IMG/VR virus record: IMGVR_UViG_3300021197_001442
Span: 31,020-95,019 of that record
DNA length: 64,000 nt
Strand: one strand, 5' to 3'
From: a virus
Shown here in pieces: positions 1-64,000 of this stretch. Made by a program: the position numbers and the translations under genes. The notes under the pieces are model-generated. The model was not told the DNA's origin. It saw only the letters and a program-made list of their open reading frames with translations, and searched no databases. The stretch's first letter is position 1; the number at the start of each line of letters is the position of its first letter.

Positions 1-1396
1 TCTCCTGACCTTTGGACTTCTTGGTATACTTGTCTGACTGACGGTGGATATTCCACACAGTCCCATCTTCCGTCATAAGCTCCAAGTCACCGCTGGCGTA
101 TTCCTTGTCCCAGTTAATAACGTTCAGATTCTTACGCTCATTCTTAGACGTTGTGTTGAACATTGTGTACAGCAAGCTATCAATGATGCTTGATTTACCA
201 GAGAAGTTCTTACCAAAAATTCCAACTATGCCATTGAGGTTGGCGAAGTCAACCACATTATCCTCGCCATAATTGAAGAGGTTGTCAAACTTAAGACTAC
301 GTATCTTCCAGTTGACGTTTCTAAGAATCTCTTCTTTCTCTTCGGCCATTAAATTATACTTGTCATTTAGCTCAAGTATCTTGGCTAGTGCGCTAGTATT
401 AAGTTGATAGTCTGAAAGGAATTCCTTGATCAATCTTCTTTGGACAACAATATCTCTGAGGTCATCATGATGAATATCCTCGACTGTATCGTCTGCTAAG
501 CTGCGCTGTCCGATATTCCTGTTAAGGAACGTGGTACTCTCTGGCTTAAACTTATGTTGAGCAACATCAACAGCCTTCTTCATATCTTCTAGCGTTATGC
601 TCTCGTTAGAAACAATACGAATACGAGCACCGCTCTGTACCTCGATGTTGGGTACCTTACCATTTTCTAGCTCGATCGTAACAAACGGCTTAGGGTTTCT
701 AAATGTGACAGGTTTAACTGTAAAGTTATCGCGGTCTTGTATATCCCATATTAAGATGCCCTTATCTTCTGTCTCCCCAAAACCTTGCTGGATCGTTGAG
801 CCAGCATATCGGATCTTGCCGGCTCTATCCATAACCTGAGCTTTGTGAATATCTCCTAGAAAGGCATAATCAAATTCTTCAAAGATTCCCACCTCGTGCT
901 CGCCATTCTCCATCACCCAACCGCTGTCTGTCTGGCAGTTGGAAATAGAGCCATGGTACAAAGCAATGTTTACATTGTCATAGTTTGATGGATCGTCCCA
1001 TCCTTCTTCATCAAACACGGACAGCACGTTAAGCGCAAAACCATCCCTCAGGTACACTTCCTGCGAGTCCTTGAGTAGGTGCAGGCTTGGGTGCTCCAGA
1101 GCCTCTACGATAGGTGTGAGGGCGTCTAAGCGCCCTGTATTCTTGAGGTTGCCGTCATGGTTGCCCAAGATGACATAGGTGGGGGCTATGTCAGCTAGCT
1201 TACTTAGAAAATCAGAGCACATGTCCACAAATTCTGGTGAGATCTGTGTCTTTGTATGTGCAATATCACCACAGTGAATAATGTAATCTACCTTCTCTTC
1301 TCTTAGGCAGTCGTACAACTGTTCAAATACTGCCTTATATTCCTTATGATATCTTAAATTCCTGATGTGTGTATCAGCTATATGTGCAAATTTCAC
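1..1396 (-). CDS. Mre11-Rad50 (SbcD-SbcC / gp47-gp46) fusion nuclease, 3' end outside window
   Basis: My translation from a GTG start at 1396 stays open to the window edge (465 codons). Residues 1-330 are a Mre11/SbcD-type phosphoesterase: D8-x-H10, GD44xxH, GNH80D, YH148GS and GD182IH184. Asp182 sits where many family members have a first histidine. A helical linker follows, then from about residue 362 the start of a Rad50/SbcC ATPase with Walker A GKNFSGKS (395-402). In T4 and E. coli these are two separate proteins forming a DNA-end-processing nuclease and ATPase used in recombination; here they share one frame. Met350 (ATG at 349) is in frame and could be an internal start, but no stop separates the halves. 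The upstream gene's TAG stop shares one base with this GTG (TAGTG), implying translational coupling. The rest of the Rad50 part (coiled coil, zinc hook, Walker B) lies outside the window. Confidence 0.9.
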   Translation of the reverse strand, partial: MKFAHIADTHIRNLRYHKEYKAVFEQLYDCLREEKVDYIIHCGDIAHTKTQISPEFVDMCSDFLSKLADIAPTYVILGNHDGNLKNTGRLDALTPIVEALEHPSLHLLKDSQEVYLRDGFALNVLSVFDEEGWDDPSNYDNVNIALYHGSISNCQTDSGWVMENGEHEVGIFEEFDYAFLGDIHKAQVMDRAGKIRYAGSTIQQGFGETEDKGILIWDIQDRDNFTVKPVTFRNPKPFVTIELENGKVPNIEVQSGARIRIVSNESITLEDMKKAVDVAQHKFKPESTTFLNRNIGQRSLADDTVEDIHHDDLRDIVVQRRLIKEFLSDYQLNTSALAKILELNDKYNLMAEEKEEILRNVNWKIRSLKFDNLFNYGEDNVVDFANLNGIVGIFGKNFSGKSSIIDSLLYTMFNTTSKNERKNLNVINWDKEYASGDLELMTEDGTVWNIHRQSDKYTKKSKGQE

Positions 1397-2805
1397 TAAT
1401 TTTCCTTATCTTTGATTATTTTATTACTTCGATATTTAATTGTAGCGGCTCTCTTTTTAGCCTCTTGGGCAAAATCAGCCCTATCTATTTTTGGATTTGC
1501 AATATAGTTCCTCATTATACAGGACAACTCCCCTATTGAACTATAAATGTGTGTTAACCCGTCCTCCATTTCCTTTAACAAATTCTCGGCTATATCTTCC
1601 AGTTTCTCAGTGCTGGGTAGGTCTAGCGAGGATGATTCTACCCCGCCATCGTCACTTAGGATATATTTTTTCATATCAATAGAGATTATAAATTTTTCAC
1701 CATTTTTGCCCTCGCGGTCGGTTTTGATTCCTGAGCCGTGAGTGAACCCAGCATCAGACAACAATTTGTATGTTTCCGAAAGTTTCGATGAAAAAGCCCT
1801 TCTAATATACTTGTTACCTAATATTAAATCGCTGATGGTAGGATCTTTACGTAGTTTTACCAAATCCTCTAGCCGGGCTCTAGTTGCGACTAGTTGTTCA
1901 ACAAAAGCTCTCCTACTAATCTCCGTGCCTGGCCCTAGAGCTTTAGACAATATAATCATATCTTGTTGGACCTCTCCGGAGATTTGTCCCCCTTCCTTAT
2001 TGATACTTTTCAGATCTGATAGTATCTGGCCCGCGCCCATCAAATAGTGAGAGGTCTTTAAATCGAATATTATTGCTTCTTGTAAAGCAGCCCTATCTAC
2101 TGGGGATGGAGAAAAAAATCTAAAATTTAACAGTCGCGTCGAAGGGAGTGGTCCTTTTGTAGCAGAGCCCTTATTGACTAGTAAAAAATCGATTTGTCCT
2201 TTAGCTCTTACTAGTTCTTGTAAATATAAAATATAACTTCCACCAGCTTTAAAGTCGTCTTTTAGTTTTAAGCTAATACCTCGATTTTCAAGGTTAGGTA
2301 GTCTAATATCACTTATAACCTTGGTTCCGCCTTCCTGTTCGCCCTTCAAAACACCAGCGATCAATGGCTCAAGCAACAGCCCAGCCATCTGCGGTTCATA
2401 AGCATCAACGTTTACTAGGCTTATCATAGTGTCTAAAAATATAAATCTTGACAGTACTTCGTTTAGATCTAAACTTTTGTTTTGAGAAACCATCATAGCT
2501 TCGGAAAGTTTATTTTGTAGCTCGATTATCCGTCCTTTAACAGTGTTGGAAGTTAATTCTATGCTCTCTATAATATCTCTGAACTGTCTTGCTTCTAAAT
2601 TAGAGTTTTGTCTTTTCCCTACTAATTTATTGAGAGGGAGTCTTGGATATCTTGGTATTTTTTCGCACCCTTTTAAGAGCGCATTCTGATCTGATTGGTC
2701 GGAATTGCCGACCTCTGACTCGGTCAGCAGCCCCTTTTTTTCTGATTCCTCACGTAGTGATTTCTTAACAAAAGACATGATGTCTTCATCTGATATTTTG
2801 AACAT
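1396..2805 (-). CDS. uncharacterised protein, 469 aa, between primase and Mre11-Rad50
   Basis: I do not recognise this family. The ATG at 2805 follows the primase stop directly, and the stop overlaps the next start by one base, so it belongs to the primase-recombination operon. The protein is charged and mostly helical. Its first 20 residues (KISDEDIMSFVKKSLREE) resemble the repeated motif of the 958-aa protein upstream. Residues about 137-182 have a spacing (E146, D166, then SLK180LK) that could be a PD-(D/E)XK nuclease core, which would suit a DNA-processing operon, but this is a weak visual match. A second region around residues 205-255 also shows alternating hydrophobic strands with IDFLLV and IIFDLK. 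A structure prediction would decide between a nuclease-like fold and a virion protein. Confidence 0.75.
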   Translation of the reverse strand: MFKISDEDIMSFVKKSLREESEKKGLLTESEVGNSDQSDQNALLKGCEKIPRYPRLPLNKLVGKRQNSNLEARQFRDIIESIELTSNTVKGRIIELQNKLSEAMMVSQNKSLDLNEVLSRFIFLDTMISLVNVDAYEPQMAGLLLEPLIAGVLKGEQEGGTKVISDIRLPNLENRGISLKLKDDFKAGGSYILYLQELVRAKGQIDFLLVNKGSATKGPLPSTRLLNFRFFSPSPVDRAALQEAIIFDLKTSHYLMGAGQILSDLKSINKEGGQISGEVQQDMIILSKALGPGTEISRRAFVEQLVATRARLEDLVKLRKDPTISDLILGNKYIRRAFSSKLSETYKLLSDAGFTHGSGIKTDREGKNGEKFIISIDMKKYILSDDGGVESSSLDLPSTEKLEDIAENLLKEMEDGLTHIYSSIGELSCIMRNYIANPKIDRADFAQEAKKRAATIKYRSNKIIKDKEN

Positions 2806-2806
2806 A

Positions 2807-3748
2807 CTATAAACTCCTTACTCTCTGGAGTAAATAGTTATCTGTGCTCATTACGGTTGCACGTTGTTTTCTAATTTCTAAAACATCTCTTGGCATTTCT
2901 GCTATATCCTCATAGCCATGAAGATTAATTAGATATGTTTCTACACCATATCTCATCAAATGCCCTGCTATAGCCGATGTCTTCTTCCTGTCCATTTCAG
3001 TGTTGTCATCTAGAGCAAGGTACACTTTAGGATCATGGCGAACAAGGTTCTGGAATAGCTTAGACTCAATGCGAAGGGTTGAGCCGTTCAAAGGGATAGC
3101 TGTGCCTACAGATTGTGCTCTGATAGCATCAAAGGCACCCTCAACAAGAATTACATCTTTGTCCCAGTCAACGTAGAGTTCGTTAAACACTATATTTCTG
3201 TTGACCTCAGGATTCTTATACCTCATCCAATCACCGCTGTAGGAGCGGGCAACAAAGAAGTTTGCGTATCCTGTCATGCCAAACGAGGGTATAATGATTC
3301 TGTTTCTGTACTTGCCTTCAGAGCAGTAGCCTATCTTCCACCGCACAATGTCAGCTTTTGTTACACCACGCTTTCTTAGATAGTTCATAGCGTTGTTACC
3401 TGCAAGAGGTACATCATTAGCTAAGGAGATAAACTCTTTTGGAAGATGGATCTTTTCTTCCTTCTCCTCTTCCGGTTCCTTGAATATATCTTCAAAGCCG
3501 TTGATCTCAACCTTGTTTGTAAGTACACGCCACCTCTGTACGTCGTTGAAAGATCCGTGCTTACGGATGACTTGGTAGAGGTCGGTGCCTCTTGTGTCAC
3601 AGACCCAGCACTTGTATACATTCTTATCTACGTTAACAGAGAACTTTCTTTTGTGGTGCCCGCAGTATGGGCATAAAAAAAGATGTTCTTGGTTTGACAC
3701 ACGGTACTGACCAAGAACATCTTTTAGGATTTGCAGTTTTTCTCTCAT
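2807..3748 (-). CDS. DNA primase, CHC2-type zinc ribbon plus Toprim, 313 aa
   Basis: Makes RNA primers for lagging-strand replication. A zinc ribbon at residues 26-50 has C26-x2-C29 and C47-x2-C50. A linker follows, then a catalytic core with the Toprim signatures VEG(203-204)AFD207 and LALDD(247-248)N, the acidic residues that bind metal in DnaG-type primases. At 313 residues it lacks the long C-terminal helicase-interaction region of bacterial DnaG, as is common for phage primases. It is the first gene of the small operon primase, 469-aa unknown, Mre11-Rad50, and has its own sigma70-like promoter ending about 7 bases before the ATG. No Shine-Dalgarno is seen in front of the ATG, so the message may be nearly leaderless. 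Confidence 0.92.
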   Translation of the reverse strand: MREKLQILKDVLGQYRVSNQEHLFLCPYCGHHKRKFSVNVDKNVYKCWVCDTRGTDLYQVIRKHGSFNDVQRWRVLTNKVEINGFEDIFKEPEEEKEEKIHLPKEFISLANDVPLAGNNAMNYLRKRGVTKADIVRWKIGYCSEGKYRNRIIIPSFGMTGYANFFVARSYSGDWMRYKNPEVNRNIVFNELYVDWDKDVILVEGAFDAIRAQSVGTAIPLNGSTLRIESKLFQNLVRHDPKVYLALDDNTEMDRKKTSAIAGHLMRYGVETYLINLHGYEDIAEMPRDVLEIRKQRATVMSTDNYLLQRVRSL

Positions 3749-3754
3749 GCCATG

Positions 3755-3783
3755 AGTATAGCATAAAGAGATAATCTAGTCAA
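3755..3783 (-). promoter_or_regulatory. sigma70-like promoter for the primase operon
   Basis: On the minus strand TTGACT (3783-3778), a 17-nt spacer and TATACT (3760-3755). Both boxes differ from consensus by one base and the spacer is optimal. The predicted start site falls at about 3748, on or next to the primase ATG, so the transcript would have little or no leader. It sits in the only gap (3749-3787) between the virion-like 958-aa gene and the replication operon. Confidence 0.7.
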
Positions 3784-3787
3784 GCAT

Positions 3788-6664
3788 CTAACCCTTGATT
3801 AATTTTTGCCAACGACGCTTGACCGACTCTTCTAACTGTGCTTCTTCCGCTTCTCTTTCAAACTCATCAGGTTCGCTATCATACACTCCTGCTTGAATCT
3901 TTTCTGTTTCTATTCGAATCTCTTCGGCTTTTCGCTTCAATTCTTCATTTTGCTCGACAGTCGCATCTTCTCCCTGTTCAATCACACTCTGGCTAAGCAA
4001 CAGCAATGTGATCATCTCGCCAATCTGCTTAATTGCTTTTTTTCTGTTGCCAGCGGGGCCTCTAGCAAACATACGTTTGCCAAAATCAGCAATGCTGCCT
4101 GGTAAAAACTTATCCGCCTTACTGAAGTCATAAACAACCGTTTTAGTCGGCCCTTTCTTTGCCTTGAGCGCCTTCTCGATGTTTTTTAGGTCCTTAACTA
4201 CCTTACCAATGGCAGGGCCAGCAGCCGTCATCGCAACTGCACTCCTTCTTCTCGCTGTGGTCGTAAGAGGCTCAGCAGGCTCTTCAGCAGCAGGCTCTTC
4301 AGCAGCAGGCTCTGGTTCGGTAGCAGGTTGTGCCTGGCTGTTTAAATAGCTAGCAATAGCTGTGGGCCCTCTTTCTGTTCCACGTCCATCAATACCTTTC
4401 CAGCCATCAGCTTGGCTTGCGCGATACCACTGCACAAAAGATCTAAAGCTGGAGTTGCTAGGAAGCGCGACAGCCTCACTTATGGTCGTGCCGCCGCCGG
4501 TCGCTGCTAGCCAGGCTTTCGCCATTGCTTTGTGCGCCTCATCCTTCGACGCAAATGCCTTCCAATCATTTGGTAAATCACTCGCGTCCATCCCAGTTGT
4601 TCTCGATGTCGCTCTAGATAAATTCTGGGCTGTGCCTTGGCCAGAGCTTGTCCCGAGAGGAGGTGGTGATGGTCTTTGAATTCCTACTTGATCTGCAACT
4701 CCTCCGTCAGCAAAAGTGTATTTTCCAGTGGCCATAGCCTGTGACATTCTAGATGTTAGTCCTAGAATGCCCACCAGGCCGCCTGACAAAAATATATCAT
4801 TCATTTTACTTTCAAATGTTTGCCTTAATCTTGGGTTGCCAACTGTAATCCTTTTCATAAATGTTAATATAGACCGGGTCAATAGATCTACCACATATTT
4901 TAATTGGTTGTCTGTTAACCCGTCTAACATGTTTGGATCTGGAAGAGGCCCTTCCGGGTAACCAAATCTGGTTTCTTCCTTCATTTTTTCCATTATACCG
5001 TACATTTCGGACCCAGTAATATTAGGGGTTACCCTCTTTATACTATCATATAAAGAACTGATGTATCTGTCCATGTCCAAAGCTTCGCGTGGTTGTTCGG
5101 CCAGAATAGCTTTGGTTTCTTCCAAGATAACAGACATAAATTGTCTTTCTGTAATTTTCATCTTCTTTGATCTCCTTTGTTGTCTTTCAATTCTTTTAGC
5201 CAATCTAACCTGCAAATTATCTTTTGCTCTTTGTATTCTAGCCTTAAGCTTTTCGCTGTTCTTTGCCTTTGGCAATAAACTTTCTAATCTTTCAATTTTC
5301 TTCACTAAAGCAGGAAATGGCAACGAGTTATCCGAACCCTGCTCAGTTTGCTGTCCGAACTGTTCCGGTTTTAGTGGTAATAAGTCACCAGCTTCAGCAT
5401 CATTTATTTCTTGTTCGACTGAGCTTTCGATTAGCTCTTCCATAGTTTGTTTATCAACTCGACCAGTCACTTCTAGCTGATTTCTTTTTTGAAAATCAGT
5501 TACTGCCTTTTCTGTTCTAGGTCCAAAGTAACCATCTTTTCCAATTCTAATACCTGCGGTTTGTAACAATCCTTGTAAGACCCTAACTATTCCTTCCTGT
5601 TGACCACCAGAAGGTAAGGATCTATCAAACTTTTTCAAGACCCCTTTATTATTTAAAATGTCTTCTTGTGTAAGACTAGTCAGTTGGTATGTTGGTTTAA
5701 CATTTGTACTAACCGCTGTTTGGGCCTGCTTGCGTGCCTCTTCTGGCGTGCTGCCCTCTTTTTCAACCTCGGCAGCCGCTTGCTTCTCTGTCTCAGCAAC
5801 CCCGCTTAATACAATTTTATTAGCATTAACGGCAGAAGATACCACCCTGTCAATAAGACTTAAAAGTGCTTTTTCTGCTTCAGATTCACTTTTGATAGGA
5901 AACCGATCTTCCGTACTAATATCTCTAGCGTACTGCCATTCAGAAGCGACCACCTTTTTGACTAGGCTGGCCAATGAATTCTTCATGGATTCTTGCTTTA
6001 TTGGGGTTGGGTTAATCGGATTGTTTAGTACTGTCAACTTATTAGCTTGCTGGATAAATACCTGCCTTCTGCCAATCGCTTCTGTACTTGGATTACTAGG
6101 TGTATAATCTATAGTTCCAGACGTTGGCATCTGTCCCGATAATATTTTATCTAGCCCAAGAGTTGGAATGTACTCTTTTGCTCTGCTATAAAAATCTGTT
6201 GCATTAAAAATGTAACTACAACATTCTGTTAAGAAATTTGTATACTCTTGTGAGTAAACAACCATTGAATCTTTTAACGGCTCAGATGCATCCTCCGGTA
6301 TTAATTTAAGTATTTTCTCTGAGTCGGGGTTTGAACTGAGTTGCTGCGCCCAGGCTTGTAAACTATTAGCTATATATGCAGAGGTTGGAACACCAACAAA
6401 AGCAGTCTGCTTTAGGCTAAACTCTCCCCCTCTTGTAAACATCACTCTGCCAAGACTCTTGAGCGCTGGCCCTAAAACTCTAGTGCCAAGCCACCTCAAT
6501 GCTCCACCTGAACCAACAGCTGCTCTAGCACCCAAAGATCCAAGAGCAACAGCAGCTGCTGGTAACGCTTCACCTAACTGTTGTCTTTCCTCTATAAGAG
6601 ATTTGGTTTCTTCCGATATGATTTGAGAAATTTGTTCTTCTGTTAATTCTAGTTTTAGGGTCAT
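3788..6664 (-). CDS. virion-associated protein with peptidoglycan-binding domain, 958 aa, two-module
   Basis: Residues about 357-413 form a PG_binding_1 domain (IVRVLQGLLQ, then DGYFGPRTEKAVTDFQ and TMEEL), a repeat found in cell-wall-acting enzymes and phage tail or ejected proteins. The rest is helical and Ala/Glu rich, with a low-complexity Glu-Pro-Ala stretch near residues 770-790. An N-terminal motif (residues 5-26, LTEEQISQIISEETKSLIEE) reappears at residues 502-523 (ITERQFMSVILEETKAILAE), splitting the protein into two halves of similar size. Met502 has a Shine-Dalgarno-like AAAGGAG 10 nt upstream, so the C-terminal half may also be made separately or be a former independent gene. The start overlaps the stop of the RuvC-like gene by 4 bp. 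No catalytic lysozyme or peptidase motif was recognised. A role in the virion or in genome delivery is inferred, not shown. Confidence 0.8.
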   Translation of the reverse strand: MTLKLELTEEQISQIISEETKSLIEERQQLGEALPAAAVALGSLGARAAVGSGGALRWLGTRVLGPALKSLGRVMFTRGGEFSLKQTAFVGVPTSAYIANSLQAWAQQLSSNPDSEKILKLIPEDASEPLKDSMVVYSQEYTNFLTECCSYIFNATDFYSRAKEYIPTLGLDKILSGQMPTSGTIDYTPSNPSTEAIGRRQVFIQQANKLTVLNNPINPTPIKQESMKNSLASLVKKVVASEWQYARDISTEDRFPIKSESEAEKALLSLIDRVVSSAVNANKIVLSGVAETEKQAAAEVEKEGSTPEEARKQAQTAVSTNVKPTYQLTSLTQEDILNNKGVLKKFDRSLPSGGQQEGIVRVLQGLLQTAGIRIGKDGYFGPRTEKAVTDFQKRNQLEVTGRVDKQTMEELIESSVEQEINDAEAGDLLPLKPEQFGQQTEQGSDNSLPFPALVKKIERLESLLPKAKNSEKLKARIQRAKDNLQVRLAKRIERQQRRSKKMKITERQFMSVILEETKAILAEQPREALDMDRYISSLYDSIKRVTPNITGSEMYGIMEKMKEETRFGYPEGPLPDPNMLDGLTDNQLKYVVDLLTRSILTFMKRITVGNPRLRQTFESKMNDIFLSGGLVGILGLTSRMSQAMATGKYTFADGGVADQVGIQRPSPPPLGTSSGQGTAQNLSRATSRTTGMDASDLPNDWKAFASKDEAHKAMAKAWLAATGGGTTISEAVALPSNSSFRSFVQWYRASQADGWKGIDGRGTERGPTAIASYLNSQAQPATEPEPAAEEPAAEEPAEPLTTTARRRSAVAMTAAGPAIGKVVKDLKNIEKALKAKKGPTKTVVYDFSKADKFLPGSIADFGKRMFARGPAGNRKKAIKQIGEMITLLLLSQSVIEQGEDATVEQNEELKRKAEEIRIETEKIQAGVYDSEPDEFEREAEEAQLEESVKRRWQKLIKG
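5159..5178 (-). promoter_or_regulatory. possible internal ribosome-binding site and start (Met502) in the 958-aa gene
   Basis: On the minus strand AAAGGAG (5178-5172), 10 nt, then ATG (5161-5159), in frame with the 958-aa protein. Initiation here would give a 457-aa product whose first residues repeat the N-terminal motif of the full protein. The match to a ribosome-binding site is good for a coding-region position, but use in vivo is unproven. Confidence 0.4.
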
Positions 6665-7194
6665 TCTGCTGTTTCTCCGATTATATGATAACAGGCCTTT
6701 GCTATGATCAAGCTATCTGCTCTATCGTATGAAGCTGGCTTTGGGTTTCCTTTGCTAGTATATTCAATAGTAAAAGAATCTTCGTTCTTCAATAAATAGT
6801 CTAAAACAACTTCTTTTGCCTTTTGACCTCTGGATACTTTAATGCCGTTTAGCTTTCTTGCTTGTGCTGGAGATATGTGTACTGGGCTAAACCCAAAAGC
6901 GTCATGACACAACCAAGATGTAATTCCGTTGAATGCCTGTAGTTTAGCCATTGTCTTGGCTGTTGAGCCGCCTGCACGGAAGAACACAAACGGCTCCTCT
7001 ATATAAACATGTTTTATTTTATGAGACTTGCTAATTTCTTCCAGCTTATCTCTAACATGCATAGCTTTACTGTAGAGATCCGGAAAGTATCTTTTGTTCC
7101 GTAGGTCCCAAGCTTCACATTCTATTAATTTTGCATCCTCATCTAATATCGTATAACCTATAATTGAGGTGCTAACGTCTAGCCCTAATATCAT
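6661..7194 (-). CDS. RuvC-like Holliday-junction resolvase, 177 aa
   Basis: An RNase H-fold endonuclease that cleaves four-way DNA junctions made during phage recombination and replication, resolving branches before packaging. The acidic residues fit RuvC: D6 in the first strand (ILGLDVSTSIIGY), E66/E67 (VYIEEP), and D157/D160 (SYDRADSLIIA) in the last helix. Length 177 matches RuvC (about 170). It overlaps the upstream 471-aa virion gene and the downstream 958-aa gene by 4 bp each (ATGA-type), so it is translated with late genes even though its role is DNA processing. That fits a job just before packaging. Confidence 0.9.
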   Translation of the reverse strand: MILGLDVSTSIIGYTILDEDAKLIECEAWDLRNKRYFPDLYSKAMHVRDKLEEISKSHKIKHVYIEEPFVFFRAGGSTAKTMAKLQAFNGITSWLCHDAFGFSPVHISPAQARKLNGIKVSRGQKAKEVVLDYLLKNEDSFTIEYTSKGNPKPASYDRADSLIIAKACYHIIGETAE

Positions 7195-8606
7195 ATATCC
7201 AACTTAACCTTAAATGTAAATTCCCTATCCTCTGTCTTCTTAACAGGTTTTGCAATAGTTGTCACGCCAATTAAGTTTTTATTTTCATCATACAAACCTA
7301 TCTTGGAGATATATGTTTCTTTTGCAAAACTTGCTGTTGGCGTGGTGTATGATGAACTAACTAGATTAACGACAGGCAGGCTTGGCTCGCCGTAGATCAC
7401 AGAGCTTGTGGCACTTGCATAATATCCAGTGGCTGTACTGCGGCTTAGGTATGTTGGGTTGTTTGAATAGTTTAGTTGTCCCTTAGGGGCGTGTGCTAGC
7501 ATGGTTACGACGGGCACCTCGTTAGACCCGGAGAAGAGCAAGGCATAGCTTGCTGAAGCCCTTGTAGTAGCACCCTCGCCATCCGTAGGGATACCGTCGT
7601 TAGCCCCAACTGCAAAGTATAGCCATGATGAGGTCACAGCAGTCCCAGCGTTCTTATAATCTAACGAAGCATCAGACGAAGGCCCAGTGGTCTGTAGATC
7701 CCAACTGCCAGTAAGTATAACGAATCCTTCTTCGTACAGGGCTATACCAGCAACGCTGCCCGATCCTTCACTGCCCTCTGGGCCAACTTGTATAAGTTCA
7801 CCGTTCTTGTTCTCGTCTCTTAGTTGTCCTATCAAAGTTCCTGTCAGGTAGTAATTTAAGTTTATGGTTCCTCGCTCTATCTCAGAACCGTAAAAAATAC
7901 TTGGAATACTAATCAAGTTTACAGGCACCTCGTCTAGATCTCTACTGTAACCGCTTCCAAACGTAGCAGAGTAGCGATAGTGTGGGCTCATAAAAGACTT
8001 AGAATTGATTGAGTTCTTTAGTGAGTTTATGTGAGACGATGATAGTAGTCCTTTTAATCTCTCAAATCTGTCTGCGCTAGTCCTAGCCACAACGCCTAAA
8101 CTAGTCACTGTGTCAGTTGTATTATAGTCTGGTAGGCCTTCACTGGTTGTGTCACCGCCTTGTAGCGATAGTGGTATACCAAGGTGCTCAACTCTTTCGT
8201 CAACAATAACCGTTTCGTTATTTGTCCTCATTGTTGCAAAATGGTTTGTATCAAAAAACTCTCTTGTTATAGAGGCAGACAATGGATAGGTGGCACCGCT
8301 TATATCAGTACCGTAATCAGTTGAATAAAAATCACTTGTAGACACCGTTTTAAAGGTTGTTAAAGAACTACCTTTAGTTATAAAAGGGAATACAAGACCA
8401 GTATCATCAGCAGTCCTATCAATATTTAATTCATATAAGCTGATGTGGCCAGCAGGAACATTGGTAACATTTGATACAAATGCTCCTGCCACCTCTCCAC
8501 GATTATTATAAAATATTTGTGAGTTATAAACATCAAACTTACATGATGGGCTTGTGTCTAAGAAATTTACAAATAAGTCATTTTGATTAAATTTGTAAAA
8601 TGACAT
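7191..8606 (-). CDS. virion structural protein, 471 aa, paralogue of the 378-aa protein
   Basis: A Ser/Thr/Gly-rich beta-type protein with no recognised enzyme motif, typical of baseplate or fibre components. The last 45 residues (YISKIGLYDENKNLIGVTTI, then KPVKK and FKVKLDI) closely match the C-terminus of the neighbouring 378-aa protein (YITTVGLYSADNELMAVAKL, then EPIKK and LRVRLDY). Both also share a PTYLSRST/PTYLSTSS segment. The pair looks like a tandem duplication sharing a C-terminal attachment domain. It ends the tail operon before the resolvase. The exact tail position is unknown. Confidence 0.8.
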   Translation of the reverse strand: MSFYKFNQNDLFVNFLDTSPSCKFDVYNSQIFYNNRGEVAGAFVSNVTNVPAGHISLYELNIDRTADDTGLVFPFITKGSSLTTFKTVSTSDFYSTDYGTDISGATYPLSASITREFFDTNHFATMRTNNETVIVDERVEHLGIPLSLQGGDTTSEGLPDYNTTDTVTSLGVVARTSADRFERLKGLLSSSHINSLKNSINSKSFMSPHYRYSATFGSGYSRDLDEVPVNLISIPSIFYGSEIERGTINLNYYLTGTLIGQLRDENKNGELIQVGPEGSEGSGSVAGIALYEEGFVILTGSWDLQTTGPSSDASLDYKNAGTAVTSSWLYFAVGANDGIPTDGEGATTRASASYALLFSGSNEVPVVTMLAHAPKGQLNYSNNPTYLSRSTATGYYASATSSVIYGEPSLPVVNLVSSSYTTPTASFAKETYISKIGLYDENKNLIGVTTIAKPVKKTEDREFTFKVKLDI

Positions 8607-8615
8607 AGAGTCCTC

Positions 8616-9752
8616 CTAGTAATCTAAGCGGACTCTTAATGTTAACTCATTAGATGGGTCTTTCTTAATTGGCTCAGAAAGCTTTGCGACTGCCATAAGC
8701 TCATTATCCGCCGAATAGAGTCCTACTGTAGTAATATAGCTGTGGGGGTCGGTGCCAACAGAGCCATCTTTAATAACTATTTCACTTGGCCCACCAGAAG
8801 AAGTTGACAGGTAGGTGGGGTTGGCGCTATAGTTAAACTCTGAGTTGTTTACTCGACAGAAGTAGATCGTTGAGTTAAGTTCAGTAGTATTGTTGAACTG
8901 AAGATTATACAATCTATTTCTTAAGTTGTCCGCCATAACGTCATTCGTAGACGCTGTAATTGTGTTGAAGCCAGTCACAGATGCGCCCGCTGGGCTGTAT
9001 GTAACGGTGCCCACACCAGTGTTCAGAATTCCTCCATCGTCTGAATCTGAGAAGATCGACCCACTCAACACAGCAACGCCAGCCTGGTAGAAGAGGAGTC
9101 CAACAGCAAACCTCCTATTGGCACTCAAAACAGCGTCAACATCGGTGGATGATGTGGCGTATAAAACTCCGTACTCTCCCGCTGGGGAGTTAACAAAATA
9201 CCCATCAGATCCTGAGAAATCGGTGATTATGAGTCTTTCACCAGAAGCCGGGCCATGGGCAAACCCATCAGCGGTCATTACCTGCATCTCAAAGGTACCT
9301 TTCTTAATTTCATCCTTAGTTAAAATTCTAGAAAAGTTTACAAAATAGCATTCCCTGAGTTTTGTTCCACCAGCAACAATATTTCCATCCTCATCAAACA
9401 ACCTAACAGAGCCCGTCTCATCATACCCCATAAGTACCTGTGCCATCTGGTTGTAGATGTTAATTTTCTTGGAAGTTTGTGAAGTTGTAGATGAGCTAAG
9501 AGCACTTGAATCAGCAATACCAGACGTAATATCGAATATATGGTTAGCTGATGAGCTTAGGTGTGGATAGTCAAAGACACTCTGGAACATGCCATGTGAG
9601 TATGTCTTAATATGTGGCTCCGATCCTAGTGCGACAGCGTCTCCACCATAAGTACCGGACACGATACTGCCTGTAACTGGGATCGACTCATGTAAAAGAG
9701 TTCTTGTCGAAGTAGCATCGCCAGATGCTAGTGATTTAAAACTTGATGCCAT
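8616..9752 (-). CDS. virion structural protein, 378 aa, paralogue of the 471-aa protein
   Basis: A Ser/Gly-rich, beta-strand-dominated protein with no catalytic motif. Its C-terminus carries the module shared with the downstream neighbour (GLYSADNELMAVAKL, then EPIKKDPSNELTLRVRLDY). The N-terminal half is different, so the two probably share a docking domain and expose different surfaces. It starts at ATG 9752, 13 bp after the 294-aa gene ends. Position among baseplate genes suggests baseplate or fibre work; this is inferred from context only. Confidence 0.8.
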   Translation of the reverse strand: MASSFKSLASGDATSTRTLLHESIPVTGSIVSGTYGGDAVALGSEPHIKTYSHGMFQSVFDYPHLSSSANHIFDITSGIADSSALSSSTTSQTSKKINIYNQMAQVLMGYDETGSVRLFDEDGNIVAGGTKLRECYFVNFSRILTKDEIKKGTFEMQVMTADGFAHGPASGERLIITDFSGSDGYFVNSPAGEYGVLYATSSTDVDAVLSANRRFAVGLLFYQAGVAVLSGSIFSDSDDGGILNTGVGTVTYSPAGASVTGFNTITASTNDVMADNLRNRLYNLQFNNTTELNSTIYFCRVNNSEFNYSANPTYLSTSSGGPSEIVIKDGSVGTDPHSYITTVGLYSADNELMAVAKLSEPIKKDPSNELTLRVRLDY

Positions 9753-9765
9753 TATATGCCTTCCT

Positions 9766-10650
9766 TTATGCCTTAATATATCTTACAGGAATATCTATGC
9801 TATATCCTGTCGTCTCGCCAGTAACCTTAACAACTGTGTCAATATGCTTAACACTGGTGCCGTTTACGGTAGAGGTGCCACCAAGCCTTGTGAATAGAGT
9901 GTCACTGCCATTTAGGTTCAGCGAAGCTTTAATCCTAAAGTCTAATCGGGTTCCCCTTCGGCCATTGACTGAAGAGCCGCCAGCCGACAGATCAGTTATA
10001 AGCGATACAATTGGGGAACCTTGTGAAACGATGTATGTAGCCATATTATCTTCGTCAACAAAGTTAACGCTTAAAGACGACCCTGCTGTACTCGTCAACG
10101 TTCCAAATCGATTGTCAATTTGAACTCTATATTGAGTTTCTAAGAGATCACCAGTAAGCTGCGCTATAGCAAGATTACCATTTGCATCAACTCCCTGATC
10201 AACTCGTATTGTCTCACTAAGAGCCGAGTCTGTATTCTCACCAAATATAACACCGTCATACCCATTTATATTACTGTTTTCTTCTGTTGTTTCGTTAACA
10301 GCCACTAAGAATGAATTTGTAACTGAGTCTCTAGTGGTGCCACTGACCTCGAATAACTCTAGAATTGGTAGATAGAGAAAATCGTTTCTGCTAAGAGTTA
10401 CGAGCCTATGGTGTAATTGCGAGGTCTGGTTTGTAAATGCCTCAAGAACTGGGGTCTGTAGAATCTCCAAATCGTAGTAAGCAGAACCGCTAGCGTGACT
10501 TGGATTGTAAAGGCGATAGTTAATTTCATCATCACCTAAAGCAAATTTAGCAATACTAAAAGTGCCATCTCCTCTGGCTAGTCTGCGCCTACCTGCATCC
10601 GTTAAAACGGCATCTAAAATTATATCACCACTGTTATCCAAAAAAGCCAT
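9766..10650 (-). CDS. tail/baseplate protein with N-terminal 'VLT-G-L' module, 294 aa
   Basis: The first 45 residues (DNSGDIILDAVLTDAGRRRL, then GTFSIAKFALGDDEINY) form a compact module I take to be a recurrent phage virion N-terminus. The 389-aa protein upstream starts with a divergent copy (VLDTVLTPYGEYLL, then FKPEYYAFFDDNILYE). The rest is beta-rich, with no enzyme motif. The gene has its own leader: two copies of a CACTATTTAWA-like motif sit 24-48 nt before the ATG, followed by a purine-rich GGAGAGAGAGG ribosome-binding site. It probably opens the 3'-most late transcript (294, 378, 471, RuvC, 958). Confidence 0.82.
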   Translation of the reverse strand: MAFLDNSGDIILDAVLTDAGRRRLARGDGTFSIAKFALGDDEINYRLYNPSHASGSAYYDLEILQTPVLEAFTNQTSQLHHRLVTLSRNDFLYLPILELFEVSGTTRDSVTNSFLVAVNETTEENSNINGYDGVIFGENTDSALSETIRVDQGVDANGNLAIAQLTGDLLETQYRVQIDNRFGTLTSTAGSSLSVNFVDEDNMATYIVSQGSPIVSLITDLSAGGSSVNGRRGTRLDFRIKASLNLNGSDTLFTRLGGTSTVNGTSVKHIDTVVKVTGETTGYSIDIPVRYIKA

Positions 10651-10674
10651 GGTATTTCCTCTCTCTCCAATGTT

Positions 10675-10698
10675 TAAATAGTGCGTACTATAAATAGT
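10675..10698 (-). promoter_or_regulatory. double copy of putative phage promoter motif (CACTATTTAAA and AACTATTTATAG)
   Basis: In the gap between the 1219-aa and 294-aa genes the minus strand carries ACTATTTATAGT (10698-10687) and CACTATTTA (10683-10675). The nearer copy ends 24 nt before the ATG at 10650, and a GGAGAGAGAGG Shine-Dalgarno lies between. The same motif occurs at similar spacing in front of gp6-like and PhoH. I read it as the promoter element of the phage gp55-like sigma factor; this is inference from recurrence and position. Confidence 0.5.
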
Positions 10699-10704
10699 TT
10701 CTAG

Positions 10705-13700
10705 TTACGTAGTTTTAATTCTTTTATCTTCTTTGTTAAAAGTGACATTAAAATCTAATTTTTTACCTGTTTTCTTAGAGGTCAACCTTATCTTAAATGT
10801 CTTATCCCATATACGGTGTTCCGCATCATCAATATTTCCTAACTCGACTGTCGTTAGGTCACTAGGATCTGGGACAGAAGTATTGATAGGAATGTCTGCG
10901 GTTACTTGTGATAAAGCAGGTATAACCTCTATAAATTTCTTCATGTCAATAGAAGGCACATCGTTTGTTACAAGTGGGAACTCATGCATCTTGACCAATA
11001 AGTAAACAGCACCTGAATCGTCCACCAATTCAACTTCGTATACTGGAGTTGGGTTAGAATAATTGCCATGATAATCGACAGACCTAAATGTATAATAATA
11101 CTTGATATTAGGTAGTAGAACTTCATCATGCCCTATCGAAGTGGCTCGAACTATCTTTTCCTTGCTTGACAGAAGGGTTGTCAACGTATTTCGCAGCTTA
11201 CCAGCAAAGTCAGCGTAGCTGTTTGGAGGCGTATCCATTCTATATATTTGGAAAAATGCTGTGCTATCATCTTGCGAGAATGTTATCTTACCATCAAGTG
11301 AATTCTGGGCATTTAAGTGCATTTCAAATAATTTATCTTCGCCCTCTTCAATTGGTATGGGATACTGCTCGACTTCGATGTTGGTAGAAGACAAGCTTAG
11401 TAATAGGGTGTCGTTTATACCTCTGTACGGGGTTATTGATATTTCTGGAGGCGGTGGAGGCTTAGAGAGAACGGAGGTTGTTGTGGTAAAATAAGGAACC
11501 TCTACAATTTCTGCCACGGGTCTCATTTTTATTTGATACTCAGCCTCATAGCCAGTAAGTTCTACTGTCGTAGTACCAGTGCCAGGTTCAACTTTTTCAA
11601 TTGAGCCATAAGACACATTTCCTAAAGTAGTTGCGAAATTTTCAAACCCAACAACTTGATACGAACCAGGACCGCCTTCTGCGGATACGCTATCTAATAA
11701 ATGGTGCGATGGTGGTATATATTGAGCGCGAAAATGACCCGTACCAGGTGTGTGCAAAGAAGACAGAATATTAGGCAAACGACCAGGCTCATATTGGTCT
11801 TCTACGCCAGCGCCAAACCACAAATTTAACCAGTCAAGAACACTAAAGTTTTCTGGTAAAAATACACTTAGAGCAGTTCCAGGAGTGCCTGTGGGCGCTC
11901 CCCCAGGCGGCATTATCTCGCCATCCGTTGTTATAGCTGTCCTTAAGGATAAAATCCCAAAAGGACCACCTGAGACTGTGTTGACCGGGGTCTCAGGAGT
12001 TACTTCATATTCTGGTCCCCAGTCTCCACCACCAAATATCTCTTTCCAACTTAATGACTGCCTACCAATTGAACTGCCTGTGTGTCGCCCTGAGCTTGGC
12101 TTTAAGGTCCAAGAAGTTTCTAAAATTTCGTTAAGCCTTTCAATGCTTAAAAAATATCTATTTTTACGATTAAAGCCAGGTGACGTATCTGCCCTTGAGC
12201 CAACAACTGACGGAGTACTAGGAACGTAGTTAAAAGTAGGGTCATAAAGGTTTGCGTAGGTTGCCCACTCCGGATCAGGCGAGCCAGGAATATCTGCTAT
12301 GGCTAGCTCCCAATCATCAAAAAGATTGGCAAATCCAGTCCACTCAACAATATAGCCTATTGTTATCCCGCCATCGTCCAAGACAGTCTCTACAACAGAA
12401 ACTTTTGGCTCTTCTATTCTTTTGTACCCGTACTTTAATCCAAAAACGTATTTAAGAGCACTAACTTGGTATGTATACTCTTGACCGTATTTAACTTGCG
12501 AATCGATATATTCAATATTAGAGGATAATCCACCCTTGTCTGCTATTTGGCTTGGGATCCATATATTCTGAATTGGCTCAACATTTGTGTTAGTGCCCAC
12601 ATATTTTGCTATTCGATACATAACTGTTTCGTTATGTGCTGGTAGACCGTCTTCAAAGGACTCTTTGTAGAGCCTACCAATATTTATAGACGCACCGCGA
12701 CGGCTTTTGAATGACTCATTGACTTGGTTTATTAAACCTTCTGTTCCTCCTACCCCGTAGACTGAGGACGCTGGCGAACTAAGGGGCGTAGCCGTAGTCA
12801 TTTGTGTGGTTTGAAAAATAAAATTATTTATTGCTATTGATTGAACGGGTAACGGAGCTGTTGGATATTCTTCTGACAGTCTTAAAGCCAAATCAGTTTC
12901 AAATTCTGGCACTCCTACATCTACGTCAATAAATAATTTGTCATCAAGGGCAAAGCTTGTAACAGGAGAAGGTCCAGTTTCTACTCCGAATAGACTAGAT
13001 ACGCCATGGTATCCAATGGCCCAAGTAAATGAGCCAGCAGCTTTGGGCCCTATAAGGCTAGAGGCATAGTTTATATAATCATGTAACTCAGGAGAAACTA
13101 ATAAATTAGCTTCATCTGAATTGGATTGGTCAAAAAATGTTCTTGAACTAAACGAATATTCAGGTGTATTAGGGTCCCCGGCATCAACATAACCAGAATC
13201 ATAAACACCAGCTATGTGTGAACCAAAGGTTGAATACAAAAGATTTTGATGTAGTTCGGCTGCGATTGGCTTCATCTCTACAGTGCCTAGTCCAGCACCC
13301 AACGATGTTGATAGTGTACCATAGCTTTCAGGCAAGAATTTGACTGATGAATAAAATGGTAACTTATTTTGTGTGGGCAAAGCATTAACAAAAGTATCTT
13401 TGATTAAAGCCGTGCCTGTGACACCGGAAAAAATAATATTTTTACCCTTGTTTTCAAGAGTTGTCTGGTTCTCAGATGTTAAATCCACATATCCGCTCGG
13501 CCAAGCACTAAAATAATTGCTATACTTAATATCTAGTGTCTTATCAAGATCGGCTAGTAGATAGTCTTCTAGCGTTAAGCCGGATTCTAAAAATTCTGAT
13601 TCAATATAAGACTCGGAAAATAACCCTTGGTCACGAATAATTGACAGAGGGTCGAGTGGATCTCCTATGGAGCCCATTAGTAAAGTATGGTCTATCGTGT

Positions 13701-14364
13701 CCTGGTATGGCTCCATAGCTGGAAAAGACCCAGGCGTTGACACAACAAGCGACAAACCTGTAGCGCTTTCAAATTTCGCTACATCGCCTGACCTTTCAAT
13801 AATGCTTAAGTTGTAATGGTTTGGTAAAATACGCTCACTAGAATTCTTAATCTGTGACTCATACCCCTCTACCAGGTAATTGTACTCTGAAATGGATGAA
13901 TAATCAACAAGCTCAGGAGTATTAAATTGAAATGTTCTATCGTAGAACAGGCCATCTCCATCTTCTGGATTTTTAAAAATAAAATCTAGGTCATTAGTGA
14001 ACCTATTAATCGAACTGTAATTTAAGTAATCAGCAGTAATTTTTATGTCTAATGTCGCTAGGCCAGAAAGCGCGTCTCTGCCAAGCCCAAGTTCGCTAGT
14101 CAGGGTACCAAGTGATGTCGGCACCCTTCTTATACGTAAAGTAGTGGGCGATTGCCCTGGATCCTCTGGCTGAAATGTCGCGATCTGATCATCAGCTCTA
14201 ACACCAAGTGGCCAAACCCCTGGGTCTGGTAAGATTTTAACATCAGGATTCCAACTAACACTTCCGTCTTCATTGATAACATAATGCTGTCCCATGAGTT
14301 TTCTAAAGTTATCACGTATTGTTAATGGAAATACGTCGGGGCTTATGTACTTTTTAGTAGGCAT
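10705..14364 (-). CDS. giant virion protein, 1219 aa, fibronectin-like C-terminal region
   Basis: A long beta-rich protein with no enzyme motif. Around residues 1040-1120 it has a fibronectin-III-like pattern (FFQIYRMDTPP, then LLPNIKYYYTFRSVDYHGNY), and a similar FN3-like segment occurs near residues 590-660 (YRIAKYVGT, then YTYQVSALKYVFG). FN3 and Ig-like domains are common on tail and baseplate surfaces, where they may touch host carbohydrate. The start overlaps the 1022-aa gene by 11 bp. A Lys-rich C-terminus (GKKLDFNVTFNKEDKRIKTT) ends the protein. Likely a baseplate or fibre component. Confidence 0.8.
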   Translation of the reverse strand: MPTKKYISPDVFPLTIRDNFRKLMGQHYVINEDGSVSWNPDVKILPDPGVWPLGVRADDQIATFQPEDPGQSPTTLRIRRVPTSLGTLTSELGLGRDALSGLATLDIKITADYLNYSSINRFTNDLDFIFKNPEDGDGLFYDRTFQFNTPELVDYSSISEYNYLVEGYESQIKNSSERILPNHYNLSIIERSGDVAKFESATGLSLVVSTPGSFPAMEPYQDTIDHTLLMGSIGDPLDPLSIIRDQGLFSESYIESEFLESGLTLEDYLLADLDKTLDIKYSNYFSAWPSGYVDLTSENQTTLENKGKNIIFSGVTGTALIKDTFVNALPTQNKLPFYSSVKFLPESYGTLSTSLGAGLGTVEMKPIAAELHQNLLYSTFGSHIAGVYDSGYVDAGDPNTPEYSFSSRTFFDQSNSDEANLLVSPELHDYINYASSLIGPKAAGSFTWAIGYHGVSSLFGVETGPSPVTSFALDDKLFIDVDVGVPEFETDLALRLSEEYPTAPLPVQSIAINNFIFQTTQMTTATPLSSPASSVYGVGGTEGLINQVNESFKSRRGASINIGRLYKESFEDGLPAHNETVMYRIAKYVGTNTNVEPIQNIWIPSQIADKGGLSSNIEYIDSQVKYGQEYTYQVSALKYVFGLKYGYKRIEEPKVSVVETVLDDGGITIGYIVEWTGFANLFDDWELAIADIPGSPDPEWATYANLYDPTFNYVPSTPSVVGSRADTSPGFNRKNRYFLSIERLNEILETSWTLKPSSGRHTGSSIGRQSLSWKEIFGGGDWGPEYEVTPETPVNTVSGGPFGILSLRTAITTDGEIMPPGGAPTGTPGTALSVFLPENFSVLDWLNLWFGAGVEDQYEPGRLPNILSSLHTPGTGHFRAQYIPPSHHLLDSVSAEGGPGSYQVVGFENFATTLGNVSYGSIEKVEPGTGTTTVELTGYEAEYQIKMRPVAEIVEVPYFTTTTSVLSKPPPPPEISITPYRGINDTLLLSLSSTNIEVEQYPIPIEEGEDKLFEMHLNAQNSLDGKITFSQDDSTAFFQIYRMDTPPNSYADFAGKLRNTLTTLLSSKEKIVRATSIGHDEVLLPNIKYYYTFRSVDYHGNYSNPTPVYEVELVDDSGAVYLLVKMHEFPLVTNDVPSIDMKKFIEVIPALSQVTADIPINTSVPDPSDLTTVELGNIDDAEHRIWDKTFKIRLTSKKTGKKLDFNVTFNKEDKRIKTT

Positions 14365-17300
14365 TATTACCTCCGCCTGTTGTACCGGTCGCTGCTCTTC
14401 TCACAAAATATCCTTGCTGCTGTTCGGACGTAGCTACTGTTGTAGTAGGCACCGTTGCGGTCGGAGCCTGTACGGCTGCTTGTGGCTGAGACGACGGCTT
14501 AGGCGGATTCTGATAAGTCTGCCCAACCTCTGGCTGTACGTCCTCTGAGGGAGGGTCCTTGTCGTCTACGGGGTCCGCTGGTGGGACACGAGTGACCGGT
14601 TCGCATTCTCCAGTATCATAATTATACTTGTGACCGTCCGGGCAGGGGTCCTCAGTGATAATCTCTTGTGATGAATCATCAGGCACTTCTCGAACTATAA
14701 TAGTGTCTTCGCACGGATCATCTTCTTTTAACTTTTCCTCTTCAACTTGCCCGCCTGATGAATCTACCAGCCCAATTGAGTCGTTAATTAAATCTTGTTG
14801 TTCACTATTTTCACCTTCAGTCTCGAATACATATAATACCGGGCTTGCAGACTGTGGTATGCTCATACTGTACAGGGGCTCCATTTTACTATCAAAGCCC
14901 GTCACATACTTTACAGATACAGTAGTTTGCTCCAAGACATCAACTTCTGCCTCTTGTTCGCCAGATAACGATTCGCGCTGAAGCATTTTTAAATATCTTC
15001 TCTGAAGACTATCATTTCTATCAATATCGGTACCATACGTTCTGTCCCCACGCTTCTTACCTATCAACGCATTACGTATTTCTTCTGCTTTTTCGTCTTC
15101 TATGCTTGTTTGGGTTCTATCTTCACCTGCGGCTTTGTCATTGCCTTTAATTGTAAGGTTTGTATCATCTCCAAAATAGTCAGATGCTTCTACTCTACTA
15201 CCAGCTTCAGATTTATTTCTTCTTCGCGAACTAACCGTAACACCCATGTTTTTTAACAATTCGATGGAGGAGGCATCTGTACTCGTCCCCTGTCTGCGGC
15301 GCGATAGAGCTTGAGATGTCTTTTCATAAGACCCGACATTTTGCTTTGACAAAACAATTTTATCGCCGTCAGTCTCCACAACACTGGGGGTTAAATGTGA
15401 AAAGTATGTCTTTCGAGAACCTTTAAGTTCATCATTGACAATTTGGTTCTCTCTTTTGCCCACAACCTCAGGGAAAAACTTATTTGCTTCGACATTAAAT
15501 CGACTTACTAAAGAGTTTCTGTTTATGCGAACTAAGCTGTCCTGGCTGCGCCTTAGGGCTCCTTGTAGGTAATTCAAGCGATATCCAGCGTTTTTAACTC
15601 GTGTCTTTCTCCAAGGCTTGTTATCAAATAGCTTTTGTGACTTTAAAATATCATCTTTTATTTTAGCGCCGCGCTTACCAGAAGTTCTTGACTTCGCTTC
15701 TGCCTGCACATTTTCATGAGGACTCAGCTGCACCATTAGAGAGTCTAGCAAAGATATAAACTTCTCTACGCCGTCTAAACTACCAGTTGACGGATAAAGT
15801 GTCTTTTGTAATAACTTCTTATCAGACTTGCGGATTCTTGTGCCCAAGAGTGTTTCTAAAGCATCAAAGTATATTTTTGGAGCTAGTCTCCAAGGCGTAT
15901 AGACTGGCCTTGGTGTGGGCCCTTTAATACGTATATCAAGGTTATATATCTTTCTTAAGTAAGAAAGGTATTCATGGCTAAACTGCCCAGTGGCAGCGTT
16001 GAAATTTCCTGGCTGTTTGGCCTCCTCGTAATACGAAAGAATCTGCTTTCTTGCCTCACGCAAAGCTAGAATTTGTAGCTTGAGTAGCTTCTTAGTGGGG
16101 TCTGCGGCATCTATATCAACACCATAAACATAAGACCCTCCGTCAGCGTAAGACATATCATGATCGACAAACGAAAAAGACCTCTTGCTACCCATTCCTG
16201 AAATGACTAGTTCTTTCGCTGATCCAATTTTCTTTTCTTTGACCCCATCGCCGTTGTCATCTATTATATTTATAACTGTTGGCATTCGATTTGCTTGCCT
16301 TGTCTGTGGGCTGTGTGCAACTAAGACAGTTCTGTCGGGGCTACTTTTTGTTATAATGTTTGAAACTGTAGTATCGCCCGCTTCATAATCATTTATCCTA
16401 TCCCTGTAGACAGAGAATTTTTGGATGTTAGTCAGGCTCATAAGCTTTTTTAAATTTCTTTTATTCATCAGGCCGTTATAGACAGAGTTCTCAGACAAGA
16501 ACCCAACAAAATCAAATGCAAAAAACCCCTTAACGGTTCCCTGTGAGTCACCAGATAAGAAAAGGTCAGAATAATTTCTTTTCCTAGTCTTCGGGCCAGA
16601 CAATTTAATATCGCCCTGCAACGATAAAAACTTATTAAAAATTCTTAGATCATTAATTTTATTTTCATGTTCAACGACTGTTAGAGTGTTGTGAGGTCTA
16701 TCAGAATGTGCTTTGCCCTCCATGACTCCCCTTTCAGGATGTGCATGCACCGGGCCCTTCCACAAGCTGCCATCAGGAGAATAATAGCTGTACGATGAAG
16801 AATCTAGCTTGCCATTATTAAAAACTTTTTGTACGTTCTTCGACCCATATAACGGTGGCACGTCAATGTATGGGAATGCTACAAAGCCAAGATAGTTAGA
16901 CTTAATATAAAAATCTTGTTGCATTTTTATCGTACAGAGCACATCGTCAAAGCCATCTATCTGCCTAGTCGCGTATTCAGATAGACTTCTACCGTTTGGG
17001 ATTGAGATAATTTTTTCTTTTAAGTGAGGTTTTATAGAGTTAGGCAAATTGAGTAAATCTGTAAAGTTGGCAGAGCTTGCCAAATCAAACGCAGCTTTGC
17101 TAGTAGCTTGAAATATTTTTATCTTCATTGCCGTTCTAGCGGGGGTGTTGAACCAAATACTGCTATTTAGCAAATCATTCATAGATATCTTTAGAGACAC
17201 TTTATAGAACTGCCCCTCTTCTCTGTCTTCTAAGGCCCCTGTACTAACCACTTGCTTATTCGTGCCATATTCATTTTTAAGAAATCGTGGCTCGTTTGTT

Positions 17301-17422
17301 GTGTTAGAAAGCATATTTTCGCGGAGTATTGCAGGAACGTGATCAACAGTTATTGATTCTATGAACACGTAAGGCAATACTTCGCCAATTAACTTTTGTC
17401 TTATTTCAGCCTCTGTGCGCAT
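14354..17422 (-). CDS. giant virion protein, 1022 aa, Pro/Gln-rich C-terminus
   Basis: Residues 1-800 are a mixed, charged region with many Lys/Arg and no recognised motif. From about residue 850 the protein becomes acidic and then Pro/Thr/Gln rich, with a small Cys-bearing patch (DPCEDTIIVRE, then EDPCPDGHKYNYDTGECEP) resembling a disulfide-stabilised loop. The final 60 residues are low complexity (PQAAVQAPTATVPTTTVATS). Such a tail may be a flexible tether. The ATG overlaps the stop of the 389-aa gene by one base. Tail or baseplate function is inferred from its neighbours. Confidence 0.78.
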   Translation of the reverse strand: MRTEAEIRQKLIGEVLPYVFIESITVDHVPAILRENMLSNTTNEPRFLKNEYGTNKQVVSTGALEDREEGQFYKVSLKISMNDLLNSSIWFNTPARTAMKIKIFQATSKAAFDLASSANFTDLLNLPNSIKPHLKEKIISIPNGRSLSEYATRQIDGFDDVLCTIKMQQDFYIKSNYLGFVAFPYIDVPPLYGSKNVQKVFNNGKLDSSSYSYYSPDGSLWKGPVHAHPERGVMEGKAHSDRPHNTLTVVEHENKINDLRIFNKFLSLQGDIKLSGPKTRKRNYSDLFLSGDSQGTVKGFFAFDFVGFLSENSVYNGLMNKRNLKKLMSLTNIQKFSVYRDRINDYEAGDTTVSNIITKSSPDRTVLVAHSPQTRQANRMPTVINIIDDNGDGVKEKKIGSAKELVISGMGSKRSFSFVDHDMSYADGGSYVYGVDIDAADPTKKLLKLQILALREARKQILSYYEEAKQPGNFNAATGQFSHEYLSYLRKIYNLDIRIKGPTPRPVYTPWRLAPKIYFDALETLLGTRIRKSDKKLLQKTLYPSTGSLDGVEKFISLLDSLMVQLSPHENVQAEAKSRTSGKRGAKIKDDILKSQKLFDNKPWRKTRVKNAGYRLNYLQGALRRSQDSLVRINRNSLVSRFNVEANKFFPEVVGKRENQIVNDELKGSRKTYFSHLTPSVVETDGDKIVLSKQNVGSYEKTSQALSRRRQGTSTDASSIELLKNMGVTVSSRRRNKSEAGSRVEASDYFGDDTNLTIKGNDKAAGEDRTQTSIEDEKAEEIRNALIGKKRGDRTYGTDIDRNDSLQRRYLKMLQRESLSGEQEAEVDVLEQTTVSVKYVTGFDSKMEPLYSMSIPQSASPVLYVFETEGENSEQQDLINDSIGLVDSSGGQVEEEKLKEDDPCEDTIIVREVPDDSSQEIITEDPCPDGHKYNYDTGECEPVTRVPPADPVDDKDPPSEDVQPEVGQTYQNPPKPSSQPQAAVQAPTATVPTTTVATSEQQQGYFVRRAATGTTGGGNNAY

Positions 17423-18591
17423 TAATAAACCGTCCCAGGTCTGTCCTCACATGGGTCATCTAGATCTGGACAAGGCCTAGATGCTGCATCTGTACTATAA
17501 ATATCAACAAAAGCAATATTTTTAACGTCCTCGCACTCAAAATCAACATTAATATATCTACCAGATTTTTTGTTCTCCTCAATAGAAGAGCATATCAGTT
17601 GTGACCCAATCTGTCCGTCGACCTTAATATCAAAGTAATATTGGACGTGATCAGGGGTTATAGGCTCCCTAGATGTAAACACTTCACTCTCATCTAACAG
17701 GATATCGTTCTGCACTAAAGAGGGGCTTTTCCTAAATTTAAGTGGCCTAAGAACTTCCACAGTAGCTGTCTCAGCACCCGCAACACTCTCTGTTGTGGAT
17801 TCAAAAACTTCAATTTCAAAGTTGTCTTTAGAGAACTCTGCATTTAATTCTTTTATTTGAGCTATCAGTATTTCTGGTTCTATATCTAGGATTTCACCAT
17901 TGTCAAACCTTACAGCCAGTTCAGTGTCGGAAATAAAACTCTCATTTGAGATCACATCAATGTTATATGTTAGAGTTACATCAACTTGTGGAATATCTAT
18001 TGTGGGCCTGTTAGCCCCAGTTGAAGTAGCGGCGGCACTTGCTATTTCTCCCCTTATCATGGACACAGACCAAGCTGGGGCCTCTACGGACAAGTTATCG
18101 CTTGTGCCTAGTGTATATTGAGGGCCGTAGAAGTCTCTTTCAAAAACATAAGAATCTTTTAGCCCTGCTAAACTGTCAGCTGTTTGTTCTATATTAAATA
18201 TGGTAGCCATTGAGTAAATCCCAATGCCAGTAGGTGCGCCAGTTACTGGCTTTGAAGCTACGCCAGGTGATGACATCGATGCTCCCGCTGGTACTGGCGC
18301 TGTTAAAGAAATAGGAGCCGCTCTAACAAGTGGCTTATTGTGGAACACGTCTCTACTAGAGAAAACCACTTGGGTTTCTAGCTGGGGGGTGTCTTCTTGG
18401 ATTCTAGGCTCTATTGAATTTTGTTCCCTTGCGGGAGTTTCGTTTGGCCTTCCATATTCACTTTCATATAAAATATTGTCATCAAAAAAAGCATAATACT
18501 CTGGCTTAAAGCGACCGGACGAAAGTAGGTATTCGCCATAGGGGGTCAATACTGTGTCTAGGACTTGTTCTTTTTTATTTAAAAACTTCAT
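17422..18591 (-). CDS. tail/baseplate protein with N-terminal 'VLT-G-L' module, 389 aa
   Basis: The start (MKFLNKKEQVLDTVLTPYGE, then LLSSGRFKPEYYAFFDDNIL) is a second version of the module at the N-terminus of the 294-aa protein. I regard this as a conserved phage virion signature. The middle is beta-rich (a run of VDVTLTYNIDV and EIEVFESTTE strands). The C-terminus has a Cys-containing motif (CPDLDDPCEDRPG) that echoes the DPCEDTIIV patch of the next protein, suggesting the two contact each other or share an origin. It overlaps the 2858-aa gene by 4 bp and the 1022-aa gene by 1 bp. Confidence 0.82.
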   Translation of the reverse strand: MKFLNKKEQVLDTVLTPYGEYLLSSGRFKPEYYAFFDDNILYESEYGRPNETPAREQNSIEPRIQEDTPQLETQVVFSSRDVFHNKPLVRAAPISLTAPVPAGASMSSPGVASKPVTGAPTGIGIYSMATIFNIEQTADSLAGLKDSYVFERDFYGPQYTLGTSDNLSVEAPAWSVSMIRGEIASAAATSTGANRPTIDIPQVDVTLTYNIDVISNESFISDTELAVRFDNGEILDIEPEILIAQIKELNAEFSKDNFEIEVFESTTESVAGAETATVEVLRPLKFRKSPSLVQNDILLDESEVFTSREPITPDHVQYYFDIKVDGQIGSQLICSSIEENKKSGRYINVDFECEDVKNIAFVDIYSTDAASRPCPDLDDPCEDRPGTVY

Positions 18592-21500
18592 GATTCTGTG
18601 TCCTTGACTAGATCAACCGATGCGTCTATCTTAACTAGTTCGACCAAAGAGAAGAAATCATACGGCCAGTTATAACTGTAATCCAGTTCCTTAGTTCTGC
18701 CGGCTACCTCAAACTCAAACTTAAACCTCTTATCATCTAAACTATCACCGTGCTTAGAGGCTACCTTAGAGAAGTAGTTTTTAACTGCCTTCTGCTTGAC
18801 CTTGAACACCATCCACTGTAATTTAGATGGCATTTCGTCCGTGCCCAGTATTTCTTGGGTTAGTAGTCGATGATTTATAGAAACTTCTTTTTGTTGTATC
18901 TTGTCGACTGATTTCGGTGGAAGGTTTTGCCATATATGAATTAAGTCATCTTTATCGAAATTATGCTCAAACTCAAAAACGTACATTGCAAAAGGCTTAA
19001 CATGACTGCATGTGATAAAGTCCATTTTAGGCGGAAGAACATAATTCTGTAGCTTAGTCACCATCTGCTGTATCGAGTTTCCTTCTCCTAGGTCTCCATT
19101 TACAGCTGCTGCATAATTTTCCTCCGAGATTTCAAAAAATTGCTTCTTTAGCCCATCACCTGTAAAAGGAACTGCTATGACCGCTTCCTTAACTGTCTTG
19201 TTCACAGCGACTTCGCCAAGCCTACGAGGTGTCTGGTCAAACCCCATTAAGTCAACAAGAGACCTAACATTTCCATTGTTATAAAATGTATCACCTACAC
19301 CTGGGTGGGAGTCTAACCAATCCTGAGGTATGTCTGTGACTTGCAAGAAGATGCCCTGCTCCGGACTTTGAGGTGGTAGGCCGAACTGATGCCACATGCC
19401 TCTTGGCACCGACTCGGAGGCATAAGTGGGGATAGTCAAGTTGTTGTTTAAGTTAACTAACGAATCTCCAAAGTTTAACATAGGTGTTTCCCATTTAGGC
19501 TGGATAACATGCGCTATATGGTTTGCCTCTGGATCGTCACTTACGGCAAGAGCCTTTCCTGTAACCGGATCATAAGTAACTGATTTTATTCTTGCCCTGC
19601 CATCAGTTATAATAGTATCCTGTAGGTTTAGTATATTGTTTCTTAAAGTTGTAGGATTGGCTGCTGGGCCATCTGCGTAATAGCCTGCATCGTTGCCTGG
19701 ATTGTGTACACTGCCTACACGGTCAAACCTTATCTCCAAGGTACCATCTATCCCCCCCAGTATTTCAGCTAATGTATATTTCTTTGTTTCAGTAGCTGTG
19801 AATTGAACATCAAGCCAAGCTTCGCCATGATAATATGGAGGTGTTGCAACCCAGTTATAGCCACTGTAACTGTCTAGCATCTGCTGCCCATAGGTTCCAT
19901 CATGGTCAGTGGCAGCTGTGATGGCGTTACGGCCCGTTACAGCATGGAAGAAGGCCGAAGGCCTGCTATACATGGTAAATGTTTCTCGTAGATCTGTTTG
20001 CAGGGGGTTGTCTTGTGGTAACTCCAAGCCAACAACATCGGCAGACGAGGAGCGTGCTATGTTCATGCTGCGATACATCTTCACACGCATATTGTAAACA
20101 GAGCCACTAATCGCGTTTCCAAACCTTGGGTCACTTTCTGGTAGAGAAGTAATTGTTGTCATGTTTCCTTGTGGGAGGAAGAACTCTGGGACCTCTCCAA
20201 AAAAGTTGTGTGCCATCATACTATACAGTGGATCACCACGGCCATTCCAAGATGCAGTTATGTTTAGTGATGCACTGGGGTGCGGGGCCATATCTACCAA
20301 GGGCACTTCGGTAAGGTATTTCTCTGGTTCGACAGCAGCTTCAAAATCAATCATTCTAAATTTACTGCCATTGACACTAGAACTAATTGCGTAGTAAGAG
20401 CCAAGTTCTTGCACTTCATAGCTTGCTGTTAATACTGGGTATGGAACCCCTATACCAGATTTAATAGAATTGTATACAACTCCAGGGGCAAACATTGTCT
20501 CTAAGAATGGTCTTATCTTCGCATTCTCAAGAGTCGAATCTGCTCCCGTGTACTCAACAAACTTAGAGTATGATGATGAGAACTGGGTTGCCATCTGCAA
20601 GGTTCTCTCGGCAGGATAGAATCCATTGTATGGCAAGAACTTCATTAGTGCCTTACACGTTAAGGTTATTGACTGACTTAATGGAATACCAGCGTGCTCT
20701 TCATTGACAACATCAAAATATTTTAGGAAGTCACTGTTTGAATAGACGTTATAAAATTGCTCTTGTGAGCTATCTGTCGGGTAGTCAGAGGACACAGTTG
20801 CACCAAAAATATCAAAAGAGGCAGTGTTTTTTACATGGAAATCGCCACTGTTTGTTGATACGTAATATGGCATGTGGTCACTGATACGAAATTCTGGAAC
20901 TATGGAATAATCTTTGTTTCTTACTCTTAGCTCCTCGGCATAGTCGCTGTACGAATCATAAGCCGGGACTTGCCTGTTTGCGGAGCTTGTGACAAATACT
21001 CCGTTCTCCATGCGGCCAGCCATTTCCCCAGCTTGCCATTTGGCATTGCCGCCTCCAACACCAACGAAACCAAATATTCTATCACCAGTTCCAGCAGCTG
21101 ATCCTGCATTTGTTATGGATATACCAGAACGCGCTGTTGCAGATGATGTTGTGGCGACCCAATGCTTGAGGGCATAGAGTGCCGAAGCGGTTAGCGATGT
21201 TTTTGATGAGAAATGTCCTTGGGTGGTATTATTTTGAAGTTCTCCCGTGCTCGTGCCGGATTCTGCGTCAGCAGGTCTGAACCGGGCGGCAATGACAGAG
21301 TTTAGACTATCCTCAGTTTCTCCACCACCAGTAGCATTAAAAAATCCATCTAGTGCCCAAACACTGTACTTGCTTTGACCAGCGAAGCTAACTTTATTGG
21401 CTCTATTAGCATTTCTAGTTGCTCTGTTAGAGTGCCAGTAGTTGATTGTATAGCCTTCTCTTTGGCGGATTCTATTATCGTATACATTCTTTTCGGCAGG

Positions 21501-24500
21501 GTAGATTGTCTCTGCATAGGTAAGGCCAACAAAGTCATCATACAAATCTTTAACTTTATCATAAATCTGCTGTTCCCGGTGGACAGGAGCATAATTTTGA
21601 TTTAGTTCTTGGCTAGAGTAATAGCTGATGTTATTGCCATAACTAGAAGCAATGTCATAATCACCAATTGTCTGTACGATTGGCTTGTACTTGGAAATAA
21701 TTGGTGACTCTCTAAACTGCTTAAAACTACCATATCTTTGTGCTGGTAGGACTCTGCCCTCTGGGGTGTAGGATTGTCTATCAGGCACAAGCACAGAAAT
21801 AGTATGGCTTTCTCTAAGCGCTTGTGCAACAGGATGGTCATAACCTCTTATTTGATTCCATGTGTTATAACCATGCACATAGCCACGGTTGTAGAAAATA
21901 GCTGGGGATATGGCTTCCAATACAGTGCCTTGGTCGTTTATTCTTTGGGACGTGTTATGGTCGACTATAATATATGGGCTATCGGTTCTACCCACATGTG
22001 CCCCTAGTGGGAAACCCAAAGTTTGTGCTGATGCTGAGACTGGGTCTCGAACAACCAAGCTTAACCTAGACGGTGAAATATTTATTTCCTCGCCCAAGCT
22101 TGTATAGTGACTCTCAGAGTTAAAAGCAATTGCGTTTGTATAACCGGCAGAGGTGGAAACCTCAAAGTCTCTTGGCGCGTAACCAAGCATGGTTCTGCCG
22201 CTAGCACGAGTGCCACCAACAGGAGTTGACTCATACGATGAAGTAAGCCAAGCATACTGCAAGTCACTCTGCGGGATAGGGTGAGTTATAAAAGCATTGT
22301 CGCTAACAGACGCAGTAGCAACAGTGCCTGCATCATCGGTAAAAGCATTACTGTACTTTATCTGGTTAAGTGTGTTTCTGTTCACCTTGTGGAAGTTAGC
22401 AACGCCAGAGTAATCAGCGGACGTGGCTGTGACGCCTGGCCTGAACCCAAACTGCGAGGTTGAGGCTGACAGTAGGGTTCTAAGTGGTGCCCTGACTAAT
22501 AGATTCCTAAAAGGTAGTGCGTTGTACACACTAAACTGTGACGTGGCTACGTCTAAACTACCGTGAGAAGTATCAGGCCCGCCAGGTGACGAGAACCTTG
22601 TTATCATCATGTGGTTAGAGCTTGAGGGATGCAATATTTCTCTATCTGCAATCCCGTCTACATGGATAGAGGTTATATTTGTAACTGCGACGCCTTCGTT
22701 AGCAACAAACTGACTGTCTCCACCAACCTTGCCAGCAACCTGCACAACTTCTCTAATTTTTGTGTAGTTGCCTAGTGTCTCACTACCAGTGGTTATCTGT
22801 AGGTTTTCAATGTTGACTGGTCTTTTGACTTTTACATTTCTCGTGAAGACAGAGTATGGCCTTGTTGCACGAGGCCAAAGACCGTCATTCATACTCTGAA
22901 ATCTAATACCTGTTGCAACTTGCCCAGCATAAAAACTCTCTGCTCTAGTTGAAGCGTCGTCAGTACCGTCTGAGACACTCTGGTGTCTTGACAAGAAGCC
23001 CCCTACAAACTTTTCAGTGAATGGGGTCTGCATCGGGATTTCCCCGCCTAAATGGTAAGACTCAAATGAGTGTATGTTGACAGCCTGGAAATCTGTAAAG
23101 GTAGTGTTGTAGCCAGTATCTAGACCACCACTTAAATATCTGACAGGATGATAATTTTGTGGGCTCACTTCACTAAATGGGGGCGCTGAGTCTGAGTAAG
23201 TGAAGTATTTTTTGTGCATGGGGTGAATAACATCGTTTATGTCCCTGATGGAGTCGCTGTCTCTGGTCAGGGTAGAAACCTGTGATCCGTAATTCTCTGT
23301 GTACGAGTCCATGAAAGCACCAGGCCTGGTCATTGGAGGAAGGTTAACACCACCATGAATAGCTCTACGTCCTGTGCCAAATCTTGAAGTCTTGTCCTCA
23401 CGATTGGACTCGAATGTTATTTTGACTGGTGTTGACTTTCTACGTTCTCTGCCAAATCTCTTAGATGCTATAATAGCTGCTCTGGTTTCATTTACACCTG
23501 CATCACTGGAGGAAAGAACTGGGTTAGTGGCGTCCGCATAACTCCAAAAGATAGTGTTATCGGCTTGGTCGTTTGAAACTGGAGCCTGGATGTGCCTGTA
23601 GTTTGGTATTTCTTCTGGGATAAACTCATGGGCACCAGCCACACCACCAGCTAAAGCCAGGTCTGTCCCCAGTCTACCAGTCTTTAGATCAACGGTAGGA
23701 AATTTATTTTCGTATTTAGCTCTCTCAAGAACATGGCTCTCCACCATTGTTCTGATATCATCAGATGTATTAGCTGACGCTGGAATCAACTGGCCTAGAA
23801 TGATTGATAATGATGAGTCTATCCATCTGTAGAAATCAACATACTTGTCAAGATCTGGCGTGTTTTCAATATTCTCAAAAAACAAGCTTCTTAACTTATT
23901 TAAATCTTTGTACTCTTGGCGATATTTATTGACTGGCTCGCCAATAAGATTGTTAAAGCCAACAATTGTTGAAAACATGTTTAGCATTTCTTCAGATATT
24001 GTCTGGTACATGCTCTTTTCAATTGCGAAGAAATGATTAATTGTCCTACTATCCCTTGTGAAAGTCTCATCATCAAAGTCTAATATTTTCGTCATATCGT
24101 CGCTAGTTATGACCTCTGGTGGCGACTGAACCGCTGTCTGGACATATTCAACAGAAACTGAGTCGGTTGAACTAGCCGGGAAGAAAAAGCCCCTTCCTGT
24201 GTACTGGTTGCCTACTGAATGTCCAAAATCTCCTGGGTACCTGTCTCTCTTCGCTATTGAGCCAGACGAAAAGTCATTTACTAAGAATTCTCCGTTAGCG
24301 TCTGATGTTAATATGTCGTCTAAATTCCAGTGTAGAGCAAGTGTTTCCTTTCTTGGTACAATATTATCATCTAAGTCTGTATCGTATAAGAAAGCACTTT
24401 CGTGCGGCCTAAGCAGGCCATAAGAATTAGTATTTTTAGCATGTGCGGTAACCTCTTCATTCTCTAAGAACGTATTCCAGTGACGCAAGGAAGTAGCCTT

Positions 24501-27164
24501 TACATCAGACTTTGTGACAGTAGAGCCGGTGAAGTTAGCCCTGTTAGCTCCTATATAATACCTTCTTGGGTTTGATATATAACCATTATTGGTGCTAGAC
24601 TGCGCTAGAACACCATTAACAGTGAATTCATTTTTCACAACCCCTAGCTCAGTGTTTACGCCGTACAGTTCCAGTACAACATTGGACTCTCCACTTGTCC
24701 CAGATGAGCCAGAAATTTTATTAGCCTGGTCCTTTTTACTTAGATATGTGCGAACTGCAAAATTCCACTTTGCATCATCATATACATTTTGGTATACACT
24801 ACTTGTTAAGAAGACGCTCTTGTCAGGATTTTCTAAAACAAAGTAAACATCTTTTGAGTTCTTATAAGTTCTAACCGCGTATAGCTGCAAACTTCTGTCA
24901 GTGGCTGCTGAATAGCCTGCGAAATCTTGCAAATCTAAAGAGGTATTTACCCTATGATATCCAAATACCGAGGAGCTTAAAAAGTCAGTTGAAAAATAAT
25001 TTTGCTCGCTTGGCTCAAATTTCCTTGGAAATAAAACCTCTATCTCCGCAGTTGAAGAATTTGAAGAGCAAGAGAGGTATGTGACATCCAATGTATTCGG
25101 ATTTGCGCTAGACGTTTGATGTGTAATAGTAGATTCAAATCTAGTAGGGTGGTTGAAGTCAGCAAACTTTCTCTTTGCCACAGAACTTCTAAAATTGTCT
25201 CGCAACTTGTGTACAACGTTGTTGCCATACAAATTGATTTTTATTAGTTCGTCATCTACACCATAACATCTAATCACATTCCTAAAAGATTTTTCTGTCC
25301 CCTTGGACTTATAGATATAAACAAGGTTATTATAAATATTTTGATATATTAAGTTTTTAATTTCAGATAAATCTTTTTCATAAAATTCTGTTTCGCTTTG
25401 TCTTCTAAATTGCTCTAAAACGCTTGCATCGACAAATATCTCAGGTGCGAACAGACCATTAGATTCTAGAGATCTATTGGAAAATGGGCTAGCTTTGTAG
25501 CTGGAGCTTGTGTAACTAACATCTTTTAGTCTGTTGACTTCTTTAATTTGAGTGTGTAAAGTATCAAAATAACTTCCCATTATCTGGGTAAGGTTTAATA
25601 TCTCGCCACCCTTCTCCTCTTCCTCTTCAATGATCCATGATGGGAGACTGTAGTATATGGAAGAATTGTTTTGATAGTCGTATGAGGAGCCACTAAGAAC
25701 TAATTCTGCCCTCTTAGCGGACACTAGGGGGTGATCTGCGTAGATGACGGGGTCTTCTACCTCAAAAGGTGCTGCGCTTGCTGAGACAATCGCTGAGCCT
25801 GTGTTTCGAGCACCTGAGCCTGGATAGTTGTTCCATATCCCGTTAGTTATTCTTCCAGAGTAATCAAGAACGGTGGAGTCTGTCGTTGTGTCACCGACAG
25901 TTCCCTCGTTAAATTTAAAGTAAACACCAAGTTCTGTGTTGGCTATGTCTGTGTTTGTGCCGCCGTCAACATGTCTAAAGTAATTCTTTGCTATCTCTTC
26001 GTGGGTTCTGGCTGTCTTCCAATACCTGAACTCGTCCATTGAGCCATAGAATGGGCTATGGCCATTAGTTTGTTGGTTACCAGGGATTGAAGTGCTTGTA
26101 CTGCCCGATGGCCCAAACACACCAGCACCGATCCTGGCCTTTAGAGACCCAGTGATTTCGCCAAGAGCAGCAACAGTTGTGTTGGTTTCAGTTTCGTGTA
26201 GATTACCATTAAGATAAAACTTTGCTTCCAACTGCGTAGAGCTAGAAACAAATGATAAGGCAATATGATTCCATGTATCTTTTAGTGAAGACGTAGTAAA
26301 AGTAGAGCCACCAAACCCAACGTCCCACACATTAGATCCAGATGCTAAGTGGACCCTAATCGGGTCTACCCCAGCGCTGTCGCTACTGGCAGTGGCAAAG
26401 ATGAGGAGCCTTCCGTACCCAACACTAGAACTAAGAGCACCATTGTGTAAATCAAACAAGACCTGGTTGGCGGGGACCCCGGTGTGTATGCTTGTCCAAC
26501 TGCTGTTGAAATTTACCCAAAACTCTGTTGTGACGCCCTTAGATAAATCAAACCTAAGATTAGATTCTCTTGTACCCTGTTTGCCGAGCGATAAAACGCC
26601 CTCTGTGTCGTATATATCCGAGTCGTAAATATTTGAAGCGCTAAACTCTGAGTGTATTGTTTTGCCCACCATGCCGCTGGAAGCAGTGTGTGGGCCACCA
26701 AAAATTTCTATGTACTCTAGAGTTGTTATCCCCCCGGTTGTCCATCCAATCTTTGTTGTAGCAGAGGACTCGTAAAGTGTGGGGCCAGCACCGGCAATCC
26801 CAGTATAATCTGCTGTGATACCAAAATTACCATAGCCAGTTGTGGTTGGGTATTCGTGGTCGTAGATGTAGAGATCTAAATAAGATGAGCTATTGTGGAA
26901 TTCTTGCTTCTCAGCAGCAGAACCATCGTAAGGATATTCATTGGTGATTCTATCAAACGATGTTTCATAGTACTTTTTAGCAGAACCGTAGCGAACAAAG
27001 TTTGATGCACTTGCAAAGTCTACATTTGGGATAAATCTATTTTTGTCGGTTACCTTAGCACGTATATTCTTATACGATTCAGCGTCTTGACCCAAGGTGT
27101 CGGGGTCAACCGAAGAAAGTACCTTGTAGGATTTTCCCTTATCAAAAAGATTCTTACTACTCAT
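18588..27164 (-). CDS. giant virion protein, 2858 aa, with a LamG/concanavalin-like domain
   Basis: The largest gene in the window (8.6 kb). Residues about 185-395 fit a LamG-type beta sandwich: TEFWVNFN, a WNHIALSFV strand, KFYLNGNL, and the closing GSMDEFRYWKTARTHEEIAKNYF region. LamG-like domains often bind carbohydrate. Further on are long stretches rich in Ser, Tyr and Asn without repeats I could identify, ending in a charged globular region (FKFEFEVAGRTKELDYSY). It lies between the 520-aa protein and the 389-aa protein, downstream of gp6, where T4 carries gp7 and other wedge proteins, so a giant wedge or arm protein is plausible but unproven. It overlaps both neighbours by 4 bp. Confidence 0.85.
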   Translation of the reverse strand: MSSKNLFDKGKSYKVLSSVDPDTLGQDAESYKNIRAKVTDKNRFIPNVDFASASNFVRYGSAKKYYETSFDRITNEYPYDGSAAEKQEFHNSSSYLDLYIYDHEYPTTTGYGNFGITADYTGIAGAGPTLYESSATTKIGWTTGGITTLEYIEIFGGPHTASSGMVGKTIHSEFSASNIYDSDIYDTEGVLSLGKQGTRESNLRFDLSKGVTTEFWVNFNSSWTSIHTGVPANQVLFDLHNGALSSSVGYGRLLIFATASSDSAGVDPIRVHLASGSNVWDVGFGGSTFTTSSLKDTWNHIALSFVSSSTQLEAKFYLNGNLHETETNTTVAALGEITGSLKARIGAGVFGPSGSTSTSIPGNQQTNGHSPFYGSMDEFRYWKTARTHEEIAKNYFRHVDGGTNTDIANTELGVYFKFNEGTVGDTTTDSTVLDYSGRITNGIWNNYPGSGARNTGSAIVSASAAPFEVEDPVIYADHPLVSAKRAELVLSGSSYDYQNNSSIYYSLPSWIIEEEEEKGGEILNLTQIMGSYFDTLHTQIKEVNRLKDVSYTSSSYKASPFSNRSLESNGLFAPEIFVDASVLEQFRRQSETEFYEKDLSEIKNLIYQNIYNNLVYIYKSKGTEKSFRNVIRCYGVDDELIKINLYGNNVVHKLRDNFRSSVAKRKFADFNHPTRFESTITHQTSSANPNTLDVTYLSCSSNSSTAEIEVLFPRKFEPSEQNYFSTDFLSSSVFGYHRVNTSLDLQDFAGYSAATDRSLQLYAVRTYKNSKDVYFVLENPDKSVFLTSSVYQNVYDDAKWNFAVRTYLSKKDQANKISGSSGTSGESNVVLELYGVNTELGVVKNEFTVNGVLAQSSTNNGYISNPRRYYIGANRANFTGSTVTKSDVKATSLRHWNTFLENEEVTAHAKNTNSYGLLRPHESAFLYDTDLDDNIVPRKETLALHWNLDDILTSDANGEFLVNDFSSGSIAKRDRYPGDFGHSVGNQYTGRGFFFPASSTDSVSVEYVQTAVQSPPEVITSDDMTKILDFDDETFTRDSRTINHFFAIEKSMYQTISEEMLNMFSTIVGFNNLIGEPVNKYRQEYKDLNKLRSLFFENIENTPDLDKYVDFYRWIDSSLSIILGQLIPASANTSDDIRTMVESHVLERAKYENKFPTVDLKTGRLGTDLALAGGVAGAHEFIPEEIPNYRHIQAPVSNDQADNTIFWSYADATNPVLSSSDAGVNETRAAIIASKRFGRERRKSTPVKITFESNREDKTSRFGTGRRAIHGGVNLPPMTRPGAFMDSYTENYGSQVSTLTRDSDSIRDINDVIHPMHKKYFTYSDSAPPFSEVSPQNYHPVRYLSGGLDTGYNTTFTDFQAVNIHSFESYHLGGEIPMQTPFTEKFVGGFLSRHQSVSDGTDDASTRAESFYAGQVATGIRFQSMNDGLWPRATRPYSVFTRNVKVKRPVNIENLQITTGSETLGNYTKIREVVQVAGKVGGDSQFVANEGVAVTNITSIHVDGIADREILHPSSSNHMMITRFSSPGGPDTSHGSLDVATSQFSVYNALPFRNLLVRAPLRTLLSASTSQFGFRPGVTATSADYSGVANFHKVNRNTLNQIKYSNAFTDDAGTVATASVSDNAFITHPIPQSDLQYAWLTSSYESTPVGGTRASGRTMLGYAPRDFEVSTSAGYTNAIAFNSESHYTSLGEEINISPSRLSLVVRDPVSASAQTLGFPLGAHVGRTDSPYIIVDHNTSQRINDQGTVLEAISPAIFYNRGYVHGYNTWNQIRGYDHPVAQALRESHTISVLVPDRQSYTPEGRVLPAQRYGSFKQFRESPIISKYKPIVQTIGDYDIASSYGNNISYYSSQELNQNYAPVHREQQIYDKVKDLYDDFVGLTYAETIYPAEKNVYDNRIRQREGYTINYWHSNRATRNANRANKVSFAGQSKYSVWALDGFFNATGGGETEDSLNSVIAARFRPADAESGTSTGELQNNTTQGHFSSKTSLTASALYALKHWVATTSSATARSGISITNAGSAAGTGDRIFGFVGVGGGNAKWQAGEMAGRMENGVFVTSSANRQVPAYDSYSDYAEELRVRNKDYSIVPEFRISDHMPYYVSTNSGDFHVKNTASFDIFGATVSSDYPTDSSQEQFYNVYSNSDFLKYFDVVNEEHAGIPLSQSITLTCKALMKFLPYNGFYPAERTLQMATQFSSSYSKFVEYTGADSTLENAKIRPFLETMFAPGVVYNSIKSGIGVPYPVLTASYEVQELGSYYAISSSVNGSKFRMIDFEAAVEPEKYLTEVPLVDMAPHPSASLNITASWNGRGDPLYSMMAHNFFGEVPEFFLPQGNMTTITSLPESDPRFGNAISGSVYNMRVKMYRSMNIARSSSADVVGLELPQDNPLQTDLRETFTMYSRPSAFFHAVTGRNAITAATDHDGTYGQQMLDSYSGYNWVATPPYYHGEAWLDVQFTATETKKYTLAEILGGIDGTLEIRFDRVGSVHNPGNDAGYYADGPAANPTTLRNNILNLQDTIITDGRARIKSVTYDPVTGKALAVSDDPEANHIAHVIQPKWETPMLNFGDSLVNLNNNLTIPTYASESVPRGMWHQFGLPPQSPEQGIFLQVTDIPQDWLDSHPGVGDTFYNNGNVRSLVDLMGFDQTPRRLGEVAVNKTVKEAVIAVPFTGDGLKKQFFEISEENYAAAVNGDLGEGNSIQQMVTKLQNYVLPPKMDFITCSHVKPFAMYVFEFEHNFDKDDLIHIWQNLPPKSVDKIQQKEVSINHRLLTQEILGTDEMPSKLQWMVFKVKQKAVKNYFSKVASKHGDSLDDKRFKFEFEVAGRTKELDYSYNWPYDFFSLVELVKIDASVDLVKDTES

Positions 27165-28723
27165 TTTTCAACCCTGAACTTAAATACCTCTGGCTGTTCT
27201 ATCCAGTCACCTATCGAATTATTATAATAAGTAAACTTAACCCCGTACATATAGCCTTCTTGCAGCATCGACATATCAAGATCAAAATAATTACCAGACA
27301 TGTCGTAACTCATTGCTGTGTGTAGGTCGCTTCCTGTTCCATACGGAACAACGTCAAGTTCGTCTATTATTCTGAATATCTTGTAAGAGCCGCTCTCTAT
27401 CTCCGTGTTTTCTGCTACCTTGGAGGCTACGTTATAAACTGTTGGGCACCAATCTTTAGACCGCACGAAGACTCTGAACCTAGCTGATTCGGACGTAGAG
27501 TAGACTGGCTTTAAGTTAGTTATATTGGTTACAAACTTGTCGGACGGAGCCACCTCATAAGAACCAACCGTAGACGGTGTTATTGAGCCAGTATGGTATT
27601 GTATTGATGCCCCGGTAGCGTCAGCAATGGAATCGCTACCACTAAACCACACATCGTAAACTGTTTCTAGTGGAGCTGTGGCAGCTGTTAGCGCTACACT
27701 AGCAGTGTAGATCCCTGTTGACGAGTAGGAGCCCGTCACAACCCTATTGCGGCCTGCATGTGTAACATGGGTGCCATCGACTACAAGCTCAAGTGCGCTT
27801 CCAGATGGAGCCGAATCGTCTGTCGAGCCAGAGAATAGACTTACATAAATATTGCCCGTGCCGATACCAGGAATATTTCTTAGCTGTCCCCGGAAGTAGT
27901 TGTAAAGATAAATTCTATTTAAGTTCTCGTCCGCTGTTGCAAGAGAACTTGAGTAAATAAAGTTACCTCTATTGTCGAGGTCTCTTGAATCCCAGCGTGC
28001 TTCCAAAACTGGACGCTTAAAGAAAAACTCTGAGCCCCTGGCAAAGAACTTTTTAGTATAATAGGACCTTGACTCAGCTTCATGGCTAGAGGAAAGCATC
28101 ACACCAAAGCCATAGTTACTTTTAACTCCAAGCACATTATTTGTGTCGTTTAGCCATTGTTCAACCAAAGTTGTTACGTCAACCTCTAGGTCTTCAGTGC
28201 CGCCATCAAAAGCCTGCGTGAATGACGAAGAAAGGTCCGTATCTGGGTTAGCGTAATCACCACCCTGTGTTGTCCAAGCTGTGGCTGACTTTCTGTTTAT
28301 CCAGTTAGAACCTATGCCACCAGCTGTTGAATCGGTGTAGCCTTCCATATCTAGACCAAAACCCTCCTCCCATTCGCGAGTGCCCGTGGATCCCGTAACT
28401 GCTTTTATTTCCATGGTGTAACTTTTAGGCAGGGTCTGACCGTGCTTTGCATTGTACATCTTTAAGTAAAAAGACACGCTTCCACTTGTTGGAATATCCC
28501 CTGCTGTCCTGTCAGCTGCAACATCCGTGGTATCAAATTCAATCAAAATTCTAGCTAACTCAGCTGATAGTCCAGAAGATGAAGAAGCCTGTCCGTAAAT
28601 TGAAAAAACTTCTAGCACGTCTGACTGGCCCATGTTAGAGCTAGTACCTCTGGTCGTCAAATTAGACTTAAAAGCATTTGTAATTGTATTGTCTTTTGTT
28701 GCAAAGTATCTCTTGATTGCCAT
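27161..28723 (-). CDS. virion structural protein, 520 aa
   Basis: A beta-rich protein located immediately after gp6. The first 230 residues resemble DNRLRE-type extracellular stalk domains: ILIEFDTTDV, SVSFYLKMYNA, a DVTTLVEQWLND helix and YGFGVMLSSSHEAESRSYYT. The following region (residues 260-400) looks like two Ig-like sandwiches (ALELVVDGTHVTH, YTASVALTA, YDVWFSGSDSI), and the C-terminus is strand rich. No enzyme motif. A stalk or connector in the baseplate is a reasonable guess. It overlaps gp6 by one base and the 2858-aa gene by 4 bp, so the three are co-translated. Confidence 0.82.
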   Translation of the reverse strand: MAIKRYFATKDNTITNAFKSNLTTRGTSSNMGQSDVLEVFSIYGQASSSSGLSAELARILIEFDTTDVAADRTAGDIPTSGSVSFYLKMYNAKHGQTLPKSYTMEIKAVTGSTGTREWEEGFGLDMEGYTDSTAGGIGSNWINRKSATAWTTQGGDYANPDTDLSSSFTQAFDGGTEDLEVDVTTLVEQWLNDTNNVLGVKSNYGFGVMLSSSHEAESRSYYTKKFFARGSEFFFKRPVLEARWDSRDLDNRGNFIYSSSLATADENLNRIYLYNYFRGQLRNIPGIGTGNIYVSLFSGSTDDSAPSGSALELVVDGTHVTHAGRNRVVTGSYSSTGIYTASVALTAATAPLETVYDVWFSGSDSIADATGASIQYHTGSITPSTVGSYEVAPSDKFVTNITNLKPVYSTSESARFRVFVRSKDWCPTVYNVASKVAENTEIESGSYKIFRIIDELDVVPYGTGSDLHTAMSYDMSGNYFDLDMSMLQEGYMYGVKFTYYNNSIGDWIEQPEVFKFRVEK

Positions 28724-30516
28724 TACGAGATTGCTCCTTTGATATCTGTGTCCGGGAACTTAATTTCAGCAATTACATTTTTTGGGATTGATATATATCT
28801 GCCATCGGCTGACATTGCCTCATTTATATTAAATCTTGTTGTTGAATAACGAGCACCTAACTTTCTTGTTATATTGACTCTCTTCGCATCAACAACTCCC
28901 TTGACCTTATTGAGAGCGCTATAAATGTCTGTTATATACAAGGGCTCGCCAATATACGGTGTAATCGCAAGCACATCTCTGACAGCTTGGTTGCAATCTG
29001 ACAGGATTTGGAACTTATTAGACTCTTCGTCTGCTACAACCTCAAACTCAACCCCTATATTTACTACCTTGGCGTCTAGGATGTCTATTGTATCACTTAT
29101 CATCTTACTACGACTAAGCCAAGTTTTGACATTTTCTTTTATCGTAGTATTTGTGGTGGTGAGCTTTCCACGACTGTTCTCAGAGATTAAATACAAATTA
29201 AGGTTTCTTCTAAGAGAATCGGGATCTCTAATTATCTTGCATCTCTTAACAGAGCCGAATTTTTCAGGCATAGAATACACAAGCGCTTCATAGTCTAGCT
29301 GTGTGACTGCTCTGTTCTGTGTTGCAAAAAAGTCTATAGTTCTTCTTTTTATTTCTTCGGAAGTCGGGAGCCTTGTGTCGCCTACAATAGGTTCCTCGTT
29401 GAAAGACTCAAAAGATGATATTACCTCGTTCACTTTAGTGTTTGATAGAGAACCACGGTCAGCAAACTCAACCAATGGATTGACCACTTTGGTTACAGAA
29501 CCAGCAGCAGCGTTTACATTGGCTGCGGTGTTTGTTCTATATGTAATAGTCAAAGTTGTGTTAGCTGGCGCTATACCAAACTTATCTGTGTTAAGCAGCC
29601 TGTACGGATCGAATGACTTATCAGTAATGTGGCTTCTGCCATTAAGTTGTAAAACAACGTTTTTTGGCTCAGCCACCGAAGGGGTGCGTATCTCTGATGG
29701 GCCTCCGTAACCAAACTGTAGAAAAATATTGTTCTTCTCTCTTTCAACAACAAATCTTCTGGGGACTATAAGTGGTCTCAACAGCGATGGAACAGTGTCT
29801 TTGTTGTCATCTTTATTAACTACCTCTTTATAAACAGTGTTTTGCGAAAGGTGCTCAACTTCTAAATATTCATTACCCTCCGAATCGGTAACGGACACTA
29901 CTTCAGAAATGTTGTTGGAGTCTAGTTTGATTTTGCGAAATCTCTCAAATGACCCAATGCTAACGCTTTCAACGCTGAAAATACCAGAAACAATCCTGCC
30001 ATATGACCTGATCGCATAATGTGTTGGTAAGCCAGTTGTAGAGTCTGTTCTAGCGGCAACAATTTCATTTGATGGGTCGTCAAACCTAACCTCCTCATCT
30101 AGCATAAAGGTATTTCCGGAGGTAGAGGATAGCTGAGTGCCCTTCTTGAGCATTGGTAAGTAAGCCGTGTCTGGCCCCAGTCCTGATGTGGATGCTGGGA
30201 CTATGACATATATCGCTACCGTGCCAAAAGACGATGGGTTTGCCTTAAATTTGTAACCCATCTGACGCGCTAAGCGAATTACATTATCATACTCAATAGC
30301 AGAGTCTAGGTAAGACTCATTAACTTGATAGTCTAGGTAAAAAGAAAGTATATCTCCAATGTAAGCCACCGTATCAAGCATAAGGGCACCAAACGATGCT
30401 TCATTAAAATCCTTGAACGTGTCAGGGTAGTATCTCTTCGCGTGCTCTATTAGATCGTTCTTAATCGAATCGAACTCTCTACTCGTATATTTTATTGGAG
30501 TTTTCCGTGCTGGCAT
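28723..30516 (-). CDS. baseplate wedge protein, T4 gp6 / baseplate J-like, 597 aa
   Basis: Forms the ring of the contractile-tail baseplate wedge. The N-terminal signature (YTSREFDSIKNDLIEHAKRY, then DFNEASFGALMLDTVAYIGD and LSFYLDYQVNESYLD) is the conserved start of T4 gp6-like proteins. The C-terminal half has the baseplate J pattern: IKRRTIDFFATQNRAVTQ, DYEALVYSMP, then ITPYIGEPLYITDIYSALN and VVDAKRVNITRK. Length (597) is near T4 gp6 (660). The gene directly follows gp25-like, as in many contractile systems. It has its own leader with a CACTATTTAATAAG motif 22 nt before the ATG and an AGGAG ribosome-binding site, so it probably starts a late transcript. Confidence 0.93.
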   Translation of the reverse strand: MPARKTPIKYTSREFDSIKNDLIEHAKRYYPDTFKDFNEASFGALMLDTVAYIGDILSFYLDYQVNESYLDSAIEYDNVIRLARQMGYKFKANPSSFGTVAIYVIVPASTSGLGPDTAYLPMLKKGTQLSSTSGNTFMLDEEVRFDDPSNEIVAARTDSTTGLPTHYAIRSYGRIVSGIFSVESVSIGSFERFRKIKLDSNNISEVVSVTDSEGNEYLEVEHLSQNTVYKEVVNKDDNKDTVPSLLRPLIVPRRFVVEREKNNIFLQFGYGGPSEIRTPSVAEPKNVVLQLNGRSHITDKSFDPYRLLNTDKFGIAPANTTLTITYRTNTAANVNAAAGSVTKVVNPLVEFADRGSLSNTKVNEVISSFESFNEEPIVGDTRLPTSEEIKRRTIDFFATQNRAVTQLDYEALVYSMPEKFGSVKRCKIIRDPDSLRRNLNLYLISENSRGKLTTTNTTIKENVKTWLSRSKMISDTIDILDAKVVNIGVEFEVVADEESNKFQILSDCNQAVRDVLAITPYIGEPLYITDIYSALNKVKGVVDAKRVNITRKLGARYSTTRFNINEAMSADGRYISIPKNVIAEIKFPDTDIKGAIS

Positions 30517-30538
30517 ATCTTTTACTCCTGACTCTTAT

Positions 30539-30547
30539 TAAATAGTG
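30539..30547 (-). promoter_or_regulatory. putative phage promoter motif before gp6 (CACTATTTAAT)
   Basis: Minus-strand CACTATTTA (30547-30539) followed by ATAAGAGTCAGGAGTAAAAG and the gp6 ATG at 30516. The distance to the start codon (22 nt) and the downstream AGGAG match the arrangement before the 294-aa and PhoH genes. No -35-like box is seen, as expected for a gp55-type promoter that uses only a -10 element. Confidence 0.5.
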
Positions 30548-30554
30548 CTGACTT

Positions 30555-30938
30555 TTAATTTATGGGTATTTCAAGAGCATCAGAGATAGCTAACTTTTTT
30601 ATTATATAAGATATCCTAACCCCCAGAAAATTATCAGAGATATCTGGGTTTACATCTTGAGTCCCAAATTGTACTTGATCTATTTCAATATACGGCAAAT
30701 ACTTTTGGGCTTGTTGCCTGATCCGGGCTTCTATCTGGCCGTATGTCGCTGGGCTATTGTTTTCGAACAAGTAAGACCTTATGCCAACCCCGAATTCAGG
30801 GTCCATAATCCTTTCGCCTGGGCTTGTCAGCACTAGATTTTTGAAGTTTTGTCTTGCGACTTCCTTTAAAGTTGTGTTGAGAGCGTAGCCGCTGTCAGCA
30901 TCAAGCGCTAAAGGTAATTTAGGCGAAAACCCGGACAT
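30555..30938 (-). CDS. baseplate wedge protein, T4 gp25-like, 127 aa
   Basis: A gp25/GpW_gp25-family protein that joins baseplate wedge to tail sheath and tube in contractile tails. Diagnostic features are the LKEVARQNFKNLVLTSPGER start of the core, the MDPEFGVGIRSYLFEN segment, the IEARIRQQAQKYLPYIEIDQ helix and the closing VRISYIIKKL strand. Length matches T4 gp25 (132). It sits between the 2442-aa protein and gp6, the usual gp25-gp6 order. The downstream gap (30517-30554) carries the putative late promoter. Confidence 0.95.
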   Translation of the reverse strand: MSGFSPKLPLALDADSGYALNTTLKEVARQNFKNLVLTSPGERIMDPEFGVGIRSYLFENNSPATYGQIEARIRQQAQKYLPYIEIDQVQFGTQDVNPDISDNFLGVRISYIIKKLAISDALEIPIN

Positions 30939-30940
30939 TG

Positions 30941-33900
30941 CTAATCCTCCTTCTTTTTACAGGGTGGAGGCCGCAGAGAACTCCACTGCCACCATTTAAT
31001 CCCCGGATCGATGTCAGCACTAGGGCCCATATTATTAACGTATACCTCAGACGGACTCATGTAATCTTTATCCCTATAATCATAACTAGTATAGCAGGCA
31101 GCTTCTAACGTTTGTCGTGCAGCTGTTTTAGTGTTCATGAACGAATTTTTCATTCCTTCGTCCCCTCTCCACGTATTCATGCCACCAAACCTACCAAAGC
31201 CAATCCATCTTCCGCCACCTCGTGCCTGGTCACTGCCACCAAATAACTTAGTCTTGGCAGCCCACCCATCGTCCACTCTAGCCAATGAGGGCACAAAAGT
31301 GTTTGCACAGTATAGTGCCAGCAGGTCCATATATCTAGGCATCGGGAAACAGTGCTGGAATAGCATCTTGTATTCAGGAGTCTCGACAAGCAAGCAAACC
31401 AAGTTTTGCAAATAGTCATTATACAGGCTAGGTGCATAGCCACCAATATCGTCTAGCAATATCTCGGCAGACGCCAACGGTATAGCGTTTTTATAATAAC
31501 TTGAGAAAGCCTTATGTGTATAACCTTCCTCCTCTGTTATATTCTCCGCTGCGTAATCAAACTGGGATTGCACATTAGAGATTCTTGTAGCCTCTGGTAC
31601 AAATACTATTCTAAGACCAAAGTATACTTGATCCTCTTCAGTGATCTCTTTCCCTCCCCAGGCTGTGTCGGCATCAAATATGTTGGCTACGAAGCCAAAT
31701 CTTTTTATTGCAGTAGCAGCTTCTGTGCTTGACCTAGAGACAATATATCTCTCCAACACAAAGGGAGTGTTTGACTCTGCGATAGGTGGTGTCTTTAAAT
31801 CATAGGGGTGCGGGTAGCCACTTGCGCCAGCAACTCTAGATTCATAGTAAGCCGCCTCAGGCACGTCAAACGGGCCTCTCTCGCCAGCACCTTCTATAGC
31901 CCCTCTAAGCAGCAATGGGCTCTGTAGGATTATATCATTAATATCTTTATTTTCGGGAGTTACATAGTCTGAGAATATATTGGTTGTTCTGTCATACTCA
32001 TCTCTTACATACCTGCGCAAAATAACTTTACATTTCTCAACTATAGGAGATTCTACTAAGGCTGGCGACCCAGTTGTTGGATCGATAGTTGCCGTGCTTT
32101 CAAAGATTTTATCCCAATTTTCTTTCCGCTTTTTAGCTATTTTCCTTGCAGCAAACAACGTTGGAGATCTTGAATCAGATGTTGATTGGTTAATGACAGC
32201 ATCTGTGCCCTCTTCGGCGGCTAGTTGTATCTGATCGGCTATCTTGACTACATCAATTCCTCCGCCCGTTGAGACGTACTCCCAGTTATCTTCAATGTAT
32301 TGGGTTATGTATTCAATCGCCTCTGTCTCTTCTGGTGTTGAGTCAGTGATGATGCCAGCGTTTACCTTTATAGCGTAATTTTGGACAACCTGCTCCAAGA
32401 ACAGCCACCAGTAATCTTCATATTTTTCTATGAACCTTTTGCCACGTCCGACATCCTTCATGCCAGATTCCATCTTATCTATTATAAAGGCGGACAGCAT
32501 TTCACCATAATTGTATTCTGATAATGATAAGAACTTCAAGACAGGCAATGCTTTCAGGAGAACCTCTACAACATAAGTCCTAATTGTGGCGTTAATCGTT
32601 CCCTCTATGATCCCAAGTGACGCACGACTCAAGTGCCTATCAAACGGCTCTTCTCTAGCATCGCTCATGCCTTCGACCTTCAGGCCTGCTCTCGGGTCTT
32701 CATTAATCTTAGAAGTCAACTCGGAACAAATATTTGCCAAGGAATTGAATTCTGGGAATGTAATAACTTCAGTGGCTTCCTCGCAAGGCTTGAACTCTGG
32801 TACTATGCCCTCTGCTATCTTCAGGTAACCCTTCGACGCAGGTGGCTTAATATAGAATGGCGGGTTGCCCTCTGAGCCACCATATCTAGCTACCGCGCCG
32901 GGTATATCGCCGTCAAACTCCTCTCCGGGATCGTGGAAATAAATGATTCTAGGTGGCGCAGAAGTGTTAAAGCCATAATTGAATGGAGAGTTAACAGAGC
33001 CTTCAGAAGCCACAAGCTCGGCTAGGGACTCAAGTATATTTTGGTTCGTATTCTGGAATGCGGATACCATTGGTCCTTCTAGCGTATTGTATCTGCTTAA
33101 AAACAAATCACCCCCACTAGAACCAAACAAGGTGCTTGAAACTTTTTGCTGTATAAGAGCCTGGAACGCAGAATCTGGTGTTGCTAAATTATCTATGTAA
33201 AACTCAGATAGGAAGCTTTTCTTATAATCCGCCACATCGGGATCTAATGACGACGCTATATCAAAAAACGCTATGACTTCTTCATAAGGATCGCCGCCCT
33301 CTACCCAATTTTCATTTTTCATGTTTATGCGTATACGATGCCCATCCCAAGAATGCTTTTCACTTTCGGCTGGGTCAGTCCAGTAATCGTAACTAAATGT
33401 ATACTGCACAGAGTCAGGGTTGTCGTAGTCAAACCAAAACAAATTTGTTGTGTAATTACTAGACACGTTAAACGGAGCGCTAAGGCTTAATAGACTATTT
33501 TGTAAGTGACCTGCGACCTTATCAGGCAATCCACCAACAGCTGGGGGCTGGCCAGTGGTTACAGTTTCACCTTCATCAATACCTTGACCGCTTGACAACT
33601 CTTCTGTGTCCCCTGGGCTTCTAGAAGATAAGGGATTAAACAAAAATGGTAATTTCCAGAATTTCTTTTCTGTAAATTCTCTTCTTTCGCTTATCCAGCT
33701 ATTCCAATCTTCTTTAGAACCATCAGCACCTTCACCCCATTCATCACCAGGCGGCTGTGCCCTTGTGCCTCTTGAGCCGTAGATGTTAAAGACAGTTGGG
33801 CCTAGAATAGACCTCTGGAAAGCAAGGTGCTGTTTATAGCCTCGTCCGCGAGAATCTGCCAAGGCCATGTTTAAGAATCCTCGTCTTCCAGTTATGTCCT

Positions 33901-36900
33901 CGGTGAATGAAAGGCCCATCATATCAAAAATATTATTAAAAATATTATCATTGACCACGGCTTCTAATGGCATCTCGGATGGTAGTAGAGAAGGATTGTC
34001 GCTAGTAACATCATTTAATATATCAGGTATAACGCTATTAAAGATGCCAGCCTGCAAGAGGCCCATTAAGTCTTGCAAATCGTCTGCGGTCTGATCTCTA
34101 AGAACACACAGCTGGTCCTCTATACATTCCTCATCAACACCCTTCTCTCTGAGCGCGTCTGCTCTAACTGATCTAAATGTGCTAAGGAGTCCCATGTTGT
34201 CACAAACTTCTCGGCTAACCGGTAGATTAGATGGATCGTTAATACATAGCTGCTCTAGATCAACGAAGACACCTATTGATTTAAAGAAGTTATGAACGGA
34301 TTCTCTGTCATATAGACATTCCGACAGTTCTGATGTCACTGGGTCTGTTCTGACTATTTCAACGATAAGATCGTACAGGTTGTCTGACCCTTCACCGTTT
34401 ACTAGGTCTACAAGCTCACACTGTGTCACTACAGAGGCTACGTTGTCAACGAGACGCCCAACTGCCGTTGGGTTTGTCAGACAGCCCATAGCACCCACTA
34501 AGTCTGTCAGAGCGGCATCCACCAAACTTGGATCTATATCAGAGTCTCCGCACAGCCCATTTTTGAGTGCATCACGTAAGTTTAGTGGGTCTGAACCAAC
34601 CCTAGTCTTGCAAAGCTCTTCGGCTATAATCTCTAATATCTTTTTCAAGATTAATATTAGCAATCTGATTAGAAGCTCTTCTAGCACTCTTAGAGCATTG
34701 TCAATCATAATTTTGCTAATCGTATTAAACTTGATCTTTGGAATAACTGGTATTGTAATAGACGCCTGCAACTCACAAAAGTCTATGTTAACCCCCGGAA
34801 GTTTAATAAACTCTTTGAGAGGGGGGTAAAAGATAGGCGGTGCTATGCAGAACTTATCTATCTTCTCAAGAATACTAATTGCTATACCAGCACCAGGAAG
34901 GTTGTTTAATAAGTTTAGAACTTCGTCTATATTGAGTAGTTCGTTAACAACAAGATCATAGACCACATCTTTTAGTTGACCGTAATCTTGCGGCGTGGCG
35001 GCCCTGTTTTCTGCCCCAAGCGACCCTATGCGGCTAGGAGGTGTACTCAATGAAAGCTCAGTGGTTTTCGAGCCTGGAGTAGTGGTTGTGCCGACAAACC
35101 CAACATCGCCTAGCGAACCTAAGGGTACATCCGTGCTTGTATAACTTGATGCTCTATCGTAAACAGGTTCTATTGTGGCCCCTTCATCATCCGTAATCAC
35201 AACTGTCACAAAGCCAGCTAATAAAGGAAGTAGCTGCGGGAAGGATTCGTTAACAGCCGCAATTACAAGTTGTTGGGCCTCTGGAGATAAGTTGCTTATG
35301 AACTTGCCTATGAACTCGTCGTCCATGCCTTTGATGGCTGCTCCAGTTATAAGAGTAATGGCATCATCGTACCCAAGAGCGTTTAATATACAGTCCACAG
35401 CAGACTTAATTAGATCTATTAGGCCGCACATTCCTAGGTTGTTAAGCATACCCCCATACAAATCTTCTAAATCTTTGTATCTACCACGGACCAACAACTC
35501 TGGGAGGTCGTTAATGAACCTATCGCTAGTTAAATATTCCTTTAATGTCATGTCTGTGATCTGCATAGCAAAATCAACACGACCTTGATGTTCTAATATT
35601 TTTCCATCTACAATTGCGCAAGGGTTTGAGCTAAATTGTGACAAAAGAGCGCCCTTGATATCGCTTATTTGACTTTCTGCCCACTTCTGCCTTTGTATGG
35701 AACTTCCAAATAAGTTTGGCTCGAATACACCGCTAGCAGAGCCAGCGGAGCAGGTTAGCTGCTCAATTTCCTTCAAGCCCTCATTGCCCTCAACTGTCGG
35801 AGATGATATGTCTAACCCATACGATTCTTCGATTATAGGGAACCTATACTTCAGAGCCATGTCATACCAGGACACTGCTTCACGAATCATCAAATCATCT
35901 TTAATGTTTGGAAGCTGCGACACGTAAGCTGATGTTGTAGGGTCGTTCATCGGGGCGCGAGATATATAAGATGAAAAGCCTTTCTCTATCTGCACTGGAG
36001 AGGAGAATTGTTTTTGCACCTTAACATATTCAATCTTAAATTCTGGACTGAAGCCTATCTCAACCCACTGTAGATCAGATAATGAAAACCCTGACTCTCT
36101 CAGTAACAGATCTGTTTCCTTGAAGAAGCTTTCTATTCTTCTAGACTCGCTAGTAAAGTTCAAGCCCTTTATAGTTTTGCCCGTCTCTAAGTGCCACTGA
36201 GCGTAAAACCTATCATAGATCTCAAAGCTGTAGCTTACCTTATCAAAAATAGACTCCATTTCGGAAGCGGAGAAGACCACGAATGAAGATTCACCTTCAC
36301 GATATACAGAAGTAGGGGATGTCTCTTGCACTTTTGGTTGCTTAGTGGGAATTCTATTGAATTCTTCAGCAGACACAGTTATTAATACTTTTGTCTTTGC
36401 AAGAGGCCTTGGAGGTATGTAAAAATTTCTTACAGTTGCCGTACCAGGAAATATTAGCCCATCTAAGTATAAGCCCCCGCTGCCTTCTATGATAGCATCC
36501 TTTGATCTAGTTGGGACTTTGCCTAGACTGGTCAGGTTGATGAAATCAACATTCGTCTCTTTATTATAATATTCTAGCAACTTGTCCACGGCACCTGGGA
36601 TAAAAGAATCTAGATATTCCTGGCTACAGTCTGGTGGGTCTGCCAGCATTACAATTGAATACTCACATGTCTTTTGATTGAAAAATGGCTCTGCTTCAGT
36701 CTGGTTTAACCAGTTTGGTACTATGGCATCAGGGTTTGGTATACAAGTTTGGTAAGTCTGGACGCCCAAAGCTTCCTCTGGTTCGGCTCTACAACTCGCC
36801 GGATCAACGCCTGCAAATATATTATTCGTTGGTGCGTCTACTTCTGCCGCATCACAATAGCCTGCAACGCCTTCTGATTCTATAGCCTGGTTCAGGGCTT

Positions 36901-38269
36901 CCGTAGAAAGACTTACCGAGACACTGTGATCTTGTAAGAAATTATTCCAAAAATCTAAAGCGTCATCTGTTAATATGTCAGATAAAGGGCTTTCTCGAAA
37001 GTAAAGATTGTCTGCCATGGCTCTAAAAATACCAATGTTACAGTCATTTTCATAAGGGTCTGGCCTTACCAGGCCTCCATACGGAGGGCCAGTGAGTTGG
37101 CACTGGAACAATGATAATCTGGGTGCTGCCCCACCAGCCTGAAAATTATTTGATAACCACCCAGTGGCCCCCACTTCTTCAACAATCTCTAGTGCTTTCC
37201 TAAGCCAAAATAAAAATGCATTGTAGTCGGCATCTATTATTTTTACAGAATGGCCGCAAGGGCTTCTAAAATGCCTACGGTGAGCAGCTGAGGAAATAGC
37301 ACCGCCCGGTTGTCCCCCGACATCACCACCACCTTCATTGTTTTGGCCTCTGGGTGGTGTGTATGTACTTCCTCCATCCACCTCAAACCCAGCGTCAAAA
37401 TCTCCAACTCCGCCTACAGGATAATATTTAATTTTAGCATTTGACAAAACATCCACCGGGTTCAGTTCTCCATCCCAAACCCAGTTATCATCTGAAATTG
37501 TGTTACTACACCCCTTAGCCAGTTGCGTTCTTGGGTCTTCATGACCATATTTACCCAGGAGGTCCTTAGTTTCATAACCATACCAAAACATCTGGTTCCA
37601 GGTAAAGGAATCCATACCTGGTTTTATAAAATCGCCACCCCTTTCGTCATGTATATGTATAAAGGCGTCTAGCACCTCTAACAAAAAACCAAACTGGAGA
37701 TATTGTGTTACACTCCACCCACTTAGATCCTTAAACTCTGTTTCACCCGTATACCAGGAGTCCCAAAGGCTGTCATACCGCGTGCTAGAATCTTTTACAG
37801 ACTGTGGGCTGTACCTGTCACCGTTTAGGGCTAACATTGGATGTACAATCAAGCCACCAGCAACATTTAGCCAGCCTGTATCGTCTGTTGGCATATTTTT
37901 CCAGTGGCCTGTCTCATAGTCATCAAACACGCTCCACTTAGGGCCTTTTATATAAAATGGCAACGCTGTTGACCAATTAGTTATACTAGAGCCATAAACA
38001 ACACTGGAGTCATCTGCTGGGTCTCCTCCAATAAATGTACCTATTTGTGAGTCTACATCGTGCAACATGGCTCCCTCACCATCGTTATACGAATTCCAAC
38101 TTCGATAACCACCACCACCAGTAGCGCCGTCTACAAAGGGGTTGCCCGGATCCGTTGGGCTTGTTAGATTTTTGACCCCATAGACATTTTTTAGTGAAAT
38201 TATTAAATACCTAGCGTAATAGATAAAAGGATCTTCGCTGTATACTGGTACTGGTGGGCACGTTGCCAT
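30941..38269 (-). CDS. giant virion protein, 2442 aa, baseplate hub region
   Basis: A 7.3-kb gene between the spike and gp25-like genes. It lacks motifs I can name. The first 500 residues are Trp/Gly/Asp rich (many YxxxW patches) with scattered Cys. The middle has several hydrophobic helices, for example residues about 1170-1190 and 1220-1245 (LRVLEELLIRLLILILKKI). Such helices could be a membrane-inserting or hub-packing segment. Several cysteines fall in short Cx(5-12)C arrangements. No repeats or lysozyme or peptidase motifs are seen. Position suggests a hub or tape-measure-related part of the baseplate; the tape measure itself is usually more helical, so I do not call it that. It begins at ATG 38269, 10 bp after the spike gene ends. 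Confidence 0.8.
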   Translation of the reverse strand: MATCPPVPVYSEDPFIYYARYLIISLKNVYGVKNLTSPTDPGNPFVDGATGGGGYRSWNSYNDGEGAMLHDVDSQIGTFIGGDPADDSSVVYGSSITNWSTALPFYIKGPKWSVFDDYETGHWKNMPTDDTGWLNVAGGLIVHPMLALNGDRYSPQSVKDSSTRYDSLWDSWYTGETEFKDLSGWSVTQYLQFGFLLEVLDAFIHIHDERGGDFIKPGMDSFTWNQMFWYGYETKDLLGKYGHEDPRTQLAKGCSNTISDDNWVWDGELNPVDVLSNAKIKYYPVGGVGDFDAGFEVDGGSTYTPPRGQNNEGGGDVGGQPGGAISSAAHRRHFRSPCGHSVKIIDADYNAFLFWLRKALEIVEEVGATGWLSNNFQAGGAAPRLSLFQCQLTGPPYGGLVRPDPYENDCNIGIFRAMADNLYFRESPLSDILTDDALDFWNNFLQDHSVSVSLSTEALNQAIESEGVAGYCDAAEVDAPTNNIFAGVDPASCRAEPEEALGVQTYQTCIPNPDAIVPNWLNQTEAEPFFNQKTCEYSIVMLADPPDCSQEYLDSFIPGAVDKLLEYYNKETNVDFINLTSLGKVPTRSKDAIIEGSGGLYLDGLIFPGTATVRNFYIPPRPLAKTKVLITVSAEEFNRIPTKQPKVQETSPTSVYREGESSFVVFSASEMESIFDKVSYSFEIYDRFYAQWHLETGKTIKGLNFTSESRRIESFFKETDLLLRESGFSLSDLQWVEIGFSPEFKIEYVKVQKQFSSPVQIEKGFSSYISRAPMNDPTTSAYVSQLPNIKDDLMIREAVSWYDMALKYRFPIIEESYGLDISSPTVEGNEGLKEIEQLTCSAGSASGVFEPNLFGSSIQRQKWAESQISDIKGALLSQFSSNPCAIVDGKILEHQGRVDFAMQITDMTLKEYLTSDRFINDLPELLVRGRYKDLEDLYGGMLNNLGMCGLIDLIKSAVDCILNALGYDDAITLITGAAIKGMDDEFIGKFISNLSPEAQQLVIAAVNESFPQLLPLLAGFVTVVITDDEGATIEPVYDRASSYTSTDVPLGSLGDVGFVGTTTTPGSKTTELSLSTPPSRIGSLGAENRAATPQDYGQLKDVVYDLVVNELLNIDEVLNLLNNLPGAGIAISILEKIDKFCIAPPIFYPPLKEFIKLPGVNIDFCELQASITIPVIPKIKFNTISKIMIDNALRVLEELLIRLLILILKKILEIIAEELCKTRVGSDPLNLRDALKNGLCGDSDIDPSLVDAALTDLVGAMGCLTNPTAVGRLVDNVASVVTQCELVDLVNGEGSDNLYDLIVEIVRTDPVTSELSECLYDRESVHNFFKSIGVFVDLEQLCINDPSNLPVSREVCDNMGLLSTFRSVRADALREKGVDEECIEDQLCVLRDQTADDLQDLMGLLQAGIFNSVIPDILNDVTSDNPSLLPSEMPLEAVVNDNIFNNIFDMMGLSFTEDITGRRGFLNMALADSRGRGYKQHLAFQRSILGPTVFNIYGSRGTRAQPPGDEWGEGADGSKEDWNSWISERREFTEKKFWKLPFLFNPLSSRSPGDTEELSSGQGIDEGETVTTGQPPAVGGLPDKVAGHLQNSLLSLSAPFNVSSNYTTNLFWFDYDNPDSVQYTFSYDYWTDPAESEKHSWDGHRIRINMKNENWVEGGDPYEEVIAFFDIASSLDPDVADYKKSFLSEFYIDNLATPDSAFQALIQQKVSSTLFGSSGGDLFLSRYNTLEGPMVSAFQNTNQNILESLAELVASEGSVNSPFNYGFNTSAPPRIIYFHDPGEEFDGDIPGAVARYGGSEGNPPFYIKPPASKGYLKIAEGIVPEFKPCEEATEVITFPEFNSLANICSELTSKINEDPRAGLKVEGMSDAREEPFDRHLSRASLGIIEGTINATIRTYVVEVLLKALPVLKFLSLSEYNYGEMLSAFIIDKMESGMKDVGRGKRFIEKYEDYWWLFLEQVVQNYAIKVNAGIITDSTPEETEAIEYITQYIEDNWEYVSTGGGIDVVKIADQIQLAAEEGTDAVINQSTSDSRSPTLFAARKIAKKRKENWDKIFESTATIDPTTGSPALVESPIVEKCKVILRRYVRDEYDRTTNIFSDYVTPENKDINDIILQSPLLLRGAIEGAGERGPFDVPEAAYYESRVAGASGYPHPYDLKTPPIAESNTPFVLERYIVSRSSTEAATAIKRFGFVANIFDADTAWGGKEITEEDQVYFGLRIVFVPEATRISNVQSQFDYAAENITEEEGYTHKAFSSYYKNAIPLASAEILLDDIGGYAPSLYNDYLQNLVCLLVETPEYKMLFQHCFPMPRYMDLLALYCANTFVPSLARVDDGWAAKTKLFGGSDQARGGGRWIGFGRFGGMNTWRGDEGMKNSFMNTKTAARQTLEAACYTSYDYRDKDYMSPSEVYVNNMGPSADIDPGIKWWQWSSLRPPPCKKKED

Positions 38270-38279
38270 TTAGGGCTCC

Positions 38280-39338
38280 TTAGTTTGTCTTATTGTATCT
38301 TGATAGAATATATATGGGACTACTTGGCTTTAGCCAGTTCTGATTGGTTGTTATCTTCATATTTATGTCACTTAGCGTGGTCTTAACTATAGTGTCTTTA
38401 AGATGTCCTATCGCCGTGTTTATGCTTTGTGGCGTTAGCAGTGCAAAGTCTGGTAGAGCAACTGCCGGGGTCATTCCTGCAACTGTGTGCGTATGCCCTG
38501 CGATGGCAGCATTAAATTGTGTCTGGTACACTGCGAAAGAGGACAAGGCATTAGACAAATTTTCTATGTCCTCCATTAAATCCTCCAAAAATCCTACAAG
38601 AAAATCACCCTTTACAAGTGGCTGTACCTTGTTGTAATTATTTAAAGATGTGGCACTTAGATGAGTAGTGGTCGCGAAACCTGCCTGCTCTACCGGTCCT
38701 GACTCCATGTTCGCTATTAGATGAATACCACTTTTGCTTTGGATATCTCCGCCCACAGCGTTCGTTTCTTTCTGCTTACCAGAAGTCTTAGTCCTAGCAT
38801 TAGTATAAATTCTAACACCCTCTCTGCCTATAATCCTGATACCATCTGCCTTGATACCAATGGCCGACCTATTCTCGGCTGGCTGTATTGCATTTGGGAT
38901 ATCTTCTGGAAGATTGAAGTAGGCGTCTATGTCTCCCCTCTGTGTTAGATAAATCCTAGCTGCGTCTGTGAAGAAGTTAGGTCCAACAATTTGCCCATGC
39001 TTTGGCTCTGGGCCGCCACTGCCGACAACTATATCTATAGAACCAGCAGCAGTACAGCCCCGACCACCGTAACCACTAAGACCTTCACGAGTGTGTCTAT
39101 CCCTACCAAATACGATCCTATGCCTTCCCCAATGAGTCGCTTTCTTTGGCAAAGCTACCTCAGCTTCCGTGGGCTCATATTTAACAAGAGGTTCTTCTAA
39201 TTCTGTGCCTCCTTGGCCAGGCAACAGAACTTTTTCACCGCATTCCATCCTTCTTAAGATTTCTTCGTCCTGTTGCTCTAATTCTTTTCTCTTTTTACCG
39301 GGGAAGCCTTTGTAGCTTCTTGCTTTACTTTTGGCCAT
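38280..39338 (-). CDS. baseplate spike protein with HxH tip motif, 352 aa
   Basis: The start is placed at ATG 39338, which has AGGAGG 6 nt upstream; a TTG one codon earlier is less likely. The N-terminus is Lys/Arg rich, then Gly-rich beta repeats (RAIGIKADGIRIIGREGVRI type strands) as in gp5-like needle proteins. Near residue 282 the motif GHTHTVAG occurs, resembling the HxH metal-binding tips of phage spikes and PAAR-like apex proteins. It is preceded by a helix (FLEDLMEDIENLSNALSSFA). The neighbour upstream is an OB-fold-like hub candidate. Together they would form the membrane-piercing device. No lysozyme domain is present, unlike T4 gp5. Confidence 0.75.
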   Translation of the reverse strand: MAKSKARSYKGFPGKKRKELEQQDEEILRRMECGEKVLLPGQGGTELEEPLVKYEPTEAEVALPKKATHWGRHRIVFGRDRHTREGLSGYGGRGCTAAGSIDIVVGSGGPEPKHGQIVGPNFFTDAARIYLTQRGDIDAYFNLPEDIPNAIQPAENRSAIGIKADGIRIIGREGVRIYTNARTKTSGKQKETNAVGGDIQSKSGIHLIANMESGPVEQAGFATTTHLSATSLNNYNKVQPLVKGDFLVGFLEDLMEDIENLSNALSSFAVYQTQFNAAIAGHTHTVAGMTPAVALPDFALLTPQSINTAIGHLKDTIVKTTLSDINMKITTNQNWLKPSSPIYILSRYNKTN

Positions 39339-39936
39339 CAATTACCTCCTGCTCTTTACTCTGTGACTCCTCATTCGTTGTAGGGGTTGTATCTGGACAA
39401 TCCATACGCTTCCTGGCTGAAGTTGAGTTAGTTGTAGCCGCTATCTGGTTCGGGTCAATAATGCCTATATACTGTCCATACTGGCCCTGTCCATGAGTAT
39501 AGAAACGAACTCTTATTATGTTGCCAGGCTGCGGGAGAGAACTATCGCTCCCTTGCCTAGCGTAAAATATTGGATGCATCATAATCGCTAAATTCTTTTG
39601 TAGCTCACAAAACTCTGCCTCTGGTTTTGGAATAGCAGCGTGCAACTTTGGAATTCTAGCAATAACCTTAACCAGAGCTTTAGAATCATCGCCTTCGTTG
39701 TTTACCTCTCCTGGGATCTTGCCTGTGTAGTCATAAGAAGCGGCTAAACAACGAGCTTCGTATTCTGATTCAGAGTCGTCTGATAAGGCGTCAGAGTATA
39801 CTTTACCTATGACTGCTGCAACTGACTCGAAAGTACCTTCAGTAAATTTATTTTTTCTTATACCAAATCTTGATACTGTGTCGCTGTTTAAAGTTTGTAG
39901 CTTGTCCTTTTTAAGCAAATCCTCTAGGTTACTCAT
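39325..39936 (-). CDS. baseplate hub/spike OB-fold-like protein, 203 aa
   Basis: The central region has an OB-fold-like strand pattern (ALVKVIARIPKLHAAIPKP, then PGNIIRVRFYTHGQ and QYGQYIGIID) similar to the N-terminal domain of gp5/VgrG-type spike proteins. The C-terminus is a disordered Ser/Thr/Glu tail. It overlaps the 96-aa gene by 8 bp and the spike gene by 14 bp. The pairing with the HxH-tip protein suggests the spike is split into an OB-fold piece and a needle piece. The fold assignment is by visual pattern only. Confidence 0.7.
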   Translation of the reverse strand: MSNLEDLLKKDKLQTLNSDTVSRFGIRKNKFTEGTFESVAAVIGKVYSDALSDDSESEYEARCLAASYDYTGKIPGEVNNEGDDSKALVKVIARIPKLHAAIPKPEAEFCELQKNLAIMMHPIFYARQGSDSSLPQPGNIIRVRFYTHGQGQYGQYIGIIDPNQIAATTNSTSARKRMDCPDTTPTTNEESQSKEQEVIDGQK

Positions 39937-40219
39937 TAGAACCTTCCTGGATCAGCCCGAATAACTCTTCTTTATCTTGAGCAGTTAAGCCAACTTCCTT
40001 GGTCTGGTTTTTCTGTATGAGCGCAGCTACTTTGACTAGCTGCTCGTTTGAGCGCTGTAGAGTTTCGACATACTTAGAAGCTGTAAGTCCGACCTCGCGG
40101 TGGCGAGTTTCGTCTTTACTCATATAACGAACAACATCGTCCAGAAGCTCTCTCGTGATCTTTCTGTCGTTGTCTATATTCTTTATAGCCTGTTCTAAGT
40201 AATGGTCTAGCTTTTTCAA
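39929..40219 (-). CDS. small phage protein of unknown function, 96 aa
   Basis: An all-helical, charged protein (KNIDNDRKITRELLDDVVRY, then ASKYVETLQRSNEQLVKVAA) without Cys or catalytic motif. It overlaps the sigma-factor stop by 4 bp and the OB-fold gene by 8 bp, linking regulatory and structural genes. The helical segments with regular Leu/Val spacing suggest an oligomer or coiled coil. I do not recognise the family; a small terminase subunit was considered but there is no HTH. Confidence 0.7.
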   Translation of the reverse strand: MKKLDHYLEQAIKNIDNDRKITRELLDDVVRYMSKDETRHREVGLTASKYVETLQRSNEQLVKVAALIQKNQTKEVGLTAQDKEELFGLIQEGSNE

Positions 40220-40911
40220 AATTTACCCTCTTCCCAGCGATGCTTAAATGCTCTGTATTTGGTTCTTAATTTATTAAGATTATTAACGACCTGTTTGGTA
40301 TTGAGACCAGTAATCTCTCGAATGTATAAATAAATAGCTTTCTTATTAAAAATTAAATTAGGATTATCTCTATCTTCAAGCAAAATCTTGACTGCTTGGA
40401 GTACTTTCTCTTCATTTGCTTTAAGTTTTAGTTTCTCCCAGCCCTCTATCTCTTTCCACAGAAGGTTCCAAAATTCTTCGTCTTCCCTCTCTTGTTCATA
40501 CATTATACGCACTGAAGCGTATTCCAATTGATGATCGGCTGTTAGATGGTCTAGCTCAACCTCTCTCCTATTCTGTTGGTTGGTTTTCTTAACTTTGTGA
40601 ATGAACCAGTTTTTGGTTATAACACTAAAATATGAAAAAGCTTTAGAACCTTTGTCAGGATTGTACTTGTGCAAAATGGTGGTTAGATATATTTTGCACT
40701 CTTCTCTAAGATCTTCTATATTGGGAAGACTTGTGAACTTATATGTAAAAACAATTTTATCAACCATCTCGTTAAAAGCTGGCTGTATGTACTTGCCATA
40801 CAAAATTGTTCTTTCTCTAGAGTTTGTGCTATTATTATAAGCTATTATTGCATCTTCATGTTCCTGTGTAAAATATAATCTTTTTGTACGCTTACGCCTC
40901 TTCCTTGCCAT
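40216..40911 (-). CDS. late sigma factor, T4 gp55-like, 231 aa
   Basis: A sigma70-family protein that directs host RNA polymerase to phage late promoters. The region-2 core is visible: LREECKIYLTTILHKYNP, then GSKAFSYFSVITKNWFIHKV, the aromatic/basic pattern of sigma region 2 melting and -10 recognition. A degenerate region-4-like HTH may lie at the C-terminus (IYLYIREITGLNTKQVVNNL). The N-terminus is very basic (ARKRRKRTKR). ATG 40911 is chosen because AGGAGG lies 9 nt upstream; a longer reading frame from 40977 would overlap the membrane-protein gene. This factor is the likely reader of the CACTATTTAWA motif. No gp33 or gp45 gene is in the window. Confidence 0.85.
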   Translation of the reverse strand: MARKRRKRTKRLYFTQEHEDAIIAYNNSTNSRERTILYGKYIQPAFNEMVDKIVFTYKFTSLPNIEDLREECKIYLTTILHKYNPDKGSKAFSYFSVITKNWFIHKVKKTNQQNRREVELDHLTADHQLEYASVRIMYEQEREDEEFWNLLWKEIEGWEKLKLKANEEKVLQAVKILLEDRDNPNLIFNKKAIYLYIREITGLNTKQVVNNLNKLRTKYRAFKHRWEEGKF

Positions 40912-41215
40912 CTGGTTCGACCTCCTGTTCTGGTTCTTCTGTCTCTTCTGGTTCTGCCAGGAGGAAAATCTCTTCATAGCCAGCTAATTCCTCTCTTACA
41001 GCATTGGTATGCTCCAACAGGTAGGACAGCGTAGGGTCTCCGTAAAATCTCTCTAATTCATACACTTCTTTTAAGTGTAAGTTATAAGCAGATACTACCT
41101 CGTACAAAAGACCAAGATTGTCAGATAAATACAGAAGGTTGCTTAGAGTATTCCTTGCATACCACACTAAAAATATATTTATCAATACAGACAACACTAA
41201 AGCAAACTCAACCAT
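40892..41215 (-). CDS. small membrane protein, 107 aa
   Basis: One N-terminal transmembrane helix (residues about 4-22, FALVLSVLINIFLVWYA), followed by a helical region and a very acidic tail (EPEETEEPEQEVEPDGKEEA). It overlaps FmdB-like by 8 bp and the sigma factor by 20 bp. I do not recognise a family. Location next to the late sigma factor suggests it is expressed together with it. An inner-membrane anchor or holin-like accessory role cannot be judged from sequence. Confidence 0.7.
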   Translation of the reverse strand: MVEFALVLSVLINIFLVWYARNTLSNLLYLSDNLGLLYEVVSAYNLHLKEVYELERFYGDPTLSYLLEHTNAVREELAGYEEIFLLAEPEETEEPEQEVEPDGKEEA

Positions 41216-41450
41216 TGTAATCCTCTTTTAATTTTCTTTTTTCATCCTGGACATCTCTTTTCGCATCTTCAATGTATTCTCTTACAAGAGACCCTGCACT
41301 TGAGGGTTTGCTAACACTAAAAAATAATGATGGTATCCTACTAACAGGACCACCACCACATAAAGCACACGTATCCACAACCTCTGTCATGGAATGACGT
41401 GCCTCAAATTCTCCATCGCACTCAGAACACCTATAATTATACTTCGGCAT
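41208..41450 (-). CDS. FmdB-type zinc-ribbon protein, 80 aa
   Basis: A short protein with four cysteines in the FmdB arrangement: C8-x2-C11 and C28-x2-C31, inside YNYRCSECDGEFEARHSM and DTCALCGGGPVSRIP. FmdB zinc ribbons are small regulatory or nucleic-acid-binding proteins of uncertain role and occur in many phages. The C-terminal third is a charged helix (REYIEDAKRDVQDEKRKLKE). It lies between the 65-aa gene and the membrane-protein gene in the regulatory cluster that ends with the sigma factor. Confidence 0.85.
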   Translation of the reverse strand: MPKYNYRCSECDGEFEARHSMTEVVDTCALCGGGPVSRIPSLFFSVSKPSSAGSLVREYIEDAKRDVQDEKRKLKEDYNG

Positions 41451-41460
41451 TCTTTTTTTC

Positions 41461-41658
41461 TCAGCAATCTTCTTGGGCGCTGTCGTCGAGTTTAACTGTT
41501 GGAGGATTCATAACCATAAGGCCACCCTCGCTAAGTCTAAACTTAAAGCCCTTAAGCACTGGTACAATATCAGATTGCTCCAATAGAGACTTCTGTAGGG
41601 CCATCATCAAAGCTCCCATAGCCTGATCGCTAAGGTGCATACTATTTTCATCACTCAT
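41461..41658 (-). CDS. small conserved-looking phage protein, 65 aa
   Basis: A short protein (HLSDQAMGALMMALQKSLLE, then DIVPVLKGFKFRLSEGGLMV) with an amphipathic helix followed by two strands. No motif is known to me. The start overlaps the Gmd stop by 8 bp, so it is the first gene after the glycan island, translated in the same transcript. Good codon structure and tight packing support that it is real. Confidence 0.7.
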   Translation of the reverse strand: MSDENSMHLSDQAMGALMMALQKSLLEQSDIVPVLKGFKFRLSEGGLMVMNPPTVKLDDSAQEDC

Positions 41659-42649
41659 TGTTTAGCTCCTTTAATGCTAATTTGTAATCTTCCTCATACA
41701 TGAGCTTTGCTAGCTCTTTAAATTTTATTTTCGGCTGCCATCCCAAGTGGGCTTTTGCTTTTGCTGGGTTGCCCAGTAATAAAGGTACTTCATGTGGTCT
41801 AAAAAGCCTTTTGTCTATTTCTACATGCTCTTCAACGCTTAGTCCTGCATGTGCGAATACCTCGTCAAGAAACTCTCTAACTGTGTGGGTCTCGCCAGTG
41901 GCTATGACATAGTCATCTGGCTTGTCTTTCTGGAGCATCATCCACATGGCCACAACATAGTCACCAGCATAACCCCAATCTCGCTTGGCATCTAAATTTC
42001 CTAGATACAGCTTTTCTTGAACTCCTAACTTTATCCGTGCCGCTGCCATAGTTATTTTGCGAGTTACAAAAGTTTCACCCCTGCGGGGGGATTCATGATT
42101 AAATAGTATTCCTGAGGAGGCGTGAATACCGTAGCTTTCTCTGTAGTTTCTAACAAGATGGTGAGCGCACACTTTTGCACAAGCGTAAGGAGAAGCAGGC
42201 ATCAACAAAGTTTCCTCTGTCTGTGGGACTAATGGATTATCACCAAACATTTCGGATGAGGATGCCTGGTAATATTTAATCGATCGGTCGGTGTTGCGGA
42301 TACACTCCAATATGTTTAGCGTGCCCATAGCTATTGTTTTTAGAGTCTCTTCGGGGACATCAAACGATACCCTAACGTGCGACTGAGCGGCCAAGTTGTA
42401 AAACTCGGAAGGGGAGTATTCTCCTAGGATCCTGTATAAGCAACTGCTATCATGCAGCGAGTAATATTCTAAATAAAAATTAGGATTTTTAAATAAGTGG
42501 TTTATCCTGTCTGTGCTTATCAAAGAGGTTCTCCTCTTTAACCCTACCACTTTGTAACCCTTGTCTAACAAAAATTCAGCTAGATATGAACCATCTTGGC
42601 CAGTTATGCCGGTAATCATTGCTATTTTCTTATCTGGTATATTCTTCAT
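41651..42649 (-). CDS. gmd: GDP-mannose 4,6-dehydratase family (Gmd-like), 332 aa
   Basis: A short-chain dehydratase that turns a GDP-hexose (or GDP-heptose) into its 4-keto-6-deoxy form using bound NADP. Visible features: GITGQDGSYLAEFLL nucleotide-binding loop, QASSSEMFG catalytic Ser/Glu segment, SPYACAKVCAHHL (Tyr/Lys pair), and the LFNHESPRRGETFVTRKI segment that contacts the nucleotide. ATG 42649 is chosen for its AGGAGG 5 nt upstream. It pairs with the Fcl-like gene upstream (20-bp overlap). With the GmhA-like isomerase nearby, a 6-deoxy-heptose rather than fucose product is possible, but the sequence does not decide this. Confidence 0.93.
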   Translation of the reverse strand: MKNIPDKKIAMITGITGQDGSYLAEFLLDKGYKVVGLKRRTSLISTDRINHLFKNPNFYLEYYSLHDSSCLYRILGEYSPSEFYNLAAQSHVRVSFDVPEETLKTIAMGTLNILECIRNTDRSIKYYQASSSEMFGDNPLVPQTEETLLMPASPYACAKVCAHHLVRNYRESYGIHASSGILFNHESPRRGETFVTRKITMAAARIKLGVQEKLYLGNLDAKRDWGYAGDYVVAMWMMLQKDKPDDYVIATGETHTVREFLDEVFAHAGLSVEEHVEIDKRLFRPHEVPLLLGNPAKAKAHLGWQPKIKFKELAKLMYEEDYKLALKELNNE

Positions 42650-43523
42650 ACGTCCTCCTAAAGCCTTCCTCAAACGGAACAAAGTTATAATCACCTATTA
42701 AATGTAATAGCGCAACATTACTACCATCTTTCCTGTGTTGTCCATCTAAATCCCCGTTAAAAGACACCTCCACTTTCTTGTTGGCTACCTTAAACCCTAT
42801 GTCTATCATTTCTTTAATTGAATGGCTCTCTCCGGGAGCAACAATTAAAGGAGCGTCCGTGTGGTGACTATTTAGTAGCTTTTCTATGATTTCCACCATA
42901 TCATCAACATACAATTGCTGTCTAATTGCATTTCCGGAACCCCAAAACATTACCTTATCCCCGCTGTTGGCTAATGCACATCGGTGGACCAGAGAGGCTA
43001 CAAAGTGGGATGACTCTTCTCCGAACTTGTCTTCAGGGCCGTACAGATTACAGGGGGAAAAAGTTGAGTAATTTCTTCCATATTGTTTTCTGTATGACAT
43101 ACTAGCAACGTGCAACATCCTTTTTGACATTGCATACGACATGTTAGAGGCCGCTGGGGGGCCATTAAAAATATCAACCTCAGTAAATGGGTATCTGCCC
43201 ACTTTATCAGGAAACGCGCATGTGCTAAGGGCTGACAACACCCTAGCCACGTCGAACTCATGGGCCTGTTGTAGTACATTGGCGTTAATCATGTTATTCT
43301 TATACGCGAAGTCAGCTTGCCTTGTAACGTTTTCCTTAACACCGCCCACCATTGATGCAAGATGTATCACTGCCTCTGGTCTCACATCTTTAAATAAATC
43401 CTTCACTTGTGATGTACAAGTAAGATCACAATCACCAGAAGATAAATAAATCCACTGCGGGAATGACAGCCTTAGCCGCCTTCCTAGGAAACCTGAGCCG
43501 CCTGTAACTAAAATCCTACTCAC
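42630..43523 (-). CDS. GDP-4-keto-6-deoxy sugar epimerase-reductase (Fcl/WcaG-like), 297 aa
   Basis: Acts after Gmd to epimerise and reduce the 4-keto sugar. The N-terminal ILVTGGSGFLGRRL binds NADPH; VLSALSTCAFPD holds the catalytic Ser and Cys of the Fcl family; YAMSKRML gives Tyr and Lys; YSTFSPCNLYGPEDKFGEES matches the substrate-binding region. Length is close to E. coli Fcl (321). It overlaps the SIS gene by 4 bp and Gmd by 20 bp. GDP-L-fucose is the classical product, but enzymes of this family also serve GDP-6-deoxy-heptose pathways. Confidence 0.9.
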   Translation of the reverse strand: MSRILVTGGSGFLGRRLRLSFPQWIYLSSGDCDLTCTSQVKDLFKDVRPEAVIHLASMVGGVKENVTRQADFAYKNNMINANVLQQAHEFDVARVLSALSTCAFPDKVGRYPFTEVDIFNGPPAASNMSYAMSKRMLHVASMSYRKQYGRNYSTFSPCNLYGPEDKFGEESSHFVASLVHRCALANSGDKVMFWGSGNAIRQQLYVDDMVEIIEKLLNSHHTDAPLIVAPGESHSIKEMIDIGFKVANKKVEVSFNGDLDGQHRKDGSNVALLHLIGDYNFVPFEEGFRRTYEEYTR

Positions 43524-44104
43524 GCTTTTCTTAGCTCCGAATCTTTCAGGCGATCTTTCTCTTGCCTAATCGAGGGACAGTGATTTCCTGTCCTGTGGAT
43601 TAGGTCATAAAAAATCATAAGAATGGAGACTTCTACAGTATGGAAATAATTACATTTAATTGATAATTCATCAATCCCATCTCTCAGGAACTCAGACTCA
43701 CTACCACTAATTAAAAACGTAGCAAACCCTTCATCTTCTCCCCAATGCAGTGTATTAATGACGTTTCCAGAATTACCGGAACAAGAAAGGCCAATAATTA
43801 GGCACTCTTCAGGATTTTCAACACTCGCTATTGTCTGAAGCCACCTAATAAATATCTGACTGTAGCCATGATCGTTAGCATTAGAAGTAATAAACCCAAC
43901 ACTGTCAAAAGAGTAGACTGCTTTGTTTGGTATTAATCTTGACAAGTCTGTTGCCATGTGACTTGCTACATAATGCAAGCCGCCATTACCTATAAGAAAT
44001 ATTTTCTTTGCCTTATTGACCTTCTCTACCAGCGTAGTGTATTCGTCGCTAGAAGCGGCGACCATGCACTTATCTTCAATATTCTCAAAATCAATCAACA
44101 TCAT
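43520..44104 (-). CDS. SIS-domain phosphosugar isomerase, GmhA-like, 194 aa
   Basis: A single SIS domain. The pattern follows GmhA: IFLIGNGGLHYVASHMATDL, ITSNANDHGYSQIFIRWL, and IIGLSCSGNSGNVINTLHW. GmhA converts sedoheptulose 7-phosphate to D-glycero-D-manno-heptose 7-phosphate, the first step to GDP- or ADP-heptose. The split transketolase 8 kb upstream in the same island could supply sedoheptulose 7-phosphate. No heptose kinase or guanylyltransferase (HddA/HddC) is seen in the window. It is placed directly before the Fcl-Gmd pair with 4-bp overlaps on both sides. Confidence 0.85.
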   Translation of the reverse strand: MMLIDFENIEDKCMVAASSDEYTTLVEKVNKAKKIFLIGNGGLHYVASHMATDLSRLIPNKAVYSFDSVGFITSNANDHGYSQIFIRWLQTIASVENPEECLIIGLSCSGNSGNVINTLHWGEDEGFATFLISGSESEFLRDGIDELSIKCNYFHTVEVSILMIFYDLIHRTGNHCPSIRQEKDRLKDSELRKA

Positions 44105-45264
44105 ATTATTGTCTCTCTAAAAATTTGTAATGCATGCTCAACTTCATGCTCATTTAAATTTAAGTTTGGCCTCAGCCTAATTGACTTAAAACCTGTCTTA
44201 TTGCAAATTAATCCATTTCTATATAAATTCTCTACTACTATATCACGCTTTTGAGAGTTTGGCAAGTCAAATCCTATAATTAAACCACAATTTCTCAAAT
44301 TTAATATCCCATCTATCTCTGAGAGTCCGCGAACTAAAGTGCTACTTTGAATATTCACATTATCAAGTATATTGTACTGATTGTACGCCCTTATGATATA
44401 CTTGCACCTGACCATGTCAGATATATCCCCGTCCCAAGTAACCTCAAGTCTAATGGAATTTTGTTTACTAAAGATGTCACTATACTTTTCTTTCACCATA
44501 ATGCCAGAAAGTTGCGTCTTCTTACCAAAGATCACAACATCTGGCTCGATGCCTAGATGTTCGTAATACCAGAGTTTCCCGGTGCCCCCAAAGCCAACTT
44601 GAATTTCATCAAAAACTAGAGGCACGTCATATTCATCACAAGCTTGCCTAATCTGTTTAAAAAAATGCTTGTCAAAGTAGATATCCCCAGCGCTACATTG
44701 CACTGGTTCTACAATCAGACAAGTGACTTCAGTCGTTCTAAATAGTTTATAAACTTCTTTGATATCTGGCCGGATCTTGGTTGAATATGGCTCTGGGAAC
44801 CCGGCTAACCTAACGTCTGCGCCGGGAAATCTTGATGTGATAAAACCACCGTAACTGTTTATCCCATGAAAACTGTTGTCGAAGGACACAATATTTAGAT
44901 TGTGACATTTTTTATACTGTAGGCAAGTCTTAATCGCTGCTTCTACCGCTAATGCTCCAGTACACGAATAGTGGAAGTGAGAAAACAGCCCTCTTCCAGC
45001 ATACTCCCGGAACATTTTATCAAATTCATCAGTCTCATTTGAGGTGAACTCACAGTTGTTGACTTTGTACCTTGACACTCTCAAATACTCCCGCTTGAAC
45101 TCAGGAGTAGAGAATATAGGATGACTGTACCCTAAAGGCAACGATGCATACATTCCAAAAAAATCTAGATACTGTCTTTGCGTATTTCTATCGAAAAGAT
45201 ATGAATCATGACTTTTATCAAAATCTACTTTGATATTAAATTTTGTGCTTCGTGCTATAGACAT
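44101..45264 (-). CDS. class III PLP aminotransferase (lysine-6-aminotransferase-like), 387 aa
   Basis: A fold-type I, class III transaminase. The FGKKTQLSG segment holds the PLP lysine (K248 or K249), FDEIQVGFGGTG has the PLP Asp219, and YSCTGALAVEAAIK and SFDNSFHGINSYGG match the family. The KKTQ form resembles L-lysine 6-aminotransferases rather than GABA aminotransferases. In this island it more likely aminates a keto-sugar or keto-cyclitol. It overlaps the cyclase by 10 bp and the GmhA-like gene by 4 bp, so the cyclase, SDR and aminotransferase are translated as a block. The substrate is unknown. Confidence 0.88.
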   Translation of the reverse strand: MSIARSTKFNIKVDFDKSHDSYLFDRNTQRQYLDFFGMYASLPLGYSHPIFSTPEFKREYLRVSRYKVNNCEFTSNETDEFDKMFREYAGRGLFSHFHYSCTGALAVEAAIKTCLQYKKCHNLNIVSFDNSFHGINSYGGFITSRFPGADVRLAGFPEPYSTKIRPDIKEVYKLFRTTEVTCLIVEPVQCSAGDIYFDKHFFKQIRQACDEYDVPLVFDEIQVGFGGTGKLWYYEHLGIEPDVVIFGKKTQLSGIMVKEKYSDIFSKQNSIRLEVTWDGDISDMVRCKYIIRAYNQYNILDNVNIQSSTLVRGLSEIDGILNLRNCGLIIGFDLPNSQKRDIVVENLYRNGLICNKTGFKSIRLRPNLNLNEHEVEHALQIFRETII

Positions 45265-46328
45265 AAACTCCCTACCATATATTCATGAATAATATTTTTC
45301 AATTCTTGATGATCGATAATTTTAGTCACTCGTATATCACCTAACTCGTAAGGTAACACGCAAACTATACAGTCATCAATATTTTTCTTATCTTTCTTTA
45401 GTAAAGAGTAATACTCTTCTTCCAACTCTATGGGTACTCTATAGTCAATCAAATTCATTTTGATCGCAGAATATAATTCTTCATATTGTTTCTTGTTGAT
45501 GAAACCTTTTCTAAATGAAATATAGTTTGCTAGATCCATACCAATCGTGACTGCGAGTCCATGAGGCACCCTGTATCCGCTGATCGCTTCGATTGCATGG
45601 CCAAAAGTATGACCATAGTTAAAGACTCTTCTTTCGTTCTCATCAAACTCATCTTTTTCGACCATATTTCTTTTAATTCGTAAGCTCTCAGCGATATACT
45701 GCGACAGATGCCCAACAGGATTGGATAATATGTTATGGTAGTCGCCAACAAATCTAGTAATAAGTTCACTATTTTCTATAAGGTAGTAGTGTAATATTTC
45801 ACCAATACCTGATTTAATATCATTGATACTCAATGTTTCTAGAAACTCTGGACAGCAATTGATGTGTGACGGCGGATAAAAAGTTCCTATTGCGTTTTTA
45901 GTGTTTAAGAAGTTTATAGAACTCTTACTTCCAATACAACTATCTGCTTGAGCTAACAAGGTTGTGGGCATAAACTCCCACTCAACACCCCTATAGATAA
46001 CAGAAGAAACAAAAGCAGTGACATCTTGAGTTATGCCTCCACCAATTGCCAATAGCTTGTGATTTCTTTTAAACCCTACAGAAATTAGAAAACTAATCAC
46101 TTGTTCACAAGTCTTCAGTGTCTTAGTTTGTTCATTTGCTTCTATGACATAGGTTTTTGATGAATTAAACGACTCTTTAATTAGAGGATATATCATGTAT
46201 ATGTTTGAATCAACAATAACACATGTATTCTCGTCATAAGAGTCTAGCAAATTGCTATTTAAACTAGCAAAATTCACCATGTATTCCCTACGATATGATT
46301 TAACTTTTAATGGATCAAGTTCAAACAT
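45255..46328 (-). CDS. sugar-phosphate cyclase (3-dehydroquinate-synthase superfamily), 357 aa
   Basis: Closes a keto-sugar phosphate into a carbocycle using NAD and a metal. Signatures: IGGGITQDVTAFVSSVIYRG (96-113), MPTTLLAQADSCIGSK (120-135), KNAIGTFYPP, metal ligands E177 (GIGEILHYY), H240 (NYGHTFGHAIE) and H256 (VPHGLAV). The E-H-H spacing of 63 and 16 residues is nearly that of AroB. Besides dehydroquinate synthase, this superfamily includes cyclases acting on sedoheptulose 7-phosphate (valiolone-type) and glucose 6-phosphate (deoxyinosose). The setting inside a sugar island with transketolase, SDR, aminotransferase and a CMP transferase argues against shikimate metabolism. Which cyclase it is cannot be read from sequence by eye. 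Confidence 0.88.
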   Translation of the reverse strand: MFELDPLKVKSYRREYMVNFASLNSNLLDSYDENTCVIVDSNIYMIYPLIKESFNSSKTYVIEANEQTKTLKTCEQVISFLISVGFKRNHKLLAIGGGITQDVTAFVSSVIYRGVEWEFMPTTLLAQADSCIGSKSSINFLNTKNAIGTFYPPSHINCCPEFLETLSINDIKSGIGEILHYYLIENSELITRFVGDYHNILSNPVGHLSQYIAESLRIKRNMVEKDEFDENERRVFNYGHTFGHAIEAISGYRVPHGLAVTIGMDLANYISFRKGFINKKQYEELYSAIKMNLIDYRVPIELEEEYYSLLKKDKKNIDDCIVCVLPYELGDIRVTKIIDHQELKNIIHEYMVGSLCL

Positions 46329-47037
46329 TCACAAACCCACCATCAACAATTATATTTTGACCTGAAATGTACGAATTTAATTCGCTGGCCATAAACAAAA
46401 CGACTTTAGATATCTCAGCCGGTTCTGCCATTCGACCCATGGGAATATTCTGTGATATCTCTTGCATTCTCTCCGGCCCTAGCACTTGGCGAGTCAAGTC
46501 AGTGAGCGTGAAGCCAGGAGACACGGTGTTAACAAGTACGTTAAACCGCGATAGTTCAGCCGCTGACGCGAGGGTAAGACCTCTTAATCCAAACTTACTA
46601 GAAGAGTAAGCAGCACGCTTAGCGACACTAATAGAGCCCCATATAGATGCTATATTGATTATCTTGCCGTAACCCTGCTTGACCATGTTATCAACAACTG
46701 CTTGCTGTATTAAAAAAGGAGCGGTTAAATTTACTTTTAGGATGTGATCCCAATCCTCTCTCTTGACATCACAAAATGAATCGATTTTATTTATTCCAGC
46801 GTTGTTGATACAAATGTCATATGTTTGATTTGATATTACTTCAATAAATTTATTTGTACTTTCGTTATCTAAAAAGTCAACCTGCATGTATTCTACGCCT
46901 GGGAAGATACAGTGAGATTTCTTACCAGTGACGGTAAGAGTCGCACCAAGATCTAGCATGTCTTCCGCAATCTGCCTTCCAATGCCTCTGGTCCCTCCAG
47001 TGACAAGAACTCTTTTGTTTTTAAAATCAATTTTCAT
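46321..47037 (-). CDS. short-chain dehydrogenase/reductase (FabG-like), 238 aa
   Basis: A classical SDR: VLVTGGTRGIGRQIAEDM cofactor loop, CINNAGINKIDSF, catalytic Ser in IINIASIWGS and YSSSKFGLRG (Tyr-x3-Lys), closing with YISGQNIIVDGG. ATG 47037 is preferred; upstream in-frame ATGs would extend into the cupin coding region. The start lies 11 bp inside the end of the CMP-transferase gene and the stop overlaps the cyclase by 8 bp. A job as ketoreductase or oxidase on the cyclase product or on a sugar is suggested by context. Confidence 0.9.
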   Translation of the reverse strand: MKIDFKNKRVLVTGGTRGIGRQIAEDMLDLGATLTVTGKKSHCIFPGVEYMQVDFLDNESTNKFIEVISNQTYDICINNAGINKIDSFCDVKREDWDHILKVNLTAPFLIQQAVVDNMVKQGYGKIINIASIWGSISVAKRAAYSSSKFGLRGLTLASAAELSRFNVLVNTVSPGFTLTDLTRQVLGPERMQEISQNIPMGRMAEPAEISKVVLFMASELNSYISGQNIIVDGGFVNV

Positions 47038-48163
47038 TTGTATGCTTACCATCTGGGTAAACATGCGCGACATCTTCTCTGCTAACAGCGAGTCTAATCG
47101 CAGGCTTATCACCAGTTGCTTCAATCCTATGAACTACACCTTTTTCAATAAACACAACGTCATCTTTCTTAATCAGTTTCTTTTCACCTTCAATTTCCCA
47201 GATCCACTCTCCGTCAATAATATACCACCATTCGTTCCAGTCTGGATGATAGTGTCTCCGGTTTCCTTGACCCGGCTGCTGGTGTATAACCGTAGCGCTA
47301 TTGTTTTCAGTGTTAACAACTCTGTGACTCCAAGATGTACTACTGTCAAACGATGCTCTGATGTCGTTAATATTAACGATTTGTTTGTTTGCATCATGCA
47401 AGTTGTTAACCATAACACCGTCTTTCACCAAAATAGACGGCACATCCACCTCCGAATGTTCTTCGCCATAGTACTGTGGGGCATAGCTTTTAGACGCCAA
47501 TGATCGTGCAACTACTTCTGCTAGTTGGAAGTCTTTTTCATTATCGATGTCAATAACCGCAAAACCATCAAGCACATAAAATTTAATTTTACCATCGCCA
47601 CCATGATACCCACAACCATACTCATCCATGTTGTTAATATAATTGCTAGTCTTCCAGCCCATCAGCCCACACGCGTAAGCCTGTACTGGAATTAAGTCTT
47701 GCGAAGGCGGGGAGAGTTTCTTTTGATCAAAATTAACTGGGCTATCATCATACACGCACTCAATCTGCTGATTTGCGACTGATACGAGTGTGTCTAAATC
47801 ATCATCAATTATTTTTTTAGTAAAACTTACAATATCATCCTTTGATATAAAAGGGGAAGTTGGCAATATTTGAATCAAGACATCACAATCAATATTTTTT
47901 ATAAAATCTGCTGTGAACTCATCATTTGTTGCACTGTTAGTCGAAAGCTCACCGGGTCTTTTATAGAATTTAACACCCTCTTCGATTGCAATTGCACCTA
48001 GAATATCAGATTCAGAGTTAACATACACCTCATCAAAACATCCTGACGCTTTTGCTGCTCTAATGGCATAGCTTATCATCGGCACGCCGTTCAAGAGCCG
48101 AATATTTTTCTTAAGGACTCTAGTACTACCCATGCGGGCAGGTATCATTGCTACTACTTTCAT
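47027..48163 (-). CDS. CMP-sugar synthetase (NeuA-like) fused to a C-terminal cupin, 378 aa
   Basis: Residues 1-225 are a CMP-acylneuraminate/Kdo-type cytidylyltransferase: MIPARMGSTRVLKKNI (P-loop-like loop), VLIQILPTSPF, VQAYACGLMGW and DIDNEKDFQLAE. Residues about 285-362 form a cupin barrel with metal-type residues H304, H306, E311 and H345 (HYHPDWNEWWYIIDG). Cytidylyltransferases activate a sugar acid (or related compound) with CTP for a CMP-sugar transferase. The next gene is a sialyltransferase-like enzyme, which fits. No NeuB-type synthase is present, so the activated sugar is unclear. The cupin may isomerise or sense the substrate; this is a guess. 4-bp overlap with the transferase-like gene. 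Confidence 0.85.
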   Translation of the reverse strand: MKVVAMIPARMGSTRVLKKNIRLLNGVPMISYAIRAAKASGCFDEVYVNSESDILGAIAIEEGVKFYKRPGELSTNSATNDEFTADFIKNIDCDVLIQILPTSPFISKDDIVSFTKKIIDDDLDTLVSVANQQIECVYDDSPVNFDQKKLSPPSQDLIPVQAYACGLMGWKTSNYINNMDEYGCGYHGGDGKIKFYVLDGFAVIDIDNEKDFQLAEVVARSLASKSYAPQYYGEEHSEVDVPSILVKDGVMVNNLHDANKQIVNINDIRASFDSSTSWSHRVVNTENNSATVIHQQPGQGNRRHYHPDWNEWWYIIDGEWIWEIEGEKKLIKKDDVVFIEKGVVHRIEATGDKPAIRLAVSREDVAHVYPDGKHTNEN

Positions 48164-49011
48164 TTTTTATTAACCAATCCTATTGTTTTTTTAAAATTTT
48201 CTTGCAAGTAATCGTCCAAGGACAGTTTTTTACCATAATGAAAATAAATCATTTTATGAAAATAATTTATTTGTGGAATCTGCTGGTGGATATCGATCCT
48301 CAAGTCTGAGAAGTTGGGTACGTTTCTTACATCTTCCCTAAAATTGCCATTTTTCATAGCTTCCTTGTGGTATTTGTCGTAGTACACTTCTCCAAAAGTG
48401 TTCATGTTGAAAAACGTCATTCCTGTAACGTGTAGACTTTCTATTTCGTAGTTTAGAAGAGTTATTATACCCATCAACCCAGTGTTACAAGTGGTCCCTA
48501 CCTCTTTAAAGACCTTAAACAGATAGCCATCACACACATTATGCCATGGCGTGCCTACCTCATCAAGAAAATTATGTACCCTCTGTACATCCCACATGGA
48601 GACCATTGGACAAACAATATATTTTAAAGACCTGGCGAACTGCATGTTTTTACGTAAAGCGTTTATTTTATGTATATTCAGGCAATTCATTAAAATATCT
48701 GTTCTTTCCCCGTAGTCTTCCCATAAATCTTCAGTCATATGAAAGTTTTGATTAACCCTAACTACAAGATCATGGGAGTCTATCCAAGATCCTAATTTTT
48801 TTCCGCGCAAATGCGGTGAAGGGCACACGTAAGCAATTCTTTTACCATTGATTAGATTAGCTAAATCTTCATTATAATTATAATCACGAAAGTCATCAAC
48901 GAAAGGCCCTCTACGACCAAGGTCGGCTAGTTGGTAGTCGGGAGGTGGGGTAGAGGATTGCCAAGGTGGTGGTCTGTTTGATAACGGTATGCCAATAATA
49001 TCTTTCTTCAT
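48160..49011 (-). CDS. sialyltransferase-like glycosyltransferase (GT29-like), 283 aa
   Basis: Two motifs recall GT29 sialyltransferases: an L-motif-like segment (GKRIAYVCPSPHLRGKKLGS, then WIDSHDLVVRVNQ) and an S-motif-like segment (TTCNTGLMGIITLLNYEIES, then LHVTGMTFF). These bind CMP-sialic acid in animal enzymes and occur in some bacterial and phage proteins. The preceding gene is a CMP-sugar synthetase. ATG 49011 is preferred over an in-frame ATG at 49047 because it follows the RfbB-like stop by 4 bp with a GGTGA box. The N-terminus is Pro-rich (NRPPPWQSSTPPPDYQ). Donor and acceptor are unknown; identification rests on motif resemblance. Confidence 0.75.
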   Translation of the reverse strand: MKKDIIGIPLSNRPPPWQSSTPPPDYQLADLGRRGPFVDDFRDYNYNEDLANLINGKRIAYVCPSPHLRGKKLGSWIDSHDLVVRVNQNFHMTEDLWEDYGERTDILMNCLNIHKINALRKNMQFARSLKYIVCPMVSMWDVQRVHNFLDEVGTPWHNVCDGYLFKVFKEVGTTCNTGLMGIITLLNYEIESLHVTGMTFFNMNTFGEVYYDKYHKEAMKNGNFREDVRNVPNFSDLRIDIHQQIPQINYFHKMIYFHYGKKLSLDDYLQENFKKTIGLVNKK

Positions 49012-49015
49012 TATT

Positions 49016-49963
49016 TCACCAAACAAACTTATTCTTATGATATTCAACTATTTTCTGAATTTCTTCATCGAAAGATTTATTGGGCTGCCACCCAAGTTGT
49101 CGAAGTCTAGAATCATCAAGTGCATATCTTACATCTTGACCTGGACGGGAGTATGAGAAATCAACATACTGTCGCCAGTCTTGCGTGTTGTGGTAGTGTA
49201 ACACGATTTTGCGAACAGTCTCGGAATTTTTCTGTTCGTGGCCCCCCGCTACATTATAGATCTCGTTAACTTTACCAGAGTCTATTATAGACAACACGGC
49301 CTCAGCCGTGTCATCAGCATGAAGCCAGTTCCTAACAGGTTCGCCATTGTTGTGAAGTCTTATCTTTTTACCTCTAAACAATTTTTTTACAGAAAGTGGA
49401 ATTAATTTTTCAGGATATTGTCCTATCCCATAATTGTTTGTTGGTCTCAATATAATGTATTCCACACCATAGGTTCGAGCCCAAGCAGTGATAAGCATAT
49501 CCGCTGACGCTTTCGCTGCTGCATATGGGTTACTGGGGCGAAGAAGTGAATCTTCTGTGTGATATCCAGAAACTAAATCACCATACACCTCGTCCGTGCT
49601 AAAATGAAACAATATTGGTCTTCTGGCTATATTGTTGGGCTTATGTCTAATCAAGTCTAATAAATTCTTGACAGCTATTATATTACTTTCTATAAACTCA
49701 TCGCTCTTTACTATGCTATTGCCTACGTGCGACTCGGCTGCGGTATTAATAATATAATCACAGTCGTACAAGTGGTCTAGGTCCTTTACATCTTTCCGTT
49801 CGAATACAAAATTGTTATATTTAGAAAATTCCTCAAGAAAAGATGTGTTTGCAGCATAAGTCATTTTGTCAATACCACGAACATACCAGCCTTTCTGGAG
49901 GCATTTTCTTGTCACATAGGAGCCTATAAAACCCAGGCACCCTGTTACATAGACTACTTTCAT
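49016..49963 (-). CDS. NDP-glucose 4,6-dehydratase (RfbB/RfbG-like), 315 aa
   Basis: A short-chain dehydratase using NAD: VYVTGCLGFIGSYV nucleotide loop, NTAAESHVGNSI, the catalytic STDEVYG triad and NPYAAAKASADM (Tyr/Lys). These are the hallmarks of dTDP-glucose 4,6-dehydratase. Its immediate partner is an RfbH/E1-type 3-dehydrase that acts on CDP-4-keto-6-deoxyglucose, so it may use CDP-glucose. No glucose-1-phosphate nucleotidyltransferase is seen in the window. It overlaps the 3-dehydrase by 4 bp. Confidence 0.9.
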   Translation of the reverse strand: MKVVYVTGCLGFIGSYVTRKCLQKGWYVRGIDKMTYAANTSFLEEFSKYNNFVFERKDVKDLDHLYDCDYIINTAAESHVGNSIVKSDEFIESNIIAVKNLLDLIRHKPNNIARRPILFHFSTDEVYGDLVSGYHTEDSLLRPSNPYAAAKASADMLITAWARTYGVEYIILRPTNNYGIGQYPEKLIPLSVKKLFRGKKIRLHNNGEPVRNWLHADDTAEAVLSIIDSGKVNEIYNVAGGHEQKNSETVRKIVLHYHNTQDWRQYVDFSYSRPGQDVRYALDDSRLRQLGWQPNKSFDEEIQKIVEYHKNKFVW

Positions 49964-51375
49964 TTCAGTCCTTCAAAAAACTTATCCACAGTTTTCTTTA
50001 TGTATGAAATTTTCTCATCTGTTAGACCAATATATGTGCCCAGAAACACAGATCCCATTGTCACCGTGTGGGCGTTAGGGAATACAGCATCCAAATCTTC
50101 ATACTGCTTGGCCATCTCTTGGTACGCTGGGTGGTACAAAGCATTGCCGGTAAAATATGATCGTGTTTGGATTTTTGCTTTTTCCATGTGTCTAACAAAT
50201 TGTTGTTTCTCGAAAGGAGCATCCGGTTTGGTCACAAGCAGAAACCCAAACCAACATGGATCTGCCTTTTCTGTTGCCTTTGGCAGATAAAAATATTTCT
50301 CGTATGGCTTAAAAATTTTATACAGCTTGTTAAAGTTGTTTCTTCTGGCCTGATCCATTTGGGGCAACTTTTTAAGCTGCTGTAGTCCCATGGCAGCCTG
50401 TAGATCAAGAGGCTTAATATTATAGCCTATTTCATCAAAGACGTATCTATGATCATAAACAGCCTTAGGGCATCCCGGCAGCCACTCCTTAAATCTGTCT
50501 CCGCAGGCTGTTCCAGCAGTGACATCACCTGGCTTCATTTCATTGCAGAAGCAGGCACGACCCCAATCTCTAAAGCTTGCAACTGTAGACCTAATGGCCC
50601 TTGAGTTTGTAGCCACAAAGCCACCCTCTCCCATAGTCATATGGTGGGCCGGGAAGAACGAGCAAGTCGACATAAGACCAAAAGAGCCTAATTTCTTGCC
50701 GTCATACGTAGAGCCTAAAGCGTCACAAGCATCTTCCAGAAAGATAAGATTATGCTTGTTAACAAGCTTCATTAATCTATCCATATCAGGTGGGTTACCC
50801 AATACGTGAGCAAAAATAATTGCTTTTATTTCTTTATCTTTATCATTGTCAAGTAGTTCCTCAACCATGTCAAGGTTTAAGTTTACGCTTGGAAGATCCA
50901 CATCTACAAATACAGGCACCAGACCATTTTGTATCAGGGGGTTGATAGTTGTTGGGAAACATACAACCGGAGTAATGACTTTATCACCCTTATTGAGACG
51001 GTATTTGGCAGGCATTTTGTTTTTTGAGGTTAAAGAAGAAACCATAAGCAAATTTGCAGAAGAACCTGAATTGGTTAGGCACCCATGCTTCATACCCAAA
51101 TGCTTAGGGAAGGCAATTTCAAAATTTCTACAGTTTTTGCCATATATAAGCCATTCGCCTAGAAGAGTTTCTACAGCTTTAGAATATTCGTTGCCATCAA
51201 TGTGAGGGCCAGAATACTTTACCCAATCTTTCCCAGCCTCCCATTTTTCAGCAGATCTCACTTCGGAAATATAGTCTTCCACTAAATTAAGAATCTTATC
51301 AAGTTTGGTTTTCTTTTTAGGTAAAACTTTTGCTATACTCTTTGTTAAAATATTAATATACTTGTTAGTCGACAT
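49960..51375 (-). CDS. CDP-4-keto-6-deoxyglucose 3-dehydrase (RfbH/E1-like), 471 aa
   Basis: A DegT/DnrJ-fold enzyme in which the PLP lysine is replaced by histidine: SFFPAHH(244-245)MTMGEGG, as in E1 and RfbH, which use PMP to remove the 3-hydroxyl group. The extra cysteines C217, C275, C277 and C291 lie as C-x57-C-x1-C-x13-C; E1 has C-x57-C-x1-C-x7-C for its [2Fe-2S] cluster. The match of the first three spacings and the His replacement is strong evidence for a 3,6-dideoxyhexose (abequose, paratose, ascarylose type) step rather than amination. A partner ferredoxin reductase (E3) is not present, so the host would have to supply electrons. The overlap with RfbB-like supports a shared pathway. 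Confidence 0.9.
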   Translation of the reverse strand: MSTNKYINILTKSIAKVLPKKKTKLDKILNLVEDYISEVRSAEKWEAGKDWVKYSGPHIDGNEYSKAVETLLGEWLIYGKNCRNFEIAFPKHLGMKHGCLTNSGSSANLLMVSSLTSKNKMPAKYRLNKGDKVITPVVCFPTTINPLIQNGLVPVFVDVDLPSVNLNLDMVEELLDNDKDKEIKAIIFAHVLGNPPDMDRLMKLVNKHNLIFLEDACDALGSTYDGKKLGSFGLMSTCSFFPAHHMTMGEGGFVATNSRAIRSTVASFRDWGRACFCNEMKPGDVTAGTACGDRFKEWLPGCPKAVYDHRYVFDEIGYNIKPLDLQAAMGLQQLKKLPQMDQARRNNFNKLYKIFKPYEKYFYLPKATEKADPCWFGFLLVTKPDAPFEKQQFVRHMEKAKIQTRSYFTGNALYHPAYQEMAKQYEDLDAVFPNAHTVTMGSVFLGTYIGLTDEKISYIKKTVDKFFEGLK

Positions 51376-52212
51376 TTAAACTCTCTTTAATTCATCATAC
51401 ATGGCTTTAATTCCATATTCTAAACCTTTTAATTTTAAAGATAAGCCGTCTATTTTTTGGCTTGATCCAATATAAGATTTTGCAAGTCCTTCTTGATTTA
51501 GTATAATATTATGTGGGTTGTTTGTCAAGTATTTTATCATATTTCCTATATCAACCAAGGAGTGCTTTTTTCCGTAACACATATTGCAATCAAAAGGCTT
51601 TTCAAAGTCTTCTAAGAGAACATAATCTAATACTCGCAATAAATCCATAACCCAAAAAAAATCCATATGTTTGTTTTGGTGTATTTCTATAGGCAACCCA
51701 TTTAAGGACCTAACTAAATTGTTTTTTATAAACCTATTATTATTTTCATACAAGCCAAAACAACCAAATAATCTTAAATTGATAAACTTACCATTATTAT
51801 TTTTTATATCTTTAGCAATCAAATTCTTTGCTAATCCGTAATAATCTCTTGGGAAAGCATCTATGATCTCCTGTTCTCTGGCGCGTTGTACACCCAGATT
51901 CCTATCAAATGCCGCTCCTGAACAGAAGTTAATAACTTTCTTAAATCTGTCACTGTTTGATTTTATATTCTCATACATTTTTAGATTGGTGACAAAACTC
52001 TCAAGATCCTCCGTGTCGCCTCTCTTACCACCTCTTATCGCAGTGTGTATCACAACATCAGTTTTATTATATTGCAAGAATTCTTGTAGTTGGTCAGGAT
52101 GCGAAAGGTCTAAAGCACTACTTGTAGGGGAAAGAATATTATGTTTACCAGAGTAATGCTTTATTATATGTCTGCCCAAAAATCCACTGCCGCCTGTTAC
52201 TAATATATTCAT
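51376..52212 (-). CDS. NAD-dependent epimerase/reductase, 278 aa
   Basis: A Rossmann-fold SDR with ILVTGGSGFLGRHI at the N-terminus, DVVIHTAIRGGKRGD in place of the usual NAA segment, INFCSGAAFDRN and YYGLAKNLIA (Tyr-x3-Lys). Length 278 suits 4-keto reductases (RmlD/RfbJ type) or epimerases. It lies between the transketolase and the 3-dehydrase genes, so a role as the 4-ketoreductase that finishes the 3,6-dideoxyhexose is a sensible guess. It abuts its neighbour's start with no gap. Confidence 0.85.
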   Translation of the reverse strand: MNILVTGGSGFLGRHIIKHYSGKHNILSPTSSALDLSHPDQLQEFLQYNKTDVVIHTAIRGGKRGDTEDLESFVTNLKMYENIKSNSDRFKKVINFCSGAAFDRNLGVQRAREQEIIDAFPRDYYGLAKNLIAKDIKNNNGKFINLRLFGCFGLYENNNRFIKNNLVRSLNGLPIEIHQNKHMDFFWVMDLLRVLDYVLLEDFEKPFDCNMCYGKKHSLVDIGNMIKYLTNNPHNIILNQEGLAKSYIGSSQKIDGLSLKLKGLEYGIKAMYDELKRV

Positions 52213-52213
52213 A

Positions 52214-52696
52214 CTAGTTTCGTTTTAAATTAAAATAAGACGAACTTGATGTGTCCTTTATATATTTGCTAGCAAGTAAGCGCATCTCATCAACACTATC
52301 CGGCCAATAACAATCTATATTAGGCAGACATGACATGACTTGCTTATCTTCTTCAGCCCAATGAGAAAACCCAAGATATCCATAATCTTTATCCCTGCCG
52401 CCTCCTATTAGCTTAACAGGCCAGCCTTCATGGTCCAGATAGTTTCTTATATACTCAAAAGGTCGGTATAACAAGAAAGAGGTGATTGAATACACAACAG
52501 GTATTTTATTTTCCATAGCCATTCCTACTGCTGCGCCTAACATTAACTGCTCCGATGACCCCATATTATAAAATCTAGAGGGATAGTCAATTTTTATTTT
52601 ATCCCAAAGTCCGTATCCCAAGTCACCCGTTAGAAGAACTATTCTCTCGTCCTCTGACATGATTTCATGTAAAAGCTCACTAAACTGCTTTCTCAT
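52214..52696 (-). CDS. transketolase pyrimidine-binding subunit (split transketolase), 160 aa
   Basis: Carries the pyrimidine-binding domain of a thiamine-diphosphate enzyme: ERIVLLTGDLGYGLWDKI, YNMGSSEQLMLGAAVGMAME with the catalytic glutamate (SSEQ), and IPVVYSITSFLLYRPFEYIR. It ends after about 160 residues, so the C-terminal transketolase domain is missing. The gene overlaps the PP-binding subunit by 17 bp. Two-subunit transketolases occur in secondary-metabolite and polysaccharide clusters. Together with its partner it would transfer two-carbon units, potentially making sedoheptulose 7-phosphate for the island. Confidence 0.88.
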   Translation of the reverse strand: MRKQFSELLHEIMSEDERIVLLTGDLGYGLWDKIKIDYPSRFYNMGSSEQLMLGAAVGMAMENKIPVVYSITSFLLYRPFEYIRNYLDHEGWPVKLIGGGRDKDYGYLGFSHWAEEDKQVMSCLPNIDCYWPDSVDEMRLLASKYIKDTSSSSYFNLKRN

Positions 52697-53378
52697 TCAA
52701 CTCTCTCCTCTTGGTAATTAAAATTACTCTAGCTTCTTCATATTCTTGTTTTTTCATAATATGATAGTGAGCGTTTATCCCTCTTAAGAAAGAAAAATGA
52801 CCCACGCTTGTAAAATAAACCTTAATATCTGGCAAGAATGACTGTAGCCTCCTTACGAGGTACCTTGTGTCCACCGAATCATAAGCACAGTAGCCGTTCA
52901 CGTTAACGTGAACAGTTATATTTTTTATGTTGGCGTTGTGTATAAATGATAGTGATTCCCAAATAGATCCCTCAGCGCACTCTCCATCACTGATCAAGCA
53001 GTGAACGTTTTTAGATGGGTCGGCCAATGCTCTCCCTACTGCAACTGTCAAGCCCATACCAAGACTCCCTGTGGAGCAGTGGATTTCACAATCTTTATTG
53101 AAGTGGGGGTGGCCTCCTTGTAGCTCAAATAAGTGATCGGCTGATATAGCTTTATACTTCTCTAAAACACAATACAAGGCTACAGCACAATGCCCAGATG
53201 ACAAAATAAAGATATCCTTCGTATCTGAGATACTCATCTCTTGGTATATTTTATCTATAATATCGACACTAGAAAAATAGCTACCAAGGTGTGATAATTT
53301 ATTTTTATATGCAATATCTAAAATGCGAAGTTTTAAGTCACAATCACCTTCTAGGGGTTTAATTATGTTGGTTTCCAC
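52680..53378 (-). CDS. transketolase TPP-diphosphate-binding subunit (split transketolase), 232 aa
   Basis: Resembles the N-terminal half of transketolase: SHLGSYFSSVDIIDKIYQEM, the GGHPHF loop, STGSLGMGLTVAVGRAL, and the ThDP-metal motif CLISDGECAEGSIWE followed by VHVNVNG (Asp and Asn ligands). Shorter than the bacterial N-terminal domain (about 300), as in split enzymes. It overlaps the GT2 gene by 16 bp and the pyrimidine subunit by 17 bp. Role: with the next gene, a ThDP-dependent ketol transferase feeding the sugar pathway. Confidence 0.9.
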   Translation of the reverse strand: METNIIKPLEGDCDLKLRILDIAYKNKLSHLGSYFSSVDIIDKIYQEMSISDTKDIFILSSGHCAVALYCVLEKYKAISADHLFELQGGHPHFNKDCEIHCSTGSLGMGLTVAVGRALADPSKNVHCLISDGECAEGSIWESLSFIHNANIKNITVHVNVNGYCAYDSVDTRYLVRRLQSFLPDIKVYFTSVGHFSFLRGINAHYHIMKKQEYEEARVILITKRRELNEKAV

Positions 53379-54082
53379 TTTTCTCTCCAGTAGTCTTGTA
53401 TCATTTTTTCATAGTTGTTGGGGTCTTGATGCATTTCCCAAGTCGCTTGTTCCGGGTGCCATCTATAGTTATAACCCAAATATTGACCAGATGGATATAT
53501 GAATACATCGTTATCTGCTAGTCTACAATAAAGATCATAATCAGCAGCGCCGCTATATTTATCAGGGTATGTCTCTAGAAGGCCAGAGGTAAACAATTCT
53601 CTTGAATACACAGCCGTTGGACTCAAAACAGGACAACTAAGTAAGCACATATCTTTAAATTCTTGCAGTGTCCTATAGTATACAGCTGAGCTTCCCTCCC
53701 TCATACCAATGTTTTTAATTCCGCTTTGAAACGCTTTTATTCTACCTTTGCCAGCAGATATAAATGCCATGCAATTAGAAATATAACTACGCTCATATTT
53801 ATCATCTGCCGCCAAAGTAAAAAGGTAATCGCCGCTAGCTAAGCGAAAACCCTCTTGCCTTGGTTCATCCCAACACCTTTTATATATGTTTTTCGCAGAA
53901 GCTAATATTAAATTTGGATAATTAATTTTAATATCTTTTGCTATCTTGCAAGAATTATCTGTGCTCTCATTGTCGACAAATATAACTTCAAAAGACCCAT
54001 AGTCCTGCCTAAGGGCAGATAAAAGTGTTTCTTCTAGCCAGTTTTCTGCGTTGTAGCAGGGCACTATAATACTAGCTTTCAT
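53363..54082 (-). CDS. family 2 glycosyltransferase, 239 aa
   Basis: A GT-A fold enzyme: ASIIVPCYNAENWLEETLLS, VIFVDNESTDNSCKIA, YLFTLAADDKYE (DxD-like site) and SGAADYDLYCRLADND. It transfers a sugar from a nucleotide donor to a lipid, glycan or protein. ATG 54082 is selected because it follows the preceding stop at 54084 with a GGTAGG box; an upstream in-frame start at 54133 lies inside the previous gene. The only GT2 among six glycosyltransferases. Confidence 0.9.
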   Translation of the reverse strand: MKASIIVPCYNAENWLEETLLSALRQDYGSFEVIFVDNESTDNSCKIAKDIKINYPNLILASAKNIYKRCWDEPRQEGFRLASGDYLFTLAADDKYERSYISNCMAFISAGKGRIKAFQSGIKNIGMREGSSAVYYRTLQEFKDMCLLSCPVLSPTAVYSRELFTSGLLETYPDKYSGAADYDLYCRLADNDVFIYPSGQYLGYNYRWHPEQATWEMHQDPNNYEKMIQDYWREKWKPT

Positions 54083-54083
54083 C

Positions 54084-54983
54084 CTACCAAGACTCCATCT
54101 GTTTGGTTCTATTAATATAAGTGTGTTCTTCAAGTATGTATTTTCTATTAATCTGTCTAACCTGTGTGAGATCTTCTTGCAAGTTTTGCTTAATTAAATT
54201 ACACATATCATCAGGATTATCACAAACAGCAACTGCTGGGAAGAGCCTTTCTAATTGCAATACTTTATCGCTGATGAGAAAACCATTTAGCCCTAGAGAT
54301 TTGAATGTCCTCTCGTTAGTATCATACCCTAAGCTTCTTTGATATGCATCATGAATATTGATTGATATTCTAGAGTTTGATAAAATTTTATTTTCTTGCT
54401 GGTGCGTTAAATTTCTATTGATGAATATACCACTTTTAATATCCATTTTTCTAATTTTAGAAAAAAAATCTAGCATTATTTTTCTTTTTTCATTGAAGCC
54501 ATTGTTGGCCCAGCCGCCTATGTAACAAATATCAAATTGATAGTCTTCATCAATATCTATTTGATAGCTCAAAGAATCGAATGCTAATGGAAGAGTATTA
54601 ACTTGATCCCACTTATAGTAATGTGGATTAATGTCTGCGAAGGTCCACAAGTGAACGTTAGCCAAACCATTAAGAGCCTCTATATACGCATCCGAACATA
54701 AGCTTACAAAGTTTGGATGAGAGCCCCAAGGCTTAGGAAAAGCATTTGGCTGTACGTAAACAAACGACTTTATGGAGTTTGCTAGTACCTCTAAGCCTTG
54801 AGGTGTCTTTACATCTCCATCCAACGCCATGACATAATACCTTTGCGCTTCAAATTTAAGTTCTTCTAGATTATTATATAGTTTAACGTGAAACCCCATA
54901 CTTTCCCACGCCAACCTATATCCTGTGTAGATCCACTTGCCAGCGTATGCGTCGTGATTTTTAATGTAAACTATCACAGTCAC
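54084..54983 (-). CDS. CgeB-like glycosyltransferase, 299 aa
   Basis: A GT-B-type protein like CgeB and related family-1 transferases: YQFDICYIGGWANNGFNEKR, RISINIHDAYQRS and the donor-site signature NERTFKSLGLNGFLISDKV, then an ERLFPAVAVCDNP region. The N-terminus (MTVIVYIKNHDAYAGKWIYT) is the acceptor domain. Paralogous to the next gene. Overlap of 4 bp with its upstream neighbour indicates co-translation. Acceptor and donor unknown. Confidence 0.82.
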   Translation of the reverse strand: MTVIVYIKNHDAYAGKWIYTGYRLAWESMGFHVKLYNNLEELKFEAQRYYVMALDGDVKTPQGLEVLANSIKSFVYVQPNAFPKPWGSHPNFVSLCSDAYIEALNGLANVHLWTFADINPHYYKWDQVNTLPLAFDSLSYQIDIDEDYQFDICYIGGWANNGFNEKRKIMLDFFSKIRKMDIKSGIFINRNLTHQQENKILSNSRISINIHDAYQRSLGYDTNERTFKSLGLNGFLISDKVLQLERLFPAVAVCDNPDDMCNLIKQNLQEDLTQVRQINRKYILEEHTYINRTKQMESW

Positions 54984-55882
54984 AATTCCTTGATTTTATT
55001 AATTACTTCTTCCAGTCTCATAATAGAATCATGTTGTTTTAAAAATCTTTTATGTCCATTTTTAGCTATTGATTTAACCACCTTTGGCCTATCAGCAAGA
55101 AACTTAATTTTTTTGCAAAATTCATCTTGACTGCGAAACGTGATTATTTCTTTATCTATCTCATAAAATTCTTCTATGCCTTCATGATACTCTGTCATAA
55201 GCATCCCTGCACCTGCCGGGACCTCAAACATCCTCTGCTTCATCTGTGTCTTTCTCATGGGATCATTATCGTTAACACTAAAATTTATACCTATCTTACT
55301 TCTTGAATAGGTTTTAAAAAGTTCTTTCGTATCTATGCCAAAGATGTTGGTGACTGGGGTCGGAGACGATTCAATAAATTGTTTTCTTGAGTGAGTTGGA
55401 TTACCTAAAAAACAAACATTGATGTCCTTACTATCAAAGTCTATGCTTGGGTAAAATGAAGAATTAGAATGCCAATTAGCAAGTATGATATTATCATATC
55501 CATCTAATTTATACTTTTGAACGTAGCTTGGCTCTGGGGTTGAACACACCGCAAAGTTCTTACATACTTTGCTTGAAAAAGAATTATACCTCCATGTGTC
55601 ATCGCAAAACCAGTTAAATGTCTTTGTTCTACCTGTAATTGTTTCGTTTAAAATTTCAGACCAAGGCTCGTAAGGAGCTATATTCCTATCCCCGGTAAAG
55701 CAACAAAATATTAAATCAGGCTTATATGCTTCTAATACTTTGTTAAAACCAGCAGTGTCTGGCTTAACTGTATCGTACCATAACACATCATGACCCAACT
55801 GTTTGAGAGGTTCATAAACATACCAATATCCTAGATCAGGAAACCCTCGGTATGTTTTGTTTGTGGTTAAAAGTATTTTCAT
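54980..55882 (-). CDS. CgeB-like glycosyltransferase, 300 aa
   Basis: A GT-B-type glycosyltransferase with an N-terminal acceptor domain (ILLTTNKTYRGFPDLGYWYV) and the C-terminal signature MKQRMFEVPAGAGMLMTEYH followed by FRSQDEFCKKI. Similar in size and layout to the neighbouring 299-aa gene, suggesting duplication and divergence. Overlaps by 4 bp on both sides. Confidence 0.82.
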   Translation of the reverse strand: MKILLTTNKTYRGFPDLGYWYVYEPLKQLGHDVLWYDTVKPDTAGFNKVLEAYKPDLIFCCFTGDRNIAPYEPWSEILNETITGRTKTFNWFCDDTWRYNSFSSKVCKNFAVCSTPEPSYVQKYKLDGYDNIILANWHSNSSFYPSIDFDSKDINVCFLGNPTHSRKQFIESSPTPVTNIFGIDTKELFKTYSRSKIGINFSVNDNDPMRKTQMKQRMFEVPAGAGMLMTEYHEGIEEFYEIDKEIITFRSQDEFCKKIKFLADRPKVVKSIAKNGHKRFLKQHDSIMRLEEVINKIKEL

Positions 55883-56715
55883 TTTACGTAGCTTTCTACC
55901 GTATCAATAATATCATATTGTTTAGTACGCATATATTCAATTAAGTCAAGACCTTTTTTTGAAAACCAGTCTTCATGAATAGCTCCTATATTGTTGGTTG
56001 TTTTTGTAGCCATCCCCATCATCCTGGCCTCTACAACGACCCTAGAAAGGGTCTCTGGTGTCTCGGGAAAGAATACTAGCGTAGAACGGGAGCCAAGCTC
56101 TCTGAGGAACGTGGTAGGCTCTAGGGGTGGTATCACGTCATACTTTAGCCCTAGGGCTTTACAATATTTGATGGCCCCTAAAGTATTTTTATGTTTAGTA
56201 TTCGACATAATTATTGCATGTCTGTCTTGCCTCAGCGGTTCTTTACAAATCTCTTCTAAAAAACCTAAGTGCTCGTCCGACCACAGATTGCCACCTAGAC
56301 TTATAATATTGTCTAATTCAAGATTTTTTCTTGCTATGTTCGCATGAAACTGGCTCTGGCACAGAATAGCCTTCGCATTTGCATAAAATTGTCTATTAAT
56401 AATATGCTCTTTAGGAGCATGATACTCCGGGTAAATCCCTGGATTTCTACCAGGGAGATACTTGTGATCGTGCTCATAAATGATATAGTTTCTACTTTGT
56501 AGATCTTTTTTGTTCTCTTCAGAAAGATTAGCAAAATTTGAAACAATAATGTTCTCATTGTATAACAAATATATGTGTTTAACGAGGTGGCTATTAACTG
56601 CACGAACAGTGTGGCCACGCTCATAAAGCTTCTCCATCAAGACTTTGTTATTTAATTCTCCCCCCCCAGGTACTTGGTCTGCGAAGAAGTCCGCTATAAA
56701 AAGTATATTAGCCAT
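55879..56715 (-). CDS. GT4-like glycosyltransferase, 278 aa
   Basis: A GT-B glycosyltransferase: ILFIADFFADQVPGGGELNN with a Gly-rich acceptor loop, ILCQSQFHANIARKN, AIIMSNTKHKNTLGAIKYC and the donor-site pattern FFPETPETLSRVVVEARMMG with the glutamate typical of GT4. Shorter than most GT4 enzymes (about 370 residues), so it may lack part of one subdomain. Overlaps both neighbours. Confidence 0.82.
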   Translation of the reverse strand: MANILFIADFFADQVPGGGELNNKVLMEKLYERGHTVRAVNSHLVKHIYLLYNENIIVSNFANLSEENKKDLQSRNYIIYEHDHKYLPGRNPGIYPEYHAPKEHIINRQFYANAKAILCQSQFHANIARKNLELDNIISLGGNLWSDEHLGFLEEICKEPLRQDRHAIIMSNTKHKNTLGAIKYCKALGLKYDVIPPLEPTTFLRELGSRSTLVFFPETPETLSRVVVEARMMGMATKTTNNIGAIHEDWFSKKGLDLIEYMRTKQYDIIDTVESYVK

Positions 56716-57967
56716 GCTCTACCAAATCAGGAGATAGCGACTCTAGCCAGTTCTCAACATCAAAAGACTCACCGTATACTGAGTCGGCAAATAGCTCGTG
56801 CTGCTTAGCAGAATCAAATTCCTTACGAACCCAACTTCGGAGAGTTTTAGCTCTCTTCTTCCAGCTATCGTAATTCTTTCGAACTTGCCTCAGTCTCATC
56901 TTATAATGGCCTTCATGTGGATAACACCACATACTATCTTTTTGAACCACGCCATCCCAGACAGCAAAATCCTGTACTGGTGCAATGTCATAGTTAACAT
57001 CGGCAAACATTGCTTTTTTCTTGCCATTCTTCTGGGGCATGTACAGGAAGTCACAGTGACCCGACCACCCTGGGGCTATAACTGGTACCCCATGGCATAC
57101 AGCATCAAAAATAGGCAGGCCAAAACCCTCACCGTGGCTAAGATTAATCAGTGCCTTCACCTTCTTGTGTGTGTATAGAGACTGCATCTGTGCTTCTGTG
57201 AGATCACCATGAAGTAGGTATATATTACACTTTGCATCGTCAGGTAGAAAACTATTTATGATTGCACTTAAATTCTTGTGGGTGTGCTCTCTATCCATTA
57301 TAGAATTATTTTTTAATGATGTCTTAATTATTAGCCCAACTTCTTGATCATAGTTTTCTTCAACCCACCACTTTACAGAGTTCTCCATATTCTTTCTAGG
57401 TCCCCACTGGGAAACCATCAGGTAATTGAAATCATGCTTTAGCTTAATACCTAGATTATCAGGCTTTTCATCCTTTACGGGGTAATGTACTATCTCAACT
57501 GGAACTTCGCACTTAAGAGTCATAGGCTGCTTAGTATCTCTATGCATGCCCTGATACACTGTGTTTTCTAGCACTTGCTTAGAGTGTTCCGAGATTGTAA
57601 TTACCTTGTCCATCATGTTGCAACGCTCCAGCCATACTGGCGCTACCTTGGTCGTCTCTATGCCTGCTGTGACGCCCACGTTGTACGGAGCTATCCTCTC
57701 CCACTCATTAGGTATGGAGACCTGCACAGACATATCAAATTGGCCTCCTGACTGAGAATAGTGGTGCGTCTTTAGGATGATCTCATCCATCCACTTTCTT
57801 TCTTCAGTATCTTCGGAGAGCCAGCCAGTCTGCCCCCAGTTAACAGAAATCAGATAGACATCAAACTTATCCGGATTTGCTCTTAAAGATCGGAGGAGAA
57901 AACGAGTGTGTTCACCATACCCGGACTGAGTTAGCGCTGGACCTCTTACTATAACTTTCTTGATCAT
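56708..57967 (-). CDS. GT4 glycosyltransferase, 419 aa
   Basis: A GT-B enzyme of family 4 type: RGPALTQSGYGEHTRFLL N-terminal loop, VGVTAGIETTKVAPVWLERC, ITISEHSKQVL, SQWGPRKNMENSVKWWVE, and INLSHGEGFGLPIFDAVCHG (EGFGLP donor loop with the catalytic glutamate). ATG 57967 is chosen for AAGGAG 6 nt upstream and a 4-bp overlap with the upstream stop; an in-frame ATG at 57988 is less likely. Probably transfers an NDP-hexose. Confidence 0.9.
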   Translation of the reverse strand: MIKKVIVRGPALTQSGYGEHTRFLLRSLRANPDKFDVYLISVNWGQTGWLSEDTEERKWMDEIILKTHHYSQSGGQFDMSVQVSIPNEWERIAPYNVGVTAGIETTKVAPVWLERCNMMDKVITISEHSKQVLENTVYQGMHRDTKQPMTLKCEVPVEIVHYPVKDEKPDNLGIKLKHDFNYLMVSQWGPRKNMENSVKWWVEENYDQEVGLIIKTSLKNNSIMDREHTHKNLSAIINSFLPDDAKCNIYLLHGDLTEAQMQSLYTHKKVKALINLSHGEGFGLPIFDAVCHGVPVIAPGWSGHCDFLYMPQKNGKKKAMFADVNYDIAPVQDFAVWDGVVQKDSMWCYPHEGHYKMRLRQVRKNYDSWKKRAKTLRSWVRKEFDSAKQHELFADSVYGESFDVENWLESLSPDLVEHG

Positions 57968-59223
57968 GTTAACTCCTTCAGTTCCCAACTCTTATGGTTT
58001 CTTCTATTTTCCCAAGAACCGTGCTTTTCATGCACTTCTGTCATTATCTTTACCCAGCCTTCACAATACTCTTCAAAGCTGTAATTATTCTCAACATGCT
58101 GTCTGCCCTTTCTACCCAACTCCTTTCGTTCTTCGGGAGTCATATTGTACATTTTATGTAGTGCAGCCTTAAAGTCTTCTTTACTTATGCGATCTTCGTA
58201 GATGTACGGCACTTGCTGGGAGCCTATAACAGTTTTTGATGAAGGCTCAATACCAATGCCGAACCAATCTTTGCCATCCGTCACTTGCTCTTGCAGGCCA
58301 CCAGTCATTGTAACAACGATAGGTGTCTCGCATGAAAGAGATTCTAGTGTGGCTAGGCCAAAACCTTCAGCGTCAGAAATATTGATAGTGCATGAAGCCA
58401 TATTATACATATCTGATAGGATCTGTGGTGGGACCTTAGAACTAGAAATCATCATAGTGCCATCGTTTCCTAGCTTCTCTATGATGTGCTGAAGGGGCTG
58501 CCCATGTATGTCATTAGGATCAGTATGCATGATTAGACGAACATTGTCACGCCCCACTTCATTTGCGAATTCGTCAAACCAGAATAAGAGAGAGCCACTT
58601 TGTTTTCTACGTGCATTTCTGTTATTCCAAAAGAATAACATTCTGTCATCTTTGTCCTGCGAGAAGTTGTTCTTCTTTAACTCTTTAATCTCTTCGTCTG
58701 CCTTCGGCTTAAAGATGCTTGAGTCAACAGCGTGAGGATGATATATATTTTCAACTTCTGGTGCTGCTTCTGCTACAACATCTCTTGTAACCTTAGAAAT
58801 CGAAACGATTAGATCGTTAGATAAGTAGAATGGTCGGTTAAACATCGGCGCAGGGTGGTTATCCCAAACGTGATAATATACCATCGGAATTAGTGGACGA
58901 ATTTCATTTTCGACAAACCACAACCACTCGTAGAACCTTGGGTCCGTCATAAACCACAGAATATCTGGTCTTTCGTTTCTTATGATAGACCTAATTTTCT
59001 CTGCGTCTCCATAGCCGTCAACAGGGATAACCATCCAATCATCTTCGTATGGGGCTATCTTTTGGGCCTCATACTTATCATGCTTCATAGCTCCGCCCAA
59101 ACAAATAAATTGAAACTTTCCAGTCTTTAGGAGAGCTTCAATAAAATATTTTGTTTGGGTTCCAACACCAGATGGTGACAGCGGGTGGTCTGACAATGTC
59201 AGAATCTTTATTTTCTTATCCAT
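57964..59223 (-). CDS. GT4 glycosyltransferase, 419 aa
   Basis: A GT-B glycosyltransferase: LTLSDHPLSPSGVGTQTKYF, LIVSISKVTRDVVAEAAPEV, LFFWNNRNARRKQSG, and the GT4 donor loop INISDAEGFGLATLESLSCE, then PIVVTMTGGLQEQV. It is the first gene of the glycan island in transcription order and begins 8 bp after the nuclease gene ends. Close in architecture to its neighbour, a probable paralogue. Confidence 0.92.
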   Translation of the reverse strand: MDKKIKILTLSDHPLSPSGVGTQTKYFIEALLKTGKFQFICLGGAMKHDKYEAQKIAPYEDDWMVIPVDGYGDAEKIRSIIRNERPDILWFMTDPRFYEWLWFVENEIRPLIPMVYYHVWDNHPAPMFNRPFYLSNDLIVSISKVTRDVVAEAAPEVENIYHPHAVDSSIFKPKADEEIKELKKNNFSQDKDDRMLFFWNNRNARRKQSGSLLFWFDEFANEVGRDNVRLIMHTDPNDIHGQPLQHIIEKLGNDGTMMISSSKVPPQILSDMYNMASCTINISDAEGFGLATLESLSCETPIVVTMTGGLQEQVTDGKDWFGIGIEPSSKTVIGSQQVPYIYEDRISKEDFKAALHKMYNMTPEERKELGRKGRQHVENNYSFEEYCEGWVKIMTEVHEKHGSWENRRNHKSWELKELT

Positions 59224-59230
59224 TAATTCC

Positions 59231-60004
59231 TCAGGGGCAATGTTCCGTTTCGCGGAACTGGCAAAACTTACAAGATAATCTATTTTTGATGTATCTTTTC
59301 TTTCCTATATTATAAAGCGCTTTGTCCAGAAAGTCAAGTGAATTTTTTGTTTTTCTTTCCCCGCTTGTGACACGGAATAACTCAATCCTATTTTTCTTAG
59401 CTGTGCGCTTGATTAGTCCAAAGTGTGTAGATACAGTTCTTGGGTTTAGATTTAACTTCTTGGAGTAGTAATGCTTGTATAGCACAAGTTGCCTAACATA
59501 GAGTATGTCTGCTTTCTTTCTGGCATTCCATCCCCATGAACAGGTCTTCCAGTCAATAACATGGTAGTGGCCATTCCCATCTTTTATAACAAGGTCTATA
59601 AACCCCTTAAAATCATAACCTTGGATTCTAGACTCTGTAATTGGCTCTCTAAGTGACTCTTCCGTGGCCACTAAGGACCAACCACCCTTGTCCTTAAAAC
59701 ACTCATCTAGTGAGGGCTCGACTAATTCAAAAATGCCTTCCACTTGTTTTCGCATTTCTTTTTCTAACTCAGAGCCTAGAGGTACACCAGCTTCAGACAG
59801 TTCCTTATCAAATACTTTATGAAAATATTCATATGGGTCAGTGATATTACCAAGAAGCATCTGTTCTATGGTTTCGTGGACTGCGGTCCCAAAGGAAGTA
59901 TGCTCGTTTCCTTCAAAGGCTCTGAGGCGATCAACATAAAGAAGCTTGTGTCTCCATGTACACTCAGACCAGTTTTTCAGTTCAGAATAAGAAATGTGGG
60001 GCAA
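59231..60004 (-). CDS. Fe-S-cluster PD-(D/E)XK exonuclease (Cas4/AddB/RecB-like), 257 aa
   Basis: A RecB-family nuclease: SYSELKNWSECTWRHKL N-terminal helix, H43 in FGTAVHETIE, GFIDLVIKD (D137), VIDWKT (D151, K153) and Q172 in the QLVLYKHYY helix, giving the classic H-D-D/E-K set plus Q. Four cysteines fit the [4Fe-4S] cluster of Cas4 and AddB nucleases: C15 near the N-terminus and C245-x2-C248-x7-C256 at the C-terminus. These enzymes resect DNA ends. No Cas1, Cas2 or CRISPR array is present, so a recombination or DNA-degradation role is more likely than spacer acquisition. It begins one base after the metallopeptidase gene ends. Confidence 0.9.
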   Translation of the reverse strand: MPHISYSELKNWSECTWRHKLLYVDRLRAFEGNEHTSFGTAVHETIEQMLLGNITDPYEYFHKVFDKELSEAGVPLGSELEKEMRKQVEGIFELVEPSLDECFKDKGGWSLVATEESLREPITESRIQGYDFKGFIDLVIKDGNGHYHVIDWKTCSWGWNARKKADILYVRQLVLYKHYYSKKLNLNPRTVSTHFGLIKRTAKKNRIELFRVTSGERKTKNSLDFLDKALYNIGKKRYIKNRLSCKFCQFRETEHCP

Positions 60005-60005
60005 T

Positions 60006-60704
60006 CTAAACCTCGTCTACATTACAAACCATCGCAACTTTTTCATATGCTACGGGGCTTATTCTTTTAACATATGATGAATTTTCTAGCAAGTAGTGCT
60101 CTAATGCAGTGGCAAAGTACTCTCTGATGCTTGTCACAGCATAGGGCCTGATGAATAACCCAGTGCAGAAGGTCTCTAGCTTATCATACCCCAGCTTTTT
60201 ATAAAGAAAATCATCTAACTCTTTTGTATATTCTAACTCCGTAAATGATACCTGCTCGTTATCTGTGAGGTATCCATACTCATATATTAAATCTCTAAGT
60301 CTCTTTCTTTTTCCAAGAAATTCCTGTTGTATCTTGTTGTCAGAATATATTTCTCTTGCATATACATCTTCCGCAGCATGTGCCAATTCATGTATTAAGT
60401 CGTCGATCATGTCAGCGTCATTATCTTGATCGTTTGAGACAAATATAGCACCGTCGCGATACATAGCATTTACTTGCTTTTCTTCAAACTCTTTAAATTT
60501 ACCAACGTAAAAGGCATCAACCTCGTTTGCTATTTGGAAAGGAATCTTTTCTTCTACCTTTTTTAATACATTTAAAATATCAATGTTTTCTGGTAGTGGG
60601 TCTTTGATAAATAGATCTATGGTCCCAAAAATTTTAAATTGCTTCTGACTCCGGGCACTCTTCTCAGAGGATTCTTTTATAAAGCCTTGTAACTTATTGG
60701 GCAT
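60006..60704 (-). CDS. HExxH metallopeptidase-like protein, 232 aa
   Basis: The motif DLIHELAHAAE (H105-E106-x2-H109) is a gluzincin-type zinc site. A candidate third ligand is E195 in SIREYFATALEHYLL, 86 residues later, as in peptidases related to the anthrax lethal factor core (ATLF-like). No signal peptide. It is co-transcribed with the acidic 79-aa gene (1-bp overlap) and the nuclease from a sigma70-type promoter, so an early, intracellular role (for example cutting a host protein) is possible. This is inference; if E195 is not a ligand the protein may be inactive. Confidence 0.75.
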   Translation of the reverse strand: MPNKLQGFIKESSEKSARSQKQFKIFGTIDLFIKDPLPENIDILNVLKKVEEKIPFQIANEVDAFYVGKFKEFEEKQVNAMYRDGAIFVSNDQDNDADMIDDLIHELAHAAEDVYAREIYSDNKIQQEFLGKRKRLRDLIYEYGYLTDNEQVSFTELEYTKELDDFLYKKLGYDKLETFCTGLFIRPYAVTSIREYFATALEHYLLENSSYVKRISPVAYEKVAMVCNVDEV

Positions 60705-60943
60705 TACTCTTCCTCATCAAAATATCTTAGATCTTCAAGTCCTTGCTCATAGCCTCTAATATAATTTTCCTCAACAAGGGGAAGAACCACTTCCGGTAGT
60801 TCATCTGCTAAAACATTTATAATCATTTCCACAGTCACTTGATTATCTTCTGGGTTCAACAGATTACCAACATAATCAACAATATACTCTCTTAGTTCTG
60901 TTGTAGTATCAGAATTATCCATAACCGTTTTTTCCAAACTCAT
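60704..60943 (-). CDS. small acidic phage protein, 79 aa
   Basis: An acidic helical protein (LEKTVMDNSDTTTELREYIV, then VTVEMIINVLADELPEVVLP) with no known motif. The ATG at 60943 follows a near-perfect sigma70 promoter and an AGGAG box, so it heads an early transcript that continues into the metallopeptidase and nuclease genes. Small acidic early proteins often bind host enzymes, but nothing in the sequence identifies a target. Confidence 0.75.
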   Translation of the reverse strand: MSLEKTVMDNSDTTTELREYIVDYVGNLLNPEDNQVTVEMIINVLADELPEVVLPLVEENYIRGYEQGLEDLRYFDEEE

Positions 60944-60959
60944 TTCGACTCCTACTCTA

Positions 60960-60987
60960 ATTATAACATCCTAAAAAGGAATGTCAA
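60960..60987 (-). promoter_or_regulatory. near-consensus sigma70 promoter before the 79-aa gene
   Basis: On the minus strand TTGACA (60987-60982), a 16-nt spacer and TATAAT (60965-60960): both boxes are perfect consensus. The predicted start site is near 60953, giving a short leader with AGTAGGAGTCG before the ATG at 60943. It lies in the 50-bp gap after the PhoH stop. This is the strongest host-type promoter seen and marks an early operon. Confidence 0.8.
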
Positions 60988-60993
60988 TAGATT

Positions 60994-62349
60994 TTATAAA
61001 GCCTTGGCCGCGAGTGTGGCAACATTCGATCTCTCACCCTTCTCAAGAGTGATATGACCTGACAGCTTGTATGCTTTAAGCTTCTCAATCGCGTGTGTAA
61101 GGCCAGATGACATTTCATTAACATAAATATTGTCAATTTGTTCAATATCCCCTGTTAATACAATTTTAGTCCCTTCTCCCACTCTTGTTAAAATTGTTTT
61201 AATTTCATGTGCGGTAAGGTTCTGAGCCTCATCAATAACAATGAAAGCATTTGCGATTGAACGCCCTCTTATATAGGTTAGAGCTTCTACCTCGATTAAG
61301 CCACGATGCATATAATCATCTAGGGTTGTTTGATCATCACCAGTCAGAAACTTTAGGTTATCCTGTACAGGTGCAAGCCAAGGTGCCATTTTCTCCTGCA
61401 TAGAGCCAGGTAAAAAGCCTATATCTCTTCCCATGGGCATCACCGGTCTAGACACCACCAGACGCTTGTAAGGGGTCCTACAATAGGTTTCATCCCTAAG
61501 CTTGTCCTTAACCTTCTTATTATTAACAACCTGTTCGAGACCTGCTGCTATAGCCATCAAAGTCTTACCAGAACCTGCCTTACCTATCAGTGAAACGACC
61601 TGTATTTCTGGATCCATTAACAGATCAAGAGCAAACATCTGTTCCTTATTTCGTGCTCTTACACCCCATAGGCCTTCCTTAAACTCAACGACCTTTCCTA
61701 TTGGAGTAGTATAATTGTAGAATCGAGAAAGAGCAGTCTTCTTTTCATTTGAACTAGAGACTAGCATTAAAAATTGGTTTGTATATAAACCTGGATTTTC
61801 TTCTTTATCTATTAAAATTAATTCACCTTCATAGAATTGATCAATTACTTGGTCATCCACTAGACATGTACTTAACCCTGAGTAAAGATCAGACTCATTT
61901 TTTATTACTTGATTCTCTATATAATCTTCTGTAGTAAGTCCTATGGAATCACAAATGACTCTCATATTGATGTCTCTACTTACAAGTATAGTCTTTCTGC
62001 TACCATTAGACTCATCCTCTGATAGAGCTGTAGATATGATTACATGGTCTGCTACAGATCTGTCTAGGTCATAGGGTAACTCATGTGTGGCGTGGTCTGC
62101 AATTTTTAGTATACCCTTACCTTTGCCTAGACGTATACCAGTTTGTAAGCTGCCCTTGGCCCTAAGGTCGTCCAGGGCTCGGATTATTTTTCGAGCGTTG
62201 ACTCCTACGCTGTCTTGACGTTTCTTGTGGTTATCTATTTCTTCCAATACTTTTAGTGGAATTAGAATATCATTGTTTCCATAATTATAGATACATTCTG
62301 AGTCTGTGAGGCAGACGCTGGTGTCGAAGACATATGTTTTTTTAGCCAT
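60994..62349 (-). CDS. PIN-PhoH protein (PhoH2-type), 451 aa
   Basis: An N-terminal PIN nuclease domain (residues 1-145, VFDTSVC with D9, IADHATHEL, SVADHVIISTAL and VSRDINMR with D126) is followed by a PhoH P-loop ATPase (about 225-451): Walker A SLIGKAGSGKT (254-263), Walker B FIVIDEAQ, and the RGRSIANAF and VLTGDIEQID segments typical of PhoH. PhoH2 proteins are sequence-directed RNA helicase-nucleases in bacteria; PhoH is common in large phages, but the PIN fusion is the less usual form. A CACTATTTAWA-like promoter motif lies 24 nt before the ATG. The protein probably cuts or remodels RNA. The tmRNA gene is about 0.9 kb upstream. Confidence 0.9.
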   Translation of the reverse strand: MAKKTYVFDTSVCLTDSECIYNYGNNDILIPLKVLEEIDNHKKRQDSVGVNARKIIRALDDLRAKGSLQTGIRLGKGKGILKIADHATHELPYDLDRSVADHVIISTALSEDESNGSRKTILVSRDINMRVICDSIGLTTEDYIENQVIKNESDLYSGLSTCLVDDQVIDQFYEGELILIDKEENPGLYTNQFLMLVSSSNEKKTALSRFYNYTTPIGKVVEFKEGLWGVRARNKEQMFALDLLMDPEIQVVSLIGKAGSGKTLMAIAAGLEQVVNNKKVKDKLRDETYCRTPYKRLVVSRPVMPMGRDIGFLPGSMQEKMAPWLAPVQDNLKFLTGDDQTTLDDYMHRGLIEVEALTYIRGRSIANAFIVIDEAQNLTAHEIKTILTRVGEGTKIVLTGDIEQIDNIYVNEMSSGLTHAIEKLKAYKLSGHITLEKGERSNVATLAAKAL

Positions 62350-62371
62350 GTATAGTTACCGCTCCATCTAT

Positions 62372-62382
62372 TATAAATAGTC
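62372..62382 (-). promoter_or_regulatory. putative phage promoter motif before PhoH (ACTATTTATAAT)
   Basis: Minus-strand ACTATTTATA (62381-62372), ending 22-24 nt before the PhoH ATG at 62349. It also embeds TATAAT (62375-62370), so it could be a host -10 box, but no good -35 box is found at the right distance. Same motif and spacing as before gp6 and the 294-aa gene. Confidence 0.45.
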
Positions 62383-62641
62383 AATACCGCTCTATATCAG
62401 ACTCTTTTACCCATACAATATATTTTTTATTTCCTTTATACTCAGCACCATGTAAAGACTCTCCCATAACACTGACAGCTATAAGATCTTGCTGCTTAGG
62501 CCATGGAGGGCAGCTTATTATAGCATCAGATAGGAAGGTACACTGTTTGTCTTCTAATGGATAAACAAAGTTATAATGTCCAACCTCAGAAGTTTGAGCT
62601 ACAGTCCCTTTCTTAATCATCTTACTTTTTGATTCATACAT
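62381..62641 (-). CDS. small uncharacterised protein, 86 aa
   Basis: Compact, with a Trp/Pro patch (SCPPWPKQQDLIAVSVMGES) and a closing KKYIVWVKESDIERY strand. No known family. Alternative start Met8. Tight spacing (3 bp after the upstream gene) supports that it is real. The stop codon lies on top of the PhoH promoter motif. Confidence 0.6.
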   Translation of the reverse strand: MYESKSKMIKKGTVAQTSEVGHYNFVYPLEDKQCTFLSDAIISCPPWPKQQDLIAVSVMGESLHGAEYKGNKKYIVWVKESDIERY

Positions 62642-62644
62642 AAT

Positions 62645-62818
62645 TTATTTATTTAACCTATTGCTAATTTCCTGCTGTAAACAATCTTGGATAACTGCTA
62701 TATCTGTTACTTGATAACCAAAAGCACTAAAGCACATTGAACAAATTATAGCTGCTACCGTTGCTCCAATTATTGTTCCTATTAAAATCCCAATCTCAAA
62801 TTTTATAAGTTTTTTCAC
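62645..62818 (-). CDS. small single-pass membrane protein, 57 aa
   Basis: One hydrophobic helix (EIGILIGTIIGATVAAIICS) with a Lys-rich start (KKLIKF), so a single-pass inner-membrane protein. I prefer the GTG at 62818, which has GGGGGG 8 nt upstream; a longer form from TTG 62872 overlaps the HNH stop by 14 bp. The C-terminus is polar. Function unknown. Two cysteines in the membrane segment. Confidence 0.55.
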   Translation of the reverse strand: MKKLIKFEIGILIGTIIGATVAAIICSMCFSAFGYQVTDIAVIQDCLQQEISNRLNK

Positions 62819-62858
62819 AACATAGGCCCCCCATTTGGATATTATAAACAATTTTTGT

Positions 62859-63155
62859 TTAACACTTGTCAAAATACTCCGATAAAAGCCTATTTGTATA
62901 ATGATTCTGCTCTATAGCTGTCTTCTTTCTGTGACAGTTAGCACAACGAATTTCACATTTTGCTGCTTCTTCTAATATAGAATCCCATGAGTATTCCTTA
63001 CTTATTAAGGTACTAATATTGTGCTTCTTGTTATTAAGATGATCGAAGTCTAAAACCCTAGGATCAGTTTCCCCACAATCAACACAAGGATTAGTTAAAT
63101 AAAAATCCATCATTTTTCTTTTGATAGACTCTCTTCTTTCAGAACGTTTGCACAT
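62859..63155 (-). CDS. HNH endonuclease, 98 aa
   Basis: A small free-standing HNH nuclease: NPCVDCGETDPRVLDFDH (two zinc cysteines and the His), NKKHNISTLISKEYSWDSIL, and CEIRCANCHRKKT (second Cys pair and the third His). The family nicks or cuts DNA and includes homing endonucleases and packaging factors. ATG 63155 has AAAGGAAG upstream; a TTG at 63212 would add 19 residues. It lies next to the tmRNA gene, outside the head-packaging region, which suits a homing or host-DNA role. Confidence 0.85.
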   Translation of the reverse strand: MCKRSERRESIKRKMMDFYLTNPCVDCGETDPRVLDFDHLNNKKHNISTLISKEYSWDSILEEAAKCEIRCANCHRKKTAIEQNHYTNRLLSEYFDKC

Positions 63156-63226
63156 GGAATAACTTCCTTTTTGCTTAACTTTACCTCCTGAAGACTTTTT
63201 TGTCAAATACAAATACCTTGGCTCTT

Positions 63227-63239
63227 ACTATAAATAGTG
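63227..63239 (-). promoter_or_regulatory. putative promoter motif (ACACTATTTATAGT) downstream of tmRNA
   Basis: Minus-strand CACTATTTATAGT (63239-63227), also preceded by TTGACA (63260-63255) at an 18-nt spacing from TATTTA, so it may work with host sigma70 or the phage factor. It would drive the HNH, membrane and 86-aa genes. Leader to the HNH ATG is about 70 nt and contains an unused GGAGGT box. Confidence 0.45.
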
Positions 63240-63271
63240 TTAAAAGGCCATTTTTGTCAATTTAGTAAGGA

Positions 63272-63593
63272 TGGAGATGGCGGGAGTCGAACCCGCGTCC
63301 AGAATAAAATTCGTTTCAAGTCATTCACAAGCTTAGGAGATTTTTCTAAATCAACAAAACTTTTCTAACCTTACTGTGGCTAGAAACAGGTTCTTGTTTA
63401 ATTTTTACAACTTGTCTGTTGTTTTGACTAGATTGGATAGAAGGCCCTAGTCAGCCTCCCGATTAAGCCGCTAGACGGATAGAATCGAAATGATTATTGT
63501 TATTGGCAAATATCAAATGGTTTGATTTTTTAAGTCATCATGACTGCTTGCACTATCCTCTTCACTTACCCTGTCGAAACCAAAAACATCCCC
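63272..63593 (-). ncRNA. ssrA: transfer-messenger RNA (tmRNA), one-piece, phage-encoded
   Basis: The 5' end GGGGATGTTTTTGGTTTCGACAGG (63593 downward) and the 3' end GGACGCGGGTTCGACTCCCGCCATCTCCA (to 63272) are hallmark tmRNA sequences. Acceptor stem GGGGATG pairs with CATCTCC (one G-U), a T-arm CGGGTTCGACTCCCG is perfect, and the discriminator base is A. CCA is not encoded after it (TCC follows). Length about 322 nt. tmRNA rescues ribosomes stalled on broken mRNA and tags the product for proteolysis. The tag frame (63507-63463) encodes ANNNNHFDSIRLAA. The region between tag and 3' end has the room for the usual pseudoknots. Promoter unclear. Confidence 0.95.
63463..63507 (-). other. tmRNA tag reading frame, peptide ANNNNHFDSIRLAA
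   Basis: In the tmRNA, GCC (63507) is the probable resume codon, and 14 sense codons then TAA give ANNNNHFDSIRLAA. It starts with Ala-Asn, as many bacterial tags do, and ends with LAA, the hydrophobic C-terminal signal read by ClpXP-type proteases. The four consecutive Asn codons and the HFDSIR middle differ from common bacterial tags. Boundaries are inferred from the LAA-stop and position about 85 nt from the 5' end. Confidence 0.85.
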
Positions 63594-63748
63594 TTAAAAA
63601 ATTTATAAAATATAAAAGATGGATTACTTACAGAGCCATCATGCTATTCTCTCTTTAAATTTGTTATCTAGCTAAGAAATATACAACTTCTTAGGCAATA
63701 ACTAGGTTCGTTAGAGACATGGAACCATAAACCCTATATATTAAATTC
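63594..63748. other. AT-rich gap between HTH gene and tmRNA with two inverted repeats
   Basis: Holds two small inverted repeats: CTAAGAA/TTCTTAG (63672-63678 and 63688-63694, 9-nt loop) and GGTTC/GAACC (63705-63709 and 63722-63726, 12-nt loop). Neither is followed by a T-run typical of terminators. Possible pre-tmRNA leader structure or a small RNA. The minus strand also has short ATG-to-stop frames (9 codons or fewer), which I do not call genes. No -35/-10 pair for tmRNA was identified. Confidence 0.35.
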
Positions 63749-64000
63749 TTATATTTTATTTTGTTCTTCTTGAAAGAAAGAATGTATTTGATACTTTCTA
63801 ACTAACATATTAAAATGCTTATGCTTTAAACCTAAAAATCGCATAGCTTCACCTTGTGTCCTAGTAGCAGAAACGGCATATTTCAACACAGCTTCTTGTG
63901 TTATTCTAACTAAATTATCCCATATTGGCAACCCATAAAGTCTATTCTTTACAGGTCTTGTAGATAGTTCTAACTTTAAAGCTATAATATCCTCTAAAGA
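63749..64000 (-). CDS. Fis-like helix-turn-helix protein, 5' end outside window
   Basis: The frame is open to the window's right edge, so the N-terminus is missing. The visible part (about 84 residues) ends in a Fis-type HTH: VLKYAVSATRTQGEAMRFLG, then LKHKHFNMLVRKYQI, the helix-turn-helix pattern of Fis/NtrC C-terminal domains. DNA-binding is therefore likely. It is the gene before the tmRNA in transcription order. A TTG at 63931 is an in-frame start but upstream codons stay open (SLEDIIALKLELSTRPVKNR), so the protein is longer. Confidence 0.75.
   Translation of the reverse strand, partial: SLEDIIALKLELSTRPVKNRLYGLPIWDNLVRITQEAVLKYAVSATRTQGEAMRFLGLKHKHFNMLVRKYQIHSFFQEEQNKI

What the first reader, a model, noticed from the sequence alone, without database searches (positions are those of the whole stretch)
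63272..63593. Phage-encoded one-piece tmRNA with an unusual tag (ANNNNHFDSIRLAA)
Both tmRNA ends, a seven-pair acceptor stem and a perfect T-arm are readable, and a 14-residue tag ends in LAA. Phage tmRNAs are known but rare. The tag has four Asn codons and no encoded CCA. It may let the phage rescue ribosomes and choose the degradation route during infection.
Basis: partly seen in the sequence, partly recalled or inferred. Interest (0 to 1): 0.85.

Follow-up and report, generated by a model that had tools for sequence, protein, structure and literature searches.

The report
Marine phage tmRNA with phage-type tag
A marine T4-like phage carries its own working-looking copy of the bacterial RNA that frees stuck ribosomes; this is a known kind of phage gene, but the destruction tag it writes belongs to a tag family that we found in phages and not in the chromosomes of about 85,000 bacterial and archaeal species.

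Summary
Window 63593-63272 (minus strand) is a one-piece tmRNA: ARAGORN and Rfam RF00023 agree (114.6 bits, E 5e-44), and the tag is ANNNNHFDSIRLAA. The record is a 95-kb IMG/VR virus contig of a T4-like myovirus. The gene is under selection. Across 103 distinct phage one-piece tmRNAs, G3-U70 is kept in 102 and the A at -4 before the resume codon in all 103. Acceptor and PK2 helices show compensatory changes, and within the RLAA tag class pN/pS is 0.10. In relatives the gene usually sits 0.8-6 kb upstream of phoH, but presence and tag class have changed repeatedly. The 14-residue class ANNNNxF[DE]xxRLAA hit 39 viral contigs and no prokaryote genome. A related 13-residue class hit at least 120 viral contigs and two prokaryote genomes, both phage fragments binned with a MAG. 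No smpB was found. It most likely uses host SmpB, AlaRS, CCA-adding enzyme and Clp protease to recycle ribosomes during infection and mark nascent chains. Phage tmRNAs were already known (2.3% of cultured phage genomes), so this is a new member of a known kind. The phage-exclusive tag classes and their turnover are the interesting part. Host and tag fate are unknown.

The parts
63272..63593 (-). one-piece tmRNA (ssrA) gene, 322 nt, CCA not encoded
   Evidence: ARAGORN; RF00023 114.6 bits, E 5.1e-44
63587..63593 (-). 5' strand of acceptor stem GGGGAUG, includes G3 of the G3-U70 alanine identity pair
   Evidence: sequence; G3-U70 in 102 of 103 distinct phage one-piece tmRNAs, pairs 5 and 6 strongly covarying
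63273..63279 (-). 3' strand of acceptor stem CAUCUCC; 63272 is the A73 discriminator
   Evidence: sequence and comparison
63280..63296 (-). T-arm GCGGG-UUCGACU-CCCGC
   Evidence: 12/12 relatives keep all five pairs, two of them with compensatory changes
63523..63545 (-). pseudoknot PK1 (AGUC/GACU with UGAU/AUCA)
   Evidence: read from sequence; partly kept in relatives
63508..63512 (-). resume signal just before the tag, UAUUU, with U at -5 and A at -4
   Evidence: A at -4 in 103/103, U at -5 in 97/103 phage tmRNAs
63463..63507 (-). tag reading frame ANNNNHFDSIRLAA plus UAA stop
   Evidence: codon-level constraint in its class pN/pS 0.10
63426..63458 (-). pseudoknot PK2 (GAGGC/GCCUU with GACUAG/CUAGUC)
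   Evidence: 100% of cells paired in 12 sequences, six pairs with changes on both sides
63362..63391 (-). pseudoknot PK3 candidate (ACCU/AGGU with UUUCUA/UAGAAA); the region of PK4 is shortened, 49 model positions empty
   Evidence: read from sequence and CM alignment; not testable on this alignment, which is poor there
62859..63212 (-). HNH endonuclease gene, next gene downstream of the tmRNA; context, not shown to be part of the function
   Evidence: phrog_2255 E 1.9e-23
60994..62349 (-). phoH-like gene; syntenic landmark downstream of the tmRNA in relatives
   Evidence: phrog_2765 E 2.4e-110; synteny
63749..64000 (-). end of the gene upstream of the tmRNA (runs off the contig); a homologue lies at the same place in the close relative L006

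Best explanation
The feature is a functional phage ssrA gene. Inferred mechanism: during infection the RNA is processed and given CCA by host enzymes, charged with alanine by host AlaRS through G3-U70, bound by host SmpB and EF-Tu, and enters ribosomes stalled on broken mRNAs. Translation resumes on GCC and adds ANNNNHFDSIRLAA to the nascent chain, which frees the ribosome for phage protein synthesis and leaves a chain ending in LAA for a ClpXP-type protease. Shown here: the RNA's anatomy, conservation, constraint on structure and tag, and phage ownership of the tag class. Inferred: expression, charging, tagging, tag fate, and benefit to the phage.
For: RF00023 hit and ARAGORN call. No second tmRNA and no smpB on the contig, and no smpB in 14 relatives, so host SmpB is needed. 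Identity and resume elements kept in 102-103 of 103 phage tmRNAs. Compensatory changes in the acceptor, PK2 and T-arm. Tag codons vary silently while the peptide stays, pN/pS 0.10 in 17 distinct RLAA tags and 0.25 in 64 ALAA tags. Upstream-of-phoH position kept in relatives down to 38% PhoH identity. Tag class in 39 viral contigs and 0 genomes.
Against: No expression or tagging data. The host is unknown, so host tag and tmRNA cannot be compared. The gene is absent from 13 of 33 relatives with enough upstream sequence, so it is dispensable. RNAfold z-score is only -1.77, though pseudoknots are invisible to that method. PK3 and PK4 of this copy are short or unverified.
Confidence: 0.85

Rival explanations
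1. The phage tmRNA is mainly a tag-swapping device: the phage peptide replaces the host tag so that rescued chains escape a host adaptor, are degraded with different kinetics, or are fed to a phage-encoded ClpP-like protease.
For: Tag classes are phage-exclusive in the collections searched. Tag class changed at least 5 times on the PhoH tree, even between window and its sister L006 with 95% identical PhoH. 10 of 15 contigs of the group carry PF00574 ClpP-like proteins, some 0.4-3.8 kb from the tmRNA.
Against: LAA is kept, so ClpX recognition is probably kept. The ClpP-like proteins next to phoH score best against a head maturation protease model, below its cut-off (103 against 120 bits). They also occur beside phoH where the tmRNA is absent. 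No ClpX-type C-terminal domain was found in 15 contigs. The window contig itself has no PF00574 protein.
Confidence: 0.3
2. The RNA acts as a decoy that titrates host SmpB and damps host trans-translation, as proposed for the TLD-only RNA of mycobacteriophage DS6A (PMC4131195).
For: It has a complete tRNA-like domain and the phage brings no SmpB.
Against: A decoy needs no open, conserved tag frame or resume signal, yet both are under constraint.
Confidence: 0.06
3. It is a decaying host gene picked up by chance or an integration-site remnant.
For: tmRNA genes are common integration sites (general knowledge); CCA is missing in this copy.
Against: Full length, no integrase found among the proteins profiled, and purifying selection on structure and tag across the group. 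CCA is also missing in 29 of 103 phage tmRNAs, and such genes rely on CCA addition.
Confidence: 0.04

Closest known systems
Bacterial one-piece tmRNA, Rfam RF00023
   Same: full-length covariance match, G3-U70, T-arm, resume signal, tag ending LAA, PK2
   Different: phage-borne; tag 14 residues with an Asn run and FDSIR before LAA, against mostly 8-14 residue tags such as ANDYALAA in 30 Bdellovibrionota-phylum genomes examined; PK4 region shortened
One-piece tmRNAs of mycobacteriophages (Bxz1, Cali, Wildcat and others) and Bacillus phage G (PMC4131195)
   Same: lytic-phage tmRNA without smpB reported
   Different: different phage lineages and hosts; tag sequences of those phages were not compared here
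Two-piece tmRNA of OM43 phage Melnitz and pelagimyophages (PMC9004378)
   Same: marine myovirus, single ssrA in the phage, proposed maintenance or degradation role
   Different: Melnitz RNA is permuted two-piece and reported under a glutamine riboswitch; the window RNA is one-piece and has no riboswitch hit. That survey found only 2.5% of one-piece phage tmRNAs to be marine

Membership tests
tmRNA (RF00023) | covariance-model match above the gathering score over the full model | tested here: met
   114.6 bits against 47, model 1-374
tmRNA (RF00023) | tRNA-like domain with G3-U70 and T-arm | tested here: met
   sequence; conserved 102/103
tmRNA (RF00023) | tag reading frame at the resume position, ending in a stop, preceded by A at -4 | tested here: met
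tmRNA (RF00023) | pseudoknots PK1-PK4 | tested here: inconclusive
   PK2 strongly supported, PK1 partly, PK3 only by complementarity, PK4 region shortened
tmRNA (RF00023) | alanylation and tagging with SmpB | not testable with these tools
   needs biochemistry
phage-encoded tmRNA | gene lies in a virus genome, not in host DNA | tested here: met
   virus record with T4-like head, packaging and tail genes; same place in many viral relatives
two-piece (permuted) tmRNA | permuted order of the two pieces | tested here: not met
   ARAGORN calls the standard type and RF00023 aligns end to end
phage ClpP partner system | tmRNA and a ClpP that degrades its tagged products | tested here: inconclusive
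   ClpP-like proteins in 10/15 contigs but best match is head maturation protease for those near phoH; none on this contig

The most novel reading that the evidence does not exclude
A widespread marine T4-like phage group uses its own tmRNA to write phage-specific degradation tags (ANNNNxF[DE]SxRLAA and ANDNVEFDYALAA-like) that differ from host tags and turn over quickly, steering rescued proteins away from host adaptors or towards a phage-encoded Clp-type protease.
Probability: 0.2. Interest if true: 0.75.

Novelty: new member of a known kind. Interest (0 to 1): 0.42.

Why it matters
It shows that one-piece tmRNAs are common in a marine T4-like group where earlier surveys saw almost none, and gives more than 100 distinct sequences. 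The tag classes look phage-exclusive, so one can test whether phages rewrite the host's protein quality-control signal rather than just topping up ribosome rescue. They might also serve as markers for phage fragments in MAG bins: both genome hits were such fragments.

Tried and rejected
Host identification: cultured-phage similarity is too distant (TerL 45% to Flavobacterium phage immuto, 44% to Microcystis phage Mel-JY01); immuto and RM378 have no tmRNA and Mel-JY01 only a 17-base match below the cut-off. Binning with WOR-3 (TerL 69%) is a scaffold of short contigs joined by N runs, and no close TerL was found in the other WOR-3 genomes sampled. The Halobacteriovorax bin is likewise only binning.

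A TATAAAT late-promoter-like box 14 nt upstream of the gene looked attractive, but only 4 of 103 phage tmRNAs have one within 80 nt, against about 2% of random 80-mers, so I dropped it.

ClpP as dedicated partner: considered, not accepted.

Cassette swap of the tmRNA between window and L006: rejected, since tmRNA identity (78%) is close to that of the flanks (81-87%).

Plasmid search found nothing. One search call was malformed and returned an error.

Full report
Observation. ARAGORN finds one tmRNA in the window, 63272-63593, minus strand, tag ANNNNHFDSIRLAA. Rfam RF00023 matches end to end with 114.6 bits against a gathering score of 47, E 5.1e-44. This is far beyond chance.

Owner. The window is bases 31020-95019 of a 95,019-base IMG/VR virus record with no second tmRNA. 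The contig encodes T4-like terminase, portal, prohead protease, major head protein, tail sheath, baseplate parts, primase and PhoH, plus a run of sugar-nucleotide and glycosyltransferase genes. Closest cultured phages by terminase are Flavobacterium phage immuto (45%) and Microcystis phage Mel-JY01 (44%). Neither immuto nor Rhodothermus phage RM378 has a tmRNA, and Mel-JY01 only a 17-base sub-threshold match. The host is not known.

Conservation. PhoH relatives from viral contigs carry a tmRNA on the same strand upstream of phoH: 20 of 33 loci with at least 7 kb upstream sequence, at distances of 0.8 to 6.3 kb. Even a phage contig with 38% PhoH identity keeps the order. Among 103 distinct one-piece phage tmRNAs collected here, G3-U70 is kept in 102, A at -4 in 103, U at -5 in 97. 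Acceptor pairs 5 and 6 switch among GC, AU, CG and UA while staying paired. On a 12-sequence alignment both PK2 stems and the T-stem are 100% paired, and eight of their pairs carry changes on both sides. The covariation score (0.280) exceeds all 500 shuffles (mean 0.152) and all slid versions. PK3 and PK4 could not be verified on that alignment.

Tag. Within the 14-residue RLAA class, 17 distinct codings give pN 0.047 and pS 0.474 (ratio 0.10); within the 13-residue ALAA class, 64 codings give 0.25. The peptide is therefore the selected product. Part of the tag overlaps paired RNA, so silent sites are not wholly free and the ratio is if anything conservative.

Phage exclusivity. The pattern A-N-N-N-N-x-F-[DE]-x-x-R-L-A-A, back-translated, hits 39 viral contigs and none of 84,980 prokaryote species genomes. 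By base counting I estimate about 0.004 chance hits in the genome collection (my arithmetic, equal base frequencies). ARAGORN confirms a tmRNA in 33 of the 39; the other six loci were not called, and in at least three of them the match lies within about 200 bases of the end of the stored DNA. One is a 101,404-base contig in a Halobacteriovorax MAG that IMG/VR itself lists as a virus. The same MAG has a tmRNA on a 1.4-Mb contig with tag ANNDFAPAMAA. The other lies in a WOR-3 'chromosome' built from contigs joined by 100-N runs, next to a phage-type ClpP-like gene; that assembly also holds a terminase 69% identical to this phage's. Limits: contigs under 3 kb are not held, exact patterns miss variants, and the true host may lack a genome.

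Turnover. On a PhoH tree the presence of the tmRNA changes at least 7 times and the tag class at least 5 times. The sister of the window, L006, with 95% identical PhoH, has ANNNNYELALAA. Its tmRNA is 78% identical in DNA, close to the flanks at 81-87%, so the tag changed along with ordinary divergence rather than by swapping the gene.

Partners. No SmpB in G000 or 14 relatives. PF00574 proteins occur in 10 of 15 contigs, with conserved MSAG- and MIH-like motifs in most. A subset sits between tmRNA and phoH, but those score best against a ClpP-related head maturation protease model, below its cut-off, and also occur where the tmRNA is missing. No ClpX-type C-terminal domain was found. A dedicated phage Clp route is therefore possible but not supported.

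Mechanism. The simplest reading is supplementary ribosome rescue with host SmpB, AlaRS, EF-Tu, CCA-adding enzyme and protease, useful when mRNAs are cut during infection. That the tag stays under selection means tagging, not only ribosome release, matters. Whether the phage tag reroutes the chain is open.

Known work. Phage tmRNAs are known in Bacillus phage G and mycobacteriophages (PMC4131195). They occurred in 402 of 18,146 phage genomes, with only 2.5% of one-piece ones from marine phages (PMC9004378). The present gene is a new member of that kind, from a marine-rich group not represented in those lists as far as I could see. That the group is marine rests on the nature of the source metagenomes as I know them from their IMG numbers, not on a tool result. 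I could not compare with the tmRNA Website tags.

Noticed in passing
L002:4922-5278 (MZ593728.1 39.4-39.8 kb): Acinetobacter phage BUCT628 (Obolenskvirus) carries a permuted tmRNA, tag ANDNVFGAKTLAA, 123.9 bits to tmRNA_permuted, in a stretch with no annotated feature.
   Followed up: partly
L292 and L291 (CP070664.1, WOR-3 bin77): A GTDB representative 'chromosome' is contigs joined by 100-N runs and contains phage fragments: a second, phage-type tmRNA and a terminase 69% identical to this phage's.
   Followed up: partly
L124, L247, L249 (Halobacteriovorax MAG PBIO01): One MAG holds three tmRNAs over the Rfam cut-off; the one on the 1.4-Mb contig has tag ANNDFAPAMAA, one is on a contig that IMG/VR lists as virus, one on a 47-kb contig.
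   Followed up: partly
window:41651-59223: A run of sugar genes: nucleotide-sugar epimerases, a cytidylyltransferase-cupin fusion, a GT29 sialyltransferase-like protein, DegT aminotransferase, a transketolase N-terminal-like protein and glycosyltransferases.
   Followed up: no
LR756508.1 92434-92880 and 414804-414915: A 484-kb uncultured phage record has one full tmRNA hit (72 bits) and one short hit over the cut-off (58 bits).
   Followed up: no
window:62859-63212: HNH endonuclease gene 60 nt downstream of the tmRNA; in relative L006 a metallophosphoesterase-like gene lies between the two.
   Followed up: no
L307, L308, L196 and others: ClpP-like protease genes just upstream of phoH in many relatives, best match ClpP-related head maturation protease although this phage's contig has a T4-type prohead protease.
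   Followed up: partly
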